Shown piece after piece: positions 1-64,000 of a DNA stretch of 64,000 nucleotides. The translations under genes were made by a program, and so were the position numbers. Every line of letters starts with the position of its first letter. Positions within the stretch are counted from its first letter, which is position 1. Below the pieces are notes generated by a model. The model saw only the letters and a list, made by a program, of their open reading frames with translations, ran no database searches and was not told where the DNA came from. Source of the stretch: Gari tellinella (Eukaryota; Mollusca; Bivalvia; Cardiida; Psammobiidae); assembly GCA_922989275.2 (NCBI GenBank), contig OV277864.1:7378001-7442000 (forward strand), in the 5' to 3' direction.

Positions 1-366
1 ATTGAGGTACTAAGTGTGACTATCCCCAGCATCGGCCTGAATGACAACTTACAGAAGATACAATATTTGAGGAATACTGCCACTATCAGGCGCCTGATTA
101 GATTACAAAGAGTTTGCCACTCAGGTTAAAACAAATCGTAGCAGTTCCAAACCATTGACATTTTCGTCATTTTAATGCAATGCGTTTGGGTTAACACAGA
201 ATATAAAGTAAGATTAGTCAATAAGCAGTTTTAAGCTTCAACCTGTTTGATTTTAATCAGTCGTCAAATTTTCAAAAGCATCTGTCATGTTCAGTATTTC
301 TTAATTATCTTTAAAATTGGTGGCATCCACTTTTGAACTATCAATCAATCAGGAAGAATGAAAATA
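1..366. other. unassigned AT-rich DNA
   Basis: No open frame or repeat edge stands out here. A GATTAGATTACAAAG-type stretch near 100 looks like a worn half of the MITE core palindrome, but the match is too short to claim. Confidence 0.4.
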
Positions 367-548
367 CTGTGTTCCCTCCCTACAACCTTCTTTATAACAA
401 CGACTCCCTCCTTAAAACGACACTTCCCTCAGTTTCCTAAACAGGACACTTATGTTGCAAATTATGCTGCTGCAATATCGTCTTCTTAAAATTGTCGTCT
501 GCTTTTCTTTCTCAAAGTTACATATACATGAACAATTTGATAGAAAAC
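367..548 (+). mobile_element. left part of a split family A MITE
   Basis: Starts with a variant of the CAGTGCTCCCTC terminal repeat after TA. It carries the family A internal landmarks CTGCAATATCGTC and GTCGTCTGC that also occur near 11220 and 16240. The copy stops at about 548, where a CTCAGCC inverted repeat begins, and resumes at 7683. So it is the host of the 7.1-kb insertion. Confidence 0.75.
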
Positions 549-1119
549 ATATACTCAGCCAAAAAAGAAAGTACCACTTTTGTATTCTAAATACCAGCGT
601 CTTATACATAGACTGTATTTAAATTTTATTTTATAGAAAGTAGCAGACGACATGAAATCATTGTGGCTAAATAACTGACACATTGTATTGAAAATAAAAG
701 GTTTATAACGCTATTTTCTGAAAACAGCATTTCTGCTAAGAATTTCTTTTCCATAGAAGAAAAACAATTTAACTCCTATTTAGCAGCTAGAATTTTGTCT
801 GAAAGAAAATAAAATCACATTAGAGCTTCCTTCATGACAATATTCACGGCTTAATTGAGACTAGAAAGTCATATAATATCAAATTACCTCCCTTTGAATT
901 GAAATAAGAACATACTTTAAGTGTTTCATTTTCGTTGCATGTGTCGTTTAATCTGAATGTTTTTACTGGAATACATTGTTTATCGTATGGGCCTTTAAAA
1001 ACTCAAACAAAACTAGAGTTGCTAAAGTACTTTAAAAGATATCGAACTTGAAAATTTACTTAATGTGAAGTAAATGTAATAAGTGGGCAACTTCCTTTTT
1101 GGCTGAGTATATTAGACTG
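549..1119. mobile_element. 571-bp CTCAGCC-ended MITE or nested end
   Basis: Inverted ends TACTCAGCC...GGCTGAGTA with about 30 bp of imperfect pairing (AAAGAAAGTACC against AAGGAAGTTGCC). No coding capacity. The right end directly abuts transposase codons at 1112, so this is either a separate short element inserted into the transposase or an internal deletion product of the larger one. Confidence 0.6.
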
Positions 1120-1339
1120 GCCTGCGAATTGTCCCGATTTAAATCCTGTAGAACACATGTTGGACGAGATAGGACGTCGTGTTCGAACAAATCACGCGAT
1201 CAAAACGGTAAATGACTTGGCAGCAGCGTTACAAGTTGAATGGAACAATTTGCCTGCTCCGTTAAATTACAGTGTTATTACAGCTTTACGTCAACAGCAT
1301 GTGCCGCCGATTCACGACATGCATTGGACAAAATGGTAG
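1112..1339 (+). pseudogene. Tc1/mariner-family transposase, C-terminal fragment
   Basis: The frame reads LDWPANCPDLNPVEHMLDEI, the block around the last catalytic acidic residue of Tc1/mariner DDE transposases (the glutamate in PVEH). It continues through GRRVRTNHAI and NDLAAALQVEWNNLP, both typical of this family, and stops at TAG 1337-1339. Only about 75 residues are left of a usual 330-350. The DNA-binding domain and the first two catalytic aspartates are missing, because the frame begins at an inverted-repeat end. It cannot be active. The family call is secure; the subfamily is not. Confidence 0.85.
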
Positions 1340-1699
1340 ACACATGAGACAATTACTCCAAATTCATTGCTTACATCCCATTTAGGGTGCTTATACCACA
1401 TTCAAAATGACATTAAACCTTTCTTGTTGGTGACCCCAGTCTTATCAAAGAAAGTGTCATTTTTTAAAATGGACCCCTATGTCATTCTGCTCAATGTTTT
1501 ACAATAGAAGAAAACTGCGTCGACTTCAAATTTTCACGGAATGTCACTAAGTAGTCTAAGCTGTAGACCACTTTTATTTGCGGTGAAAGGACCATACAAC
1601 CTTTCGGTACCATCTTATAGCATATTTCCTCAGGAGTTTGGAAACAATCGTCTGACGCGTATTTAGGTAGTGATAAGGGGAGATAATTGATGTTTAAGT

Positions 1700-2430
1700 T
1701 GTCTCCCCTTGGCTTTTTAAGCAAAAACTGACATTCTTATTCGGCTTTTATTTCATGTGTTAGAGATTTAAAAGTGGTATTTTGTTAGCAATTATCAATG
1801 TAGTTTACCTAAATACAAATTTTAAAAATGTTTTAGGATAGCTTCAGACTCGTTGAAATCCAAAATGGCCGCCAAAATGGCTATTTTTAGTAACATTTAA
1901 GCTATTCAAGCAATAACATTACTTATATTGACTACAATTTATACTCATATGGAACAATTTTAGTAAATTCGTATTGAACATTAACTAAGAAATCATACTA
2001 GCCTTGATTTTGATTTGTTTCCTGTCATCCAGTGCTGAAATAATCCAAAATGGCCGCCGTACATACCTATCTCATTAATTTCTACTCACATAAATTTTCT
2101 TGATTAGGGCTTTCATTTCATTTGTTAGAGATTTAAAATGTTATTTTGTAAGCAATTATTCAAGACGTTTCCCCAAATACATATTTTGAAAATGTTTTAG
2201 GATGGTTTCCGACCCATTGTACACCAAAATGGCTGCCAAATGGCTATATTTAGTAACAATTAAGCTTTTCGAGCAATTCAACTACTTTTATTGACTGTAA
2301 TTGATACTCATATAAACAATTTTAGGTGAGTCTCATTGAACATTAAGTGACAAATCCGGTAAGTTTTTATTTAGATTGGTTCCTTTCCCCAAGTGCTGAT
2401 ATAATCCTAAATGGCTGCCCTTTATACCTT
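1700..2430. repeat. two ~365-bp tandem units in the left arm
   Basis: Each unit has a pair of AAATGGCNGCC motifs (about 1863 and 2047; 2226 and 2409), and between units the phrase TTTGTTAGAGATTTAAAA recurs (1757, 2121). The units are diverged, so the duplication is old. Confidence 0.75.
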
Positions 2431-3470
2431 TTTACTAATTTCTACTAATACATTTTTTCTAGATTTGCCATTTTCTTGATTTGCCAGATTATGAACATCT
2501 CTTTTTGTGTGTGTCTTTTAGTGCCATTGTGGCAAACATAGTTCATGCTGATAAATGCTGAAGTTGGTTAAGCTTGTACAAGAATAATAAATGGCCTACA
2601 TAGACCACTATACAATGCAAGTGTTGTTGTTTTTTTATCAAGTTTAAATTTTTCTGATACACTATCAGGATATATGTGCCTATAACGGGCATATTACTTT
2701 ACAAAGGAAGAACATATTTATTATTTCTTAGTATCAAAATGAATTTATATAATGTGAAACACTGTACAAAAGCTGTTTTTGCACCCGGGTGTGTAATGCA
2801 CATAAAATATATTTGTCACTAGTTTTCGCGGGTTTGTTAAAATTGTTATTTTCAGTTGAAAAGTATTATGTATATCAATGGTAAATATAGGAATACCTGG
2901 CCATAATTTGATATAATTATAAAGCATGGTGTTTAATAAGTGTTCAAAGCATGTGTTTTTTCATTGTTAGAATCTACGGAAACAAATGTAGAATATAAGT
3001 TAAACACTTAATTAGAGAGTCAAAAACTGCATCGAAGCTAATTACCCGTTTTACTAATTTAACGGGTTCGTGGAGGAAAAACTGAAATTTGAACGATACT
3101 GATTTTGATCTTTCACAAGTGCAATGTAGTTTGACTGTAAGATAGACACCAATAACTCGAGGAAGTGTGTGTGGCACATTGACAAATCTCAGTACTTAAA
3201 TGAAGTCAAACCATTTGATGAAAATACCTAGACACAAATACCAAAGTTGTGCCTTTATCAGGTCACTGGTGAGAGAGATGTAGTGTCTCCAAATATGTGT
3301 CCATTATTCTGCCGGTGTCATTTGATAGTTCAATGTGAGCGGTTACAGCAATGTCACTGCTGTTCGGGGTTCGCGGAAAAACATACACAAAGGAGACAAA
3401 GTCATTAACATTGCTTTCAGGTGTACCGCAGACAGTCGGACTATGATCCCAATTACATCCAGCTATAATA

Positions 3471-3484
3471 CCCCCCCCCCCCCC
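3471..3484 (+). repeat. poly-C tract (14 C)
   Basis: Uninterrupted run of 14 cytosines inside the left palindrome arm. No counterpart is seen in the right arm near 5365, where ACCGGTTGGGGAATG occurs instead. Confidence 0.95.
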
Positions 3485-4224
3485 AACCGGTATGCTATAT
3501 GATAAAATGTCAAAATCAAGGGGTTTATCAAAGAGGGAATATCCTGCGAAACAGTGGAAGCAATCAAGACAATATATGTATTGTGATGCTGCTCTGAGAA
3601 GTGAGGATGAGTGACGTTCAGCATGATTTAGTGATATTCATATGATCGCAAGGGAGGTTATGTGCCATCACAATTGCAAAAATAAATTTAAATAAATTCT
3701 AAATAGGGATAATAGTATTCTAGAGAAAGTAACTAAATCAGACCAAGAATATTTGCAAACTGGCCATGCATAGAATGATCTCAAGGATCATGTTGAAGAA
3801 ACACTGCTCTTACATATACATGCAAACATTCTGTTTTACTTTAAGGCATGGCAATGAGTGAAAAAATAGTCCGTTTGGTCAAGACTGCTACTGCCACAGT
3901 ATTTTGGACGTCATGGGGGAAAAGGGAAAGCACCTTACTATGGGGGTCTTGATATCAAAAGTCTGGCAGGTTCTAAAAAGGTTATTCATATTCTGAACCA
4001 TATGAGTAATCGCATAAACCACACGGCAGTAGAAGAACTGAATACTGAATAAGCGACATAATTAAGTGAGTGTAAAATATCAACTCCTAATAGATTGTTA
4101 CAAATGGTTAGACAACTGGTCTGTCGTTGGACGATTTTGACCATTTCATCAACTCCCATGTAGTTTATGCTATGACACATAAGGTTAAGAATATTAATAA
4201 CATTTATAGAAAGGTTAGACTTTT

Positions 4225-4551
4225 GTGAGATTCTTTCCTGTTTTTCGTTTGTCCATGACTTGCAGCAAACATTATGTCACAGGAAAAGTATTGACCAAAC
4301 AGGCTGTTCTTTCACTTGTCACAGCACCTAATAGTAAATCGGTGGTCCATGTATATGTAAGAGTATATGCACGTAATATAAGTCAACATAATAGATATGC
4401 TATAGTTACACGGGGATATGTCTTACATATTCCTGGTCGAAAATTAAAACCCACAACCAGATGCTCTTATAAATGTTTAAAAGTAAAAGAAAGCAAGATA
4501 TATCAATTGAAAAATCATGTAATCAAAGTTGCTTCGATTCATCTATATTAA
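4225..4551 (+). other. unrecognised 108-codon ORF in the palindrome spacer
   Basis: An open frame of 108 codons lies in the unpaired spacer. The product would be basic (many K and R). I see no family motif, signal peptide or membrane segment. In AT-rich non-coding DNA an ORF of this size can occur by chance, so it is recorded for its position only. Confidence 0.15.
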
Positions 4552-6339
4552 AGGTTGGTTGCAAAAATAAGCATGCACTTAATTCATATGACATGAAACC
4601 AACACTTTTTACACTCATAGTATATATCGTGCACTTTGTTGTAACTAGCCTGCAATGGCTATCAATCTAGCTGTTGAACCACTGCATAGCACATTTAAGA
4701 ATCACTTCAAGTCGTCTTGAAGCTCAGTTTGACCCTTCACCAGAGCTTCGAAGGTTAAGGGTTCAGGTAGTTCATTGACTTTTTCTAGGTCTTTGATTCA
4801 GCCTTGCAAAGAAGACGTTGGCAGGAGAGTTGAATTATAGTCAAAATTTGCCCTTTTGACCGCAATGTCTTCTATTAGGTTTGCATTGGATACAATAGTT
4901 CCGCTATATTGTTAGATCTTTTCATGAACTTCAATTGCGGGAAAATCCTGCTAGTCCTGTCGCCAAGACTTCAAGCCTGAGAGGAGATGCCAATTTCATT
5001 GAGAATATCAATGTAGCATATATGAAAGAAAGTTAAAATCGCAACGGCTTCGGAGTCTATTATTATTTAATTAGTGTTTCAGAAACATGATCCTTGAGAA
5101 CATTCTATGCATGGCCAGATTGCAAAAAATTCTGGATCTGATTTAGTTACTTTCTCTTTAATACTATGATCCCTATTTAGAGGTTATTTAAAGTTCCTTT
5201 TACCAATGTGATGGCACATGACCTCCCTTGCAATCATATGACGCTTATCGTCACTTCTCAGAGCAGCATCCTAATCATATTGTCTTAATTGCTTCCATTG
5301 TTTCGCATTTTCCCGAATACTCCTTCTTTGATCGACCCCATGAGTTTGATAAGTTAAAATAGTTCATACCGGTTGGGGAATGTAACATTGCCATACTGTC
5401 TCCGATAGTCAAAATTGCAATGCATCGGGCTCGAACAGCAGTGACATTGTTGTAGCAGCTCACATTATTACCTATAGAATCATTAAATGACGATGGAAGA
5501 ATAATGGGCATATATTTCGAGACACGGCTTCTCTCTCGTCTGATAAAATTACATATTTTCTTTGTGCTCATGTCTTTTCATCAAAGATTTGACTTCAGTT
5601 AAGCACTGGGTTTAGTCAGTGACCCAGACACACTTCCTCGGCTTATTGGTGCCCATCTTCGAATCTACATTGCACTTGTATAACAGGAAATACAGCTTCG
5701 TTTAAAAATGAGAGTTTCTCCTTATTGAGTCTGTTAAATTAGTAAAAGTGTATTTGGGCGCTTTTTGTACTATTAAGAGGTTAACTTAAGTCCCATATTT
5801 GGTTCCGTAGATTTTAAAAAATGAAATGACCCATGCTTGAAACACTTATTAAAAATTCTGCTTGATACCATGCTATGTTCAGGTTAGATGTATATTCTCC
5901 ATTTATATACATATTAATAAACAGAAAATAACAATTTCCACTAACCCGCGAAAACTATTGACAAATATGTTTACATGTATATTACACATCCTGCTACCAA
6001 AATTGGCTTTTATACAGAGCTACACATTTTATAAATTTATATTGATACTAAGAAATGATAAATTTGTTCAACATTTGTAAAGAAATATCCACTTTATTGG
6101 CACATATATCCTTATAGTTATCCATATCAGAAAAAATCAATCCTGACCAAATAAACACTTTGATTGTATGGTGGTCAATACAGGCCACTAATTATCCTGT
6201 AAAAGCATTACAAACTTCAGCATTTATCAGTATGAACTATGTTTGGAAAGACACACACAAAAAAGATTTGTATAATCTGGCAAATCAAGAAAATGGCAAA
6301 TTACGAAAATTTATATTAGAAGAAATTAGTAAAAAGGTA

Positions 6340-7400
6340 TAAAGGGCAGCCATTTTGGATAATATCAGCACTGGGGGACAGGAACCAATCTAAATAAAAA
6401 CTTACCGGATTTGTCAGTTAATGTTCGATAAGACTCAACTAAAATTGTTTAGATAAGTATCAATTACAGTCTAAAAATAGTTGAATTGCTCGAAAAGCTT
6501 AATTGTTACTAAAAATAGCCATTTGGCAGCCATTTTGGTTTATAATGGGTCGGAAACCATTCTAAAACATTTTCAAAATATGTATTTGGGGAAACTTCTC
6601 GAATAATTGCTTACAAAATACCATTTAAATCTCTAACAAATGAAATGAAAGCCCTAATGAAGAAAATTTATGTGATTAGAAATTAATGAGATAGGTATAT
6701 ACGGCGGCCATTTTGGATTATTTCAGCACTGGATGACAGGAAACAAATCAAAATCAAGGCTAGTATGATTTCTTAGTTAATGTTCAATACGAATTAACTA
6801 AATTTGTTCCATATGAGTATAAATTGTAGTCATTATAAGTAATGTTATTGCTTGGAAAGCTTAAATGTAACTATAAATATCCATTTTGGCGGCCATTTTG
6901 GATTTCAACGAGTCTGAAACTATCTTAAAACATTTTCAAAATTTGTATCTAGGTAAACTATATTGATAATTGCTGACAAAATACCATTTTTAAATCTCTA
7001 ACGCATGAAATAAAAGCCCTAATCAAGAAAATTCATGTGAGTAGAAATTAATGAGATAGGTATGTACGGCGGCCATTTTGGATTATTTCAGCACTGGATG
7101 ACAGGAAACAAATCAAAATCAAGGCTAGTATGATTTCTTAGTTAATTTTCAATACGAATTAACTAAAATTGTTCCATATGAGTATAACTTGTAGTCAATA
7201 TAAGTAATGTTAGTGCTTGAATAGCTTAAATGTTACTAAAAATAGCCATTTTTGGCGGCCATTTTGGATTTCAACGAGTCTGAAACTATCCTAAAACATT
7301 TTCAAACTTTGTATTTAGGTAAACTACATTGATAATTGCTAACAAAATACCACTTTTAAATCTCTAACACATGAAATAAAAGCCGAATAAGAATGTCAGT
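6340..7400. repeat. three ~360-bp tandem units in the right arm
   Basis: GGCAGCCATTTTGG or GGCGGCCATTTTGG occurs at about 6349, 6526, 6704, 6889, 7067 and 7253. Units 6690-7050 and 7050-7405 are nearly identical (both contain CAGCACTGGATGACAGGAAA and TTTCAACGAGTCTGAAACTA), pointing to a recent tandem duplication that lengthened this arm. Confidence 0.85.
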
Positions 7401-7682
7401 TTTTGCTTAAAAATCCAAGGGGAGACAACTTAAACCTCAATTATCTCCCCTTATCACTACCTAAATACGCGTCAGACGATTGTTTCCAAACTCCTGAGGA
7501 AATATGCTATAAGATGGTACCAAAAGGTTGTATGGTCCTTTCACCGCAAATAAAAGTGGTCTACAGCTTAGACTAAAGGAATTGTTCTTCAATCCAGATA
7601 AAAGAAATAGTCAGAAAATATTGCAGTTCTTAATATATGGATATAAATATATGATGGGTACTTTCTTTTTTGGCTGAGTATA

Positions 7683-7838
7683 TAATGACCAGTGGCAAAC
7701 AGCTTAAATCCAGGTCAGACGCCGCTGTTTGTAAATGTAAGCCAATTCTTCATCCCTCTCCCTATAACGACTTCCTCCGAACAACACACACACTCTATGT
7801 CTATTATTGGGACTCATTGTAGAGAGGGAACATTGTAC
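7683..7838 (+). mobile_element. right part of the split family A MITE
   Basis: Resumes with GACCAGTGGCAAACAGC and the core CAGACGCCG, continues through ACAACACACACAC and ends AGAGAGGGAACATTGTAC. This matches the 3' half of the full-length family A copy at 16141-16455. Confidence 0.75.
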
Positions 7839-9069
7839 ATATTTTAAACTCTTTATGCCTCACTTTTCCTGAACGAATCCGCTAATTGCATGGGCTGATA
7901 TACAAGAGTACCTGCATCGAAAGGGTTTGTATGTAAACCATTCCAATTTCAATATTTTACCTAATCAGAAGCTGAGTTGCTCTAAGTCTGATCAGGATCC
8001 AATCTTTTTCACACATATGTCTACATTTCTTCAGGCATACGTCCTTAATTTACAAAATTGCAGACAACACTATTGAAGCAGAGGAATTCATGGCGATGAA
8101 ACGGTTAAAGCAGACTCTCTGGTATCTGATTAGGATCCATACAGTTTGCAAACTCGACAATAGTCACGTACGGTGGGCAATTGGTTAGCCCATACACTGA
8201 TAAGGCCGACCACATGAACATTTTCCAACACTTTGTATCCTGATCAGACACAGGGTATCGTGGCGTTTGATTAGAATCAACAGTGCTTGAAACTCATAGC
8301 AATGTCAATTGAGTAAAACAACGCTTAAATATCAAACAGTTATAAATAAAGACAGGCCAAAATGTCAAACAGACATTATGATAGTGAATGTGTCCGGTCG
8401 GTTATTACGTCAGAATACCAGTGACCGCTTAAGACATACACATGTAGATCTAGCTCATTGATACATGTACAAGATGTGCAGAAGGAACTCAAAGGAGCTA
8501 TCTTAGGCGTTTTATACTGTTAATTATACGTAAATATTTTTTCTGGCTAGATTTTGCAATATTGCTTTACAAATAGTTCCTGACATAAATGTGTACGCCT
8601 CCAGTTGTTTCTGACCTTTTATCACGCATGAGGTCATGCCATAAAGTAAACCCTCTATATAACGACCACTTACAAAAACTTCAATGGTTGTACAAAAAAC
8701 AGGTGACAGCTTAAAGACATCAAGCCAGCCCATTCATTGATTACCACCCCATTGTCATCACTACGTGTGAAAATACAGGTAGTTTACCGTATAGCATGAG
8801 GAAATTGTTTAGGCAACTGCTCAGCCATCTGAGAGCTTTGAATAGAGGCCCTTACATAATAGATCTCAATGGGTTTTTCAATGGGTTTTACTAACCAAGC
8901 TATCAAATAGTCGGTGCGGGCCTCACATGAGACGCCTGAATGATTCTTTGCCTAGACACTACCACCGTCAGTGCATGCTCTCCATGCTTTGACTCAAACT
9001 ATCTACGGGAGTAGGTGTTACCATCCAAGCTAGATCGTGTGATATCTTTAAAGCCAGACGATAATTAAA
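7839..9069. other. unassigned DNA
   Basis: No supported gene. Several short TGATCAGGATCC and TCTGATTAGGATC fragments (about 7990, 8130) look like eroded MITE core arms. Confidence 0.4.
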
Positions 9070-9400
9070 CAGAGAGCTCTTAAAAGGTATTTTCACATTA
9101 CTTTAAGCAGCCATGCACCTGCAAAAAATACCAAAATTATTTAGCGGTCGTTTTTTTACAGTATTTGTTTAAGTGTATACAGTAAAACCTTTCAAATACG
9201 ACCACTAAAGACAGGTTATATAATGGTACAAGAACAGGCGATAGCTTAGAATCAGATACAAATAAATCAGAGAGCTCTTGAAAAAAGAAATTTTAACATT
9301 GCTTTAAGCAGCCATGCATGTACCAGCATTAAACACCAAATAATTCAAATTGTTTATAGGTCGTTAATTTACTGTATTTGTTTAAAAATATTTCCTCAGT
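9070..9400. repeat. diverged ~200-bp tandem duplication
   Basis: AGAGAGCTCTT followed by CTTTAAGCAGCCATGCA and TACTGTATTTGTTTAA-type sequence appears at 9070-9190 and again at 9268-9400. No coding potential. Confidence 0.6.
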
Positions 9401-9873
9401 CCATCGATGGAGACCCCCATTGTTCTCGGAAGGTGTGAATGTAACTGTCAAAGCATGCAGCACAAGATGCCAGCGGGTATACCAATCTCAGTTTACCTAA
9501 AGAGGTCCAGTTTATACTCATGCTTTTGTGCTTTTCAATGGTTATTTCTAACCAAACTATCAAATATAAAGGCCAGGTCAATGGTTCGTTGCTACCGACA
9601 TGTCCACAATACCCATTTTTTTGCAGGGAAATTGTCTGGCAAGGCGTTATGATCACAAGGTCGTCAGGAGATGTCTTTAAATGTATACTTCGACACGATT
9701 TTGATCCGGTGATGTGACTTAGGGGATTGTCATTGTATACAGCTGTTGTGTCCTACAGTCTTGAATGAAGGGCGATAAGATAAGGAACAAGGAAGGAACA
9801 GAGAAAATAACTTCAAAAAGTCACGAGAGTAAACGGTCCATTTTCTTGTTTTGTACGAAGTAACGTTACCATA
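9401..9873. other. unassigned DNA with overlapping short ORFs
   Basis: Open frames on both strands overlap the same 250 bp (9396-9717). Neither resembles a known family and no splice borders are convincing. Treated as chance. Confidence 0.35.
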
Positions 9874-10096
9874 CAGGGGAGAAAACGTTATTCTTTCCAA
9901 ATAAACGCATTCACGCTAAAACTACTATTTTCATCGTAAATAGTTGAGAGCCAGATCAGACGCCGGGTAACCCGGCGTTCAATCAGGCTCCAAACTGTTT
10001 GTCACTCAGATACAAATTTGTCATTTTCTACGTTTTATTGCAAGGTTTTGCGTTTAATTTGCGTTTAAACGGGAAAGAATAACGTTTTCTCCACTG
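9874..10096. mobile_element. family B MITE, full length
   Basis: Begins CAGGGGAGAAAACGTTATTC after TA and ends GAATAACGTTTTCTCCACTG before TA, so it has inverted ends of about 28 bp and a TA target duplication. The centre is a palindrome: GAGCCAGATCAGACGCCGGG facing its near complement with CCGGCG and CAGGCTCCAAACTGTTTG. Confidence 0.9.
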
Positions 10097-11122
10097 TATT
10101 ACACTAACAACTTTCGTTACTCTTTTCCACTAAGTACGGTTGTGAAAACAGTGAACATGTTCATTTTTAACATAATTTATTCTTATCAGACGACGGGTTA
10201 CCCGGCGTCAGACCAGGCAATTAATTGTTTGCCACTCAGATAAAAAATAAATTTGTCAGAATATTTAAAAAATTGCCCTTTTCAACATTTTGTTGCGTAA
10301 ATTTAAGTTTCATTTTAATACGTTCGAGTGTTTGTCATAATGACTTCTCCTAGTGTTTACCCTTTCATCATCACTGGTGACACATTGCCATTTTTAGGCA
10401 AGAAACGTTGGCACTATAACTCGGAGAACTTCTTTCGACTGGACCATGACAGCACTTCCTGTCTATTTGGTGTTCTGTAAACTAAAGGACACCATAGTTA
10501 ACCATGTTGGTGTTTTATCTAGTTTAGAGCGATTGACATTGGTGTGTACTACCAGTACCAAGGGGAACACACTATTCTCCCCAAAATAAACAAATGCCTT
10601 CATGCAAAACCGAATATGTCCCTTTCAAACATTTGGAGGCAGATCAATTATATTTTTATATTTCTTTCTTCAAAGAGCCTAGTTTTATTTATATGGGAAA
10701 TAATAACGTGTTCTCCAACATTCTGCCATTTCATCAGCACGACAAACTCGAACAGTGTAACCCTTTCCACGTCATTTAGTCGTCTACTTAAATCTTGTTG
10801 TCTACAATATCGTGTCACAGTATAATTTAAGGCAGTTTGACTGGAGAAATTAATTTCAAAACGCGTGGCAATCAGTTTAGACCCTGATATTACAGTATTT
10901 TCATTTAATAACAATTTTTTGTGTTTAGTTTTACGATTATATGATATGACAGTAACACATATTTGCGATTATACATGTATCTTTCACAGTGCAAAAAGGT
11001 TTTAACCGAAATTATTATCATAATGTCAAATGGAGATCCGTCTAGTCACGAGCTGGTTCGTTTGCACAATCTCAGTTGTCCTAGTGATCTACTTGTTCGA
11101 TATTCCAAATTTGATCTATGCA
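10097..11122. other. MITE debris, otherwise unassigned
   Basis: Contains an isolated core (CAGACGACGGGTTACCCGGCG, split at about 10190-10210) and fragments of family B internal sequence near 10570-10700. Short ORFs here overlap each other and look random. Confidence 0.5.
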
Positions 11123-11504
11123 CAGTGCTCCTTTCTACAACGGCTCTCCGAATAACGACTCATTCTTACAACAACGCATGCTACTGTTGCCAAGACAATT
11201 ATGTACAAAACTTTCACTGCTGCAATATCGTCTGCATTAAAAAATAATGTCGTCTGCTGTTTTCCTAACGTAAAGTCGTCTGCTGTTTTTTCTTACACAA
11301 TGGACATTTTGACAATAAACAACAAAATGACGAGTGGCAAACAGTTTAAACCAAGACTAGAAGCCCAGCCACGTTACGCGGCGTCTGATCCTTTTTCAAA
11401 CTATATGCAAGTGTAATCAAGTTTCCATCCCTATAACAACCCCCTCCAAACAACACACGCAATATGTGTCTTCAATTGGGTATCGTTGTAAGGAGGGAGC
11501 ATTG
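11123..11504 (+). mobile_element. family A MITE, full length
   Basis: CAGTGCTCC at the left end, GAGGGAGCATTG at the right end, then TA. The interior has CTGCAATATCGTC, two GTCGTCTGC repeats and one arm of the core (GTTACGCGGCGTCTGATCC). Confidence 0.8.
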
Positions 11505-11672
11505 TACATTGTACAGTCGAGAAGATTCAATGATTCCCCTTAACCCTTTCATAAACATATTTGTCGAGAGCTTTGTATCACTTCACCGCAATAATGTCGT
11601 CTGCTTTAATAGTGTTGTTTAGATCTGGTTCAAAATTGTTTACATTTGACATAATTGTTAAGATACAATATA

Positions 11673-12015
11673 CAGTGCTCCCTCTCGTACAACAACACCC
11701 ATGGAAAGACAAATAGTATGTGTGTTGTTCGGAGGGAGTTGTTATACGGAGGGAAATTGACTTACATTTGCAAACAGCTTGAATCCAGATCAGACGCCGC
11801 ATAACGCGGCGTCAGCTGTTTGTCACTCGGCATTATGTTTCCTTCTGTTAAATGTCAATTATGTTACTTTCAGAAAAACAATAGAGGACAATATCAAGCA
11901 GACGATATTGTAGCAGTACAAATGTAATGCAATAGCGTCTTGTTTGCTAACAGCGACAAGCGCTGTTTGAAGAAGAACATTGTTTTAGGAGGTTCGTTGT
12001 AGGGAAGAAGCACTG
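11673..12015 (-). mobile_element. family A MITE, full length, inverted
   Basis: TA-flanked. Starts CAGTGCTCCCTCTCGTACAA and ends GAAGCACTG. The interior core reads CAGATCAGACGCCGCATAAC followed by GCGGCGTC. Orientation is opposite to the copy at 11123. Confidence 0.85.
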
Positions 12016-13040
12016 TATAAGTTGATTTGATAAGTTATTTTACTCGGGTTACTTTACTGGAAAGTTCAAACAGTGTGGGTCCTGGTAAGACGCCAAAGTC
12101 ACCCGGTGTCTTTTTTTTAATGGTTTGCCTGTTTACTCGGCGATTGATCTAACAACGAACTCTTTGCAATAGAAGTGTTGTTGTTGTGTTTTGTTTTGTT
12201 GGGGGTTTCGGGTGTAGCTCAAACCTCTTAATTGGGAAAGAATAACATTGTCTCCTACATGTTATGAACACATAAAAGAGCCATACGGTCAGGGCCTGGG
12301 TTGGTTGTCATACTGTAATGTAGTGACAAAAACAACCCTATATAGTAAAAAAAATTTAGACTATCTTGGGATCTAGACATGATTCAATTTTGGAAAGAAA
12401 TGGTTAAACAGCTTCAAACTAAATATTTAGTTTTTACGCATACAATAGATTTGAAACAGACGGCACTTCAGCTGATTTTTCTTAAATTGTAAACTACTAC
12501 TAAATAATAACCAGTAAACACTGATTCTTTCCCTAAAATATCAAGTACAAAACAGAAGCTGTGCATATGGCTCCCTCAGGTTCCCTGTTATCAGAATCTT
12601 CATTGTTTGCAATTCATTCAGTTTTCAGGGTTTTACCTTTAACTCTTTTCTCCCTGAAACTTCAAATGGTCAATTCCAATTTCTAACACAGTAAGCTGGA
12701 AAGTTCCGTTGTTTCACACGTTGCACTGTTAAACCATTTCATCGTGAGATTTTTTACCACTTAACAGACATATTGTCGTCTGTTTCAATGCTGTTGTCTG
12801 CAATATCGTTTCAACGTTTAATTTAAGGCAGTATGACTAAAGAGATTTTAAAACCATTGTCAAACAATTTATATCCTGATCCTGAAACATTTCGCCCTGG
12901 AGGGCAACAGTTTACAGTTATTTCATGTATTTGGGGAACAGTCAAATCTATAGACCCGAGATATCAGGGAAGACATTCCAACTGTTGCCCGAGGTCAAAG
13001 GGCAAAGGTAGCAATTCGAATGTTATTACCTGACTCTCTA
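12016..13040. other. degraded core and family E fragment, otherwise unassigned
   Basis: A worn core lies at about 12068-12140. A family E left-end fragment (TTTAACTCTTTTCTCCCTGA) begins near 12638. A segment at 12840-13030 (GTTATTTCATGTATTTGGGG, then GGGAAGACA) is related to 14790-14870. Confidence 0.5.
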
Positions 13041-14170
13041 TTTAAGTGATTATTAAAGGCACAATCCCGCTCAAATTGGTGTTTAAAACGCGCAATTTCT
13101 TATATGTGTGCATTTTCTATGTATTAAAACTAAGTGAAATCGAGTGTAAGAAGCCTGACATATGCACCCACTTCGTAAAGAATCCTACCTAAATGTGTCG
13201 AATTCTTATCGTGGTGGTTTACATTATAAGCGGGTTTGTTTACAAATAAGATTACGGGCTGGTTCCGAGAACTCTCGATCGATCGCATAAAGGTCACGTG
13301 ATTGATTCGGCCGCGACAATGTGTAAACATTACATCAGTTTAACGGCCAAACTTAAAGGAGTTGTCTCTCTTTGGTTGTAAAGCACTCGACTTGTTGTAT
13401 AGAATTATGTCCGTAAATTTTCGTCGCTATTCAAAAATAAACAAACTTGATTACTTGTTTCCACAAATTTCACTGTTCGTTAGCCATATTGCTTCAAATA
13501 TCACCACGTATTACTTCTTTTTATATGGAACGCTTACGATAATGACATAAATTTCATGTAAGAAAAATGTTTGATTCTGATTATGTGGGAGTAATATAGT
13601 GGCTTTAAGCATTTTAACTTTTTTTCCGTAAACTAAAGATTGACCAATCTTTATGAAACAGATTTTTGTGTAAGAATTTGAATATGATCAAAAGTACAAT
13701 TAAATTAAACTTGTTTCTACGTAGATCTAGCCTTTTACGGGGTTAGTTCGAGTCTTTTTGCTCTTCCGAACACTCACCTAAAAAGGTTATATAGATCTAG
13801 ATCTAGTATCAAGAGTGTCTCCGTATAAGATTGGTACAACCGCTTAGTGATCTTGCATCTTCCTTTTTTTAGAACAGATTATGACGTTGCAAAATAAATG
13901 TCATGCCATCATACATGCTCTAATTTCGAAACCAAACTAAGTGTCAATCAATTTTAGTCAATAAGAAACAATAACTATTTTAGTCGTAATTGAAAAAATT
14001 AATTTGGTAGAGAAATCTTTTAACAACACAGTGATGTTCACATTCAGTTGTTTATTGAATTTGATAAAGATGAAATATAGAATAATGTCAAGAATCTTAA
14101 TACGTTTTGTTCAAACCATGTATATCTAGATCTAGCGATTCAATCAGCCTTGTTTAAAAAGAGAGTCAGT
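13041..14170. other. possible TTAAAGGCAC-ended element, otherwise unassigned
   Basis: TTAAAGGCACAATCCCGC at about 13045 faces GTGGGAGTAATATAGTGGC at about 13585 in weak inverted orientation. Several ATCTAGATCTAG repeats occur at 13790-13805 and 14125. No gene seen. Confidence 0.3.
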
Positions 14171-14309
14171 AAGTCTTTTGTTTGAAAGTTACTTCAAATT
14201 GGAAACATTTAATTCATTATCCCTCGGTAGCAATGAATACCTTGAGAACGTTACGCTAAGGTCTTCCCTGCTACCTCTGGTCAATTATTTGACTGTTCTC
14301 TCAGTACCT

Positions 14310-15375
14310 ATACAACAAATGTATAATATCCCTGATAACGAGGGAAATAGTTTAGACTATTCCGATAACACACATGAAATTACTGTTTTATTTCCTAATA
14401 CTCTTTGTAACTAGATTTCTAAAAAAGACTAGATATAGTCTGAGCCAAACTAAAGATGAAATAAAATGTTATTAGTCCATTAAAGTTTTTGACGGACGTC
14501 TGATGAATGATCAGCATCTTCTTGTAAGCGCGTGCATGCATTTCAGTATAAAGAAAATCGGCGACAGATGATGTGTATTACGAACTCGTCTCATTGATTA
14601 TAGTAAAGTTATAAATAATAATAATAATAAAGCATGAAATAAAGTATAAAACCTCCAAGAGACACAAATCAATGACAAGCATTCAAAACTGTTTCATTAC
14701 AGTACGGCAATCTCGGGTTCCAGAAAAGTTCTTAATGACTCTGTTTTTCGCGCATGAAAACAGTTTGTCCTAAAGAACAACCGTATACAGTTATTTCGTG
14801 TGTTTTGGGGAACAGTCAAAACTATTTTCCCGAGGTGTCAGGGAAGACCCTCGGCCTATCGGCCAAGTGCTACAGTTCGAAATACCTTCCTTGATAACGA
14901 GGGACACATGGAATAACCGTTTTATTACTTATTCTCTAGATACCTAAAGAACTAATTTAAGCCACAATATACAAATGAAATACAAATGTACTAGTCATTT
15001 TGAGGTTTTTGGTAGAAATCTGATGAAACGAGCAGCGTCTTCGTGTAAGCTCTTTCATGTTTACATCCGACCATTATGTAATGTTCCGGTCCGTCTTGCC
15101 TTTCGGTATATAAAGGATAGCGGTAATAAACTTGTTGTGTATTACAAACTCGCCTCATTAATTAAAGAATTGTAATAAGTAATAATGAAGCATGAAATAA
15201 GGTATTAAACATTCACCATACACAAATCAATGACAATTATTTAATACTGTTTCATTGCAATATGACATGCCCTGATACCGAAAAACTTCTCAGTGACGCT
15301 GATATTAAAATGTCTACGCATCTTTTTAGCGCAGGGTAAACAGTTCATTCTAGAGGACAATAGTTAAAACTATTG
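14310..15375. repeat. tandem duplication, two ~555-bp units
   Basis: CATGAAATAAAGTATAAAAC then ACACAAATCAATGACAA then CTGTTTCATT at 14633-14700 recurs at 15190-15255. GATAACGAGGGA and GTATTACRAACTCG also recur about 555 bp apart. Copies are diverged, and no ORF crosses either. Confidence 0.75.
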
Positions 15376-15393
15376 CCCCCCCCCCCCCCCCCC
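15376..15393 (+). repeat. poly-C tract (18 C)
   Basis: Eighteen consecutive cytosines at the downstream edge of the tandem duplication. The longest homopolymer of this kind in the window. Confidence 0.95.
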
Positions 15394-16140
15394 GAATAAG
15401 GCGATGTCAGAACAACACAGCAAACAGTCAAACATAACGAATTACAAGTTATACAGAGGATTAGTTAATAATTAAAACGGTTTTCCCTTGATTAGGCAAT
15501 ATCAGAACAACACAGCAAAACAGTCAAAAGAAACGAATTAAAAGTTATATAGAGCATTTGATAATAATTTTTATATCTGTATCGAACCCTAAAGACCATT
15601 ATATACTTGTTACGTTCAAATTGTGTATCATATCAACAATGTTAACCTCAATTTGATTGATGGCTCTTATAAAAATGTATGCAATTTACATGCGTTACGT
15701 GGCGTCTGGTTAGGATCAAAGCTGTTTGAAAATAACCGTCGCACTTTCGGTTATGAATTGAAGAGATCAATAGAAACAGTTGTTTAACGCGCACTTAAAA
15801 CCTATGATTACATGCAACAGTTGCATCAATCGAGCTCTAGCGACCACTTGTCCAAGAGAGATCAATTGCAGAGTGCATTTGTATCTTGTCAACAATGTAG
15901 ACCCGGATTTGAGCTTTCCTAAAGAAGCCCTCTAATAAGGATTTTAGTTGTTTGGCACTTAGCAATAAATTATAAAATGTGAACGTGCATTATATTTTAT
16001 AGGAAACTGGAATTGTCCATGTTAAGTTTCAGTGAATAATGTATGATTTAGAGAGAGCTACGTTTAGAAAGTGGCTAGTTTACATTGAAACTCTTCATAG
16101 ACTCAATGTGAAATATTCTTTAGCAACACGATATGAGCCA
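15394..16140. other. unassigned, short direct repeat
   Basis: ATCAGAACAACACAGCAAA and neighbouring sequence occurs at about 15405 and 15490. A single core arm (ACGTGGCGTCTGGTTAGGAT) is at about 15698. No gene seen. Confidence 0.45.
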
Positions 16141-16455
16141 CAGTACACCCTCCCTTAAACGGTCATCTGAATACGTATTCACTCCGTACAACAGCAAATC
16201 ATCAACAAGACAATTATGGCAAACCTTTTCACGGCTGCAATATCGCTCAAAGTCACATATTGGACATTTTGAACGAAAAAATAATGATGAGTGACAAACA
16301 GTCTGAATCCTGATCAGGAGTCGCGTGACGCGGCGCCTGATCTGGATTCAAGCTGTTTGCAAATGTAAGTCAAGTTTCCACCCTATAAGAACTCGCTCCG
16401 GACAACACACACATTCGTTGTCCCCAATTGGATATGTTGTAGAGAGGGAGCACTG
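16141..16455 (+). mobile_element. family A MITE, full length
   Basis: Ends CAGTACACCCTCC and GAGAGGGAGCACTG. The core is near complete, with TGAATCCTGATCAGGAGTCG facing CGGCGCCTGATCTGGATTCA. The best reference copy of the family here. Confidence 0.85.
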
Positions 16456-16524
16456 GACATGATAATAAATCATCATGAAACTTTTATTGGAAAGGTAACT
16501 CTGCATCACTATCATTTTAAAACA
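16375..16524 (+). repeat. 150-bp segment duplicated at 27976
   Basis: Identical to 27976-28124 apart from one or two bases, and it runs about 68 bp past the family A MITE end at 16455. So the copied unit is not simply the MITE. Confidence 0.85.
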
Positions 16525-16559
16525 ATAACATGTGTTGGTTTTTTATAAGACATACACGT

Positions 16560-17640
16560 TTAAATTTACTAGGATGTTTATTTCACATATTGTTACAACA
16601 CTAATCAGAGGTCGCCGTCCCCGTACAGTGAAGCCTGAAAATAGATGTATTCGTAATTCTTAGAGTCATACATAAAGAGCAAATAAAACATAGACAGAGA
16701 GGGAAAAAAAGAGAGAAGTTAGAAAATACAGAAAGACTTCATGACCAATATAAAACAGTTGTAAACTTCTAATGGGCATAACCATATAAGCCATCACCAT
16801 CAGTTTAACTGTCACCATTACAATCATAATTGTCTGGGCTTTCAATGTCTCCAATAAGGAAAGTGTTTCCAGCGCTAACATATTTAGGGCTTAACGAAAT
16901 CCTAGGGTGTGACAACGCATCAGAATCAACATAATGAGTAATACTGTGAAAGTTCAATGTACATGAACTCCCTATTATCTGGAGCAGTCACACGAGCAGT
17001 ACCACGTAGTCAACAGATAATTGTTTCAGATATCACATGTCGAAACGAATTACAAACAAAGGATCATATAATATAAAAATATCAGTATATAACCTTTCTT
17101 GTGAGACCTCCATCAACTAAAGCAAAACACCAAAAAAAACCGAAAGACTCAAGCAGGAAACGCAACACAAACAATACACCCACCTCTCAAGCAGAACACA
17201 CACACAGTCATACAATAACACACACACACACACGCACACGCGCGCGCGCGCGCGCAACACCATTCCTTCATCTACATACTAAATAGAAAACAACTCGCAA
17301 GACAAACATAAAGCAAAGTGAACATAGGAGTCCGCCTTGGTACGGTCAGCAGCAATTAACAATTACTTATAAACTTATTATTACAACTACTAGGGGTTAA
17401 ACCTGGGTTTAGGGGCGCCCAACCTCTCTTCACTCTTATCTCCAATATTCACATATAAAGACGAACAGTGTACATTAAATATAAACCCTGTTCCACAACC
17501 TTACAACCAAAAAGACCGGCAACACAGTAAGTAAATACATGTAAAACATCTAACAACAATTCTATTAACAGAAGATTATAAGTAACACGGGAAAGAATTA
17601 AACTAAGTATGACAATTGAACCCCTGCAAGGTAGGAAAGT
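16560..17640 (-). other. 3' part of duplicated locus, copy 1
   Basis: From GTGAAGCCTGAAAATAGATG (16627) through CACATGTCGAAACGAATTA (about 17035) to GCAAGGTAGGAAAGTCTCT (17625) the DNA matches 36750-37600. In the copied gene this holds the last exon or 3' UTR on the minus strand. In copy 1 the candidate acceptor near 16979 leads to a stop after one codon, so the protein would end at once. Confidence 0.6.
17145..17360 (+). repeat. segment duplicated at 49340-49545, with CA/CG microsatellite
   Basis: AAAGACTCAAGCAGGAAACG onward matches 49341 onward, including GCCCACCTCTCAAGCAGAAC-like and CCGCCTTGGTACGGTCAG. At 17219-17257 it contains a (CA)n(CG)n run that is largely absent in the other copy. 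Confidence 0.85.
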
Positions 17641-17822
17641 CTCTTTAAGGTTATTGAGAGTGTTACATTGCCTTTCTTTCGCCGCAATATCGTCCTATCA
17701 GATATCGTCTCAAGTTAAAGCCTCCTATTTTATTTTTTTCCTACATTTTGAATTGAAGAATCATTTGATACGAGTGTTAAACAACTGAGGTGCTCCAGAT
17801 CAGCCAATCAATTAATACTCAC

Positions 17823-17973
17823 AGTTTGTATGCAGGGATACACAGCGGGTCGGCAAAGGCGCCATAAGGAATGGCCTTGAGGCCGTATTCGCAGGCGAGC
17901 TCACATGTTTGGTGTACGATTGGAGATTCCATAGCCGCCCAAGTTACATTTTCTACCTTCTGTAATAACGGCA
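17823..17973 (-). CDS. secreted Cys peptide, copy 1, coding exon 2
   Basis: A 151-bp exon bounded by a TTTCCAG acceptor and a GTGAGT donor. It joins coding exon 1 in phase (one base plus two). It encodes 49 whole codons containing TCELACEYGLKAIPYG, where the paralogue at 38063-38213 has TCELACEYGLKTIPLG. Exon length and both phases equal those of the paralogue, which strongly supports it being a real exon. Copy 1 has a tryptophan-alanine pair where the paralogue has a cysteine, and a tyrosine where it has the last cysteine of this exon. That leaves three of five cysteines. I do not recognise the family; a secreted defence, matrix or signalling peptide would all fit. Copy 1 may be diverged or decaying. 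Confidence 0.75.
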
Positions 17974-18020
17974 CTGGAAATGTAACAATTTATTGTTACC
18001 TCTAAAATCAGAACTCTTTA

Positions 18021-18242
18021 CAGCGGAAAAGACGGTTATTTATTCGAGAACCGTTATTTCCTGTGAAAAACAGTAAGGAGCCGAGTACAGACGCTGATTA
18101 TCCCGCCATCCGAAAAAGCTTCAAACTTTACCACTCATATCAAAATAAATTATCAAAAAAAGTGTTGTGTTCATTGCATGTTATTGACTTTGTGTTTGGT
18201 TTCGTTTAAACGGAAAACTGAGCATAACGTATTCTCAGATGC
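18021..18242. mobile_element. family B MITE, degraded, in intron 1 of copy 1
   Basis: CAGCGGAAAAGACGG at the left and AACGTATTCTCAGATG at the right, with eroded core. It sits about 50 bp from coding exon 2, as does the copy at 38272, so the insertion predates the gene duplication. Confidence 0.7.
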
Positions 18243-18529
18243 GCAACTAAACGAATGTGCTTCTGAAAATAAGTGTTCCGCATAACCGATTCTTCAATTG
18301 TTCAACAAATAGATTGCAATGAACTAGCGTCTGCTTTCCTAAAAGAACATTCTGTACATTTGATTCTATACAAGTAACTGTCTCCTGTCTTAAATAACTG
18401 CCTGTTCAACTCCCATAACCTAGACAAGAATTTGATGTTGAGGAAAACTTTCTGATGGTATGCACGATATTGGATAACTGCCTCATCCCCGAGACGGTTA
18501 CCCAATTCCCTTCCTAACTCCTAGGTAAG

Positions 18530-18612
18530 TCAAACCATTTATATCCATACCAACCCCTTCATTGCCTTAACTCTCCCGGCCCGAGTTGGTATACCCTCAA
18601 CGTTTAACTACT
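18530..18612 (+). repeat. two to three 32-bp minisatellite units
   Basis: AACCCCTTCATTGCCTTAAC and CCGAGTTGGTATACCCTCAA match the unit that is expanded to about 2.7 kb in the paralogous intron (41400-44130). This may be the pre-expansion state. Confidence 0.75.
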
Positions 18613-18800
18613 AATTGCACTGATTTTTGCAAACAGTTGCATGCTGATCAGACGCGTATAAACAAGAATCAAGTTATTCAACCCTTATTTTAGCAAGAAT
18701 AATTCGAAGCTATTTTAACAAATTAAAGCAGATGATTTTACTGGTATTGAAGGTGTGTGAAGACTCACCATAGTAACATTGTAAAGAAAGCTATATTTAC

Positions 18801-18914
18801 CCGAATCGAGAAGGAAACGTTTCTGGCCCTCGGTCAGAGAGTCCAGGTCGACAGTCATGCTGTATGCCAAAGGCAGGAGAACGAGAAGCGCTAGACAAAC
18901 TTTCATCTTGGATT
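18801..18914 (-). CDS. secreted Cys peptide, copy 1, coding exon 1
   Basis: Starts at ATG 18904-18906 and encodes MKVCLALLVLLPLAYS, a clear signal peptide, then MTVDLDSLTEGQKRFLLDS. It ends one base into a codon at a GTAAAT donor (18800). Nine bases upstream of the ATG is a TTTTCAG acceptor, so the ATG exon begins at 18914 and the 5' UTR must be spliced from an exon further upstream that I could not locate. The paralogue at 44350-44463 has the same length, start, acceptor and donor. With exon 2 the secreted chain after the signal peptide would be about 70 residues. The signal peptide and exon structure are directly visible; the function is unknown. Confidence 0.8.
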
Positions 18915-18989
18915 CTGAAAAGGAAAATAATCTCGGTCTTGACAATCTATGAAACATTTTCATGCGAATTCAAGAATGAACCTCATTAC

Positions 18990-20200
18990 ATAACTGCACA
19001 AATCAAAGTTCGAAAACAAAATGAACCATTGTATACTGTCTCAGTTGAACCATTTTATTACGCGATTTTTAAATTTAGCGATATCGTATATTGATTCTAA
19101 GCGTATTTTTTGCGTAAACGTATTGAAAATTCATTGTATATCTGAATAAGGTTTTTTATGAGAGATCTCCGAAAATTAACATCTTAAAGTCAGGAAAAAC
19201 TTAAACCTATATTCAAAATATTTTTTTCGCGAAAAATGATATAAAAGCATGTAAAGGGAAATAATGGTTAAATGCCGTTTTTTTATTTGACGCTTGCTAT
19301 AACCCGTTGCAGACTTTTGATTTAAACCGAAAGAATGACGTCGACCGCTTCTTGATTGTCATTTGCTTACATTTTGAATATAGGTGTGATAAAGAGCAGT
19401 GTGGCAATACCTCGTGACTTTGCCGTCATAAAAGCTACCATGTCATGCCGTGTTTTGCCTCGATTAAACTTTTGAAAGAGCTGTAAGTTTTTTATTTTCT
19501 ATGTAAATGTGGCGAGACCCGGCAAGTTCGAACGAGAAAGTAGTAAGCTGTGATCGTGTCCGCGAGGGGAATTACGTCTAAAGAGAAAACAGACACGTTT
19601 CCTTCAAACTATCTATTTTTTGTCGATGACGTCACGGCAGTGAAGGAATGAAGTGTATGGAAATACATGTATTGCGTTTTGTTTTTTACACTTACAAAAT
19701 TCAAAAGTTGGATTCATATCAGACGCCGCGTAACGTTGCGCCGGGCGTAGGATCCAAACTATTTTACATTCATAAACATGACTTTTTTAATCAAACTGAC
19801 TAAAACTCTCGTCAATGAATATACATGTAACAGCAGCCGATCAGTTTTCGAGCAAACGACGGCAAGACAGTGGATATGTGAGACAGATTAAGACGTCTTA
19901 ATGACAATGAAACTGTTAGTCCATCGATGTATCAAAGCGCTCTGGAGAAAGTTTTGTCGGTTAGAGACCTAATATGTATTTAGGCTTTGCCTTTGGACGA
20001 AAAAAAAGCAAAATTGTACTAATAAGTAAAACTTAATGCTTCCTGATTTTGAAAATATTGTGGCACTTTTTCGTAGTCTTAATAAGTTATCATCTAGAAA
20101 ATATGACATTGTGACCTGCTTTTGACTCTTCAAGATGAATAAGACCAAACCAAATGTTGACGGACAACAGACATCTACTGATCACTATAGTTCACTTGAA
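18990..20200. other. unassigned, one isolated core palindrome
   Basis: The only structure seen is a core at 19700-19764 (GGATTCATATCAGACGCCGC, then GGATCCAAACT). This would be the upstream region of gene copy 1; no promoter motif was convincing. Confidence 0.4.
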
Positions 20201-20205
20201 AAGTA

Positions 20206-21923
20206 TCGGGTGAACTAATAGCACGAGGGCCATGGCCCACAAGTCGCTCACCTGAGAACATTGTATCTAAGCTGACTGGGCAAAACAATATCCTGATATA
20301 AATAGCTATAAAAAGAGTTTTAAAGGTTTTTCCTATATAAGTCATAGACATAAAACTGATAAGCCCCGGGGCAGGGCTAAATTTGATCAAAGGGTCATAA
20401 ATTGAACAATCTTGGTAGAGAACCATAAGGCAAAGCTACAGGTAAAAAATAAATGATCTGGGCCTTACAGTTTCAGAGAAGAAGTTTTTTAAAGGTTTTC
20501 CTATGAAAACCTTATAAATCGAGGGTGGGGCCATTTTTGGCACGGGGGTCATTATTTGAACAATCTTTGTAGAGGATTACAAGGCAAAGATATGTGACAA
20601 ATATTAAAGAACTGGGCCTTACAGTTTCGGAGAAGAAGAAATTTAAAGGTTTTCCTATATAAGGCTATGTAAAACTGATAAGCACCGGGGCGAGGCCAAT
20701 TTTGACCCGGGGGTCATAATGTAAACAATCTTGGTAGATGACCACAAGGCAAAGCTATATGCCAAATATAAAAGGTCTGGGGCATACGGTTTCAGAGAAG
20801 AAGATTTTTAATGTTTTCCTATTATAAATAAGTCTATGTAAAACTGATAAGCCCTGGGGCAGGTCCATTTGTGACACGGGGGTCATGATTTGAACAATTT
20901 TGGTAGAGGACAGTAAGGCAAAGCTAGATGCCAAATATAAAAGGTCTGGACCTTATGGTTTCAGAGAAGAAGATTTCTCAAGGTTTTCCTATATAAGTCT
21001 ATGTATAATTGATAAGCCCTGGGGCGGGTCCATTTTTGACACAGGGGTCATAATTTGAACAATTTTGGTAGAGGACCATAAGGCAAAGCTAGATGCCAAG
21101 TATAAAAGGTCTGGGCCTTAGGGTTTCAGAGAAAAGATTTTAAAGGTTTTCCTATGTAAGTCTATGTAAAACTGATAAGCCCCATGGCAGGGCCATTTTT
21201 GACCCTGGGGTCATGATTTGAACAATTTTTGTAGAGGACCACAAAGCAAACCTTGATGCCATATATATTAGGTCTGGGCCTTACGGTTTAAGAGAAGAAT
21301 ATTTTTAAAGGTTTTTCTATATAAGTCTATGTAAAACTGATGATGTAAGTACGGAAATTTACCACGCCCTCTGGCGGCCATGTTTTTTGACAAATCAAAA
21401 TTCTTTGAACAATTTTGAAAGAATATTATTTGAGAAACCTTTTGGTGGAAACCAAATTGAAATCGGACCAGTCGTTCTTGAGAAGAAGATTTTTTAAAAT
21501 AGTGTGCATGGTTTCCATGGCAAAAAGACCGATTGTCCCAACCACTTTTTTTTTACAATTTTTAAAGCTAACAAATACAGTATGTATTTGACCAAGTTTG
21601 GTTACAATTGGGCCATTGGTTTTAGAGACAAAGTTGTTTGAAAGAAATTGTGAACGGACGACACCAACACCAACACCGACACCGACGGACGGCGAGCGAT
21701 CACAATATCACCTTGAGCACTTTGTGCTCAGGTGAGCTAAAAACTGTGAACAAGATTTCGTTCCCCCTTGTCACTGATGCTTCTGACAAAGTTTGGTTGA
21801 AATCGGGTCAGTGGTTTCTGAGAAGATGTTGTTTGAAAATGTGGACGGACGACGGCAGACGGACGCCGGACGAAGAGCAGTCACAATAGCTCATCCTGAG
21901 CCGAAGGCTCAGGTGAGCTAAAA
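20206..21923. repeat. interspersed element with six 165-bp internal repeats
   Basis: The phrase TTTCAGAGAAGAAG recurs at about 20471, 20625, 20790, 20959, 21124 and 21288, spaced 154-169 bp. Each unit also has TTTTCCTATATAAGTCTATG and GGCAAAGCTA. The element is closed by GTCACAATAGC and CTCAGGTGAGCTAAAA near 21720 and 21915. A shortened relative is at 51740-52240. Similar GGTGAGCTAAAA-ended repeats are common in bivalve DNA as I know it. No ORF spans it. Confidence 0.75.
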
Positions 21924-22039
21924 ATATGATGACGAACAAGAATGGTGTCACAGAAAGAGACAAAGGCCACCGACGTCCGAGGTTTTTGTCACTGCAATGT
22001 ATTCATTTGGCTTTCAAGTAAAATCATAAACTTATTTCT

Positions 22040-22345
22040 AAATTAAGAAATGATCAAAAAGTTATGGCAAGTTATGATGAGTTATCTCCCTTCCTGTTCA
22101 CTTGAAATTATACAGAATGAGTTATCTCCCTTTTCACCCGATTTTACCTCTAAATGACCTTGACCTTTGTAAAACATGACCCAAGTTGTACTGACCTCAA
22201 GAGCTTCTTGAGGTGAGTACACATACAAAACATAAAGTCTCTATCCCATGTTTTTTCAAAAGTTATGGCCAAGATTAAAGTTGTATACAGACAGACAGAC
22301 CAAAAACAATATACCCTCGACTAAGTCGTGTGGGGGCATAAAATT
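22040..22345 (+). repeat. interspersed repeat ending CAGACAGACAGAC...GGGGGCATAAAA
   Basis: Contains GAGTTATCTCCC twice, GACCTTGACCTTTGTAAAA, a short CAGA run and the tail GTGTGGGGGCATAAAA. This is the look of a mollusc interspersed repeat; no coding frame. Confidence 0.5.
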
Positions 22346-23600
22346 GGTCAAAACTTGCATTATATTGCAGTATGATTAATCTAATTAATTGTAATGAGAT
22401 GTCAGTTGTGTAAATGTAGCCTATCATAGGCTATCAAATTGTCAGATTATCACAGACTAGAAGACTAGTCCGCTCCGGTGACAAAAAACGGCCTCATTAT
22501 TTAATTACTAGGCATCTCAACTCCTACATGTGTTTTAATGCCAAGATAAAACACCGGGTATGAATTCATGCAAATGTCACCTACCCAAATCCTAAGCCAC
22601 TTGTACCTGTATTAAACTATGTAATGCAGTGTATTGAAAAGCAAAATCGAAAGTAAATCAGAATGCTCAGGTCAAAACTCACTGTTTTACTTTCAGTTTG
22701 CTTTAACTTATGATGCAAATTGTATTGAATACCATAAAAGACTGTTCATTTGGATACACTCAATAACACTAAAACAGCTCTTATTACAATCACTTATGAT
22801 ATAACTATTTGCTGTATTTTAAAGACAGACAAAAGCTTCACCCTTTCCTCCACAGAAGTGCCTACAGCACCTCTACCAACACCTCAGTATAAGGATATCA
22901 AATGAGTACTTGCTACCCAGTGACTGTTTTGAACACATGAGGTAGTTCAAAGCAAGATAAAAGTAAAGCAAAAAGCTCTGACAAGAGCTCCCTGCAAAAA
23001 GTTACTTTCATCTTACTTTAAGCAGTCAGTATTTTTGACATAGTTGGATGTAGGAGATGTGCACTTTTGGTTATGGAGGAAAGGGCTAAAGCAATGTGAA
23101 AGTAATCAGAAAGCACCTAAGGGGCTTTCTACTTTACTTTTATCTAAATTTTCTTGCATAATGCAGCCACTTGACAAGTTGTCTTGCACACCAACAATTG
23201 GACCTCATGTAGTGGTTGTAATAGATATGTGTTACTGTAAATAAAGCAATTGTTGGCATCGAGATTCAAAATAAGTGTCAGAGAGTAAAATATCACATTG
23301 ACAAAAAGAAAAACATGATCCAATCTTGTTAAAATTAAGGTTCTCTAGGGCTTTCAATTCTGATTTCTTTTACTGGCACTTTAAGAATTATTTATAAACA
23401 CAACAGGATAACTATTTAATTATGTATATTCAATTTGCTTTTTTTTCTATTTCATCAGTTCTGACAATACACAGCAGTGAAAATAACACAACAACACTAT
23501 AAAGTTACGTTTCAATTTCATATATTTACATAACTACAGCTTTTTGAGAGACTAAAATCATTTGTCAAAAATTGCACCGCATAATTTTTCTTTCAAATAA
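22346..23600. other. unassigned with family C core relics
   Basis: Fragments such as GTAAAGCAAAAAGCTCTGAC (22963) and GGGCTTTCTACTTTACTTTT (23121) are worn arms of the family C palindrome. No gene seen. Confidence 0.45.
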
Positions 23601-23612
23601 TTAACATGGATA

Positions 23613-23780
23613 CAGGGCTCCGCATAAGGGGAGTACTTCAAGAACTTAAATCGTTATGTCTGCATTAAACCATATGGTGTGACTATTCGTTAGAATTGGT
23701 TCAAAGAGACAAATATAATGATAAGTTAAAATACACCATAGGATTTGGTGCTGACATGGGAATTTTGATCCATTTTAACT
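23613..23780 (+). mobile_element. family D (hAT-like) MITE, partial
   Basis: Starts CAGGGCTCCGCATAAGGGGA and contains CATATGGTGTGACTA and CACCATAGGATTTGGTGCTG, diagnostic of family D. The right end is not recognisable. Confidence 0.65.
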
Positions 23781-24438
23781 TAAACACCGCTCTAATCAAT
23801 TCATATATTTATTACTCCAATTCAGCACATAATTATGTTGTTCTCTCTTGAAAAAAAAATCAGTTTTAATTTGCATCATATTCTCTGACTATCTGTTTGA
23901 AAGTCCATCTTGGATAGGAAACTGCTGAATGTCATGGTTGCTGCTTGTCCTACATTGTTTACCACTTCAGGCAGGGAAACATTCCAAACAGGCTATGCTG
24001 ATTCTGCAATAGATAGTACATACATAATTTATTGTTATGTATAAGTCTACATGCCTGAAACATCTCAGGACTTTTATTTTGTTGTTTTCTTTTATAATTT
24101 TTGTACGACTTAACATATTGACCAAACAGCAGGTTTTATTCCGCACAGTGACACTAGTGGTCTCTAACAATTTCTTGCTTTAGCAAACTTACTTGTGCAA
24201 AAGCAGGAGGTTATGTTGAAGGTTTTTTAACTATTCTTTATAAAGCATAAGCTGAAATTTGTAGGCAATATTAAGTATTATTTGGCTTTATGGAAACATG
24301 TGAATAAGGCATGGTTTTGGGTAATTTGTACTTTCCCATGAATTTTTCAGCATGTCTGGTATATGTATTCAATCAATGGAGCTAAAGTTCCAAATCAGAA
24401 TGATGATAAATTAATGTTGACATATGGTTCTACTCATA

Positions 24439-24590
24439 CAGGGCTTCAGATAACTGAAAATAAATTCTTTATGTCTACATTAAACCCAGTGGTGTGACTA
24501 CTTATTAGAATCCTGTTTTCGAGACAACTCTAATGAATGGTAACACCATAGGCGTTGGTGCTGACATGAAGAAAAGCTGCATTTGGTCTG
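24439..24590 (+). mobile_element. family D (hAT-like) MITE, partial
   Basis: Starts CAGGGCTTCAGATAACTG, with GTGGTGTGACTACTTATTAG and the opposing arm CACCATAGGCGTTGGTGCTG. Confidence 0.65.
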
Positions 24591-25470
24591 ATTACCCCAA
24601 CTTATGTGGAGCACTGACTCGTAATCATAAATTTATCAGATTTCATGGACTTCAATGAAAATAATGATACTGTTAGTGTCAGAACTGTACACATTACTGG
24701 CTTATTTTTCAATCCAGAGCCCCAAACATATTGCCTAAAGTTACCTTGTCTTTCAAATGTTTTCTTTCAAATATTTACTAAATTACTATATTCTGTACTT
24801 TGTAGACTCTTCAAATTATAACATAATAATATACGAAAATATTTTGCATTTTAAGGAGACTCAGCTTTAAAAGGCCAAATAGGAAGAATTTAGCATCAAT
24901 TGGCCAAAAGTCCATAACGTTGTGACTTCACGTGATAGAGACTTCATTTTGGCATGTGCATTAAAGAATCTCTTCAGAACAGTACAACTTGGGTTAAGTC
25001 AGACAAAGGCCAAGGCCATGTAGATGTCATCTAAAGGTCAAATAGGATGAACTTGACACAGGCCACAGCTACATTTGATAGATACTTCATATTTTGCATA
25101 CATGTGAGTCTACACTGTTTGCCAAGGCCAAATTTAAATAAACATCTATTTTACCTAACAGAATTAGAACCTGAGTGTCAAACAGAGTAGATCCAGATCA
25201 GGTCCTGCATTAGTGGTGCCTTATCTGCATCAAAACTGTTTGCAAGTCCCAGATGAGTAGCATGTTTTTTTCACCATGTCGAAATTTCAATAAAGGCTAC
25301 CCTCAGCTGACTGGTGGGGTGTTTTGGTTTTTTTTAACTTTTTCTAAATTTAAGTAATTTCATAATGAAAGAAGCAATACTTTACCTATTTTATGGCTGT
25401 TGAATTCCCCTTGAAAGGTCTGGTACCATGTTAGTGTGATGTTACCATGCCCTTCATCACAATCAATGAG
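24591..25470. other. unassigned, with an interspersed-repeat fragment
   Basis: At 24860-25110 lies sequence of the type AAGGCCAAGGCCATGTAG and GGTCAAATAGGATGAAC, resembling the interior of the repeat at 22040. A worn core is near 25190. No gene seen. Confidence 0.4.
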
Positions 25471-25471
25471 A

Positions 25472-25613
25472 TTAGATGAAATCAGCCGCCCTGAAATCAT
25501 CATCATCTCTCCATCCCTCACCATCCATCCGTGCTATATGACCCATTTTGTGTTTTGGTGCCATAAAATCTGACTCATCCATGGGATCCATCCATACCAT
25601 GTTACCATTGCCC
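25472..25613 (-). CDS. possible host exon, unrecognised
   Basis: A TTATTTCAACAG acceptor precedes an open frame encoding GNGNMVWMDPMDESDFMAPK and continuing acidic to a stop at 25472. A possible internal donor, ATGGTGAGG, would instead end the exon near 25520. The sequence is not in a recognised repeat, and the methionine- and aspartate-rich product looks non-random, but no family is recognised. Neighbouring exons were not found. Weak evidence. Confidence 0.3.
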
Positions 25614-25629
25614 CTGTTGAAATAATTTA

Positions 25630-26400
25630 AAAATATGTGTAAGTTTTCACAATAAGCAACCAACATAAATCAAAGAGTGAAGGTCTTGAGAGCTGCCAAG
25701 GATGAGGTTTTGCAATTCAGTAAACCACTCTGTAGACACAACTAAGGCTACAGTAATCATTTATTGTATATATGGCAGGTGGTCACTTTAAGAAAGATGA
25801 AAGTAAAGCAAAGAACATTTGAATATGTTTTCTGCTTTAATTCCACTGTGCTGTAAGTTGTCTTCTATTTTTATTCCATCAATAAGTATTGTTTAGTCCT
25901 GGTTACAGAGGGATAAACATCAATTGATTAAGCAGAACCCATATAGTACGACATCTAACGTTCACCAATACTCTTCAATAATAACTCATTGCACTCCCAT
26001 GTTTATTTACTTTTCAAGGGTACAAACGATTTATGTACGATTCGAAATAACACAAGCATAAGTGTACTAATCAACTGAAATGCATCAATTTGTCCGCATA
26101 TAAAAAATAAGATTTAGCTGCTCAGATGTAAACTGCTTTGTTTGATACATAAAGTATCGGAAAATGTTGGTTCATTGATGAGAAATTAACTTGGGACTGT
26201 TCGCTTATTTTGTAAACTCATTTGGTCGCCTTTTTTTCTTGTTCGTGTTGGCTAACTACCTATGAGACGGTTTGTGCCGTTCGCAAGCGATATTGTGCAA
26301 ACAGTCCCTTTTAGTTAAATTGTAACATTTTTTGATGCAATCGAAACGGTAACTGAACATGCTTGGATTGCTTCAGGTTCATGTCACAATAAAATGCCAG
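25630..26400. other. unassigned AT-rich DNA
   Basis: A relic of the family C core (GTAAAGCAAAGAACATTT) is near 25803. Otherwise nothing is seen. Confidence 0.4.
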
Positions 26401-26404
26401 ATTA

Positions 26405-26570
26405 ATGCAGGCCCAAGGTGCCGAGTCAAGCCAAATACTTTAAAAACTGGCATTAAAGGCTTCCCTCCTTGGCGCTCATTATTTCGGGGGTAGCATTATG
26501 ACTGGTTTGACGGTGTCCGGATAAAGTGACCGGCCGGGTACAGGCCCTGGTGCATACCATAATTGCCCTA
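26405..26570 (+). mobile_element. tRNA-derived SINE 1, 5'-truncated copy
   Basis: GTAGCATTATGACTGGTTTG and GTGACCGGCCGGGTACAG match the body of the complete copy at 27366-27630 in the opposite orientation. The tRNA-like head is missing. Confidence 0.7.
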
Positions 26571-27357
26571 CTCATAATTCTTCATTGAGAAAACAAAAGA
26601 AATCAAAGTACTGTAGTACTGCAGGCTCGGACTTCCAGTTTAATGTAGAACAAAGTAATGCAGAAAGCTAATTATGGAGTTTCTGCATTACCATTGCCAT
26701 GCATTAAGCAGAAACCTGCAGCGCTTAAATACCCTAAAGAATTTTGTACTGTGCATGTCTTATAATGCATCGTCTGCTATGACTACTAGGTAAATGTTTA
26801 CTACAAGGGAGTAAATACGGTGTTTAAATCACCCAGGTACAGACTCAGGATCCTAAGTTTAAATCAGTGCTGCTATACGGTTGATCTGATAGTGACGTAC
26901 CCAGCAACTGAAGCTCCGTTATAACATATGTAAACACCGTATGACAAGATTTGTTTGTAGGGGGAGCTAGTCTCGCACCAATTTCATACAATAGGATTCG
27001 AAATAGGCTCTCCGAGCCAAAAAGAGAATCCTTTGTAATAGTTGTTTACATTAAAAAAAAATCGATTACTAACATGAAATCTGCAATCTGAAATTCATCT
27101 TGCATTAGAAAAAATCAAGTGGCAGTTAGCAAGTATATAATTAAATTCAGAGTGATACTCATCAGTGTCAGTTTAAAAAAGAAAGCCTTCATAAATAAAT
27201 ACGGATTTTCCACTACGGCTTCAAAGATGGCATTTGTCTTTGACCGGGAGCCGAACTGTCATTTTTATGAGCCGATGAAAAACAACAAATGGCATGATTT
27301 TACAGTAAAATAAACCCTAAATCGCTGTTGTAAAACTGCCCGATGCCTGCCAAGTAT
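26571..27357. other. unassigned
   Basis: GTAAACACCGTATGACAAG near 26930 faces GGTAAATGTTTACTACAAG near 26790 weakly. No gene seen. Confidence 0.35.
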
Positions 27358-27365
27358 GTTACCAT

Positions 27366-27630
27366 TTTCTATTTATTACTTCTATGCCATCAATTCTGAT
27401 GATTATTAGAAGGGGCACTTTTTAGGTGCACCATTGGGACTGTACCCGGCCGGTCAATTTATCCTGACACTGACGAACCAGTCGTTATGCTAACCCGAAA
27501 TCCTGAGCGTCAAGGAGCCTCCCGGAAGCCATTACTACCAATTTTCAAGTCTTTGGTTTGACCCGGCCGGGGATTGAACCCGCAACCTCCCGCACTGCAA
27601 GCGGACGCTCTACCACTGAGCTATACAGGC
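27366..27630 (-). mobile_element. tRNA-derived SINE 1, full length
   Basis: Flanked by an 8-bp target duplication GTTACCAT (27358-27365 and 27631-27638). On the minus strand it opens with a Pol III A box (TAGCTCAGTGGTAGAGC) and B box (GGTTGCGGGTTCAATCCC). The tRNA-like head has a foldable GCA anticodon loop but mismatched acceptor arms. It ends in an AATAAATAGAAAAT tail. Other copies: 26405 (body) and 32316 (tail). Confidence 0.9.
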
Positions 27631-27713
27631 GTTACCATCCGAATACAGTCATGAGTTCAGTAAAGAGATCGAAGGCCATCTACGGCCAATGATTGCAAGC
27701 TGGCTCTGAAATA

Positions 27714-27944
27714 CAGTGGAAAAAACGGTATTCTTCCGTTCCAACGCAAACGCATTGCAATGAAATATAGAAAATGAAAACTTTTTGACTACTCCGACTA
27801 CCAGTTTTAATTTGAGTGGCGAACAGTTTGGAGGCTGATAAGACGCCGGGTTACCCTGCTTCTGATCCACAAAACTGTTTGCAATGAAAACGAAAGTTAA
27901 TGTGTAACCGGGGTTATTTGGAAAGAAAAATATTTTTTCTACTG
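27714..27944 (-). mobile_element. family B MITE
   Basis: TA-flanked. CAGTGGAAAAAACGGTATTC at the left and TATTTTTTCTACTG at the right, with a core GATAAGACGCCGGGTTACCC in the middle. Confidence 0.8.
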
Positions 27945-27975
27945 TAGTGTACTCTGCAAAAATTGCTTACCTATA

Positions 27976-28124
27976 TTCCACCCTATAAGAACTCGCTCCG
28001 GACAACACACACATTTGTTGTCCCCAATTGGATATGTTGTAGAGAGGGAGCACTGGACATGATAATAAATCATCATGAAACTTTTATTGGAAAGGTAACT
28101 CTGCATCACTATCATTTTAAAACA
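27976..28124 (+). repeat. 150-bp near-identical copy of 16375-16524
   Basis: Covers the last 80 bp of a family A MITE plus about 68 bp of non-MITE sequence (GACATGATAATAAATCATCA and beyond). The near identity implies a recent copying event or gene conversion. Confidence 0.85.
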
Positions 28125-28700
28125 GTATACATATTCGTACGTTATAGTCCTATTACTAGTGTACATGTTACACTGATACGAGTTCCTGCAGTTTGGATCC
28201 TGATCAAACTTCGAAATGTTCGACTACCGAGTGATTAGCTTCAAAATGGTCTCACATGTCAAGGCAGAGAAGGGGAATTTTGCAACACTGCATGCTAATA
28301 GTTTGGATAAACATATATTTAAATGCATAAGCTATTGATAAACATCACTTTTAGTGCACACACAATGTTTTGAGAGAAAAACGAAACAAAACTAAAACAA
28401 AACCAAATCAAGACAGGTGTTTTAATCTATTGCGGATTAGAATGCGTTTCTTATATTTCATTTTTAGTGCGCAAAAGGTGAACTCATTAGAAACATCATT
28501 AAACTCAAATAAAAATGTAAAATCATTTAGGATTGATAAATGACTTCAAATCACAAAAATCTGTTTTGAAAACTATTTTGCGTTGCAAACGCCTAATTAT
28601 AACATTTGAAACTACAAAACAATATGCTTCATTTTCCTCTACTTATTACTTATTTGCAAACGTAAAACCTTTACCATCTACCACTGACGTTTTGATTATG
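28125..28700. other. unassigned
   Basis: A single core arm (GTTTGGATCCTGATCAAAC) is near 28192. Short ORFs overlap on both strands and look random. Confidence 0.4.
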
Positions 28701-28702
28701 TA

Positions 28703-28803
28703 TAGGTTAGACCATGGTTGCAAGCGAATAAACGATATAGTTCGAGGGGGCGTAGCCCCCGAGAACTATGTCGTTTATTCGCGCGCAACCGTGGTCTAAC
28801 CTA
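28703..28803. repeat. near-perfect hairpin, ~48-bp arms
   Basis: TAGGTTAGACCATGGTTGC pairs with GCAACCGTGGTCTAACCTA, and the tip is GAGGGGGCGTAGCCCCCGAG. Only a handful of mismatches, several of which are G-T type. Confidence 0.9.
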
Positions 28804-29591
28804 TTTAGCACTGGCTTGGGCTCGAGGAAAACAAGAAGACCCTACGTTTCTACTTATTGTTTTAGACGAAAAAGTTATTTTATTTGTAATAGATCTACTT
28901 TACTTAAATTGAAAGGTTATTTCAATGTGCAGTTTGAGACATTAAGCATGCTTTAACACTAACATAAATAACGCTTATTGAAGCTCTGTATGTAAGCACA
29001 ATTCATTATTCTTGCATAAAAAGCCGTTCCCAGGGGGTGCATTAACGAGTACTTTAACGTGTATTAACAAGGCGATTCACGTGCACACGCGCCGTTAATG
29101 CCCGCTATAGTTATGATTGTTCCGGGGCCCAGTATAAACAATAACAATGACGGTTTGAACAGCGTTCTGGCCAAACTGCAGCCTACACTGTCAGTGCAAA
29201 GATGCTGGTGAATGCATTGTTATTGAAATTACAAAATAATCACCGTGCGCCAAATACACATAACGGTCATTAAGGCGAAATGCAAAAGGTTTTTACTGTA
29301 ATAACCCTAAGTATTTGGACAGACAATAGCTAACAAATGGTGTAGACCCTGGGGGAGCATTCTGGTCGGGATCTAAACAGTTTCCCATTCAGTTTGCACC
29401 TTTTGAACTCATTACTATTTAGTTATCCGGCGTCTGATCTGTTTCCAAACTGTTTACGATGGAAAACTATATTCAAATATAGTTTTAGCATTAACGAGTT
29501 TATTGGGGAATAATATTTCTTCTCCATAGTATACAGTCCAACCAAACTTGTACAACTAAATAATTCTGTTGACAGGTGACATTATTAGGTA
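28804..29591. other. unassigned with one core
   Basis: A core relic spans about 29370-29460 (GTTATCCGGCGTCTGATC then CCAAACTGTTTACGA). No gene seen. Confidence 0.4.
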
Positions 29592-29836
29592 CAGTGGAGA
29601 AAACGTTATTCTTTCCCAATAAACGCGTTTACGCTAAAACTATTATTTCCTTTGCAAACAGTTTGGAGCCATATCAGACGCCGGTTAAGCCGGTGTTTGA
29701 TCAGGCTCCAAACTGTTTGCCACTCTGAAAAAATGAAAGGTCAGAAATGCCGAAAAAATGTCCTTTTCTACATTTTAGTGTTTTGCGTTTGCGTTTTGTT
29801 AGCGTTAAAGGGGAAAGAATAACGTTTTCACCACTT
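29592..29836. mobile_element. family B MITE, full length
   Basis: TA then CAGTGGAGAAAACGTTATTC at the left, and GAATAACGTTTTCACCACTT then TA at the right. The core is complete (GCAAACAGTTTGGAGCCATA, CAGACGCCGG, then the opposing arm). A good reference copy. Confidence 0.9.
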
Positions 29837-30928
29837 TAGGATGGATACAAAGCAGAACACATCATATAAGTAAACACACTAGGCAAAGTAACTTTTGATT
29901 TATTATTAAAACTTGCAGTTAACTCATTAATAAAAGCGATAACAAACAGTTTGAATCCCATTTCTCGTATACGAGTTATTTATACATTGTACCGTAATTG
30001 TGCACATACATGTACATATTTTTAAAATGCCGAACTTTCGACGGCAGCGACTTGCTATTATAGATGACATGAAATTGACACAACATCGGCGCTATTATGA
30101 CAACCTTTGTGTCACCGTTTGCGGCCGTAAACCCAAATCAATCAATTTTGAAATTGACAAAATCGGCCATCTGACACTCCAATTGGTCTACAACCAGAAT
30201 GTCCATGACAGCGACTATTTGCATACGTTGGCGACAGTTAGGCGAAACCTCTCATTCAATAACCACTGGAGATTTAAATGTACATTTAAAATCAAAATAA
30301 AAGTTTGTCCATCTTGATTAATTGCGTTCTGTTTAAAGTATACATGTACACCGATGCATTGAAAATTATTCTTCGTGTGGCGACCTTGATCAGAGGGCTC
30401 CTTTAGGGGATGTTCTGTTCAAAGTTTACACTGAGGCAGAAGACAAGTGCATTCCTTGTAAGTCACTGTTTGTAGTAAAGCATAATACTTGCAAGATATA
30501 CAATTGGTGTGCAATTAGAATAAAGGAAGCTGTGATATGGAAGAAAATGACTGATATTAATAAAAAAAAAATGGAAATGGATCTCAAATATAAAGACAAA
30601 AGTTCTTGTTATTATTTATATCTATGCAAATATTGTGTTTATTGAAATATATTTTATTTGAAATTCTGGTTTTGTACACATATTTCAAGTACTTAAAAAA
30701 TTACATAGCTCAAGATAATAAATGAACTTGGTAAATATACTGAAGCACAATGTAATAGATATGTTCTAAGAAGTTTGAGTAGCCAAAGTAATGAATTTAG
30801 GAAATAATTATATTTTAGAAATGGAATTAAAAATGAAAAAATTGACATTTAGAATATTTGAAAATAAGATAAAATCATGCCTTTTACCTGTAGCTCTGCA
30901 GTAATTTGATCTTTCAGACTATGTCTGT
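29837..30928. other. unassigned, contains a 105-codon ORF
   Basis: An ATG-initiated plus-strand ORF at 30000-30317 would encode a basic 105-residue product beginning MHIHVHIFKMPNFRRQRLAI. It has no signal peptide or recognised motif. A GATCAGAGGGCTCCTTTAGG fragment at about 30391 belongs to the family E core. The ORF could be chance. Confidence 0.25.
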
Positions 30929-31110
30929 TTAACCCTTTACCCTTTATCCAGGTTGTTTATTACAGCATGTTGAAAGTAAAGTAGAAAGTACCTAATGGTA
31001 TATTCTGCTTTACTTTCAAAATGCTTTAGGCTCCTTATAGTGCATACATTCATGATTCCATAGTGTTGAACTATTTTGCTCAGTGGAGAAATAAATTAGA
31101 GGGGTAAAAC
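30929..31110 (+). mobile_element. family C (piggyBac-like end) MITE, partial right end
   Basis: Starts TTAACCCTTTACCC. The central palindrome is GTTGAAAGTAAAGTAGAAAG facing ATTCTGCTTTACTTTCAAAA. The right end is degraded (GGGGTAAAAC). Confidence 0.7.
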
Positions 31111-31284
31111 TGCATATTGAGTGAGTGATAGGTTAATGTGCAATCAAATTATGTACATGTACATGTAATAGATGTCTTGGGTTAGCTGCTCCTCATTAAA
31201 CTAAGACTTTTCCTGTTATTTTGAGACCAGCCGGGTGATGACTTTGTGTAAACATAAATTCATCATGAGTTAAACTTTGTTTTG

Positions 31285-31448
31285 TTAAATCTGGTTCATT
31301 CTCGTTATTGTCACTGTTCTCTGTTGAGTACCAAACACATTCTGTTCACAGTCAATGAGAAAGGATGACGCCAGTGTTAATATTGCAGACTTCTCAAGAT
31401 TTAGACCAACATCCAAGGCTGGTGGCCAGTGACATCTGGTGATAGAAT
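31285..31448 (-). CDS. possible host exon, unrecognised
   Basis: A good acceptor (TTTGTTGTTTCAG) at 31449 opens a frame of about 54 codons that reads SITRCHWPPALDVGLNLEKS and ends at TAA 31285-31287. It could be a terminal exon; the other two frames close quickly. No repeat family covers it. I do not recognise the protein and found no partner exon nearby, so this rests on the splice site and frame alone. Confidence 0.3.
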
Positions 31449-32047
31449 CTGAAACAACAAACATGCATGAAAATAAATAATAACAGTTTAAACATATAGA
31501 CTGCTTTATCATCTTATTTAGAATTATTTTTTATTCTTTAATGAAGGCATTGATTGAATGAGACAATTCAAATTCAAATCTTTATTTAAAACCTACAAGT
31601 AAATCTAACAGACACACACATTTAGAATCTATAACGGCAATGTTGATAAAATAGCATGTCAACCCAAATTCCGTTCCAGCTATTTCAGTAATTGACTCTT
31701 AGTACGCTCCTAATATTTAAATGGCTTACAAAATTATCAAAACATATTTTCAAAATTATTCTAAATTCCTAGACAACTGTAGTATAACAATGGTTACCAA
31801 GCACAATGACAGTTAGACGTATAGAAAGTTAAAAATTTTAAGTTGAGTCTTATATGGTTCTTAGACATTGATAAGTCAAATTTCAGTTTTTGCTCATCAA
31901 AAACTCAAATCTGACCAACCAAACGCTTTAGGACGATTTTAGACTCAACTCAAAAGCTTTATAACCTTGGAGCCAATGTCTCTGACGTAACAGTCTAGCA
32001 CTCTAACGACTGAGCTGTAGGGACTTGTTGAGTTTCTACAAAGATAA
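31449..32047. other. unassigned
   Basis: A tRNA-like B-box remnant (CTCTAACGACTGAGCTGTAG, read on the minus strand as an A box) is near 31993. Nothing else is seen. Confidence 0.35.
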
Positions 32048-32298
32048 CAGTGGAAAAAAACGTTATTCTCTTAAACTATTGTTTCCATTGCAAACAGTTT
32101 GGAGCCAGATCAGACGTCGGTTTGGAGCCAAATCATACGCCGAGTAACCCGGTGTCTGATCAGGCTCCCAAATGTTTGGTACTCAGATTAAAATAAACAG
32201 TCAGAAGTATAAAAAAGATGTCATTTTCTCCATGTTAGTGCACTGCGTTTGCCATTCTTTGCGTTTAAAAACGGGAAAGAATAACGTTATCTCCTCTG
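32048..32298. mobile_element. family B MITE with partly duplicated core arm
   Basis: CAGTGGAAAAAAACGTTATTC-type left end (32048) and GAATAACGTTATCTCCTCTG right end. The left core arm (GGAGCCAGATCAGACG, then GGAGCCAAATCATACG) is present twice in a row, an unusual 24-bp duplication. Confidence 0.85.
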
Positions 32299-32315
32299 TG
32301 CCTGTGTTCGACAAG

Positions 32316-32402
32316 TACAGTCCCAATGGTGCACCTAAAAAGTGCCCCTTCTCATAATCATAAGAATTGATGGCGTAGAAGTAATAAATAGAAATAGAAA
32401 TA
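32316..32402 (+). mobile_element. SINE 1 tail fragment
   Basis: GTCCCAATGGTGCACCTAAA through AAGTAATAAATAGAAATAG matches the 3' part of the complete SINE at 27366-27630. It directly follows the family B MITE. Confidence 0.8.
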
Positions 32403-33005
32403 GACTACACTCGATCCCGCTAGACTACAGTATGGAGTTATAATGAGTTAAATAACTGGCAATAAACTGCAATCGACTGCTGGTAATCCATTCATGTGTC
32501 TGATATTTATTAATAAATATAGCATTATCAATAAAGTCCTACCCTAAACATGCTAAACTGTAAATCGGTGTACCTGTATTTCCATAGAAAGTCTCTGACG
32601 TTCTGTGTTGCGTCGCACCTGACCGGTCTGTATGCTACGTCTCACGTTGTACCAGACCAACTCATTCAACGTTATTCCAACATCCAACCACATTTCTCCT
32701 CATATCCAGATATATTGTAACATTTTCAAGTCATTGAATTAACGGACGAAGAACAGCATAATGTCTGTTGAGTGCCAAGCGTAAATTACACATGCGAATC
32801 GAGTCGCTTTTAAAAATGGCCGACATTGATAAATCCGGTGCATGTGGCCCTGTATCCAAGCCGTTGATATATAAAAGACATGAACATTTTGTAAACAAAC
32901 TTGACCTCTCTAGGTGCGCGTATTCTGTCAATGTATTAGAGAACGGAGTTAGGTGAAATCCAACAAGAAGGGGAAATAGACATATTTTTATGCAAGAATA
33001 GTGTC
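32403..33005. other. unassigned
   Basis: Short overlapping ORFs on both strands at 32731-32956 only. No gene seen. Confidence 0.4.
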
Positions 33006-33137
33006 AATACACCTGTTTTTCGTGCATTAACATCTGCAGAAGCCCTTGTGCTGTCTTGGAGCCCTCGGCTAAAGCCTCGGGCTTCAAATACAGCCCGCGG
33101 GCTTCTTCAGATGTTAATGCACGAAAAAAGGTGTATT
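33006..33137. repeat. long hairpin with ~50-bp arms
   Basis: AATACACCTGTTTTTCGTGC pairs with GCACGAAAAAAGGTGTATT. The inner part alternates GAGCCCTCGGCTAAAGCCTC and AGCCCGCGGGCTTC, so several nested stems are possible. Confidence 0.85.
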
Positions 33138-33394
33138 AACCCTATATTAATTGCCTTTAAAGTTTAGGTCTCACTGTACATAATATGACGTCATCAAGCG
33201 AGTGCAGTTCCCCTCCGATCTAGGGTTGTGACGTCAAATTGCCTTGATATGACGGAAGCTTGGAATAAGTGAACAGTGTGTTAGTTATTTCATGGTTTTG
33301 TAAAATAAACGATATAATCACAGGTTTTTGAGGCCTCTGATTGGCCGAGAGCTCCAAGCCATGTGCTAAGTATTTATAGTTTTTAATTTACCTG

Positions 33395-33450
33395 TACTGA
33401 TGGGCCTATGGCCTTTTGTATCAATAAAGTATCTATCTATCTATGTATAT
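33395..33450 (+). mobile_element. CR1/L2-like LINE 3' tail
   Basis: GATGGGCCTATGGCCTTTTG then ATCAATAAAG and a (TATC)n run. It resembles the 3' end of the LINE at 57942-63775 (GTATGGGCCGGTGGCC, CAATAAATG). Only the tail is present. Confidence 0.55.
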
Positions 33451-33486
33451 CGAGAAATAAAATATTGAAAAAAACAAAAACAAAAA

Positions 33487-33581
33487 ACAGAATACGCCTT
33501 AAGGCGCATTCTGCTTAACTTTCAACCTGCTTTGAGCATCGTGCGTCTTAACAACTAGAAACAGACTATGGGTTAAAGGTT
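33487..33581 (-). mobile_element. family C MITE fragment
   Basis: Holds the core ACGCCTTAAGGCGCATTCTG and the end CAGACTATGGGTTAAAGG. Confidence 0.6.
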
Positions 33582-33832
33582 TAATTCGGAAAATCGCGCT
33601 TGAAAAATTTAAAATTTTAAAATCTTAGGATTTTTTTTATCAACTTATGGCAGCCCTGTATGTACATATTGCAAACAGAACAGGGCTCGCTAAAGACAGC
33701 TGTGACCAGGATCAGCACTGTCTGTTTTACTGTATATATTTTACGTAATTACTTTCTAAATAGAGGATATAAAATAAACAGACATTTTCAAAAAGTGAAA
33801 TAGTCTGTATGAAACGTTCAGCGGGAAATAAG

Positions 33833-33950
33833 TTAACTCTTCACACCATGGCCTGTTTTTGGTTTGAGGAAAAGTGACCACGTAAAGCAGAATGCGCCTT
33901 AACGCACATACTGCTTTAAGTTCAGCCTGCTTTGAGCGCCCATCTACTAT
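33833..33950 (+). mobile_element. family C MITE fragment
   Basis: TTAACTCTTCACACCATGGC then GCAGAATGCGCCTTAACGCA and CAGCCTGCTTTGAGC. The right side fades after 33950. Confidence 0.6.
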
Positions 33951-34059
33951 GACAAAGATTATATGTCTGGTACTTGTTCATGACTTCATGTATAGATTGG
34001 AACTACCGTACGTTGGTATTTTCTACGGTGAAAATATTTATTTTGCGATTTTATGAAAA

Positions 34060-34650
34060 ATACAGGATTTATTAAATTCTCCTGATGTGATTTTTACGTT
34101 ACAATAAGTACAGAGTACAGAGTAATGAAAGTCTTCAGATAGTTATAAAAGCCGATTTACCTAATGGTTCACTGATGTTTACATTTACGTAAGCTTCACT
34201 CTACTTTCAGTGCTTCAACCCTTGCCGATAGTCAGCGTAACATGCGCATTTTCATGGTAATATGCTTTGAGAACATGTGAAACAAATACAATACAATTTC
34301 TTTAAACCGGAGACTTTTGGGAAGCCAAAGTAGCCCACAAGAGATAGGGGACCACTTAACCATTTGTGCCCAGTGGATTCTTCCATGTTTATATATTAGA
34401 TTAGTCCATTTTTTATCAAAGGGATGTCTGGTCAAACATTTTATTTTCATTTTGTTTTACATTGAAATTCCTATCAGCAAACAATGTAGACTCTAATCAG
34501 ACGCCGCATAATGCGGCGTATGATCAGAGTCTACACTGTTTGGCTATGTCCCATATATGGGATCGTGGGCACAAATGGGTGAATTAATACATGATCAAAG
34601 AAAGACAGAGCGCTCTCAAAAACCCTGCAATAAGCTTCCACCTATTTAGG
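34060..34650. other. unassigned with one perfect-looking isolated core
   Basis: At 34477-34543 a complete core palindrome stands alone: TAGACTCTAATCAGACGCCG facing CGGCGTATGATCAGAGTCTA, with CAAACA/TGTTTG ends. No terminal repeats of family A, B or E are obvious around it. Confidence 0.6.
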
Positions 34651-34901
34651 TTTAACTCTTTCCTCCCTGAAACCTCAAATGGACAATTCTAATTTTCAAT
34701 TTAGTCTAGTTCTTTTTTGACATTTTAGGGTTGGTTTTCACAATATATGTCACACTGACCAACAGTGAAGATGCTGATCAGAAGGGCCCTTAAGGAGCGC
34801 TCTGACCAGGGTCTACACTGTTTGCATAAGAAAAGTGTTCTCATCACAGGTACACTGTTTGCAAATGCCGCATATATGTGTGACTAGGGTTCAAAGAGTT
34901 A
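34651..34901 (+). mobile_element. family E MITE with variant core
   Basis: Ends TTTAACTCTTTCCTCCCTGA and GTTCAAAGAGTTACA. The core is CTGATCAGAAGGGCCC facing GCGCTCTGACCAGGGTCTAC, then CACTGTTTGC. A relative in inverse orientation is at 48891-49113. Confidence 0.7.
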
Positions 34902-35768
34902 CATACTGAAAATATAGTTTTATAAGTGTCGAATTAGAGAGGTGTTGTCGTAAATATCTGAAAAGTTATATTTCAGGACACCAATTACATCTACAGATAT
35001 ATCCGAACAACAACGACACGGTTATGTAAATGCATGCATATGTCAATTCACTGCCTAGCGCGACAACACTAACACTTTCATACAGTTTGCTCACAATAAA
35101 GAATGGACCGATAATACGGAAAAAAGCTTGCTTTTTTCCGTTCTTAAGTAATGCATGTAAAAAAAAAAAAAAAGGTATTCCGATTCAATTCAATCCCTGA
35201 CAGGCTTAAAAAGTGTTCGATTTGCTCGTGAATAACTTCCTCATGACTAAGCGACAATAAAACATGGGGGCTGTCATCTTGGAATCATATGATGACGTCA
35301 CGGCTTTTTAACACGATCTATTTATATAGTTTCAGTTTCAGTTTATATAGAGAAACGTTGTGTGTGACGTTCCGTAATTTCAGGTTTCGATGCTATATTT
35401 AAAAACGTTGAAACGAAGCGTTGATAAACTTTGAACAAAACATTTCCATTTTAAGCATAAATAACCCACAACACTCACTTGTAATGTTTTCCTCATAAGG
35501 ATAAAGCTTAAAATTCATAAATGAACGGTATTTGCAAAAAGCTACTTCTTCATCGAACCGATAAAAATAACGGATTATATAAAAAAAAAAATAATCAATA
35601 CGTCATCCATATAAATAATGACGGAATTATTTGTGGTCCAAAAATAGTTTCAGATTGCATATACGGAGGAGTTTTAACATACACGGGTGCATACAGATCA
35701 TTTTGATTATATGGTTTAACAACATATAGATCTTGACCCAAACAATTTAGGTATATAATAAAGTTCGA
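34902..35768. other. unassigned
   Basis: A 13-base poly-A run is at 35161-35173. A short TTCCGTTCTTAAG inverted repeat near 35117-35145 pairs with CGGAAAAAAGC. No gene seen. Confidence 0.4.
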
Positions 35769-35836
35769 GTTGGTTGTGTAATCCAGATCACACGAGAGGT
35801 GTAGCCTCGAGTGTGATCTGGATTACACAACCAACT
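35769..35836. repeat. near-perfect hairpin, ~32-bp arms
   Basis: AGTTGGTTGTGTAATCCAGA pairs with TCTGGATTACACAACCAACT. The loop region is ACGAGAGGTGTAGCCTCGAG. Confidence 0.95.
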
Positions 35837-36745
35837 GATACAAGACAGCTGATCACACACTGGTGATATTCCGGGTTTTTTTCTCCTACAATTTTGCTCT
35901 TTTTTCGTCCATAGACAAAGCCTAAACACATATTTTTACCTATATGATTGTACCTACAATGTACATATAGCTGCAAAATTACTATTCGGAATACCTTTTA
36001 AGTGTTCGATCAAATTTAATGTTTTCGTACATTGCGGTCTGCCATACACAATTCAATTCAATTATCATTTACTGCATTTAACATACACCGTACGCTTAAA
36101 GCAATCATGATATAATAACACAACACAGTTATATATGAACATATTTAAGTCTAATTTGTAAGGCTTTTGTAATCGTCTAAAAATGAAACTAATTCTGACT
36201 GTATACATTGGAACTACTGGTATCTTTCTTTAGTGAAAAAAAAACAATTTTTAATACGCTAAAGGGAACTGTTTAGGTGGTCCCTAACAGAGGCGACTTT
36301 TGGTGTGAAATGTTCATTCCTTTAGAAATCGTGAACTTGTTTCTACTGAAAGCGCCATGGGAAAGACAGAGCACGAAACTAGCAGAGTATCGATATCTGA
36401 GTCACATGTACGCATAATAATAGATTCAAGACAGTTTTTAATTATGAGTTCTTTTTATTTCTTTGAAAAGAATAGCTTTATTAACAGAAAAAGAGAGATT
36501 GTTTACGCGAGTCGATCGAGGGGAAAAAATCTAATCACGTGATATGTACTAACCGAAAAAATCAATGTGTACGGTTTTGTACAAATCGGTAACATGTGCA
36601 GTGTCAGCCTATCAGATTCCAAGAATTTATGATGACTGGACGTAAAACGATTGAAATTACTTGGGGAAATTCGGAGGAACACGTATCTGCTGTTTAACAT
36701 GTTTATTTTCACATATCATAACAACAATAAACGAAGGCACATTCC
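35837..36745. other. unassigned
   Basis: No repeat edge or gene is convincing. CGAGTCGATCGAGGGG and ATCACGTGAT near 36507-36542 resemble 13270-13300. Confidence 0.35.
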
Positions 36746-37309
36746 GCTTAACAGTGAAGCCTGAAAATAGATGTATTCGTTATTTTTAGATTAAAACATA
36801 ATGAGCACATGAAACATATGCAAAGGCACGACAAGACGAGAGAAGTGAACAGAGACAGCAACACTTCATAAGCAATATAAAACAGAGGTTACGGTTAAAT
36901 GGGCATAATGATATAAGCCATCAACATCATTTATAATTGCCATAGTTACAATCATAATTATCTGGGGTATCCATGTCTCCAAGTAAGGAGAGATTTTCCA
37001 GCACTAATATATTTATGGTTGCACGAAATCCTAGGGTTTCAGAATCAACATCATGAATGACACTGGGGAAGTTCAATGTACTCCCTCTTATATTGGACCC
37101 TTGTAGCAGCGTAGTCACATGACCACTACCACATAATCACAGGTGAATAACTTAAGAAATCACTTGTCGAAACGAATTATAAACTTAGGATCCTATGTAA
37201 TAAAGTAACCGCATGTATCTTTTCTTGTGAGACCTCCGTTCAATATACAAAAACACCAACTATGACAATTGAATCCCAGAAAAGCTGCAAGATAGGATTT
37301 TATTTTATT
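36746..37309 (-). other. 3' part of duplicated locus, copy 2
   Basis: Colinear with 16620-17110: GTGAAGCCTGAAAATAGATG, then GAAATCCTAGGGT and TGTCGAAACGAATTATAAAC. Carries the candidate last coding exon at 37051-37099 and presumably the 3' UTR. A minus-strand frame at 36927-37118 overlaps it in another phase and is likely incidental. Confidence 0.65.
37051..37099 (-). CDS. secreted Cys peptide, copy 2, candidate last exon
   Basis: After a weak CTACAAG acceptor the frame, in the phase left by the previous exon, encodes about 15 residues containing YKREYIELPQCHS and stops at TGA 37051-37053. It would supply the sixth cysteine of the mature peptide. The acceptor has no good pyrimidine tract, and the corresponding copy 1 exon would stop at once, so this exon needs cDNA support. 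Confidence 0.35.
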
Positions 37310-37576
37310 TGTTGTGATTGTATGTCGCTTTTCACAGTAGTTCAGTCATATCGCGACGTCCAGCATATAAACAGTTGAGAAAGACCCCAGAAGCCTTTTA
37401 TGCACTGTTTCATGCACAAATCTGCAACTTGATAGAACCACCGACCTTTTGCAAGCCAATTGGATGGTTTCAACACATGAAAAGTCCGATGATCCCAGAC
37501 CGGGATTCGAACTCACAGCGGTAAGGTGCTTAGTTATGTAAGTCACAGTGACTATACCACTAGGTCACGGAGGCCC
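37310..37576 (-). mobile_element. tRNA-derived SINE 2
   Basis: On the minus strand the head reads CCTCCGTGACCTAGTGGTAT (A box) and GAGTTCGAATCCC (B box). The body GACCCCAGAAGCC and CATGAAACAGTGCATAAA matches the copy at 56449-56655. It is inserted in copy 2 of the duplicated locus and absent from copy 1. Confidence 0.8.
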
Positions 37577-38062
37577 CCCGCAAGGTAGGAAAGTCTCTTG
37601 GAGCTAATTAAGAGTGTTACATAGCCTTTCATTCGCAGCAGTATTGCCTTATTCAAAAGTGTCTGCAGGTATAGCCTCCTATTGTATTATTATCCTACAT
37701 TTTGAATTGAGGAAACATTAAATACGAGTGCCAAACAAGTGTGGAACTCTTAGAGTACAGTTTATAATCGAACAATTGTGACGCAAATATGGCCCAAATC
37801 TGATCTGGAGTTATGTTTGTAAAACGTTAGGGTTAAGTCTGAGATCATTCTCAAGCTGTTGATTGGTCCAATTTGCTCATATCAGATCAATCAAATATTT
37901 GAAAACAATGTCCGACTCATCTCAAACGCTTTATAACCAAATGACATGTATCTGTAAGACGTAAGCCAGTGATCAGTCATTGACGATTACCATACAAATG
38001 CTTGATATAGACCTTGTTGGTTTTCTATTGAAAATGTTTCTCAGCTAACGATTTATACTCAC

Positions 38063-38213
38063 GAATCGCATGCATTTGGACACAGGGAGGTAGCCAAAGA
38101 GCCAAGAGGAATTGTCTTGAGGCCGTATTCACAGGCGAGCTCACAGGTTGTGTGGACTGTTCCAGATTTAAGAGCTGCGCAGGTTGAATCCTTAATCGAT
38201 TGTAAACTTGGAA
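38063..38213 (-). CDS. secreted Cys peptide, copy 2, coding exon 2
   Basis: A 151-bp exon with a TTCCAG acceptor and a GTGAGT donor, the same length and phases as its paralogue at 17823-17973. It encodes PSLQSIKDSTCAALKSG, TCELACEYGLKTIPLG and SLCPNACDS, so five cysteines in this exon. With the last-exon cysteine the mature peptide would have six, enough for three disulfides. That layout is typical of stable secreted peptides. No known family pattern (defensin, macin, mytilin) is evident. Copy 2 looks the better preserved of the two paralogues. Confidence 0.8.
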
Positions 38214-38271
38214 CTGGAAAATACAACAAATCATTGTAAACTCTTAAATCAGCACTCTTTACAGGGGGGAT

Positions 38272-38470
38272 GACGTTATTCTTTCCCAATGAAAGCGTTT
38301 ATTCAAAACCCGTTATTTCAAGTGCAAACAGATTAAAGCCAGTTGCTACGTCTTGTATTCCTTCGTCCGATGTGGCTCACAACTGTTTACCACTCAGATT
38401 ACAATTAATCGTCAATACAATCTAAATGTTTATGACATTGCGTTTGACCTAAGCCACCCCCGTGACGTAT
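38272..38470. mobile_element. family B MITE, degraded, in intron 1 of copy 2
   Basis: CAGGGGGGATGACGTTATTC left end and an eroded core (GCAAACAGATTAAAGCCAG). It sits at the same distance from coding exon 2 as the copy at 18021, so both descend from one insertion before the gene duplication. Confidence 0.7.
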
Positions 38471-39673
38471 TATAGGCACTTGCTATCGTTTGTAAACACG
38501 AAAACCTACGTTCTGTTCCAAACATGTGAATAATCAGAAATGCAAGGGGAGAATATAACAGTTTTACCTTTCTCAATACATGTGTATGTTTTTTCAAAAT
38601 TGTAATGAAGTGCGGAAGTTTATAAGCCGTTTTCTGTATTTAAATGATCATAGAAAAACTTCGACGCTCAGTTGTCAGGAACACCCAGCCATATTTATCG
38701 TGTCACGTGACAAGCAATTTTGTCATTGTTCAGTAGGTGTACGCAAGAATAGGAATCTGTAAGACCATGCTGATCTAAGTTTGTAATTTTCATTTGAGGC
38801 ATCCAAAGCAAATTACATGAGCTACTCCCCAATATCCATGTTTAAGGCTTTGGAGAGTCTTAGGGAGTGTGGGACTTAAATCCAAACCACCCTTTCTTTT
38901 AATATGCGTTCACAGTTAAACTTACACTTTTCGTCATTTATATTTTAAATTGTTTGAAAATCATGACAAATTTGAAGCAAAAATTGCTAACAAAAAATAA
39001 CTTTGACTCACCAGTATGAAATCAAGCGTACACAATGCAGCACAGTATGAAATTTATTTATAACTTTAAAAATAACTGCAATATAGGTCAATCAATTAGA
39101 GGCGTCGAAAGTAACGAGTCCCAACAAATATGGCGGCTTCTACGGTAGTGTCAAATCGCCGATGCTCTGAACAACTGAATCATTTAAACTTGCCATTAAA
39201 TGGTTTATCATCAATTTAGCACATTTAACTTCAGCCATTGTTTTAATCACGTTCATTTTACAGCTGTCAAAAATTACGGCGAGTTTATCGTTTAATGGCG
39301 TCGAAACTGGTAACGCTAGGATATATTAGTGGTATTACATTCTTTAGCTTTTTAAGCATCGAAACTTATGTAACTAAAAAAACCTATCAATTTCCTTAGC
39401 ATGTTCACCAGTTTTTATTTGATTGTCAAACAGATAAGAACAACATCAAATATCAGGTTACTTGGCGTCTAGATTTGCTTTAGCCCCTTCATTATTGTCC
39501 TGACGTCATCTAATTTAAACAAGTGTCGTCGGTTAACTTTCTCACATTGAGATATTATATAATTTAATTTAAGAAATATTGATCAAGTTTCAAGCAGTTC
39601 TGCGGCGTCTGATCAAGACAATCAAAACCGTTTGATAATATAAGTTGGCTCGAGGTAAAGCGGAGGAAGGGTA
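38471..39673. other. intron sequence, unassigned
   Basis: Lies in intron 1 of gene copy 2. Worn core pieces are at about 39428-39475 and 39590-39635. AAATATGGCGGCTTC (39126) echoes the ATGGC motif of the large palindrome but stands alone. Confidence 0.45.
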
Positions 39674-39820
39674 CAGTGGAGAAAACGGATAACCCGGCGT
39701 CTGACCAGGCTCTAAACTGCTTGCCACTCAACTTAATATCAATAGCCAGAATTGTCAACACCTTTTTGCGTTTGCGTTTCGTTTTCGTTTAAACGGAGAA
39801 GAATAACGTTTTCTCCACTG
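39674..39820. mobile_element. family B MITE, internally deleted
   Basis: TA-flanked. CAGTGGAGAAAACGG joins directly to the right half of the core (ATAACCCGGCGTCTGACCAG) and ends GAATAACGTTTTCTCCACTG. The left arm between the terminal repeat and the palindrome centre is deleted. Confidence 0.85.
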
Positions 39821-40011
39821 TATATGCAAATGCCATTAACCAGTTGAATAGTTACCCATTTCACTTCAATCAGCAATCACAATAGACTATGTACACATCT
39901 TATATCCAGATCAGACGCTGAGTTATCCAGAATCATTTTAGAGTCCAAACAATTTGATACTTGACTCACCATATGCGTTCATTTATACTGCCTTAATTCT
40001 ACTGTAAACTA

Positions 40012-40340
40012 CAGTGCTCCCTCTATACAGCGACACCCAGTGGGAGACAAAACATATGTACGTTGTACAGAGGAAGTAGTTTTTGGGAGGGAAATTGGCT
40101 TACATTTGCAAACAGATTGAATCAAGATCAATCGCCGCGTTTTGCCACTCTTAAGTATGTTTCTTCTATCAAAATGTCCAATATGTTACTTTATGAAAAA
40201 ACAGCAGACGACAGTTTTAAGTAGACGATATTGCAGCAGTGAAATCGTTATACATAATTGTCTTGTTTGGGGAACAGCGGAAAACTTCGTTGTAATGAGG
40301 GAGTCGTTGCTGGGAGGGCCGTTGTAGAGAGGGAACACTG
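40012..40340 (-). mobile_element. family A MITE, full length
   Basis: TA-flanked. CAGTGCTCCCTCTATACAG left end and AGAGAGGGAACACTG right end. The core is reduced to one arm (GATTGAATCAAGATCAATCG). Confidence 0.85.
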
Positions 40341-40371
40341 TATGTTCCAGTTAGCGTTTTATTAACCCTTT

Positions 40372-40614
40372 ACCTGATAGCATTGTTTCTAGTATTGAAG
40401 ATATGTGACTAATTAAAGCAGGTTGAAAGTAAAGCAGAATGCGCCCTAAGGCGCATTCTGCTTTACTTTCAGCCTGCTTTAAGCTATTAATTGCTAGAAT
40501 AAGGAAAGTATTAAATATGACACATATTCGTTACGGTATAATTTGGAACTATTTTCTTCAGCGGATGAATACAATGAATGTGCTAAAAGTCGCTTCTATA
40601 AGGGAAAGTGTTAA
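40372..40614 (+). mobile_element. family C MITE, full length
   Basis: Starts TTAACCCTTTACCTG and ends GGAAAGTGTTAA, the TTAA-bounded layout of piggyBac-type elements. The centre is a near-perfect hairpin: AAAGCAGGTTGAAAGTAAAG and CAGAATGCGCC face GGCGCATTCTG and CTTTACTTTCAGCCTGCTTT. No coding capacity. Confidence 0.85.
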
Positions 40615-41399
40615 AGCAGACAATTAAATGGCGAACATGTTAAACAGGAAATAACATTTGGTTTTTAAAGGGTTAATACATGTACATGGTTTTATGTCAG
40701 ATATCAAATGTGAACCGTACAAAGCGGCACCAAACGAAACAAATATGTCTGATGTCTTGGCCATGTGTGTTGAGTACTAACCAACTACCGTCAGGAAGAC
40801 GTATTTTCACTTTTAAGCAAAAAAACACAAACGTTCTAACATAAGATGTAGAAAACTGAGGAGTTTTAAAAAGTAAAGTACTATTGTAGTAGGAAAGCCG
40901 TTATCCTTTGACAAAAGAAACGATTGAGCTTAACTTGTCTTTTCTTTGCAAACCATTGGGAACTAGATCAGAAAATTGATAACCCGTGGTCTGTTCAAGC
41001 TCAGAATTGTTTTTTACTCCTATAAGATAAAGCATGGTTTTTTTTTTCAAAATCTATAATGGTCTAATTTTCTCTGGCATTGGGTAGGTGTTGAGATTCG
41101 TTCTAGTGTAAAAGAAAATTAGGTTTTCTCCACTGTTTAAGTAACCGCGAACATCAAGTATACGGATTTGTTTAGGTGGTCCCCAAAGTGAAGTGTTATT
41201 ATATGAAAATGGGAATGTCAAATTGTTAATTTTAGCACTCATACTCGAATATCAAAAAGTGACTTACAACTAACTACTGTTACCTAAGCAGAAATACATT
41301 ATTCTTTTCCGTTTAAACAAAACTGAACGAAAATCATTATAAAAGGAAAATCGGAATGTGGACGTGTTTTTAAACGGGGAAAATAACACCTTACCATAT
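40615..41399. other. intron sequence with degraded family B copy
   Basis: A diverged family B relic spans about 40890-41138 (AAAGCCGTTATCCTTTG left, AGGTTTTCTCCACTG right). Confidence 0.55.
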
Positions 41400-41469
41400 G
41401 TAGCTCTTCGTTAACCGCTTCACTGCCTTACCGCCGAGTTGGTTAACCCCTTCACTGCCTTATCTTATA

Positions 41470-41706
41470 TGCGTTATTCTTTCCCATTTAAACGCAAACG
41501 AAATGCATACGCAGTGCACGAAAAGGAACAAAATGACAACATTTTGACATTCCTTATGATTTATTATAATCTGAGTGGCAAACAGTTTAGAGCCAGATCA
41601 GACAACGGTTTACCCGGCGTCTGATCTGGCCCCAAACTGTTTGCAATGGAAATAATAGTTTTAGCGTAAACGCGTTAAATGGGAAAGCATAGCGTATTCC
41701 CCACGG
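41470..41706. mobile_element. family B MITE inside the minisatellite
   Basis: GCGTTATTCTTTCCCATTTA left part and AAAGCATAGCGTATTCCCCA right part, with core GAGCCAGATCAGACAACGG facing CCCGGCGTCTGATCTGGCCC. Minisatellite units lie on both sides. Confidence 0.8.
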
Positions 41707-41946
41707 TAACTACTTCACGTCCTTACCCATGAGTAGATCAACCCTTCGCTGCCTTACGCCTGTTAGGATAAACCACTTCGCTTTATTAACCACGAGTTGG
41801 TAAACCCCTTTACTTTCTTACCTCTGAATTGATTTACCGCTTTACTTCACTACCTTTGAGATGGTTAACCCTTCTAATACTTATCCCTTAGTAGATTAAC
41901 CCCTTATTGCATTATCCCTGACTAAATTACTCCAATTACTACTTTA

Positions 41947-41962
41947 CCCCCCCCCCCCCCCC
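41947..41962 (+). repeat. poly-C tract (16 C)
   Basis: Grew from the TTACCCC phrase of a minisatellite unit. Confidence 0.95.
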
Positions 41963-42973
41963 AAGACATACCTCCGAGTTTGTTCATCTCTTTACTATAT
42001 TACACTTGAATTGGCTACCTCTTCACGGCCTTACACCTGAGTTGGTTAACCCCTCACTTCCTTACCCGTGACACCTTTAACCATATATCGCCTTACCCTT
42101 GAGTTGGTTAACCCCTTCAGCGCCTTCTCTCAGAGGTTGTTACTCTTTCACTGTCATATCCCCAAGTTGTCTTATTTATTTACTGTCTTAGCCCAGGGCG
42201 GAATATTCCCTTTGCTTCCTTACCCCCGAGTTAGGTGGCCGCTTTCACTACTTGATCTCCGAGTTAAATAGCCCATTTTCTTCAATACCATTGCGTAGAC
42301 TAACTACTTAACTGCATGATATATTGGTGTTAGTTAAACACTTCACTTCCCAAACCTCAAATTGTTTAGCCCCTTTACTGCCTTACCGTCGAGTTGGTAA
42401 ACCACTTCATCCTCTTACCCCGAGTTGGTAAACACTTTACTGCTTTACCCCCAAATTCATTAATTTACTGCCTTATCCCCGAACCTTTCCTATGTTTGAT
42501 AACCCATTTACTCCCTTACTGCTGAAAAGATTAATCCCATTCACTTTTCTCATCCCTGAGTTAATTAAACCCTTTACTTCCTTCTTACAGAAATGGTTAA
42601 TCATGTCACTGCATTTCCCCTAGTACACCACTTCATATCACTTAGTTGGTTAACTCTTCACAGTCTTACCAATCAGTTAGTTCACAATTGCACAGCATTA
42701 CCCCTAAGTATATTAACCCATTCACTGCCTTACCTCTGAGATGATAAACCCTTCAACTAAACTACCGCTGAGATTGTCTTTCCTTAGAGTTGCTGGACCT
42801 TTATTCTCCTTTCCCCCCTGAGACGATTGACCCCTTCACTTTACCCATGTGCTAGTTAACACCTTTACCTTCTTACCCCTGTGACGGTTAACCCCTTTAC
42901 TTTATTATCACTTTATTGGTTAAAATGTTTACTTCTCTACCACCGATATAGTTAACCCTTTTACAACCTTTAC

Positions 42974-43165
42974 CAGAGCTCCAGATAAGAGGGAGTAATC
43001 TGAAAAAATCGAACATTGTCTCACTCATACAGCACCAAATCCTATGGTGCTACTACTCATTAGAATGGTCTTTTCGAGACCATTCTAATGAGTTGTGACA
43101 CCATAGGGTTTAAAGCAGAAATAAATAATTTAGTTTTTGAAAAAGTCCCCTTATCTGGAGCCCTG
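42974..43165. mobile_element. family D (hAT-like) MITE inside the minisatellite
   Basis: CAGAGCTCCAGATAAGAGGG to CCCCTTATCTGGAGCCCTG. The centre is a near-perfect hairpin (CATTAGAATGGTC / GACCATTCTAATG). It is flanked on both sides by CTTTAC, though that hexamer also occurs in the array, so the true 8-bp duplication cannot be fixed. Confidence 0.85.
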
Positions 43166-44349
43166 CTTTACTACCCTACGCTTGAAATGGTTAACCACTT
43201 ATCTATATTTCCCCTTTTACGGGTTTACTCATTTATTTCCTTACCTCTGAGATGGTAAACCCTTACTATCTTACTCCTAATGTTGTTAACCTCTTTAATG
43301 CCTTATTCTTTAGATTGTTAACCCATTCCCTACTTTACCCTTGAATTGGTTAACCCATTTTCTTCTTAAACACCAATAAAGTTAACTCTTCCAATGCCTT
43401 ACCTCCCCTTCACTGCTATGCCCCTGAGTAAATTGACATGTTAACGCCCTTATCACTGTTTAGCTCTTACTGTCTTACCTCTGGGCTGGTTTACCCCTTT
43501 ACTGCCGTTTACTACCTGAGTTGGTTAATCCTTTCACAACTTTACCTTCATTTTAGTTCAATCCTTCACCGTCTTATCCCTGATTTGACGAGCCCTTCAC
43601 TGCCCAACCCTCAAGTTATGTAACTGCATTACTGTCTTACCTCCTATATTGTTAGCCCCTTCACTCTGTTTCCCCCGTATTGGTTGACCTCTTTACTTAT
43701 TTACCTTTGTCATTGTTAAACTTTCACATCCTATCCCAGACTTGTTTTAACTCATCACTCCCTTAACCCCAAGTTAGGTAAGCCCTTCACTGCCTTATCC
43801 CTGATTGGGTACATCCCTTCAATGCCTTACTGTCGAATTGGTTAACTCTTTAAATGCCTTATCCCCGAGTTGGTTAACCTTTTCACTTCCTTACCCTCGA
43901 GTTGATTAACCACTTTACGACCTTACCTCTGACATGATTAAAATTTCACTGCCGTATGCCCTAGTCAGTTAATCCATTCACAGCCTAGCCTCCTAGTTTG
44001 TTAACCAATTCACCTGAGTTGGTTAACCTTTCACTGTCTAATTTCCAAGTTATTTAACTCATTCACTACCTTAACCCTCAGGTGGTTAACACATGCACTA
44101 CCTTACCACCCGAGTAAGTAAATCCCGTCAGGTGATTGATCACTCATTGTAGTGATAATTGCAAACGTTTTCATACTGATCAGACGGGTCTAAGCAAGAG
44201 ACAAACTGTTTGATACTCGTATAAAATTGTTTTTCAGCCAGAACGATTCGATATTTCTTAAAAGTTAAAGCATGTGATTTTACTGGCATTGTAGGTGTTC
44301 AATATTTCACGACACGGCATGGTGACACTGTAAAGAAAGCTATATTTAC

Positions 44350-44463
44350 ACGAATCGAAAAGGACACGTTTTTGGTCCTCAGTCAGAGAGTCGAGGTCGA
44401 CAGTCATGCTGTATGCCAGGGGCAGGAGAACGAGAAGTGTCAGACAAACTTTCATCTTGGATT
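44350..44463 (-). CDS. secreted Cys peptide, copy 2, coding exon 1
   Basis: ATG at 44453-44455. Encodes the signal peptide MKVCLTLLVLLPLAYS then MTVDLDSLTEDQKRVLFDS, ending one base into a codon before a GTAAAT donor (44349). A CAG acceptor lies nine bases before the ATG, identical in placement to copy 1. Relative to copy 1 the residues are nearly all conserved, including the acidic LDSLTE stretch that may be a propeptide. Intron 1 from here to exon 2 is 6.1 kb against 0.83 kb in copy 1. Expression and function are unknown. Confidence 0.8.
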
Positions 44464-44529
44464 CTGAAAACGAAAATTAACTCGCTTTAGTAGAATATAT
44501 GAAACCTTTTTATGCGAATTCACGAATGC

Positions 44530-45060
44530 ACCTCATGTACATTACTGTACAAAAAATAGTTTGTACATGAACTTTTCAATTCATTGAAGTAAAGATGAAC
44601 GCGTATGTATTTTATTAGTTACTTAGACATCTACCTATAATGGCGTTATTGTATATGTTTTATACTTTTCAATTGTTTTCTTAACTAACATGTGTTTAGT
44701 TGCATATTGCAGTGGGGAAGATGTTCTGTATCTTTCCTCAACAACACATTTATGCGAAAACATGATATCTACTTCAAACAATTTTGAGCCAGATCAGTTG
44801 TGTGGCAGTGATTGGGTTATTACGACTATTTTCGTCAGGTGAGTCCTATATAGGTCTGTAAAACAAGTTAAATTTCAAATATCTTTTGAATGGCATAATT
44901 ATTAAAATTATAGTTAAAATCATTATTATCAAGATTTTGCATAACAATGTGACAGGCTTATACTAGATTCTAGCTGTGGCAAGTAAACGCACACATTTTT
45001 GAAGAAAATAACAAAAGGTCTCCTTCTATACTTTTTAAAAAGTTCACCTTCACCTCCACC
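44530..45060. other. upstream of copy 2, with family B fragment
   Basis: GTTTAGTTGCATATTGCAGTG and GGGAAGATGTTCTGTATCTT-like sequence at 44697-44740 recurs at 47464-47510, and GGCAGTGATTGGGTTATTAC (44811) recurs at 47403. Both include the left end of a family B MITE. Confidence 0.5.
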
Positions 45061-45061
45061 T

Positions 45062-46085
45062 TCACCTATCCCGTAGTCTGGAGGACCGTAGGGGCACTAC
45101 AGATGACTTGGCAACCAGCTCCTTCCATTCCGTTCTGTTTTCCGCTTTCCGCATCGTTTCCTTCAGACCCATGCCTGTCCAATCTGCAATGTTGACTTCC
45201 CAACGTTTTCTCTGTCGACCTCTTCTTCTCCCTCCGCTTACTGTGCCTTGTAGAATGGTCTTTGAGAGTCCTGAAGATCGTGTAACGTGACCGTACCATC
45301 TCAGCTTCCGCTTTTTCACAGTTGTCAGCAAATCCTCAAATGGTTCAATGGCTTCCCTTATCCTGCAGCAGACTTCTTCATTTGTGATGTGCTCAGTGTA
45401 TGATATACACAATAGTTTCCTGAAGTACCTCATCTCCAGTGCGCTTATCCTGCGTTCCAAATCTGCGTTCAAGATCCAAGATTCACTTGCATACATGAAT
45501 ATGGACATCACCAGTGCACGCATAAACCTTATTTTTGAGCTGAGGCTTATGCTTTGGTCATCCCATATTGGCTTCAGCTTTGCAAGTGCTGCTGTGGTAT
45601 GTGCTGCTCTTGCAAGTATCTCCGGCTGTGATCCTTGATCGCTGACTATGGCACCCAGGTACTTGAAACTATCAACACAACCCAGCTTCTCTCCCTTCAC
45701 CTGTATATATGTGCTGATGCTATTGGAATTGTTGGTCATGATCTTTGTCTTCTCTGCACTAATTTGGATGTCATAGTTGGTACATGACTCATCTAGGCGT
45801 TCCACTAGCTGGACTAACTCCTCCTCCTTCCCAGCTAGGCCGTCTATGTCATCAGCGAAGCGTAGATTCGTTACTATCCTTCCACCGATGCTGGCGGTTC
45901 CTTCGTGGTCTGCCAGAGCGTCTGACATAATTCTCTCTAGGAAGATGTTGAAGAGTGTTGCGGAGAGTAAACATATTGGCCGTACGCCCACTGTCGTTCT
46001 GAACCACTCTCCTACACTACTATTGAAGTACATTGCACTTGTTGCTCTTAAAAAGTTCAGTGGCGGATAAACCCTTTCACTGTCG
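45062..46085 (-). pseudogene. 5'-truncated non-LTR retrotransposon reverse transcriptase (RTE-like)
   Basis: A long frame encodes the C-terminal two thirds of a reverse transcriptase. It includes LRFADDIDGLAG (the YxDD-type catalytic box), ISAEKTKIM, FKYLGAIVSD and a C-terminal region with RKLRWYGHVTRSSGLSKTIL and RRRGRQRKRW, typical of endonuclease-reverse transcriptases of the RTE-like group. It ends PLRSSRLRDR. The block expected as RQGCLLSPTLF reads RPICLLSATLF, losing key residues. The endonuclease and first RT motifs are absent. The open frame continues about 30 codons further upstream, to 46162, but those codons come from flanking DNA. It is a dead 5'-truncated copy, young enough that the frame is still open. 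Confidence 0.85.
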
Positions 46086-46242
46086 AAATAGATAACACTG
46101 TCATCTGCAAACAGCTTGGATACTGATTGTGACGCTGCGTGTGACCATGACATGTTTGACATTCACAGCAATGTTACCTTAGTCAAAAACGCATAATTAC
46201 CAATATTGATAGCAGAAGAAAATACAAGCTGGCGATAGTACG

Positions 46243-47402
46243 TCATTATTATTATTATTAAACCAGATTTATACAGCGCTCTTTTCACACAGGTGTAGTG
46301 CGTTCAAAAGCGCTTCACATGAAATTACACAAATGTACCTACAAAGCAAGAAAAGACAAAATAACTACAATAAGATCTAAAATAAACATGAATAAACATA
46401 TAAAAGACAGCCACCAATATGGCGATCACATTACTCCCATCAATCAGCAATGAAGCGACCGAATTCTGATTGTCGACCGATAGAAACAATTGTAGAGCGC
46501 CCAATGCAGGCCGCCAGAAAAAGACAAATAACTACAATTAGATCTAAAATAAACATGAATAAACATACAAAAGACAGCCCCCAAATTGGCGATCACATTA
46601 CCCCATCAATCAATTAGCAATGAAGCAAATGGCTTCTTAATGCCGACTGATAGAAATAACAGTAGAGCGCCCAATGGAGGCCACCGAGAAAAGACAAATA
46701 AATACGATTAGATCTAACATAAACATGAATTAACATACAAAAGACAGCCCCCAAAACGACGTACATTACCCCATCAATCAATTAGCAATAAAAGAAAAAT
46801 GGCTTCTTGATGCCGACTGAAAGAAATAAAAGCAGAACGCCCAATGCAGGCCACCCAATGTAACATAACTAGGAAAAATAGCAGCATGCGACAATAACTA
46901 AAATTTATATTAGAGACCAACAAACCAGATAATACTCCAGAACTCCTATTTGGACCCACAACATCTACAGAAAGAACATATCGCATAGGTAGCAGTGTCT
47001 AATAACAAATATTAAAGAAATGACGTTTTTTGAAGACTGCAACTGAGCTCGCATCTCTGATGGTAGACTGTTCCTGAGCTTTGGGGCTGCATGCATGAAA
47101 CTTCTATCTCCAAACCTCACCAAACGACTCCTCGGTACAACCAACGATAATGATTTAGTAGCAGACCGCAGCTCTCTCCGAGGTTTATACACGTCAAGCA
47201 TATTTACAATGTACCTTGGAGAATCATTGCACATATTTTTGTATTTGAGTGTCAGAATTTTGAATTCAATTCTGTGTTGAACTGGAAGCCAGTGAAGATC
47301 CTTCAAGACTGGCGTGATGTGATTGTACCGAGGGTACTGGTAATGATGCGGGCTGCTGTATTTTGCACACGCTATAGTTTGCATAGTGAGTTTTGTCATA
47401 AT
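46243..47402 (-). mobile_element. 5'-truncated CR1/L2-like LINE with tandem 3' UTR
   Basis: The minus-strand frame 46965-47399 encodes HITPVLKDLHWLPVQHRIEF, KILTLKYKN, SPRYIVNMLDVYKP and APKLRNSLPSEMR. This is the C-terminal block seen after the reverse transcriptase in many CR1/L2-type elements. After the stop comes a 3' UTR with three ~170-bp repeats. It then ends in a conserved tail (AGCGCTGTATAAATCTGGTT) and an (AAT)n run at 46243-46260. Only the last 140 codons of ORF2 remain. Confidence 0.8.
46345..46860 (-). repeat. three ~170-bp tandem units in a LINE 3' UTR
   Basis: AAAGACAAATAACTACAATT, GATCTAAAATAAACATGAAT and GAGCGCCCAATG recur at about 46348, 46513 and 46688. Confidence 0.85.
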
Positions 47403-48587
47403 GGCAGTGAGTGGATTATTACGGCTATTTTCTTTGGGTGAGTGTTTTTCCTACCCTTACATACGTTTAGTTGCATCTAACAGTGTGGAAGATGTTCTTT
47501 TCTTTTCTCCAAATTACGAAAACATGGCGATTACAAACAGTTCTGATGGGCGGATGGATGTATGAGTTAAGGTATACGGCACTGCGATACAGACTATGTC
47601 AAACAGCGACGATAAATGATGAGGGACGATAAGATGAGATGATGATGATTTCGGGAACATGAATTCGGCTAATCTCGTGTTCCTTGTGTAGCAGCTAATG
47701 GGAAACAAAACAACAACTTGTCTTCCTTTAGTTCTTGGCAAAGGGGATAATGTCGGTCTAATAAGCAGAAACAATTCCCTATGACAATTTTAAAGCCCCC
47801 AAAACTTCGATAAGGTAGGAAGGTCTCTTGAGAAAACATTTTGGAGCCAGACCAGATGTACGTTTGTAGCCAGATCAGATGCAGTATACACACTGGCGCT
47901 CGTATTATTATTCCTCAAAAACTTATTCTCTGTAATTCGAGTGTTTTATCGTTTAGCCCTTTTCACCATAGCTTGTTGTCCGTATTGAAAGCAGATGTTG
48001 GCTTAAAGCATTATGATGTCATGTCAACATGTACCATCTGCTAGACTATAGAAAATATTTCTTATTTTTGCTGCATAAAGTGGAACTATGTTCTACAGTA
48101 GATACATAAATTAAATGCGTAAAATGCGATATAGGTTAATCAAGATCTCTTTTACGTTACAAATTATCAGGCTATATCGCTTCATGAAAAAACCTCTAGG
48201 TTTAACACACAGTCAATGTAATACTGTTATTTATGCACATATAGTTATTAAGATACACAAATCTACAACTTAGATTGAAAGCATCCAAAATAAAATGTTT
48301 CAGCCTGCCACCAACAACATAAGCCCATGTCTTACCTTGTCGTACGCAATTTCCTAGACTGTCTCACTTGTTCTCTCAATGAATATTTATACAATGTACT
48401 CGATCATGCGCACTACGCGCCGACCAGCCAAACTTTGATTACGTAATGCTTCCATGCTCGACAGGCATGATTTCTTTATCAACCACATGTAACCCCTTCA
48501 CTTCATAGCGTCATCAATTTTAAACAAGTGTCGCCGCTTTTATTTCTCAAATTTTAGGATAATAAACGTTATAAATATTAAATTGAG
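47403..48587. other. MITE relics, otherwise unassigned
   Basis: A family B left end lies at 47482. GATAAGGTAGGAAGGTCTCTTG (47809, split) matches the duplicated locus at 17625 and 37575. A degraded family C copy is at about 47950-48125. No gene seen. Confidence 0.5.
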
Positions 48588-48657
48588 TGTAAAATAGTTT
48601 GGATCCTGATCAGACGCCGCATTACGTGGCGTCTGACCAGGATCAAAATGGTTTCCA
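48588..48657. repeat. isolated core palindrome
   Basis: GTTTGGATCCTGATCAGACG and CCGC face GTGGCGTCTGACCAGGATCA. A clean copy of the shared core without recognisable MITE ends. Confidence 0.85.
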
Positions 48658-48890
48658 AATGTCCATTGTATTCGGGGTAGGCAGTGAAGGGATTAAAGTG
48701 AACATGTAGGTGTGTTGCATATCTTAATGTATAGTACATATATTAGTATAAATGTTATTCAGTAAGCATTAATGAAAATTTTGATCGATGTTTATTTGCC
48801 AAAACTGAAATAAATTACACAATACTCATTTGTTTCGATAAGAACAATTGGCACTTGGCAATATATAATGTGTACAGTTTTGATATAAAG

Positions 48891-49113
48891 TTTACCCTTT
48901 TGAACCCTAGTAATACATACATGCATCCCCTGCAAAGAGTACACTTGTGATATGCAAGTAGTGAAGATCCCTAAAGGAGCCCTTTGATCAGGGTCTGCAC
49001 TGTTTTCGATATTGCAATGCTTTGACCAAAACAACCTTAATAATCAAAGTTGCACTGGACTATATTGGAAACTGGAACTGTACATTTAAATTGTCAGGGA
49101 GGAAACGGTTGAA
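48891..49113 (-). mobile_element. family E MITE
   Basis: In inverse orientation to 34651-34901: TTTACCCTTTTGAACCCTAG at one end, CAGGGAGGAAACGGTTGAAA at the other, and the variant core CCTTTGATCAGGGTCTGCAC. Confidence 0.65.
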
Positions 49114-49339
49114 ATATGCATCACATCATCTTATCTTCATTGGTGTCCTTGACCAACTTTATTAATTGAACCAGATTTTCAACCTCTTATCGCAGCTACA
49201 AAAGTTTCTCTGCGTTAATATTTTTAGATTCTACAACAAAGCCTGTTGCGGATTGGTCGTAGTGTGCCCGAATTGTCCGAATTAGTGCTAATCTTTAAAT
49301 TGGCATATTGCCTTCATGGTAGGACCATATAAATACGAA

Positions 49340-49545
49340 AGACTCAAGCAGGAAACGTAACACAAACAATACGCCCACCTCTCAAGCAGAACACACACAC
49401 ACACAGTCATACCACAACAAACACAAAAAAACACGCAATACCATTCCTTCATCTACACACTAAATAGAAAACAACACGCAAGAAAAACTTAAGCTAAGTG
49501 AATATAGGAGCCCGCCTTGGTACGGTCAGTAGCAATCAATAATTA
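49340..49545 (+). repeat. copy of 17145-17360
   Basis: AAAGACTCAAGCAGGAAACG to CCGCCTTGGTACGGTCAG, about 90 percent alike by eye. The CA/CG microsatellite is short here. Confidence 0.85.
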
Positions 49546-50636
49546 ATTATAAATTAATTAATATCATTGTCCATATTACACAAACATATATAAACAAACA
49601 TGTTGAACACTAATAGGTTCACTGTAACCTTTAACCAGATGGGCTGTGATGGCTACATAAACTAAAACCCGCATGGGCATATGGGAAATATGCCTATTGG
49701 TCCATATTCATGATTGCATTATGTGGGACTTTTTTTCAATGGACGAATAAATTAAACGCCTACAAACACGTATTTATTGAATAATGGATTAAATGGTATA
49801 ATTTTGGAAAACTCATTTTATAATCGACTCTTTAACGCCATGAATTGATCGGCCTTACACTGTTGACTGCAATATATTTACAAATGTGTGTATTTAGGGC
49901 AATTGGAATAAAACTGACCATCTATAGGACTGCCATTTAATATCATGATTTAGGTTGCAAACTGTACGTAAAATGGTCCTTCAAAACGTCGTACGTATTT
50001 TTTTGGCATTCTCTTGGAATCTACGATTTAATTTTCATGCATGATACGTCATTTAACCCTTTCAATCTAAATTACGCCTTAAAGCGCGTTTGTAAACAAT
50101 TCGGGCCTGGTAAGAACAGCGTTACGCGGCGTCTGTCAGGATCCAAACTGTTTGACACTCGTATAGCTATTTTTAAGTCATACAACCTTTAATCTAGTTT
50201 TGAAACGTGATTTGCAGACAACAATACTAAAGCAGACGACAATAAAGCGGTGAAGGGGTAAAATTCTCCCGAATAATTTGATCATGAAAGGGTTAAAAGA
50301 TATGTTTGTTATGGATTGAAGATGTACATGTATCATAATTATGGCAGCTATTCTGTGTGACGGGTTATGACGACATAATGACATTGAAAGGGATAACAAT
50401 TTTCATAGTGTAGCAACCGAGTCCTTATATTATGCTGAAATATAGCATCCAACGGTCATTCTCTGTAAACAAATGTTTCTACAAACAATACTTTTCTTAC
50501 AAATGTCTTTGTGATAAAACTATATGCTGCAGTTTTTATATCTGTGTGTCAATATCGCTCATAAAATATCACCAACATACTGACTACATGTATTACAATT
50601 GTTTTCTTTTGTTTTGAGTAAATATTGAAGACAATT
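49546..50636. other. unassigned with one core
   Basis: A core at about 50091-50160 (CGTTACGCGGCGTCTGTCAG, ATCCAAACTGTTTGACACTC). No gene seen. Confidence 0.45.
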
Positions 50637-50789
50637 AAGAAATGAATTGATTTTTTGGCGTTCAAGCGAAATGAACGACAGAAAATTATCGGCAAATACT
50701 ATGAATCGCACTAGCGATTCATGGTAAATTTGCCGATAATTTTCTGTCGTTCATTTCGCTTGAACGCCAAAAAATCTGTTCATTTCTTA
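50637..50789. repeat. near-perfect 72-bp-arm hairpin
   Basis: The left arm TAAGAAATGAATTGATTTTT and its reverse complement at the right pair over about 72 bp with roughly five mismatches. The tip is GAATCGCACTAGCGATTC. The longest near-perfect hairpin in the window. Confidence 0.95.
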
Positions 50790-51735
50790 TATTTACAATG
50801 TATTTACTGTAATTTCTAATATTAGATTAACATTTTGTAAGTATGTATGTATATGTTTAAATCATATTAGAGGTTGAAAACACGAATAATGTGTACCCTA
50901 TAAGGAACAGCCATGACAGACTTACTGTTCGAAAAATGCTGAGTACATTCGAAAGCAAGAAAAAAAGTCCCATTGTTTACATTCTAAGTCAACAACTTGA
51001 CAGTTTGGCGCGAAAATGCCGATTTATGACGTCATTGGAAGTTACGTCATTTTAAAGGAGGATAATATATTGAGGTTTTTTGTCGTTAAGAAACGCAGAT
51101 AGCTGCTGTTTAGAAGGTATGTCATTTTTCTTGCAATTTATCTCATTAATAAAGAAGAATTTTAGTCGGGTATCATGGTTTTCACTAATAGGAGGGTATA
51201 GATCGGTTTAGGGTAATGACTACTGCAAAAAAGTAACTGATTTTTAAAAAAAAAAGTATAATGTCAAATATTGCTGCAAAACTATAGGCTAATACATATC
51301 AAAATGTTCGTCTCAATGTCCTCTTTCCACTGGTATATATGGCATAAGCATCACAGATAATGACAAGCAAATATACTTGCTACAAAAGTCGTTTCAGGAG
51401 AAGTTTCTAAATATCTTCAGCAAACCACATATCTGCAAAAAAAAGGAAAGAAATACAAGTATCAGGTATTGAATAAGTCAGTGGGAGCATTAGACAAGTA
51501 TTTGTTGCCAAGCATCTTTGAAAACCAAAAGCTATTATTTCAGATGACAACTTGAACAAAGGCCATGTGTACTAGTTTGAAGGGGGGCAACTCTTTTGGG
51601 GACTACTTTCAGAATAATGTATGGTGGCCCATTTATGCAACTCTGCTCAACGTAGTCAAATTATACAAATTACTTGAAACTAACTATTTTGACTGCATAG
51701 CATTGCAACAAACATAGTAAGCTACACACAAAATT
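50790..51735. other. unassigned
   Basis: GATTTATGACGTCATTGG and GTTACGTCATTT at 51020-51050 give two CRE-like TGACGTCA or TTACGTCA sites within 25 bp, followed by an AAGGTATGTC donor-like site at 51114. This could be a promoter and first exon, but no downstream coding exon supports that. Confidence 0.25.
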
Positions 51736-52245
51736 AAAACAAGGGCTATGCAGCCTTAAATCGCTCACCTTGAAAAAATTTAGTCAATGGGGATACATCA
51801 GAGATTTTACCTACTGTCACCTAAATATTCAAAAGCCCAGATGTATTTCAACATAATTGGTAGAAGACCCTAAAAAATTCAACCATAACAAGTATCAAAG
51901 CTGTGGACAAAGTAATTTTTGTGATGACATCAGACTATCTGTCAATTTCTTATTCCAAACACTTAATTCTAAAAGGTTGGGTAGAGGGCCACAAGACAGA
52001 GCTACATGTCAAATATTAAAAGCCTTGGTCTTAAGGTTCCCAACAAGAAAAAAACATAAAAGTTTTTCTACGAGCAACTGATCAGTCCACCAGGCCTTGG
52101 ATAGCCATTTTGGCCTGTACTAACCTTGGTATACAGCTATATTCAGAGAATATGAAGTTTTCAAATGTGAATAGACGTTGGAGGCCGGACGAAGAGCAGT
52201 CACAATAAATCACCTTGCACTTTGTGCTGAAGGTAACTAAAACTA
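51736..52245. repeat. shortened relative of the 20206-21923 element
   Basis: AAATCGCTCACCTTG at the left, GGACGAAGAGCAGTCACAAT and CACTTTGTGCTGAAGG at the right, with one to two diverged internal units (GGGCCACAAGACAGAGCTAC). Confidence 0.65.
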
Positions 52246-52455
52246 GAAACTTAACTGTCAGAGAGAGCCCTACCAATGAACTTGTTCACTGAAGGTTTAC
52301 TGCCCAACCCCTTATATTTCACATTGGCAAACAGTTTAGTACCAGATGAGACAATTGATAATGGGACGGTTAATACGGATCCTATCCATTTAACAAGTTG
52401 GATTAATTTCCCTTATATTCAGACTTGACCTGTGACTTGTTAACATAAAACTCAT

Positions 52456-52646
52456 CAGAGATCCAAATATGGGGAGAATTGAAAAAAAATCACGTTATTT
52501 CTGCATTAAACCCTATGGTGTCACTAATCATTAGAATTGTCTCGTCAAGACGATTCTAATAAGTAGTAACACCATAGCAGCTGGTGCTAAAAGGAGTGAG
52601 AAACCGTTTGAATTGTTCAGTTAATTCCCTCTTATATGAACCCCTG
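52456..52646. mobile_element. family D (hAT-like) MITE
   Basis: CAGAGATCC to GAACCCCTG. The internal hairpin CATTAGAATTGTCTCGTC faces GACGATTCTAATAAG, with TATGGTGTCACTA / TAGTAACACCATA. Confidence 0.8.
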
Positions 52647-52691
52647 GATCATTTGGATAGTAGAATTATTGAAGTCTGGTATAACACTTAC

Positions 52692-52753
52692 CGGTACCAG
52701 GTGGGTACTGTCTATTTCCTATCTGCTGTCCCACTGAGGTGTCTTGTCTTGTT
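52692..52753 (-). CDS. putative host exon (62 bp)
   Basis: A TTTTAACAG acceptor and a strong GTAAGTG donor bound 62 bp that are open in one frame: TRQDTSVGQQIGNRQYPPGT. The reading phase matches a donor at the end of the open stretch at 54740-54888 (two bases plus one), so the two could be consecutive exons of one minus-strand gene. The joined region would be rich in Q, N, G and P, like a disordered linker of a nuclear or RNA-binding protein. Family not recognised. Confidence 0.4.
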
Positions 52754-53044
52754 CTGTTAAAACATCAACAGCAATTCAGAAATTAACACATATCTGACAA
52801 TTTAGTTCACACAAGAACAACGTCAAAGATGTTGAAAGTACTCTTTTTTCAGTATAGCCAATCAGTATGAGGTCCACTATGGGGAACTTTAACACTTTCC
52901 GTGGTAAAGTATATTTAGATATATTTCATACAACACACATGTAGCTAAGCCATGAGGAAAAGTTCTACTTTTTTCCTGAAAGTCGCATAAATCATTTTAT
53001 AGTTTGTTTTGTTTTGTTTACCTCCGTTTCTGCCATCTATGGGC

Positions 53045-53272
53045 TAATTGGACGCCCCAGAGAATGTGAAGCGGAAACAGATAACCAGGTGCCATGTCAT
53101 ACTATTGTTAACAAAAGACTTCTCTGGTTCTTTTAGATGCCCACTGTAAAGGACCTCGGTTTATAAAGTCTCATCCGAAGGACTTGGTCCGACGGAGGAT
53201 CAAATTCACGACTACTGACGTCGTACGTGGGCGCTTTACCCTCGACTACGTCAGCCAGTAAATCATTTTATA
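53045..53272 (-). mobile_element. tRNA-derived SINE 3
   Basis: Minus strand: GGCTGACGTAGTCGAGGGTA and GTGAATTTGATCC form a tRNA-like head. The body TTCGGATGAGACTTTATAAA, CCGAGGTCC and CTAAAAGAACC is a motif I know from invertebrate SINEs. No clear target duplication seen. Confidence 0.7.
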
Positions 53273-53470
53273 GTATTCCTTATCATTGCTCGAAGTTACT
53301 TTCATATTTTGACAGTTTGAATTCTGTCCATAAACCAGGAAATCTGAATCTTCTCATGGTCAAAACCATTTGAGTAGTGTATTGAAGTTTCATTTATTAA
53401 CCCATAACTCTATTGAAGTTTCTTTTATTAACCCAAAACTCCTTTTAACACCTTTCATTATTCTTCCAGT

Positions 53471-53722
53471 TTAACCCTTTACCTCATAGCCTGTTTATAG
53501 TTTTGAAGACAAGTTATCACTTAAAGCAGGTTGAAAGTAAAGCAGAATGTGCCTCAAGGCACATTCTGCTTTACTTACAGCCTGCTTTAAGCTTAAATCT
53601 GCGATGCTATATAAACTATTTGTAATGGTAATTGTTCATGAGGGTATAAACTGGAACTATTTTCTTCAGCGGAGGAATAAATTAAATACGCTAAAAGTCG
53701 CTTCTATGGGGGAAAGTGTTAA
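53471..53722 (+). mobile_element. family C MITE, full length
   Basis: TTAACCCTTTACCTCATAGC to GGGGGAAAGTGTTAA. The hairpin has CAGAATGTGCC and GGCACATTCTG, with CTTTACTTACAGCCTGCTTT on the right. Closely related to the copy at 40372. Confidence 0.85.
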
Positions 53723-53831
53723 AAGTAGCCCATAACTATGAAGTTCTGGAAATGAATCCTGCATGGTATTTAACAAGATTAAAGGGGACTGAAAGTAAAA
53801 GATTACAGTTCGAATAATATAAGTGAAAACC

Positions 53832-54077
53832 AGGGGGCCGTTTCATAAAACATCTTACGACAAATGGTGTCGTAAGTCAAAACTTTAAAATACATTTAAT
53901 CTCTTATTTCTCTATCTAATCCTGTCTTGTGACATCTTTTTGGAATCGTCTTTTCAAGACGATTCCAAAAGGATGTCACAAGACAGGATAAGATGGAGAA
54001 ATAAAAAGAAATTTATACTTTTATAATCTGACTTACGACAAAATTTATCGTAAGAAGTTTTATGAAACGGGCCCCTG
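53832..54077. mobile_element. 246-bp foldback MITE
   Basis: GGGGGCCGTTTCATAAAA faces TTTTATGAAACGGGCCCC. Pairing continues inward through CTTACGACAAA, then CTAATCCTGTCTTGTGACAT to the tip TTGGAATCGTCTTTTCAAGA. Arms of about 110 bp with indels. Confidence 0.85.
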
Positions 54078-54277
54078 GTATGCAACAACACAAGCGGGCT
54101 CATAGTCCCAAATAGGTAAAAACACACAGTACTGTACTACAGACATTCCTTCTTTGTAGGCACTATGATGCAGTGGAACAAACTGCTAGACAGCATAGTA
54201 CATGCTGATTCTGTAGAGGTTTTCAAGACAGCCCTACGAGATCATCCCCAATAAAATTGCGTCTCTTCACATCCGTC

Positions 54278-54374
54278 GTGTAAAAGCCTGAGGGCACATT
54301 CTGCAATAAAATCAACCTGCTTTAAGTGGCCACTAATCTTCACTATTAGAACAGGCTATAGGGTAATGGGTTAA
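54278..54374 (-). mobile_element. family C MITE fragment
   Basis: GGGCACATTCTGC then CAACCTGCTTTAAGTGGCC, ending GGGTAATGGGTTAA. Confidence 0.65.
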
Positions 54375-54492
54375 ACGAATCTAACCAGCGCTGTAGATTA
54401 GGTTTAGAAGTTGACCATTGTATTAGTAGAAGTATCAAATAAATATTCAGATTGAAATATAATCATTTGAGTTAATTCAAAATCTTGATAAT

Positions 54493-54680
54493 CACGGAGC
54501 TCTAGATAAGGAGAGTATCTAAAAACCTAAAATATTTATTTCAGCATTAAATCCTATGATATGACTACTCACTAAAACCATCTAAAAGAGACGGTTCTAA
54601 TGCGTAGCCACACCATAGGATTTTGTGCTGCAATGTGAAACTTTGTATTTGTTCAGTTTAATCCCATATCTGGAGCACTG
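54493..54680. mobile_element. family D (hAT-like) MITE
   Basis: GGAGCTCTAGATAAGGAGAG to CCCATATCTGGAGCACTG, with CCTATGATATGACTACTCAC facing CCACACCATAGGATTTTGTG. Confidence 0.75.
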
Positions 54681-54739
54681 AATTGTCATCTTTTTTTAAA
54701 TACATGCTTTGGAACTTTGTTTACGGAGTTTGGACTATT

Positions 54740-54888
54740 ATCAAGTAGTACCCATTATCTACTGACCCGTTAGTCTGTGCTCCGTTCTGTGTTTGTTGAT
54801 ACATTGCATGGTCAGGTGGGTGGGAGGGTGGAGGTGTAGCTGGCGGACCGGTGGCTGCACAGGTCAACCTCCAAGTCCTTAGTCTGTG
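54740..54888 (-). CDS. putative host exon
   Basis: A CTTTATTTCAG acceptor opens a frame RLRTWRLTCAATGPPATPPP, then SHPPDHAMYQQTQNGAQTNG and SVDNG. Two endings are possible: a weak donor at GGGTACTA (about 54740), which is phase-compatible with the exon at 52692-52753, or read-on to a TAA at 54721. Proline- then glutamine/asparagine-rich composition is unlike the surrounding AT-rich DNA. I do not recognise the protein. Confidence 0.4.
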
Positions 54889-55372
54889 CTGAAATAAAGT
54901 ATCTATGATAAAAAAAATCAGCAACAAAGTAAAGCAACCAATCTTTAAATCCTGAATGATTTGCTAGTTGCAATAGGAATAAATAATATTTTTAAATTTT
55001 GGTTATTTGCCCATTTCAACTGAAACTAAATCACTTTTGCAATTGAGCCCCGACTCATAACAAATGTCAAGAAATTCTGTCAACAAAATAAGTCTAGTGA
55101 GGATCAACAGTCAGCCAATCAGAGCTCAATGCACATAATTAGTATGTGGATATTTCCCTCACATTAAGCATCTTGTCGACACAAAAACAAATAAGAAGTA
55201 ACATTAAAGTCATTGAAGTATGCTAAATATGAGGTTGGTCAACTGTAAACAATGACAAATATAGAACCTTATTTAAACATTCGGGGCAATAATTCTTCAC
55301 AAGCTGATCAGATTTGTTCCAATATTAATCTTGACCAGGATCATACACAGGCTTTGAAAATATTATTAGGAT
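54889..55372. other. unassigned
   Basis: Nothing recognisable; if the neighbouring exons are real this is intron. Confidence 0.4.
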
Positions 55373-55908
55373 TTAAAGGGACTCGCAACCTGATGGTGTA
55401 CTTGTCAAAATAAAATAAAATACTCAAATAAAAGCAAATTTGTGGCATTATTTGGCTTCTGACATTAAAAAAATATGATCAGTCCAAAAAAAGTCTCAAG
55501 AATCGTCACCGAATCTTAGTTTTTTTATATATTTTCCATCGTTTTTCTATAGCGTCAGCTGACGGTATAGTTGTTGCTGTTGCTTCTCTACACGGGCTCA
55601 GACATAAACCCGAGCCGAATAAAGTATTATCGATCGCTACCAGTGAAGTACGTTAATTCGCTACCATATATATAGAGAGCGCTGGTAGCCGAGGTAGTAA
55701 AGGCGCTTCCTCATTTTTCATGTTTGTCTCCGCATGGAGGGTCAAGGGTTCGAATCCCACCAGAGCTTCTTCTTTTCTTTTTTTTTTGAAATGCATTTTT
55801 TAACAGAATTTATTATCCTAAACTATATCTTACCCATTTATATAAGCATTTGACATATATTTACAAATTACTATTTTTAATGCTAAATCAGGTTGCGAGC
55901 CTCTTTAA
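55373..55908. mobile_element. TIR-bounded element carrying a tRNA-Leu-like unit
   Basis: TTTAAAGGGACTCGCAACCTGA-type left end (first bases at 55373) and AATCAGGTTGCGAGCCTCTT right end form about 20-bp inverted repeats. Inside lies the tRNA-like sequence at 55679-55766 and a T-rich stop. No ORF. Confidence 0.75.
55679..55766 (+). pseudogene. tRNA-Leu-like pseudogene
   Basis: Acceptor GCGCTGG pairs with CCAGAGC (one mismatch). The A box GTAGCCGAGGTAGTAAAGGC, the long variable arm TCTCCGCATGGAGG and the B box GGTTCGAATCCC are those of tRNA-Leu. The anticodon arm does not fold. A T-run from 55776 could stop Pol III. Likely a tRNA relic or SINE head, not a working tRNA. Confidence 0.65.
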
Positions 55909-56049
55909 GAACAAATCAGGTTGCTAGAGGGAATTTTTTTTAAAACATGGTCTTTTTGACAATTAAAGGGCAGATAAATGGGGATTTAATGATTTGATTC
56001 AACACAAAACTATAGGATTCTTCTTTTCAGTATACCTTAGGCATATGCC

Positions 56050-56302
56050 TTAAACCAATTGCACCATAAATACACCTTTCTACACCATTAATTTATTCCT
56101 CCATTCAAGAAAATAGCTCCAATTAAAACAGTCATGAATATGTATCACAATAAATATTTTCTGTATTCTATCAGATGGAAGCTTTTAGAAGGCTGAAAGT
56201 AAAGCAGAATGTGCCTTAAGGCGCAATCTGCTTTAATTTCAACCTGCTTTAAGTGGTCACCTATATTCAGTATTAGAAACAGGCTATGAGGTAATGGGTT
56301 AA
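56050..56302 (-). mobile_element. family C MITE, full length
   Basis: TTAAACCAATTGCACC to GAGGTAATGGGTTAA. Hairpin GGCTGAAAGTAAAGCAGAAT and GTGCC face GGCGCAATCTGCTTTAATTT. Confidence 0.8.
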
Positions 56303-56448
56303 TATGAGATGAATATGTAATACTGCTTGAGAAATAGTGTCATATAAAAAAGTATTGATAGACATATGCACAGAGTGGCTGACAGACAGAAAATGGATAC
56401 AATAAAGGCGGCCTAAATAGCCACTATTTATTTTGTCTGTAGCTGGAA

Positions 56449-56655
56449 TACCTCCGTGGTCTAGTGATAAAGTCACTGTGACTAACATCAATAAGCTCCT
56501 CATCACTGTTGGTTCGAATCCAGGTCTGGTTATTCTGAATTTTCATGTGCGAAAACCTTCCAACTGACTTGCAGAATGTCGGTGGTTTTAACCAGTTCCC
56601 TTTTTGTGCATGAAACAGTGCATAAAGGGCTTCTGGGGTCTTCATACACCTAAAT
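56449..56655 (+). mobile_element. tRNA-derived SINE 2, full length
   Basis: A 9-bp target duplication TAGCTGGAA flanks it (56440-56448, 56656-56664). Head: CCTCCGTGGTCTAGTGATAA and GTTGGTTCGAATCC. Body with GTGCATAAAGGGCTTCTGGG. Confidence 0.9.
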
Positions 56656-56689
56656 TAGCTGGAAATTGAGATATAACTGATATTCACTG

Positions 56690-56907
56690 TTAACCCTTTC
56701 CCTCATAGAAGCGCCTTTTACTTTTTAGCGCATCTAATTTATTTCTCTGCTGAAGAAAAATGTCCCAATTTATATTAATGTACCAAAGGATAATTGTTCT
56801 ATACTCTAGCATATGATAGCTTAGGGCGCCTTCTGCTTTACTTTCAACCTGCTTTAAGTGATCACCTGTTTTCAAAACTAGAGACAGGCTATGGGGTAAA
56901 GGTTTAA
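56690..56907 (-). mobile_element. family C MITE, full length
   Basis: TTAACCCTTTCCCTCATAG to ATGGGGTAAAGGTTTAA. The left half of the hairpin is lost; GGGCGCCTTCTGC and TTTACTTTCAACCTGCTTT remain. Confidence 0.75.
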
Positions 56908-57003
56908 AGTAACGCAAAAATCATAACAATTCCAAAAGTTGGTAGCTAAACTACCAAGTGGGTAATAGTTAGGGAAAATATTTGGTTTACAACAGAATAC
57001 TTA

Positions 57004-57240
57004 CTATAAGTCAATAAATTTAACAGATTCGGATTGAAAATCTTGACACAAGTTGTCTATGCTGTATAAGTGGTTGTCTCCATCATACAGAACTTCATAA
57101 ACAGCATCAGGGGCACCGTCACTCCCAACATCCACACCTGTCACTGTACCATTATACCATTTGGTATGTCCATGTTCGTCTCCAGTCCATTCATGCTATA
57201 CTCTTCTTCCAACAAATTTGATTGTGTGTAATCTTCGAGA
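57004..57240 (-). pseudogene. tudor/spindlin-like domain, disrupted
   Basis: After a TTTGTTACAG acceptor at 57240, one frame reads RLHTIKFVGRRV, a TAG stop (57196-57198), then HEWTGDEHGHTKWYNGTV, DAVYEVLYDGDNHLYSIDN and SVKFIDL with a final stop at 57004-57006. The pattern VGRRV.H.W.....KWY.GTV then AVYEVLYDGD is that of tudor-like modules related to spindlin, found in many invertebrate proteins. The internal stop and close neighbourhood to a dead transposase suggest a decayed gene. It could be the C-terminal exon of the transposase-bearing gene or an unrelated one. Confidence 0.5.
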
Positions 57241-57256
57241 TCTGTAACAAAACGCA

Positions 57257-57345
57257 ATTATTAACACATTACCCCATAGTAGTGCAGTGACTGCACTACA
57301 ATGTACCATTTCCAACAATGTATGGGTTTTAAAGAGGAGCTTACT
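57257..57345. mobile_element. family C MITE relic
   Basis: TTAACACATTACCCCATAG with a short GTGCAGTGACTGCAC palindrome and CAATGTATGGGTTTT. It lies in the putative intron between the tudor-like exon and the frame upstream of it, and ends about 7 bp short of a GTAAGC donor-like site (rc) at 57352. Confidence 0.5.
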
Positions 57346-57590
57346 AGCAAACATGGGCAGCAAGATGTAGCCAGTATCCGGGCATGGGTGGCGCTCGGGC
57401 TGGAGGCCCAAAGGGGTGTACGGCTTTACAGGGATGGTTTGAATACCACCTGATGGTCGGTCATACGCCCTAGGGATGATGGAAACGGATCGAGCGCTGA
57501 AAAGGCCACAAGGATCCAGAACCATGGTACGCACAAGGTAAAAGAGGGATTGCATTTAGACGCCTTACATCTGTTATAAAGCTTTCCTCA
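57346..57590 (-). other. unrecognised open frame between the transposase and the tudor-like segment
   Basis: The minus-strand frame at 57260-57555 reads SVSIIPRAYDRPSGGIQTIP and KPYTPLGLQPERHPCPDTGY, then meets a GTAAGC donor-like site at 57352. It is proline- and glycine-containing and not repeat-like. Its phase does not match the tudor-like frame after splicing at that site, so a link is doubtful. No family recognised. Confidence 0.25.
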
Positions 57591-57595
57591 ATCAA

Positions 57596-57937
57596 ACTTG
57601 GAACGAATAGCCATCCACGATTCGGCCAGATTTGTTGTTCAGTTGCCTAGAAGGCGAGAGGATTTAGCTGCGACCCTAGCTAGTTTGCTGAAGCACATCT
57701 GGTATTGTCTCTTTAATTGATTCACTACTGTTGTTGTTGATCTATTCTGGTGTACACTGAATAGGTGTGTTCTTAGCACTAGTTGCCTTACAAAAATCCG
57801 AACAATTGCGGTGATCTCCAAACACGTGGTGGACTGAATTGTGTATATCTTTTTGGAGTTTCTTGCATGCTTCACTTTTATTACTTTCCTTAGAACGAAG
57901 TCGAATGGCACTCCTCACTGAACTGGCTATTTTCATG
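57596..57937 (-). pseudogene. Mutator-like transposase, C-terminal part, disrupted
   Basis: Minus-strand frames give SSVRSAIRLRSKES, HVFGDHRNCSDFCKAT, then in a shifted frame RVAAKSSRLLGN, a stop, TTNLAESWMAIRSKFD and another stop. These are the expected continuation of the GDGDSS segment at 63776-64000: basic RxAIRxRS, HxxCxxxFC and GN.TTNLAESW.AIRSKFDGGK-like blocks of Mutator-like transposase domains of invertebrates. At least one frameshift and two stops show it is dead. The gene runs from beyond the window end leftward, and is cut here by the LINE at 57942-63775. Confidence 0.7.
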
Positions 57938-58357
57938 TGTAGTAGTGTTAGCGCATAGTCGTATTATTTTAAGCTCTCATAAAAAGTGATCTAAATGCTT
58001 TAAACCGCCAAGTGCTGATAAACTTTTTGGATAATCTGTTTCTGGAAACGGTATAGTTTGTGAATATTTCTCTTTTGTGTGACAAAGTATCATTTGAAGA
58101 CTGTTTTTGGGATTGAAATAATTTTGTCACTGAATATAACAGGTGTGGACAATAGCCGTATATTGAAGTTTACCTGCCTACCTGTTTACCTGTATACATG
58201 TATATCGATCGATAGTGAACAGCGGTCAGCGGTCAGCGGTATAGTACAGGTGAGTGTGTAAACCACACATTGCATACGCACGAATAACTACTTATCTGCT
58301 GTGTAAGGGGTACAGTGTGTGATCTGATCAAGACAATCCCTACACGATCTCTACAAG

Positions 58358-59569
58358 ATGGGTATTAGCAGCACACAGTTTAGGGTCAAAATTGGTTTAT
58401 TTGACTTGCAGTGCAGACCGCGCTTCAAACCAATGAAATGGGACAAATATACACCATATCAGCGAGGCACGGATGTGCATTTTCGTAGCATTCTATGTGG
58501 GTTCCTGATCCTTGGTATAGCTTCAGCAACTCTCTCTGTGTTCCATTGCCATGATCTAGTAGTTACTACTTATGCTACGTCACACAGCCCATTATGCGCC
58601 AATGTTAATGCGTTTTTACCCCGAGGAACTGTGCCATTTCCCTTTATATGCAGTTTGCCGAGTAATCAATATGCATCTTACAGTAGTCGTCGGCTGCTTC
58701 TCTCAGCTGATGTGGAACTAAACCCTGGGCCCACTGACGATACCAATCTTTTATTGGACGCTATCAAAGACGTCAAACATGAGATCCTTGGTGTAAAAGG
58801 CGAGGTTAAGCAAATGAAATCTGACTTGAAGCATCTAAAAGTTGAGTTGTCCTCAATTAAAGGTAACATCACCACTCTTGAAAATAATCAGGTACAAATA
58901 CAAAATTGCATATCAAATGTTGAAGCACGGGTGCATGAACTTGAATATGGAACTCAATCATTGGGTGAAGATGTTGGTAGTCTTTCATATCGTGATGAGC
59001 TGTATGGTGAAGCTATTGACAGACTTGAGCGGCAAGCATATATTACAGAATCAGAAAGGTTGAAAAACTCGTTGCGTGTGTTTGGTCTACCAGAAGATGA
59101 GGGTGACGCTGTAAGTCTTGAATCAGTAATAACTTCAAAGGTATTTTCTAAACTAGGCGAAGATGGATCATTAGGTAGTGAATCAATTGAAAGTGCTACA
59201 CGTGTTGGTAAAAAGGGTGGTAAACCGAGATTAGTCATTGTGAAATTCAAAGCTGCAGATGACAAATTTAAACTGTTTGGCGTCAGAGACCAACTAAGGC
59301 GAGAGGGTATAAGAATTTCAAATGACCTGTCCTACATGCAGCGCCAAAAGCTAAAAGAGCTTGGTCATCAGGGTCTGAATGGTTATTTTAAAGGCGGTGA
59401 TTTAATTACGTATCCAAAGCGTGATAATGCTAGTGCTAATAGAAATAGAGAGAGGGTGTTTGTGCCGGCAGCTCGCAGAGGTAATACTAACGGACCTAGA
59501 AACACTGAAATGGAAGTAGCTGACGCTGCAGTGCCATCTTATGCTGCTGTAGCAGCAGGAAATGCATAG
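58358..59569 (+). CDS. LINE ORF1 protein with N-terminal 2A-like motif
   Basis: Starts at ATG 58358 in a good context (CAAGATGG). Residues about 44-62 (SILCGFLILGIASATLS) form a hydrophobic segment that could act as signal or membrane anchor. Residues 118-125 are DVELNPGP, matching the D-V/I-E-x-N-P-G-P consensus of 2A peptides, which make ribosomes skip the last glycine-proline bond. Skipping would release 124 residues and a 279-residue protein starting with proline. From about 131 to 215 comes a heptad-rich coiled coil (EILGVKGEVKQMKSDLKHLK). An RRM-like and C-terminal nucleic-acid-binding part follows (LRVFGLPEDEG, PRLVIVKFKA, RRGNTNGPRN). This is the layout of L1-type ORF1 RNA chaperones. 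2A-like motifs at this place are known in some mollusc and sea-urchin non-LTR elements. Confidence 0.85.
   Translation: MGISSTQFRVKIGLFDLQCRPRFKPMKWDKYTPYQRGTDVHFRSILCGFLILGIASATLSVFHCHDLVVTTYATSHSPLCANVNAFLPRGTVPFPFICSLPSNQYASYSSRRLLLSADVELNPGPTDDTNLLLDAIKDVKHEILGVKGEVKQMKSDLKHLKVELSSIKGNITTLENNQVQIQNCISNVEARVHELEYGTQSLGEDVGSLSYRDELYGEAIDRLERQAYITESERLKNSLRVFGLPEDEGDAVSLESVITSKVFSKLGEDGSLGSESIESATRVGKKGGKPRLVIVKFKAADDKFKLFGVRDQLRREGIRISNDLSYMQRQKLKELGHQGLNGYFKGGDLITYPKRDNASANRNRERVFVPAARRGNTNGPRNTEMEVADAAVPSYAAVAAGNA
58709..58732 (+). promoter_or_regulatory. 2A-like ribosome-skipping motif
   Basis: Encodes DVELNPGP at residues 118-125 of ORF1, preceded by the leucine-rich RRLLLSA typical of active 2A sequences. 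Predicted break between residues 124 and 125. Confidence 0.8.
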
Positions 59570-59592
59570 GGGGTAGGTCAAAGCCCATCACA
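59567..59592 (+). promoter_or_regulatory. candidate UAG readthrough site between ORF1 and ORF2
   Basis: GCA TAG GGG GTA GGT CAA. The stop is in the same frame as both ORFs, and the frame stays open from here through ORF2. Purine-rich GG-starting sequence right after UAG is also seen at well-studied retroviral readthrough stops; the similarity is only suggestive. Confidence 0.45.
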
Positions 59593-62500
59593 TTTCCTTC
59601 ATATCCTATCATGGAACATTGAAGGAATTGATTCAAAACTAAGGAATTTTGACTTGTTTGATTTTCTAAAGGTGTATGATATAGTTACTTTCCAGGAAAC
59701 ATGGGATACTAACCTTTGTGATTGCAGCGACTCTGTTTTCGAAAATTATGATAAGTTTGTTTGTAATGCTAAAAAGTCGAAACGTGGTGGGAGGCATATG
59801 GGTGGGGTAGTTGTATATATCAAAACATGTATAGGGAAATTGGTAAAGCGTATCTGTCCTGAGTTTGAATTTGGGGTATGTTTATTAATAGATAAATCAG
59901 TGTTTCATGCTAGTAATGATATTTTACTCATTTCAATGTACATCCCACCAGTTAATTCGCCTTTTTATGACACTACAACTGAATCAGGTTTTGAACAGTT
60001 AGAAAATTTGCTTATACATAACAATTTACTTGATTATGAACTTTTACTTTGTGGAGACCTAAATGCGAGAACAGGTAATTTGGAAGATTTTATTGTTTGT
60101 GAAGATGTACCTGAATTGCACGACGTTATTGATATATTAGGTAACAGGAATAATACACAAAGAATTACTTGTGATACAGTTGTAAATAGTTTTGGTAGAC
60201 AGTTGTTAAATTTTTGTAAAGCATTTTCATGTAGTATTGCAAATGGACGAGTATCAAAAGCAAATATTGGCAGTAAAGACAACCATTTTACGTATATTAG
60301 TCAAACTGGTCAGAGCACCATAGATTATTTTGTTGCTTCTCAGCCCTTACTGGACGTTGCATATGACTTTGAAGTTCTCAACCGAGTTGAAAGCTCTCAT
60401 ATGCCCATTACACTATTATTCCAAGTAAAAACACCCATTGCCACAGACTTCCAGGTAAACGAGCGTAACGGTTTTAAACTGAACGATGACACAAAAAGTG
60501 ACTACATTTCTACACTTGCGAGTGGTGTGTCTAATGGAGATTTTGTTAACATTGAACAAATGTTATTAAATCATGAGGATATAAATATTATTGTTGATGC
60601 GCTTGAAAAAGCAATTATAAAAACAAGTGAAAATTTTATGTATGCCAAACACACAAGAAAAACTAGGAGAAAAAACTTTAATACTTGGTATGATGCAGAT
60701 TGTAAATCAGCACATGTAGAAGCAAGAAAAGCACTGCGTAAGTATCGGTCCTACCGAAATATAGATAATTTGAACAATTATGTAGAGAAACGAAATATAT
60801 ATAGGGATATGTGTAAAAACAAGCATGCAATATATGACAAACAGGTTTTAGATAAATTGAATGATAATGTAAATAATTCCAAATTGTTCTGGAAGCAGTT
60901 GAAAAATCTTACAAACACAAGTACATGTGAGAACAGTATTAGCATTGAAAAATGGTATGAGCATTTTAGTACTCTTTTCAGTCACAATGGTATGCAACAA
61001 GAAGAAGATGCTGATTTAACTGTTCCCGTTCCGGATAGGGATATCGATGAGATTGGAAATATTTTATTTAATGATTTGATTTCACTTGAGGAAATTATGG
61101 AAAGTGTAAAGAAAATAAACATTAGTAAAGCAAGTGGTGGTATTCTAATACCGCAGCATATTGTTTATGGTATACATGTTTTATTACCATATATACATTT
61201 ATTGTTTAACAGAATTTTCTGCAGTGGGGTATTTCCAGACAAATGGGCATGCTGCGTGGTCGTTCCTCTATTTAAAAAGGGAAATATTCACGATACTAAT
61301 AACTATAGAGGCATTTCATTAATTGATGTGCAAAGTAAACTTTATATATCTATAATTACACAGCGGCTTACATTTTATGTTGAAGCTTACAAGAAACTTG
61401 CTGAATGTCAGGCAGGCTTTCGTGCCGGTTACAGCACAGCTGATAATGCTTTTATATTGTATTCTGTTGTAAGGAAATATTTACAACGTAAACGTAAACC
61501 TGTTTATGTTGCCTTTGTAGATTTTAAAAAGGCTTTTGATAGTGTTAACCGTTCAATATTATACGATGTTTTGAGGAAAAATAATATTAAAGGTCTACTG
61601 TTTCAGTCTATACAGTCAATCTATAAAACTGTTAAAGGTTTAGTAAGGACCAGGAATGGTACCTCCGACACGTTTGATTGTCCATTAGGTTTACGCCAGG
61701 GATGTAGTTTAAGTCCTATATTGTTTGCGCTATTTATTAATGAATTTTATGATATGTTATGCGATAACAACATTCGTGGCATACAGTTATTTCCAGATCT
61801 AGTTGAAATATTTCTGCTGATGTTTGCAGATGACATTGCATGTATCAGTGATACAGTCTCTGGTTTACAGAAGCAGTTAAATATGTTACATAGTTTTTGT
61901 GACGAGTATAGAATATCAGTTAATACTGACAAAACAAAAGTTCTTGTTTTTAAAAATGGGGGGCGTTTGTCAAGAAATGAAAGATGGATTTATGACCATA
62001 ATGCATTACAAACAGTTAGTGGTTTTGATTATGTCGGTATTCGTTTCACAAACAGACTTTCATTATGTAAAATGGCCGAGAGTATGTCTGTGAAAGGTAA
62101 AAAAGTATTACTGTATGTTCTAAATTCGTTAAAAAATTATGAATGTTTGCCATATAATGTATTCTTTAAAATATTTGATACTACGATAGCACCTATTTTA
62201 TTATATGGTTCAGAGATTTGGGGTATTAATAGTTATCCATGTATTGAGAGTGTGCAATATTTAGCTTGCAAACGATTCCTTGGTGTTAAGCAACTCACAT
62301 GTAATGATGCAGTCATGGGCGACCTAGCTCGATACCCAATGTATATATGTAGCTCGAAAAGGTGTATTAAGTACTGGATAAGATTGCTTTCTTTGACGAA
62401 CGATCGCTATACTAAATTATGTTATAATATGTTGGTTTATTATGATAGGTTAGGTTATAGAAATTGGGCTACGAGTATTAGAGAAAACTTGTATCAAAAT

Positions 62501-63019
62501 GGATTTGGCTATGTGTGGGAAGCTCAATCTGTTAATAATGCTACATTGTTTCTTAGCCAATATGTCATGAGACTGAAAGATCAATCTATCCAAAATTGGC
62601 GATCTAGATGTGAGGTAAATAGAAAATTAACATTGTACATCCATTTTAAGAAGTCATTTCATATTGAAAATTATGTAACTTGTATAAATATTGCTAAGTT
62701 CAGGTCACTGTTTGCATCTTTCAGGGGTTCATCTCATTCTTTATCAGTTGAAACTGGGCGTTATTATTCTGTTGATCGTGATTATAGATTGTGTCCTTAT
62801 TGTGATTGCTGTATAGAGGATGAGTATCATTTCGTTATGATATGTCCGCTATACAGTCATCTAAGGACGCTTTACATACATAGTTCATATACAGTCAATC
62901 CTTCGATGGAGAAATTTTGCTCTCTTATGTCTAGTTATAAGAAAGAGGTTCAAACGCTTGCAATGTTTATTCATTATGCGTTAAAAGAACGACAGTCGTA
63001 TATGGGTATATTCGATTGA
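59570..63019 (+). CDS. LINE ORF2: AP endonuclease plus reverse transcriptase
   Basis: Open from the codon after the ORF1 stop to TGA 63017-63019, about 1149 codons. The endonuclease begins before any ATG: HILSWNIEGIDSKL (59600-59641), then FQETW, GDLNAR, STIDYF and SSHMPI, which carry the expected Asn, Glu, Asp-Asn, Asp and His residues. The first in-frame ATG is at 59798, beyond two of these. Reverse transcriptase blocks: VVVPLFKKG, NNYRGISL, AGFRAGYSTADN, FVDFKKAFDSVN, GLRQGCSLSPILF and MFADDIACISD (YxDD type, all catalytic aspartates present). A C-terminal Cys/His knuckle reads CPYCDCC...YHFVMICPLY. No RNase H. It copies the element's RNA at a nicked target. All catalytic blocks are intact, so it may be active. 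The TTG at 59654 is an alternative start. Confidence 0.88.
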   Translation, partial: GVGQSPSHFLHILSWNIEGIDSKLRNFDLFDFLKVYDIVTFQETWDTNLCDCSDSVFENYDKFVCNAKKSKRGGRHMGGVVVYIKTCIGKLVKRICPEFEFGVCLLIDKSVFHASNDILLISMYIPPVNSPFYDTTTESGFEQLENLLIHNNLLDYELLLCGDLNARTGNLEDFIVCEDVPELHDVIDILGNRNNTQRITCDTVVNSFGRQLLNFCKAFSCSIANGRVSKANIGSKDNHFTYISQTGQSTIDYFVASQPLLDVAYDFEVLNRVESSHMPITLLFQVKTPIATDFQVNERNGFKLNDDTKSDYISTLASGVSNGDFVNIEQMLLNHEDINIIVDALEKAIIKTSENFMYAKHTRKTRRKNFNTWYDADCKSAHVEARKALRKYRSYRNIDNLNNYVEKRNIYRDMCKNKHAIYDKQVLDKLNDNVNNSKLFWKQLKNLTNTSTCENSISIEKWYEHFSTLFSHNGMQQEEDADLTVPVPDRDIDEIGNILFNDLISLEEIMESVKKINISKASGGILIPQHIVYGIHVLLPYIHLLFNRIFCSGVFPDKWACCVVVPLFKKGNIHDTNNYRGISLIDVQSKLYISIITQRLTFYVEAYKKLAECQAGFRAGYSTADNAFILYSVVRKYLQRKRKPVYVAFVDFKKAFDSVNRSILYDVLRKNNIKGLLFQSIQSIYKTVKGLVRTRNGTSDTFDCPLGLRQGCSLSPILFALFINEFYDMLCDNNIRGIQLFPDLVEIFLLMFADDIACISDTVSGLQKQLNMLHSFCDEYRISVNTDKTKVLVFKNGGRLSRNERWIYDHNALQTVSGFDYVGIRFTNRLSLCKMAESMSVKGKKVLLYVLNSLKNYECLPYNVFFKIFDTTIAPILLYGSEIWGINSYPCIESVQYLACKRFLGVKQLTCNDAVMGDLARYPMYICSSKRCIKYWIRLLSLTNDRYTKLCYNMLVYYDRLGYRNWATSIRENLYQNGFGYVWEAQSVNNATLFLSQYVMRLKDQSIQNWRSRCEVNRKLTLYIHFKKSFHIENYVTCINIAKFRSLFASFRGSSHSLSVETGRYYSVDRDYRLCPYCDCCIEDEYHFVMICPLYSHLRTLYIHSSYTVNPSMEKFCSLMSSYKKEVQTLAMFIHYALKERQSYMGIFD

Positions 63020-63061
63020 TATCGCATGTTTATGTAATTGACAAAATTTATCTGCATAATT

Positions 63062-63680
63062 ACATTCTCTATGTTAACTTATGTATATTGGTAAGATCTA
63101 CTTTCCAAATTAAAAGTATGGCTTTAATAGATCTTAAGGCAGATTACCAGGATAAAAGTTATGCAGAAAGCTTTTTCATCAGCTTTCTGTGTTGCTTTTG
63201 ACCTGTATGGTCTGCTTGGATAAAAGTTATGCGGAAGGCTTTTCAGGAGCTTTCTGTGTGGCTTTTGACCTGTATTGACAAACTTTATATATAAAGCGTT
63301 TTTATCAGCTTTCTATGTTGTTTTGACCTGTATGTTCTGCCTAGATAACTGCTCAGTCCAGGATAAAAGTTATGCAGAAGGCTTTTTCAGGAGCTTTCTG
63401 TATTGCTTTTGACCTGTATTGACAAACTTTATATGTAAAGCTTTTTTATCAGCTTTCTATGTTGTTGTGACCTGTATGTTCTGCCTAGATAACTGATCAA
63501 TCCAGGATAAAAGTTATGCAGAAGGCTTTTTCAGGAGCCTTCTGTATTGCTTTTCACCTGAATGACTAAAATCGTCTGTTTAATTCTGTTCTGTATTTTA
63601 ATTTATGTATAGTGCTATGATCTTTTTCCAAAGTTTCAAGTATGGATTTAATTGATCTTAAGGCAGATTACCAGGATGCT
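63062..63680 (+). repeat. LINE 3' UTR with direct repeats and ~142-bp minisatellite
   Basis: GGATAAAAGTTATGC recurs at about 63150, 63219, 63362 and 63504 (69, 143 and 142 bp apart), each followed by CAGCTTTCTGTGTTGC-like sequence. The outer segments 63062-63152 and 63585-63677 are also direct repeats (GATCTTAAGGCAGATTACCA). Confidence 0.85.
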
Positions 63681-63775
63681 TTCACTACTACACATGTTTA
63701 TTAAATGTACATTTGTATATATCATCTTGTGTATGGGCCGGTGGCCTTAGTACAATAAATGTTGAACTGTTGAAC

Positions 63776-64000
63776 TGTATTCTGGCTGATTTGGACAACT
63801 TGCCTTTCCCCTTGTAATACTTGTTTTCTTTTACTAGTTTTTCTAAGCTGCTTCTAAGGCACTTACACACATGATTGGCACATTCAATTTTGGTCACTGT
63901 ACTTCCCCAAACTGGCACATTTTCCTGAATGTTGGCATAAACAGATGAATCACCATCAGCAATTAATTTAGTATATCTCAATCCATGCATTTTCTCAGCT
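63776..64000 (-). pseudogene. Mutator-like transposase, central part, runs off the window
   Basis: On the minus strand the frame is open from the window edge (AEKMHGLRYTKLIADGDSSV), through VPVWGSTVTKIECANHVCKC and SSLEKLVKENKYYKGKGKL, to the LINE border at about 63779. The GDGDSS motif, ECANH, the CxC pair and the GKGKL block are those of the Mutator-like transposase domain found in many invertebrate genes. The acidic residues in DGD are probably catalytic. The frame then reads into the LINE tail, so the ORF after 63779 is chimeric. Upstream coding sequence must lie beyond 64000. The downstream remainder is at 57596-57937. Confidence 0.75.

Follow-up and report, generated by a model that had tools for sequence, protein, structure and literature searches.

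To our knowledge, how LINEs make their ORF2 protein has been settled for only a few models, and retrovirus-like stop codon readthrough is not usual for this class of element. Type III readthrough, as described in PMC3542737, combines a UAG, a G or purine-rich octanucleotide on its 3' side, and some structure 3' of the stop. The viral examples given there are the gammaretroviral reverse transcriptase (UAG-G), the Tombusviridae replicase (UAG-GGR) and the luteovirus coat extension. Among LINEs, reinitiation is the described mode: SART1 uses it with a downstream structure, and an unconventional form has been proposed for LINE-1 (PMC5972666).

A LINE and its ORF1-ORF2 junction

The window, a 64,000-nt stretch of the Gari tellinella genome, contains a full-length LINE with the following parts:

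57936..63769, + strand: full-length LINE (non-LTR retrotransposon), followed by a TTGAACTG microsatellite tail; extent from blastn against 16 further copies
57936..58357, + strand: 5' untranslated region, from the 5' boundary given by the copies to the ORF1 ATG
58358..59569, + strand: ORF1, 403 aa, with an N-terminal part, 2A motif, coiled coil and RRM-type core
58709..58732, + strand: 2A (StopGo) motif DVELNPGP, near the ORF1 N-terminus
59567..59569, + strand: UAG stop of ORF1, the proposed readthrough codon
59570..59587, + strand: proposed 3' readthrough signal GGGGTAGGTCAAAGCCCA, which fits GRNNNN-GGYCRARGYY
59570..63019, + strand: ORF2 frame (endonuclease and reverse transcriptase), with no in-frame AUG before the endonuclease
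59606..60349, + strand: APE-type endonuclease domain (PF03372 Exo_endo_phos, E 1.4e-12, ORF2-frame residues 13-260)
59798..59800, + strand: first in-frame ATG of ORF2, inside the endonuclease
61280..62044, + strand: reverse transcriptase domain (PF00078 RVT_1, E 8.5e-33, ORF2-frame residues 571-825)

The element is a LINE in that PF03372 and PF00078 occur together in the ORF2 frame and its copies are scattered, with differing 5' truncation and a shared 3' end. A profile built from the window ORF1 and 11 relatives matched LINE-1 ORF1p structures at E 1.5e-8. The clade can be guessed to be CR1/L2-like (Jockey superfamily), possibly CR1-Zenon, which is described as bivalve-rich (PMC10294476). N-P-G-P is invariant in 12/12 aligned ORF1 sequences. 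The 2A/StopGo pattern D[VI]ExNPGP is present in the window element, where it may confer separation activity, and in seven of the eight 5' stretches fetched from other families; the one without it, L085, shows no ORF1.

The original prediction described the junction accurately. ORF1 (58358-59569) ends at TAG 59567-59569, the same frame stays open from 59570 to a TGA at 63017-63019, and the endonuclease residues in SWNIEG and FQETW are encoded upstream of the first in-frame ATG at 59798. Between the stop and this ATG lie 228 nt, in which in-frame near-start codons include TTG 59654, GTG 59672 and ATA 59681. ATGs in other frames within this interval open only 2-20 codons, and ATG 59562, in a different frame just upstream of the stop, opens 4 codons. 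An AUG of the SART1 type, overlapping or adjoining the stop and opening ORF2, is absent from the window junction.

The 16 further copies have 5' ends from 57936 to 59553, and 15 of them have 3' ends at 63769-63784; the exception, L042, has an alignment reaching only 60773. Three span 57936-57938 to 63769-63777 and the others are 5'-truncated at differing points. Both ORFs are open in four full-length copies, which sit at four separate places, are 99.5% identical and all read TAG GGG GTA; their identity and open frames indicate that the element was active recently. No sense codon replaces the stop in the aligned close copies, TAG being kept in 30/30. Fifteen of the 30 (L010-L024), apparently segmental duplicates of a single truncated copy on C3, were not treated as independent. 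Nor does an in-frame ATG precede the endonuclease: in 16/17 aligned family rows no Met comes earlier than residue 77 (59798), and the single exception, L044, has lost the frame.

Diverged families and the signal after the stop

Relatives were sampled in the host genome by protein similarity, with no stop or context presupposed. Fifty-eight junctions were fetched and 51 keep an upstream ORF end; L049, L053, L066, L080, L100, L107 and L112 have no ORF1 end, were taken as 5'-truncated and were left out of the counts. In L061, L062, L067, L077, L078, L079, L118 and L119 only the last part of ORF1 is in frame, the rest being truncated or frameshifted, and this end was the basis for counting them. 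For L113-L116 the count used the open frame before the stop, a presumed ORF1. Family boundaries were drawn by eye, using the junction and N-terminal sequences; F12, 83% identical to F6, was kept apart, and L105 and L106 were treated as one.

The upstream ORF ends in the ORF2 frame at 51/51 junctions and in 22/22 families (the window's included), counts that overstate independence because the families share ancestry. The stop is UAG at 49 junctions and UAA at 2. By family, UAG is found in 21/22 and G at +4 in 20/22, the departures from UAG-G being UAA-U in one family (L113/L114) and UAG-C in another (L117/L118). All 13 group-I families, with a median ORF2 N-terminal identity of 38%, have UAG-G. 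L066, a 5'-truncated copy of F12, has by eye a TTG at the would-be stop position. No ATG lies between the stop and the W-N motif in 19/22 families; an AUG is found shortly before the endonuclease in F10, F11 and L102, and also in L099, a variant of the L098 family. Four rows of one family (L052, L054, L055, L056) list open-frame values of 1461-1588 aa, as if without a stop; since TAG is present in the DNA of all four, these values are taken as reading across it. The arrangement is more than chance, because TAG GGG GTA is common to the four open full-length copies and diverged families show the same arrangement.

The consensus UAG-GRNNNN-GGYCRARGYY, found without presupposing any signal, is present in 13/13 group-I families; its GGYCRARGYY part is absent from groups II and III, which keep the same frame nonetheless. 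The predicted conservation of the 3' context is seen in group I at synonymous sites: codon 3 is GGY, codon 4 CRA and codon 5 RGY, each in 13/13. Ser at codon 5 is encoded by AGC in 7/7, and AGC accounts for 18/183 Ser codons in a background sample. The joint probability of this codon conservation is ~1e-10 assuming independent families, which they are not. The likeness to known readthrough contexts also held, a UAG with a 3' G or purine-rich stretch being the rule and L113/L114 and L117/L118 the exceptions. Genome-wide, the signal followed by an endonuclease start was found after TAG 115 times, TAA once and TGA once, and after TGG and CAG, the sense codons covered by the search, 0 times; a control with the reversed pattern gave 0 each time. 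Some of the 115 TAG matches are duplicates of a single truncated copy on C3 (at least 12 among the 100 matches listed). Outside the signal, columns above 1 bit are isolated (-29, -23 and one 38 nt past the stop), and no run of conserved bases occurs upstream of the stop across families.

A pseudoknot had been proposed at 59575-59640, and folding z-scores, rank along the element and cross-family comparison did not bear it out. A hairpin at ~59591-59632 has z-scores of -2.3 and -2.7 in two short windows and -0.2 in a 134-nt window; the best hairpin window comes 7th among 200 along the element, and other families have no conserved base run in the hairpin region. A 3-bp stem within the signal is possible in 63/63 cells, every change being one-sided. 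Predicted pairings vary from family to family. Searched against Rfam up to E 5, 12 junction loci gave no readthrough element and one weak snoRNA match.

To look for fused ORF1-ORF2 proteins, the public set was searched with residues 230-720 of the read-through frame. This gave 13 matches of 913-1263 aa, and the best of them covered 63% of the region. NPGP occurs in 0/32 ORF2-type proteins returned by this and another search versus 11/11 ORF1-type proteins. The database relatives P0005, P0006, P0007, P0036, P0037 and P0039 have a Met ahead of the endonuclease at the protein start. A protein search of viral contigs found no relatives. The signal pattern has 8 matches there (seven nearly identical stretches and one other), which were taken as unrelated because no printed translation continues like the LINE linker and endonuclease start.

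Probable readthrough and alternative routes to ORF2

UAG readthrough giving an ORF1-ORF2 fusion, originally put forward as the simplest reading, is supported by the shared frame, the stop, the missing AUG and the conserved signal. Programmed, type-III-like readthrough is the best reading of the sequence, with a probability of about 0.8. Ribosomes would translate ORF1, ORF2 having no start codon of its own, and an N-terminal piece of ORF1 would be freed at the 2A motif. The majority would terminate at the UAG, yielding ORF1p. A minority, aided by UAG-GRNNNN-GGYCRARGYY, would decode the UAG as an amino acid. The product would be an ORF1p-endonuclease-reverse transcriptase fusion, comparable to the gag-pol that some retroviruses obtain by readthrough. 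The occurrence and rate of readthrough, the amino acid inserted, the action of 2A here and the fusion as the active polymerase are all parts of this proposed model.

The main rival, though an unlikely one, is termination-coupled reinitiation at a non-AUG codon in or just after the conserved 18 nt, with the signal holding the post-termination ribosome and a free ORF2 protein as the product. Besides its LINE precedents, it could account for the shared frame: if signal and start keep a constant spacing from the stop, a single ancestral 1-in-3 chance could have set the frame for all descendants. However, the frame is also shared in groups II and III, where the group-I signal is missing, and no conserved start-like codon is seen in the linker, whose length in group I ranges over 14-20 codons. 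The lack of a conserved run upstream of the stop also counts against it.

Independent internal initiation, or splicing of the RNA, is an improbable source of ORF2; on either view the shared frame and the absent AUG would be by-products. The TAG and the G after it might pass for an acceptor-like site, but no pyrimidine tract is visible by eye in the 45 bases upstream of the stop, and retrotransposition would be expected to lose an intron; the frame shared in 22/22 families argues against both routes. A-to-I editing, a known alternative to readthrough at UAG (PMC3542737), would join the ORFs by converting the codon to UIG (Trp) in a fraction of the mRNA. Edited RNA that made ORF2 would presumably return to DNA in cis as TGG, so the absence of TGG beside 115 TAG matches makes editing very improbable; a shared complementary partner of the signal was also not seen in -60 to +130. 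The idea that the UAG is a defect of the window copy or an assembly error is refuted by its retention in the aligned close copies and in diverged families. Half of those close copies look like duplicates, but the four open full-length copies lie in separate places, and nothing was found that favours a defect or error.

Implications and comparison with known systems

Judged from its sequence, the copying enzyme of this family, and of many distant cousins in the same genome, would most likely be produced only via UAG readthrough. It is also more likely than not that a large, ancient group of animal LINEs obtains its polymerase solely from programmed UAG readthrough, as a Gag-Pol-like ORF1-ORF2 fusion, one branch using a new compact linear signal (UAG-GRNNNN-GGYCRARGYY), with 2A on the same mRNA. 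If so, a whole LINE lineage would set its ratio of ORF1p to polymerase as readthrough retroviruses do, and the enzyme would be delivered already fused to an RNA-binding protein. About twenty family-level natural variants of the 18-nt readthrough signal would be available (13 sampled blind and about eight more among the matches listed). LINE annotation based on single open frames would overlook the fusion. Among the literature matches listed (titles and abstract openings), none dealt with stop-codon readthrough between LINE ORFs, which is weak evidence of novelty.

In mammalian LINE-1, too, the ORF2 start is considered AUG-independent (Alisch 2006, via PMC5972666 and PMC5009743), as is proposed for the window LINE, and the profile match indicates the same kind of ORF1p core. 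The L1 ORFs are parted by a 63-nt spacer (PMC5972666), whereas those of the window LINE are parted by the stop alone and share a frame. As in SART1, a stop codon and an element downstream of it appear to couple two LINE ORFs, but SART1 has an AUG overlapping its stop (UAAUG; PMC5972666); the window LINE lacks such an AUG and its frames coincide. The 2A motif in an element protein is shared with other 2A-bearing non-LTR elements (Odon 2013 and Heras 2006, as cited in PMC4981915 and PMC5972666). The proposed mechanism would most resemble type III viral readthrough, with its UAG, 3' G or purines and a downstream same-frame polymerase made as a minority fusion. It would differ from the viral cases described in belonging to a LINE, in using as its signal a short linear 18-nt consensus without a proven pseudoknot, and in having 2A on the same mRNA.

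The LINE and its close copies

In the window, the LINE stands among several other repeats and matches.

57936-63769: LINE, boundaries set by comparison with further copies
58358-59569: ORF1, 403 aa, ending in TAG at 59567-59569
45062-46162, reverse strand: open frame of 366 aa, C-terminal half of the reverse transcriptase of a different element (PF00078, E 7e-11)
41406-44022: degenerate tandem array of at least 32 copies (GTTGGTTAACCCCTTCACTGCCTTACC...) with a period of 32 nt
1552-2505 and 6259-7575: the two arms of a large inverted repeat, separated by ~4-5 kb and 89-98% complementary; units in the right arm are spaced ~365 nt
27560-27630, reverse strand: tRNA match (Rfam, 38 bits)

The frame of ORF1 continues past its TAG up to 63019, encoding an APE-type endonuclease (residues 13-260 after the stop) and a reverse transcriptase (residues 571-825), both identified by Pfam. 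The first in-frame ATG of ORF2, at 59798, lies downstream of the SWNIEG and FQETW stretches, so an ORF2 begun at an AUG would lack the endonuclease's N-terminal portion. The coordinates thus bear out the original observation of one frame parted by a single TAG, with no ATG ahead of these motifs. A profile of ORF1 built from the window and 11 database relatives matches LINE-1 ORF1p structures (E 1.5e-8); by this comparison the predicted protein is of the LINE-1 ORF1p kind. The one relative that carries a name comes from the bivalve Mactra antiquata. The 3' UTR carries repeated units at 63147-63570 (CCAGGATAAAAGTTATGCAGAA...), seen in other copies too.

A genome search with 59400-60300 listed 41 matches, 96-100% identical among aligned copies. 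TAG and the next GGGGTA are conserved in 30/30 aligned close copies; this retention alone weighs little because of that high identity and because 15 loci (L010-L024) seem to have been duplicated from a single truncated insertion on contig C3. Comparison with 16 copies retrieved as longer stretches fixes the ends of the element and shows variable 5' truncation. TAG and an identical next 15 bases are present in all 17 aligned rows (window included), and the first Met is residue 77 in 16, the exception (L044) having lost the frame. ORF2 is open in 11 of the 17, and four full-length rows (window, L031, L032 and L033) keep both ORFs open. Identity to the copy in the window is 99.49-99.59% for the other three of these, so the one-frame UAG arrangement is that of a recently active element.

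On C3, 17 matches to the LINE (L010-L024 and two more; 94-98% identical) lie at 11.77-19.26 Mb, spaced 0.36-0.87 Mb in both orientations. Those fetched resemble one 5'-truncated insertion, which suggests segmental amplification across several megabases.

Junctions of diverged families

Diverged families were sampled by protein searches of the genome that did not presuppose the stop codon. Searches with P0001, P0037, P0004 and P0005 (database protein relatives) gave 43, 40, 41 and 44 matches, the best 38-42 of >20,000 candidates being scored in each. Open frames reached at most 1171, 1154 and 1172 aa with P0001, P0004 and P0005, respectively, vs ~1550 aa expected of a fusion. With P0037, four rows of one family had frames of 1461-1588 aa, yet TAG is present in the DNA.

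Short junction stretches were fetched for 58 loci, and the upstream ORF end was kept in 51; it is recognisable by eye as ORF1 in 47, and is an open frame in L113-L116. That end is in the ORF2 frame in 51/51 junctions, 49 of which have TAG as the stop and two TAA. With the window, the junctions make up 22 related families, drawn up by eye: group I has 13, counting that of the window, group II five and group III four. UAG is found in 21/22 families, G at +4 in 20/22, and 19/22 have no in-frame ATG ahead of the endonuclease W-N (or corresponding) motif. Such an ATG is present in F10, F11 and L102, and in L099, a variant of the L098 family. Met also precedes the endonuclease in the database relatives P0005, P0006, P0007, P0036, P0037 and P0039; an AUG-less ORF2 is thus not universal among relatives. 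Two loci (L113, C9:84.297 Mb; L114, C16:58.549 Mb) represent a one-frame relative with a UAA-U junction. Another one-frame relative (L117, L118) has UAG-CGG, its CGG reminiscent of the type II context.

A 2A motif lies close to the ORF1 N-terminus, with N-P-G-P invariant in 12/12 sequences. Of eight further 5' stretches, seven include the beginning of ORF1, where D[VI]ExNPGP lies 100-136 residues from Met; the eighth (L085) contains no ORF1. The combination of 2A, ORF1, UAG and ORF2 is found in eight group-I families, window included, 5' stretch and junction being read separately in the other seven. The ~100-136 residues preceding 2A (58358-58732 in the window; L081-L084, L086-L088) share YRxR[IV]G, [ST]D[VI]HxR and a hydrophobic stretch, in that order.

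The signal after the stop

In the 13 group-I families, the post-stop bases are GRNNNN-GGYCRARGYY; the N-terminal ends of their ORF2 frames are 25-83% identical in residues (median 38%). Synonymous choices are fixed inside this signal: Gly codon 3 is GGY in 13/13 families (background 106/147), codon 4 ends in A in 13/13, and Ser codon 5 is AGC in 7/7 (background 18/183). Given the amino acids, these choices have a joint probability of 1.3e-10 for independent families, a figure that overstates the case since the families are related. Outside the signal, >1 bit is reached only at isolated columns, -29, -23 and 38 nt past the stop.

A pattern of TAG, signal and endonuclease start found 115 matches in the genome, and its reversal none. 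The stop-to-W-N spacing is a multiple of three in 99 of the 100 matches listed (exception C4:3118401), at least 12 of which come from the C3 array. About eight further families (F14-F21) are among them, known there from signal and endonuclease start alone. With TAA the pattern found one match, a copy of family F4; with TGA one, resembling none of the families; with CAG none. A 3-bp GGY/GYY stem is possible in 63/63 cells of 21 families with no two-sided change; the signal may work as a linear sequence, structure being unproven.

Proposed readthrough and its alternatives

The reviews PMC5972666 and PMC5009743 describe LINE ORF2 as made by reinitiation or unknown initiation, and reinitiation is the main rival to readthrough here. 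A start within the fixed signal could explain the shared frame as inherited. Reinitiation, however, would work without a frame in common, and the junction offers it no AUG. Groups II and III hold the frame without the group-I signal, which favours reading through; these two groups comprise nine families, of which one has UAA and another UAG-C. RNA editing of the UAG predicts TGG copies through retrotransposition of edited RNA, but the same genome pattern search with TGG gave 0 matches.

Type III readthrough is characterized in PMC3542737 by UAG with 3' G or purines, and some 3' RNA structure is general in that type. In its UAG with 3' G or purines, same-frame polymerase and missing AUG, the sequence of the window junction fits type III readthrough.
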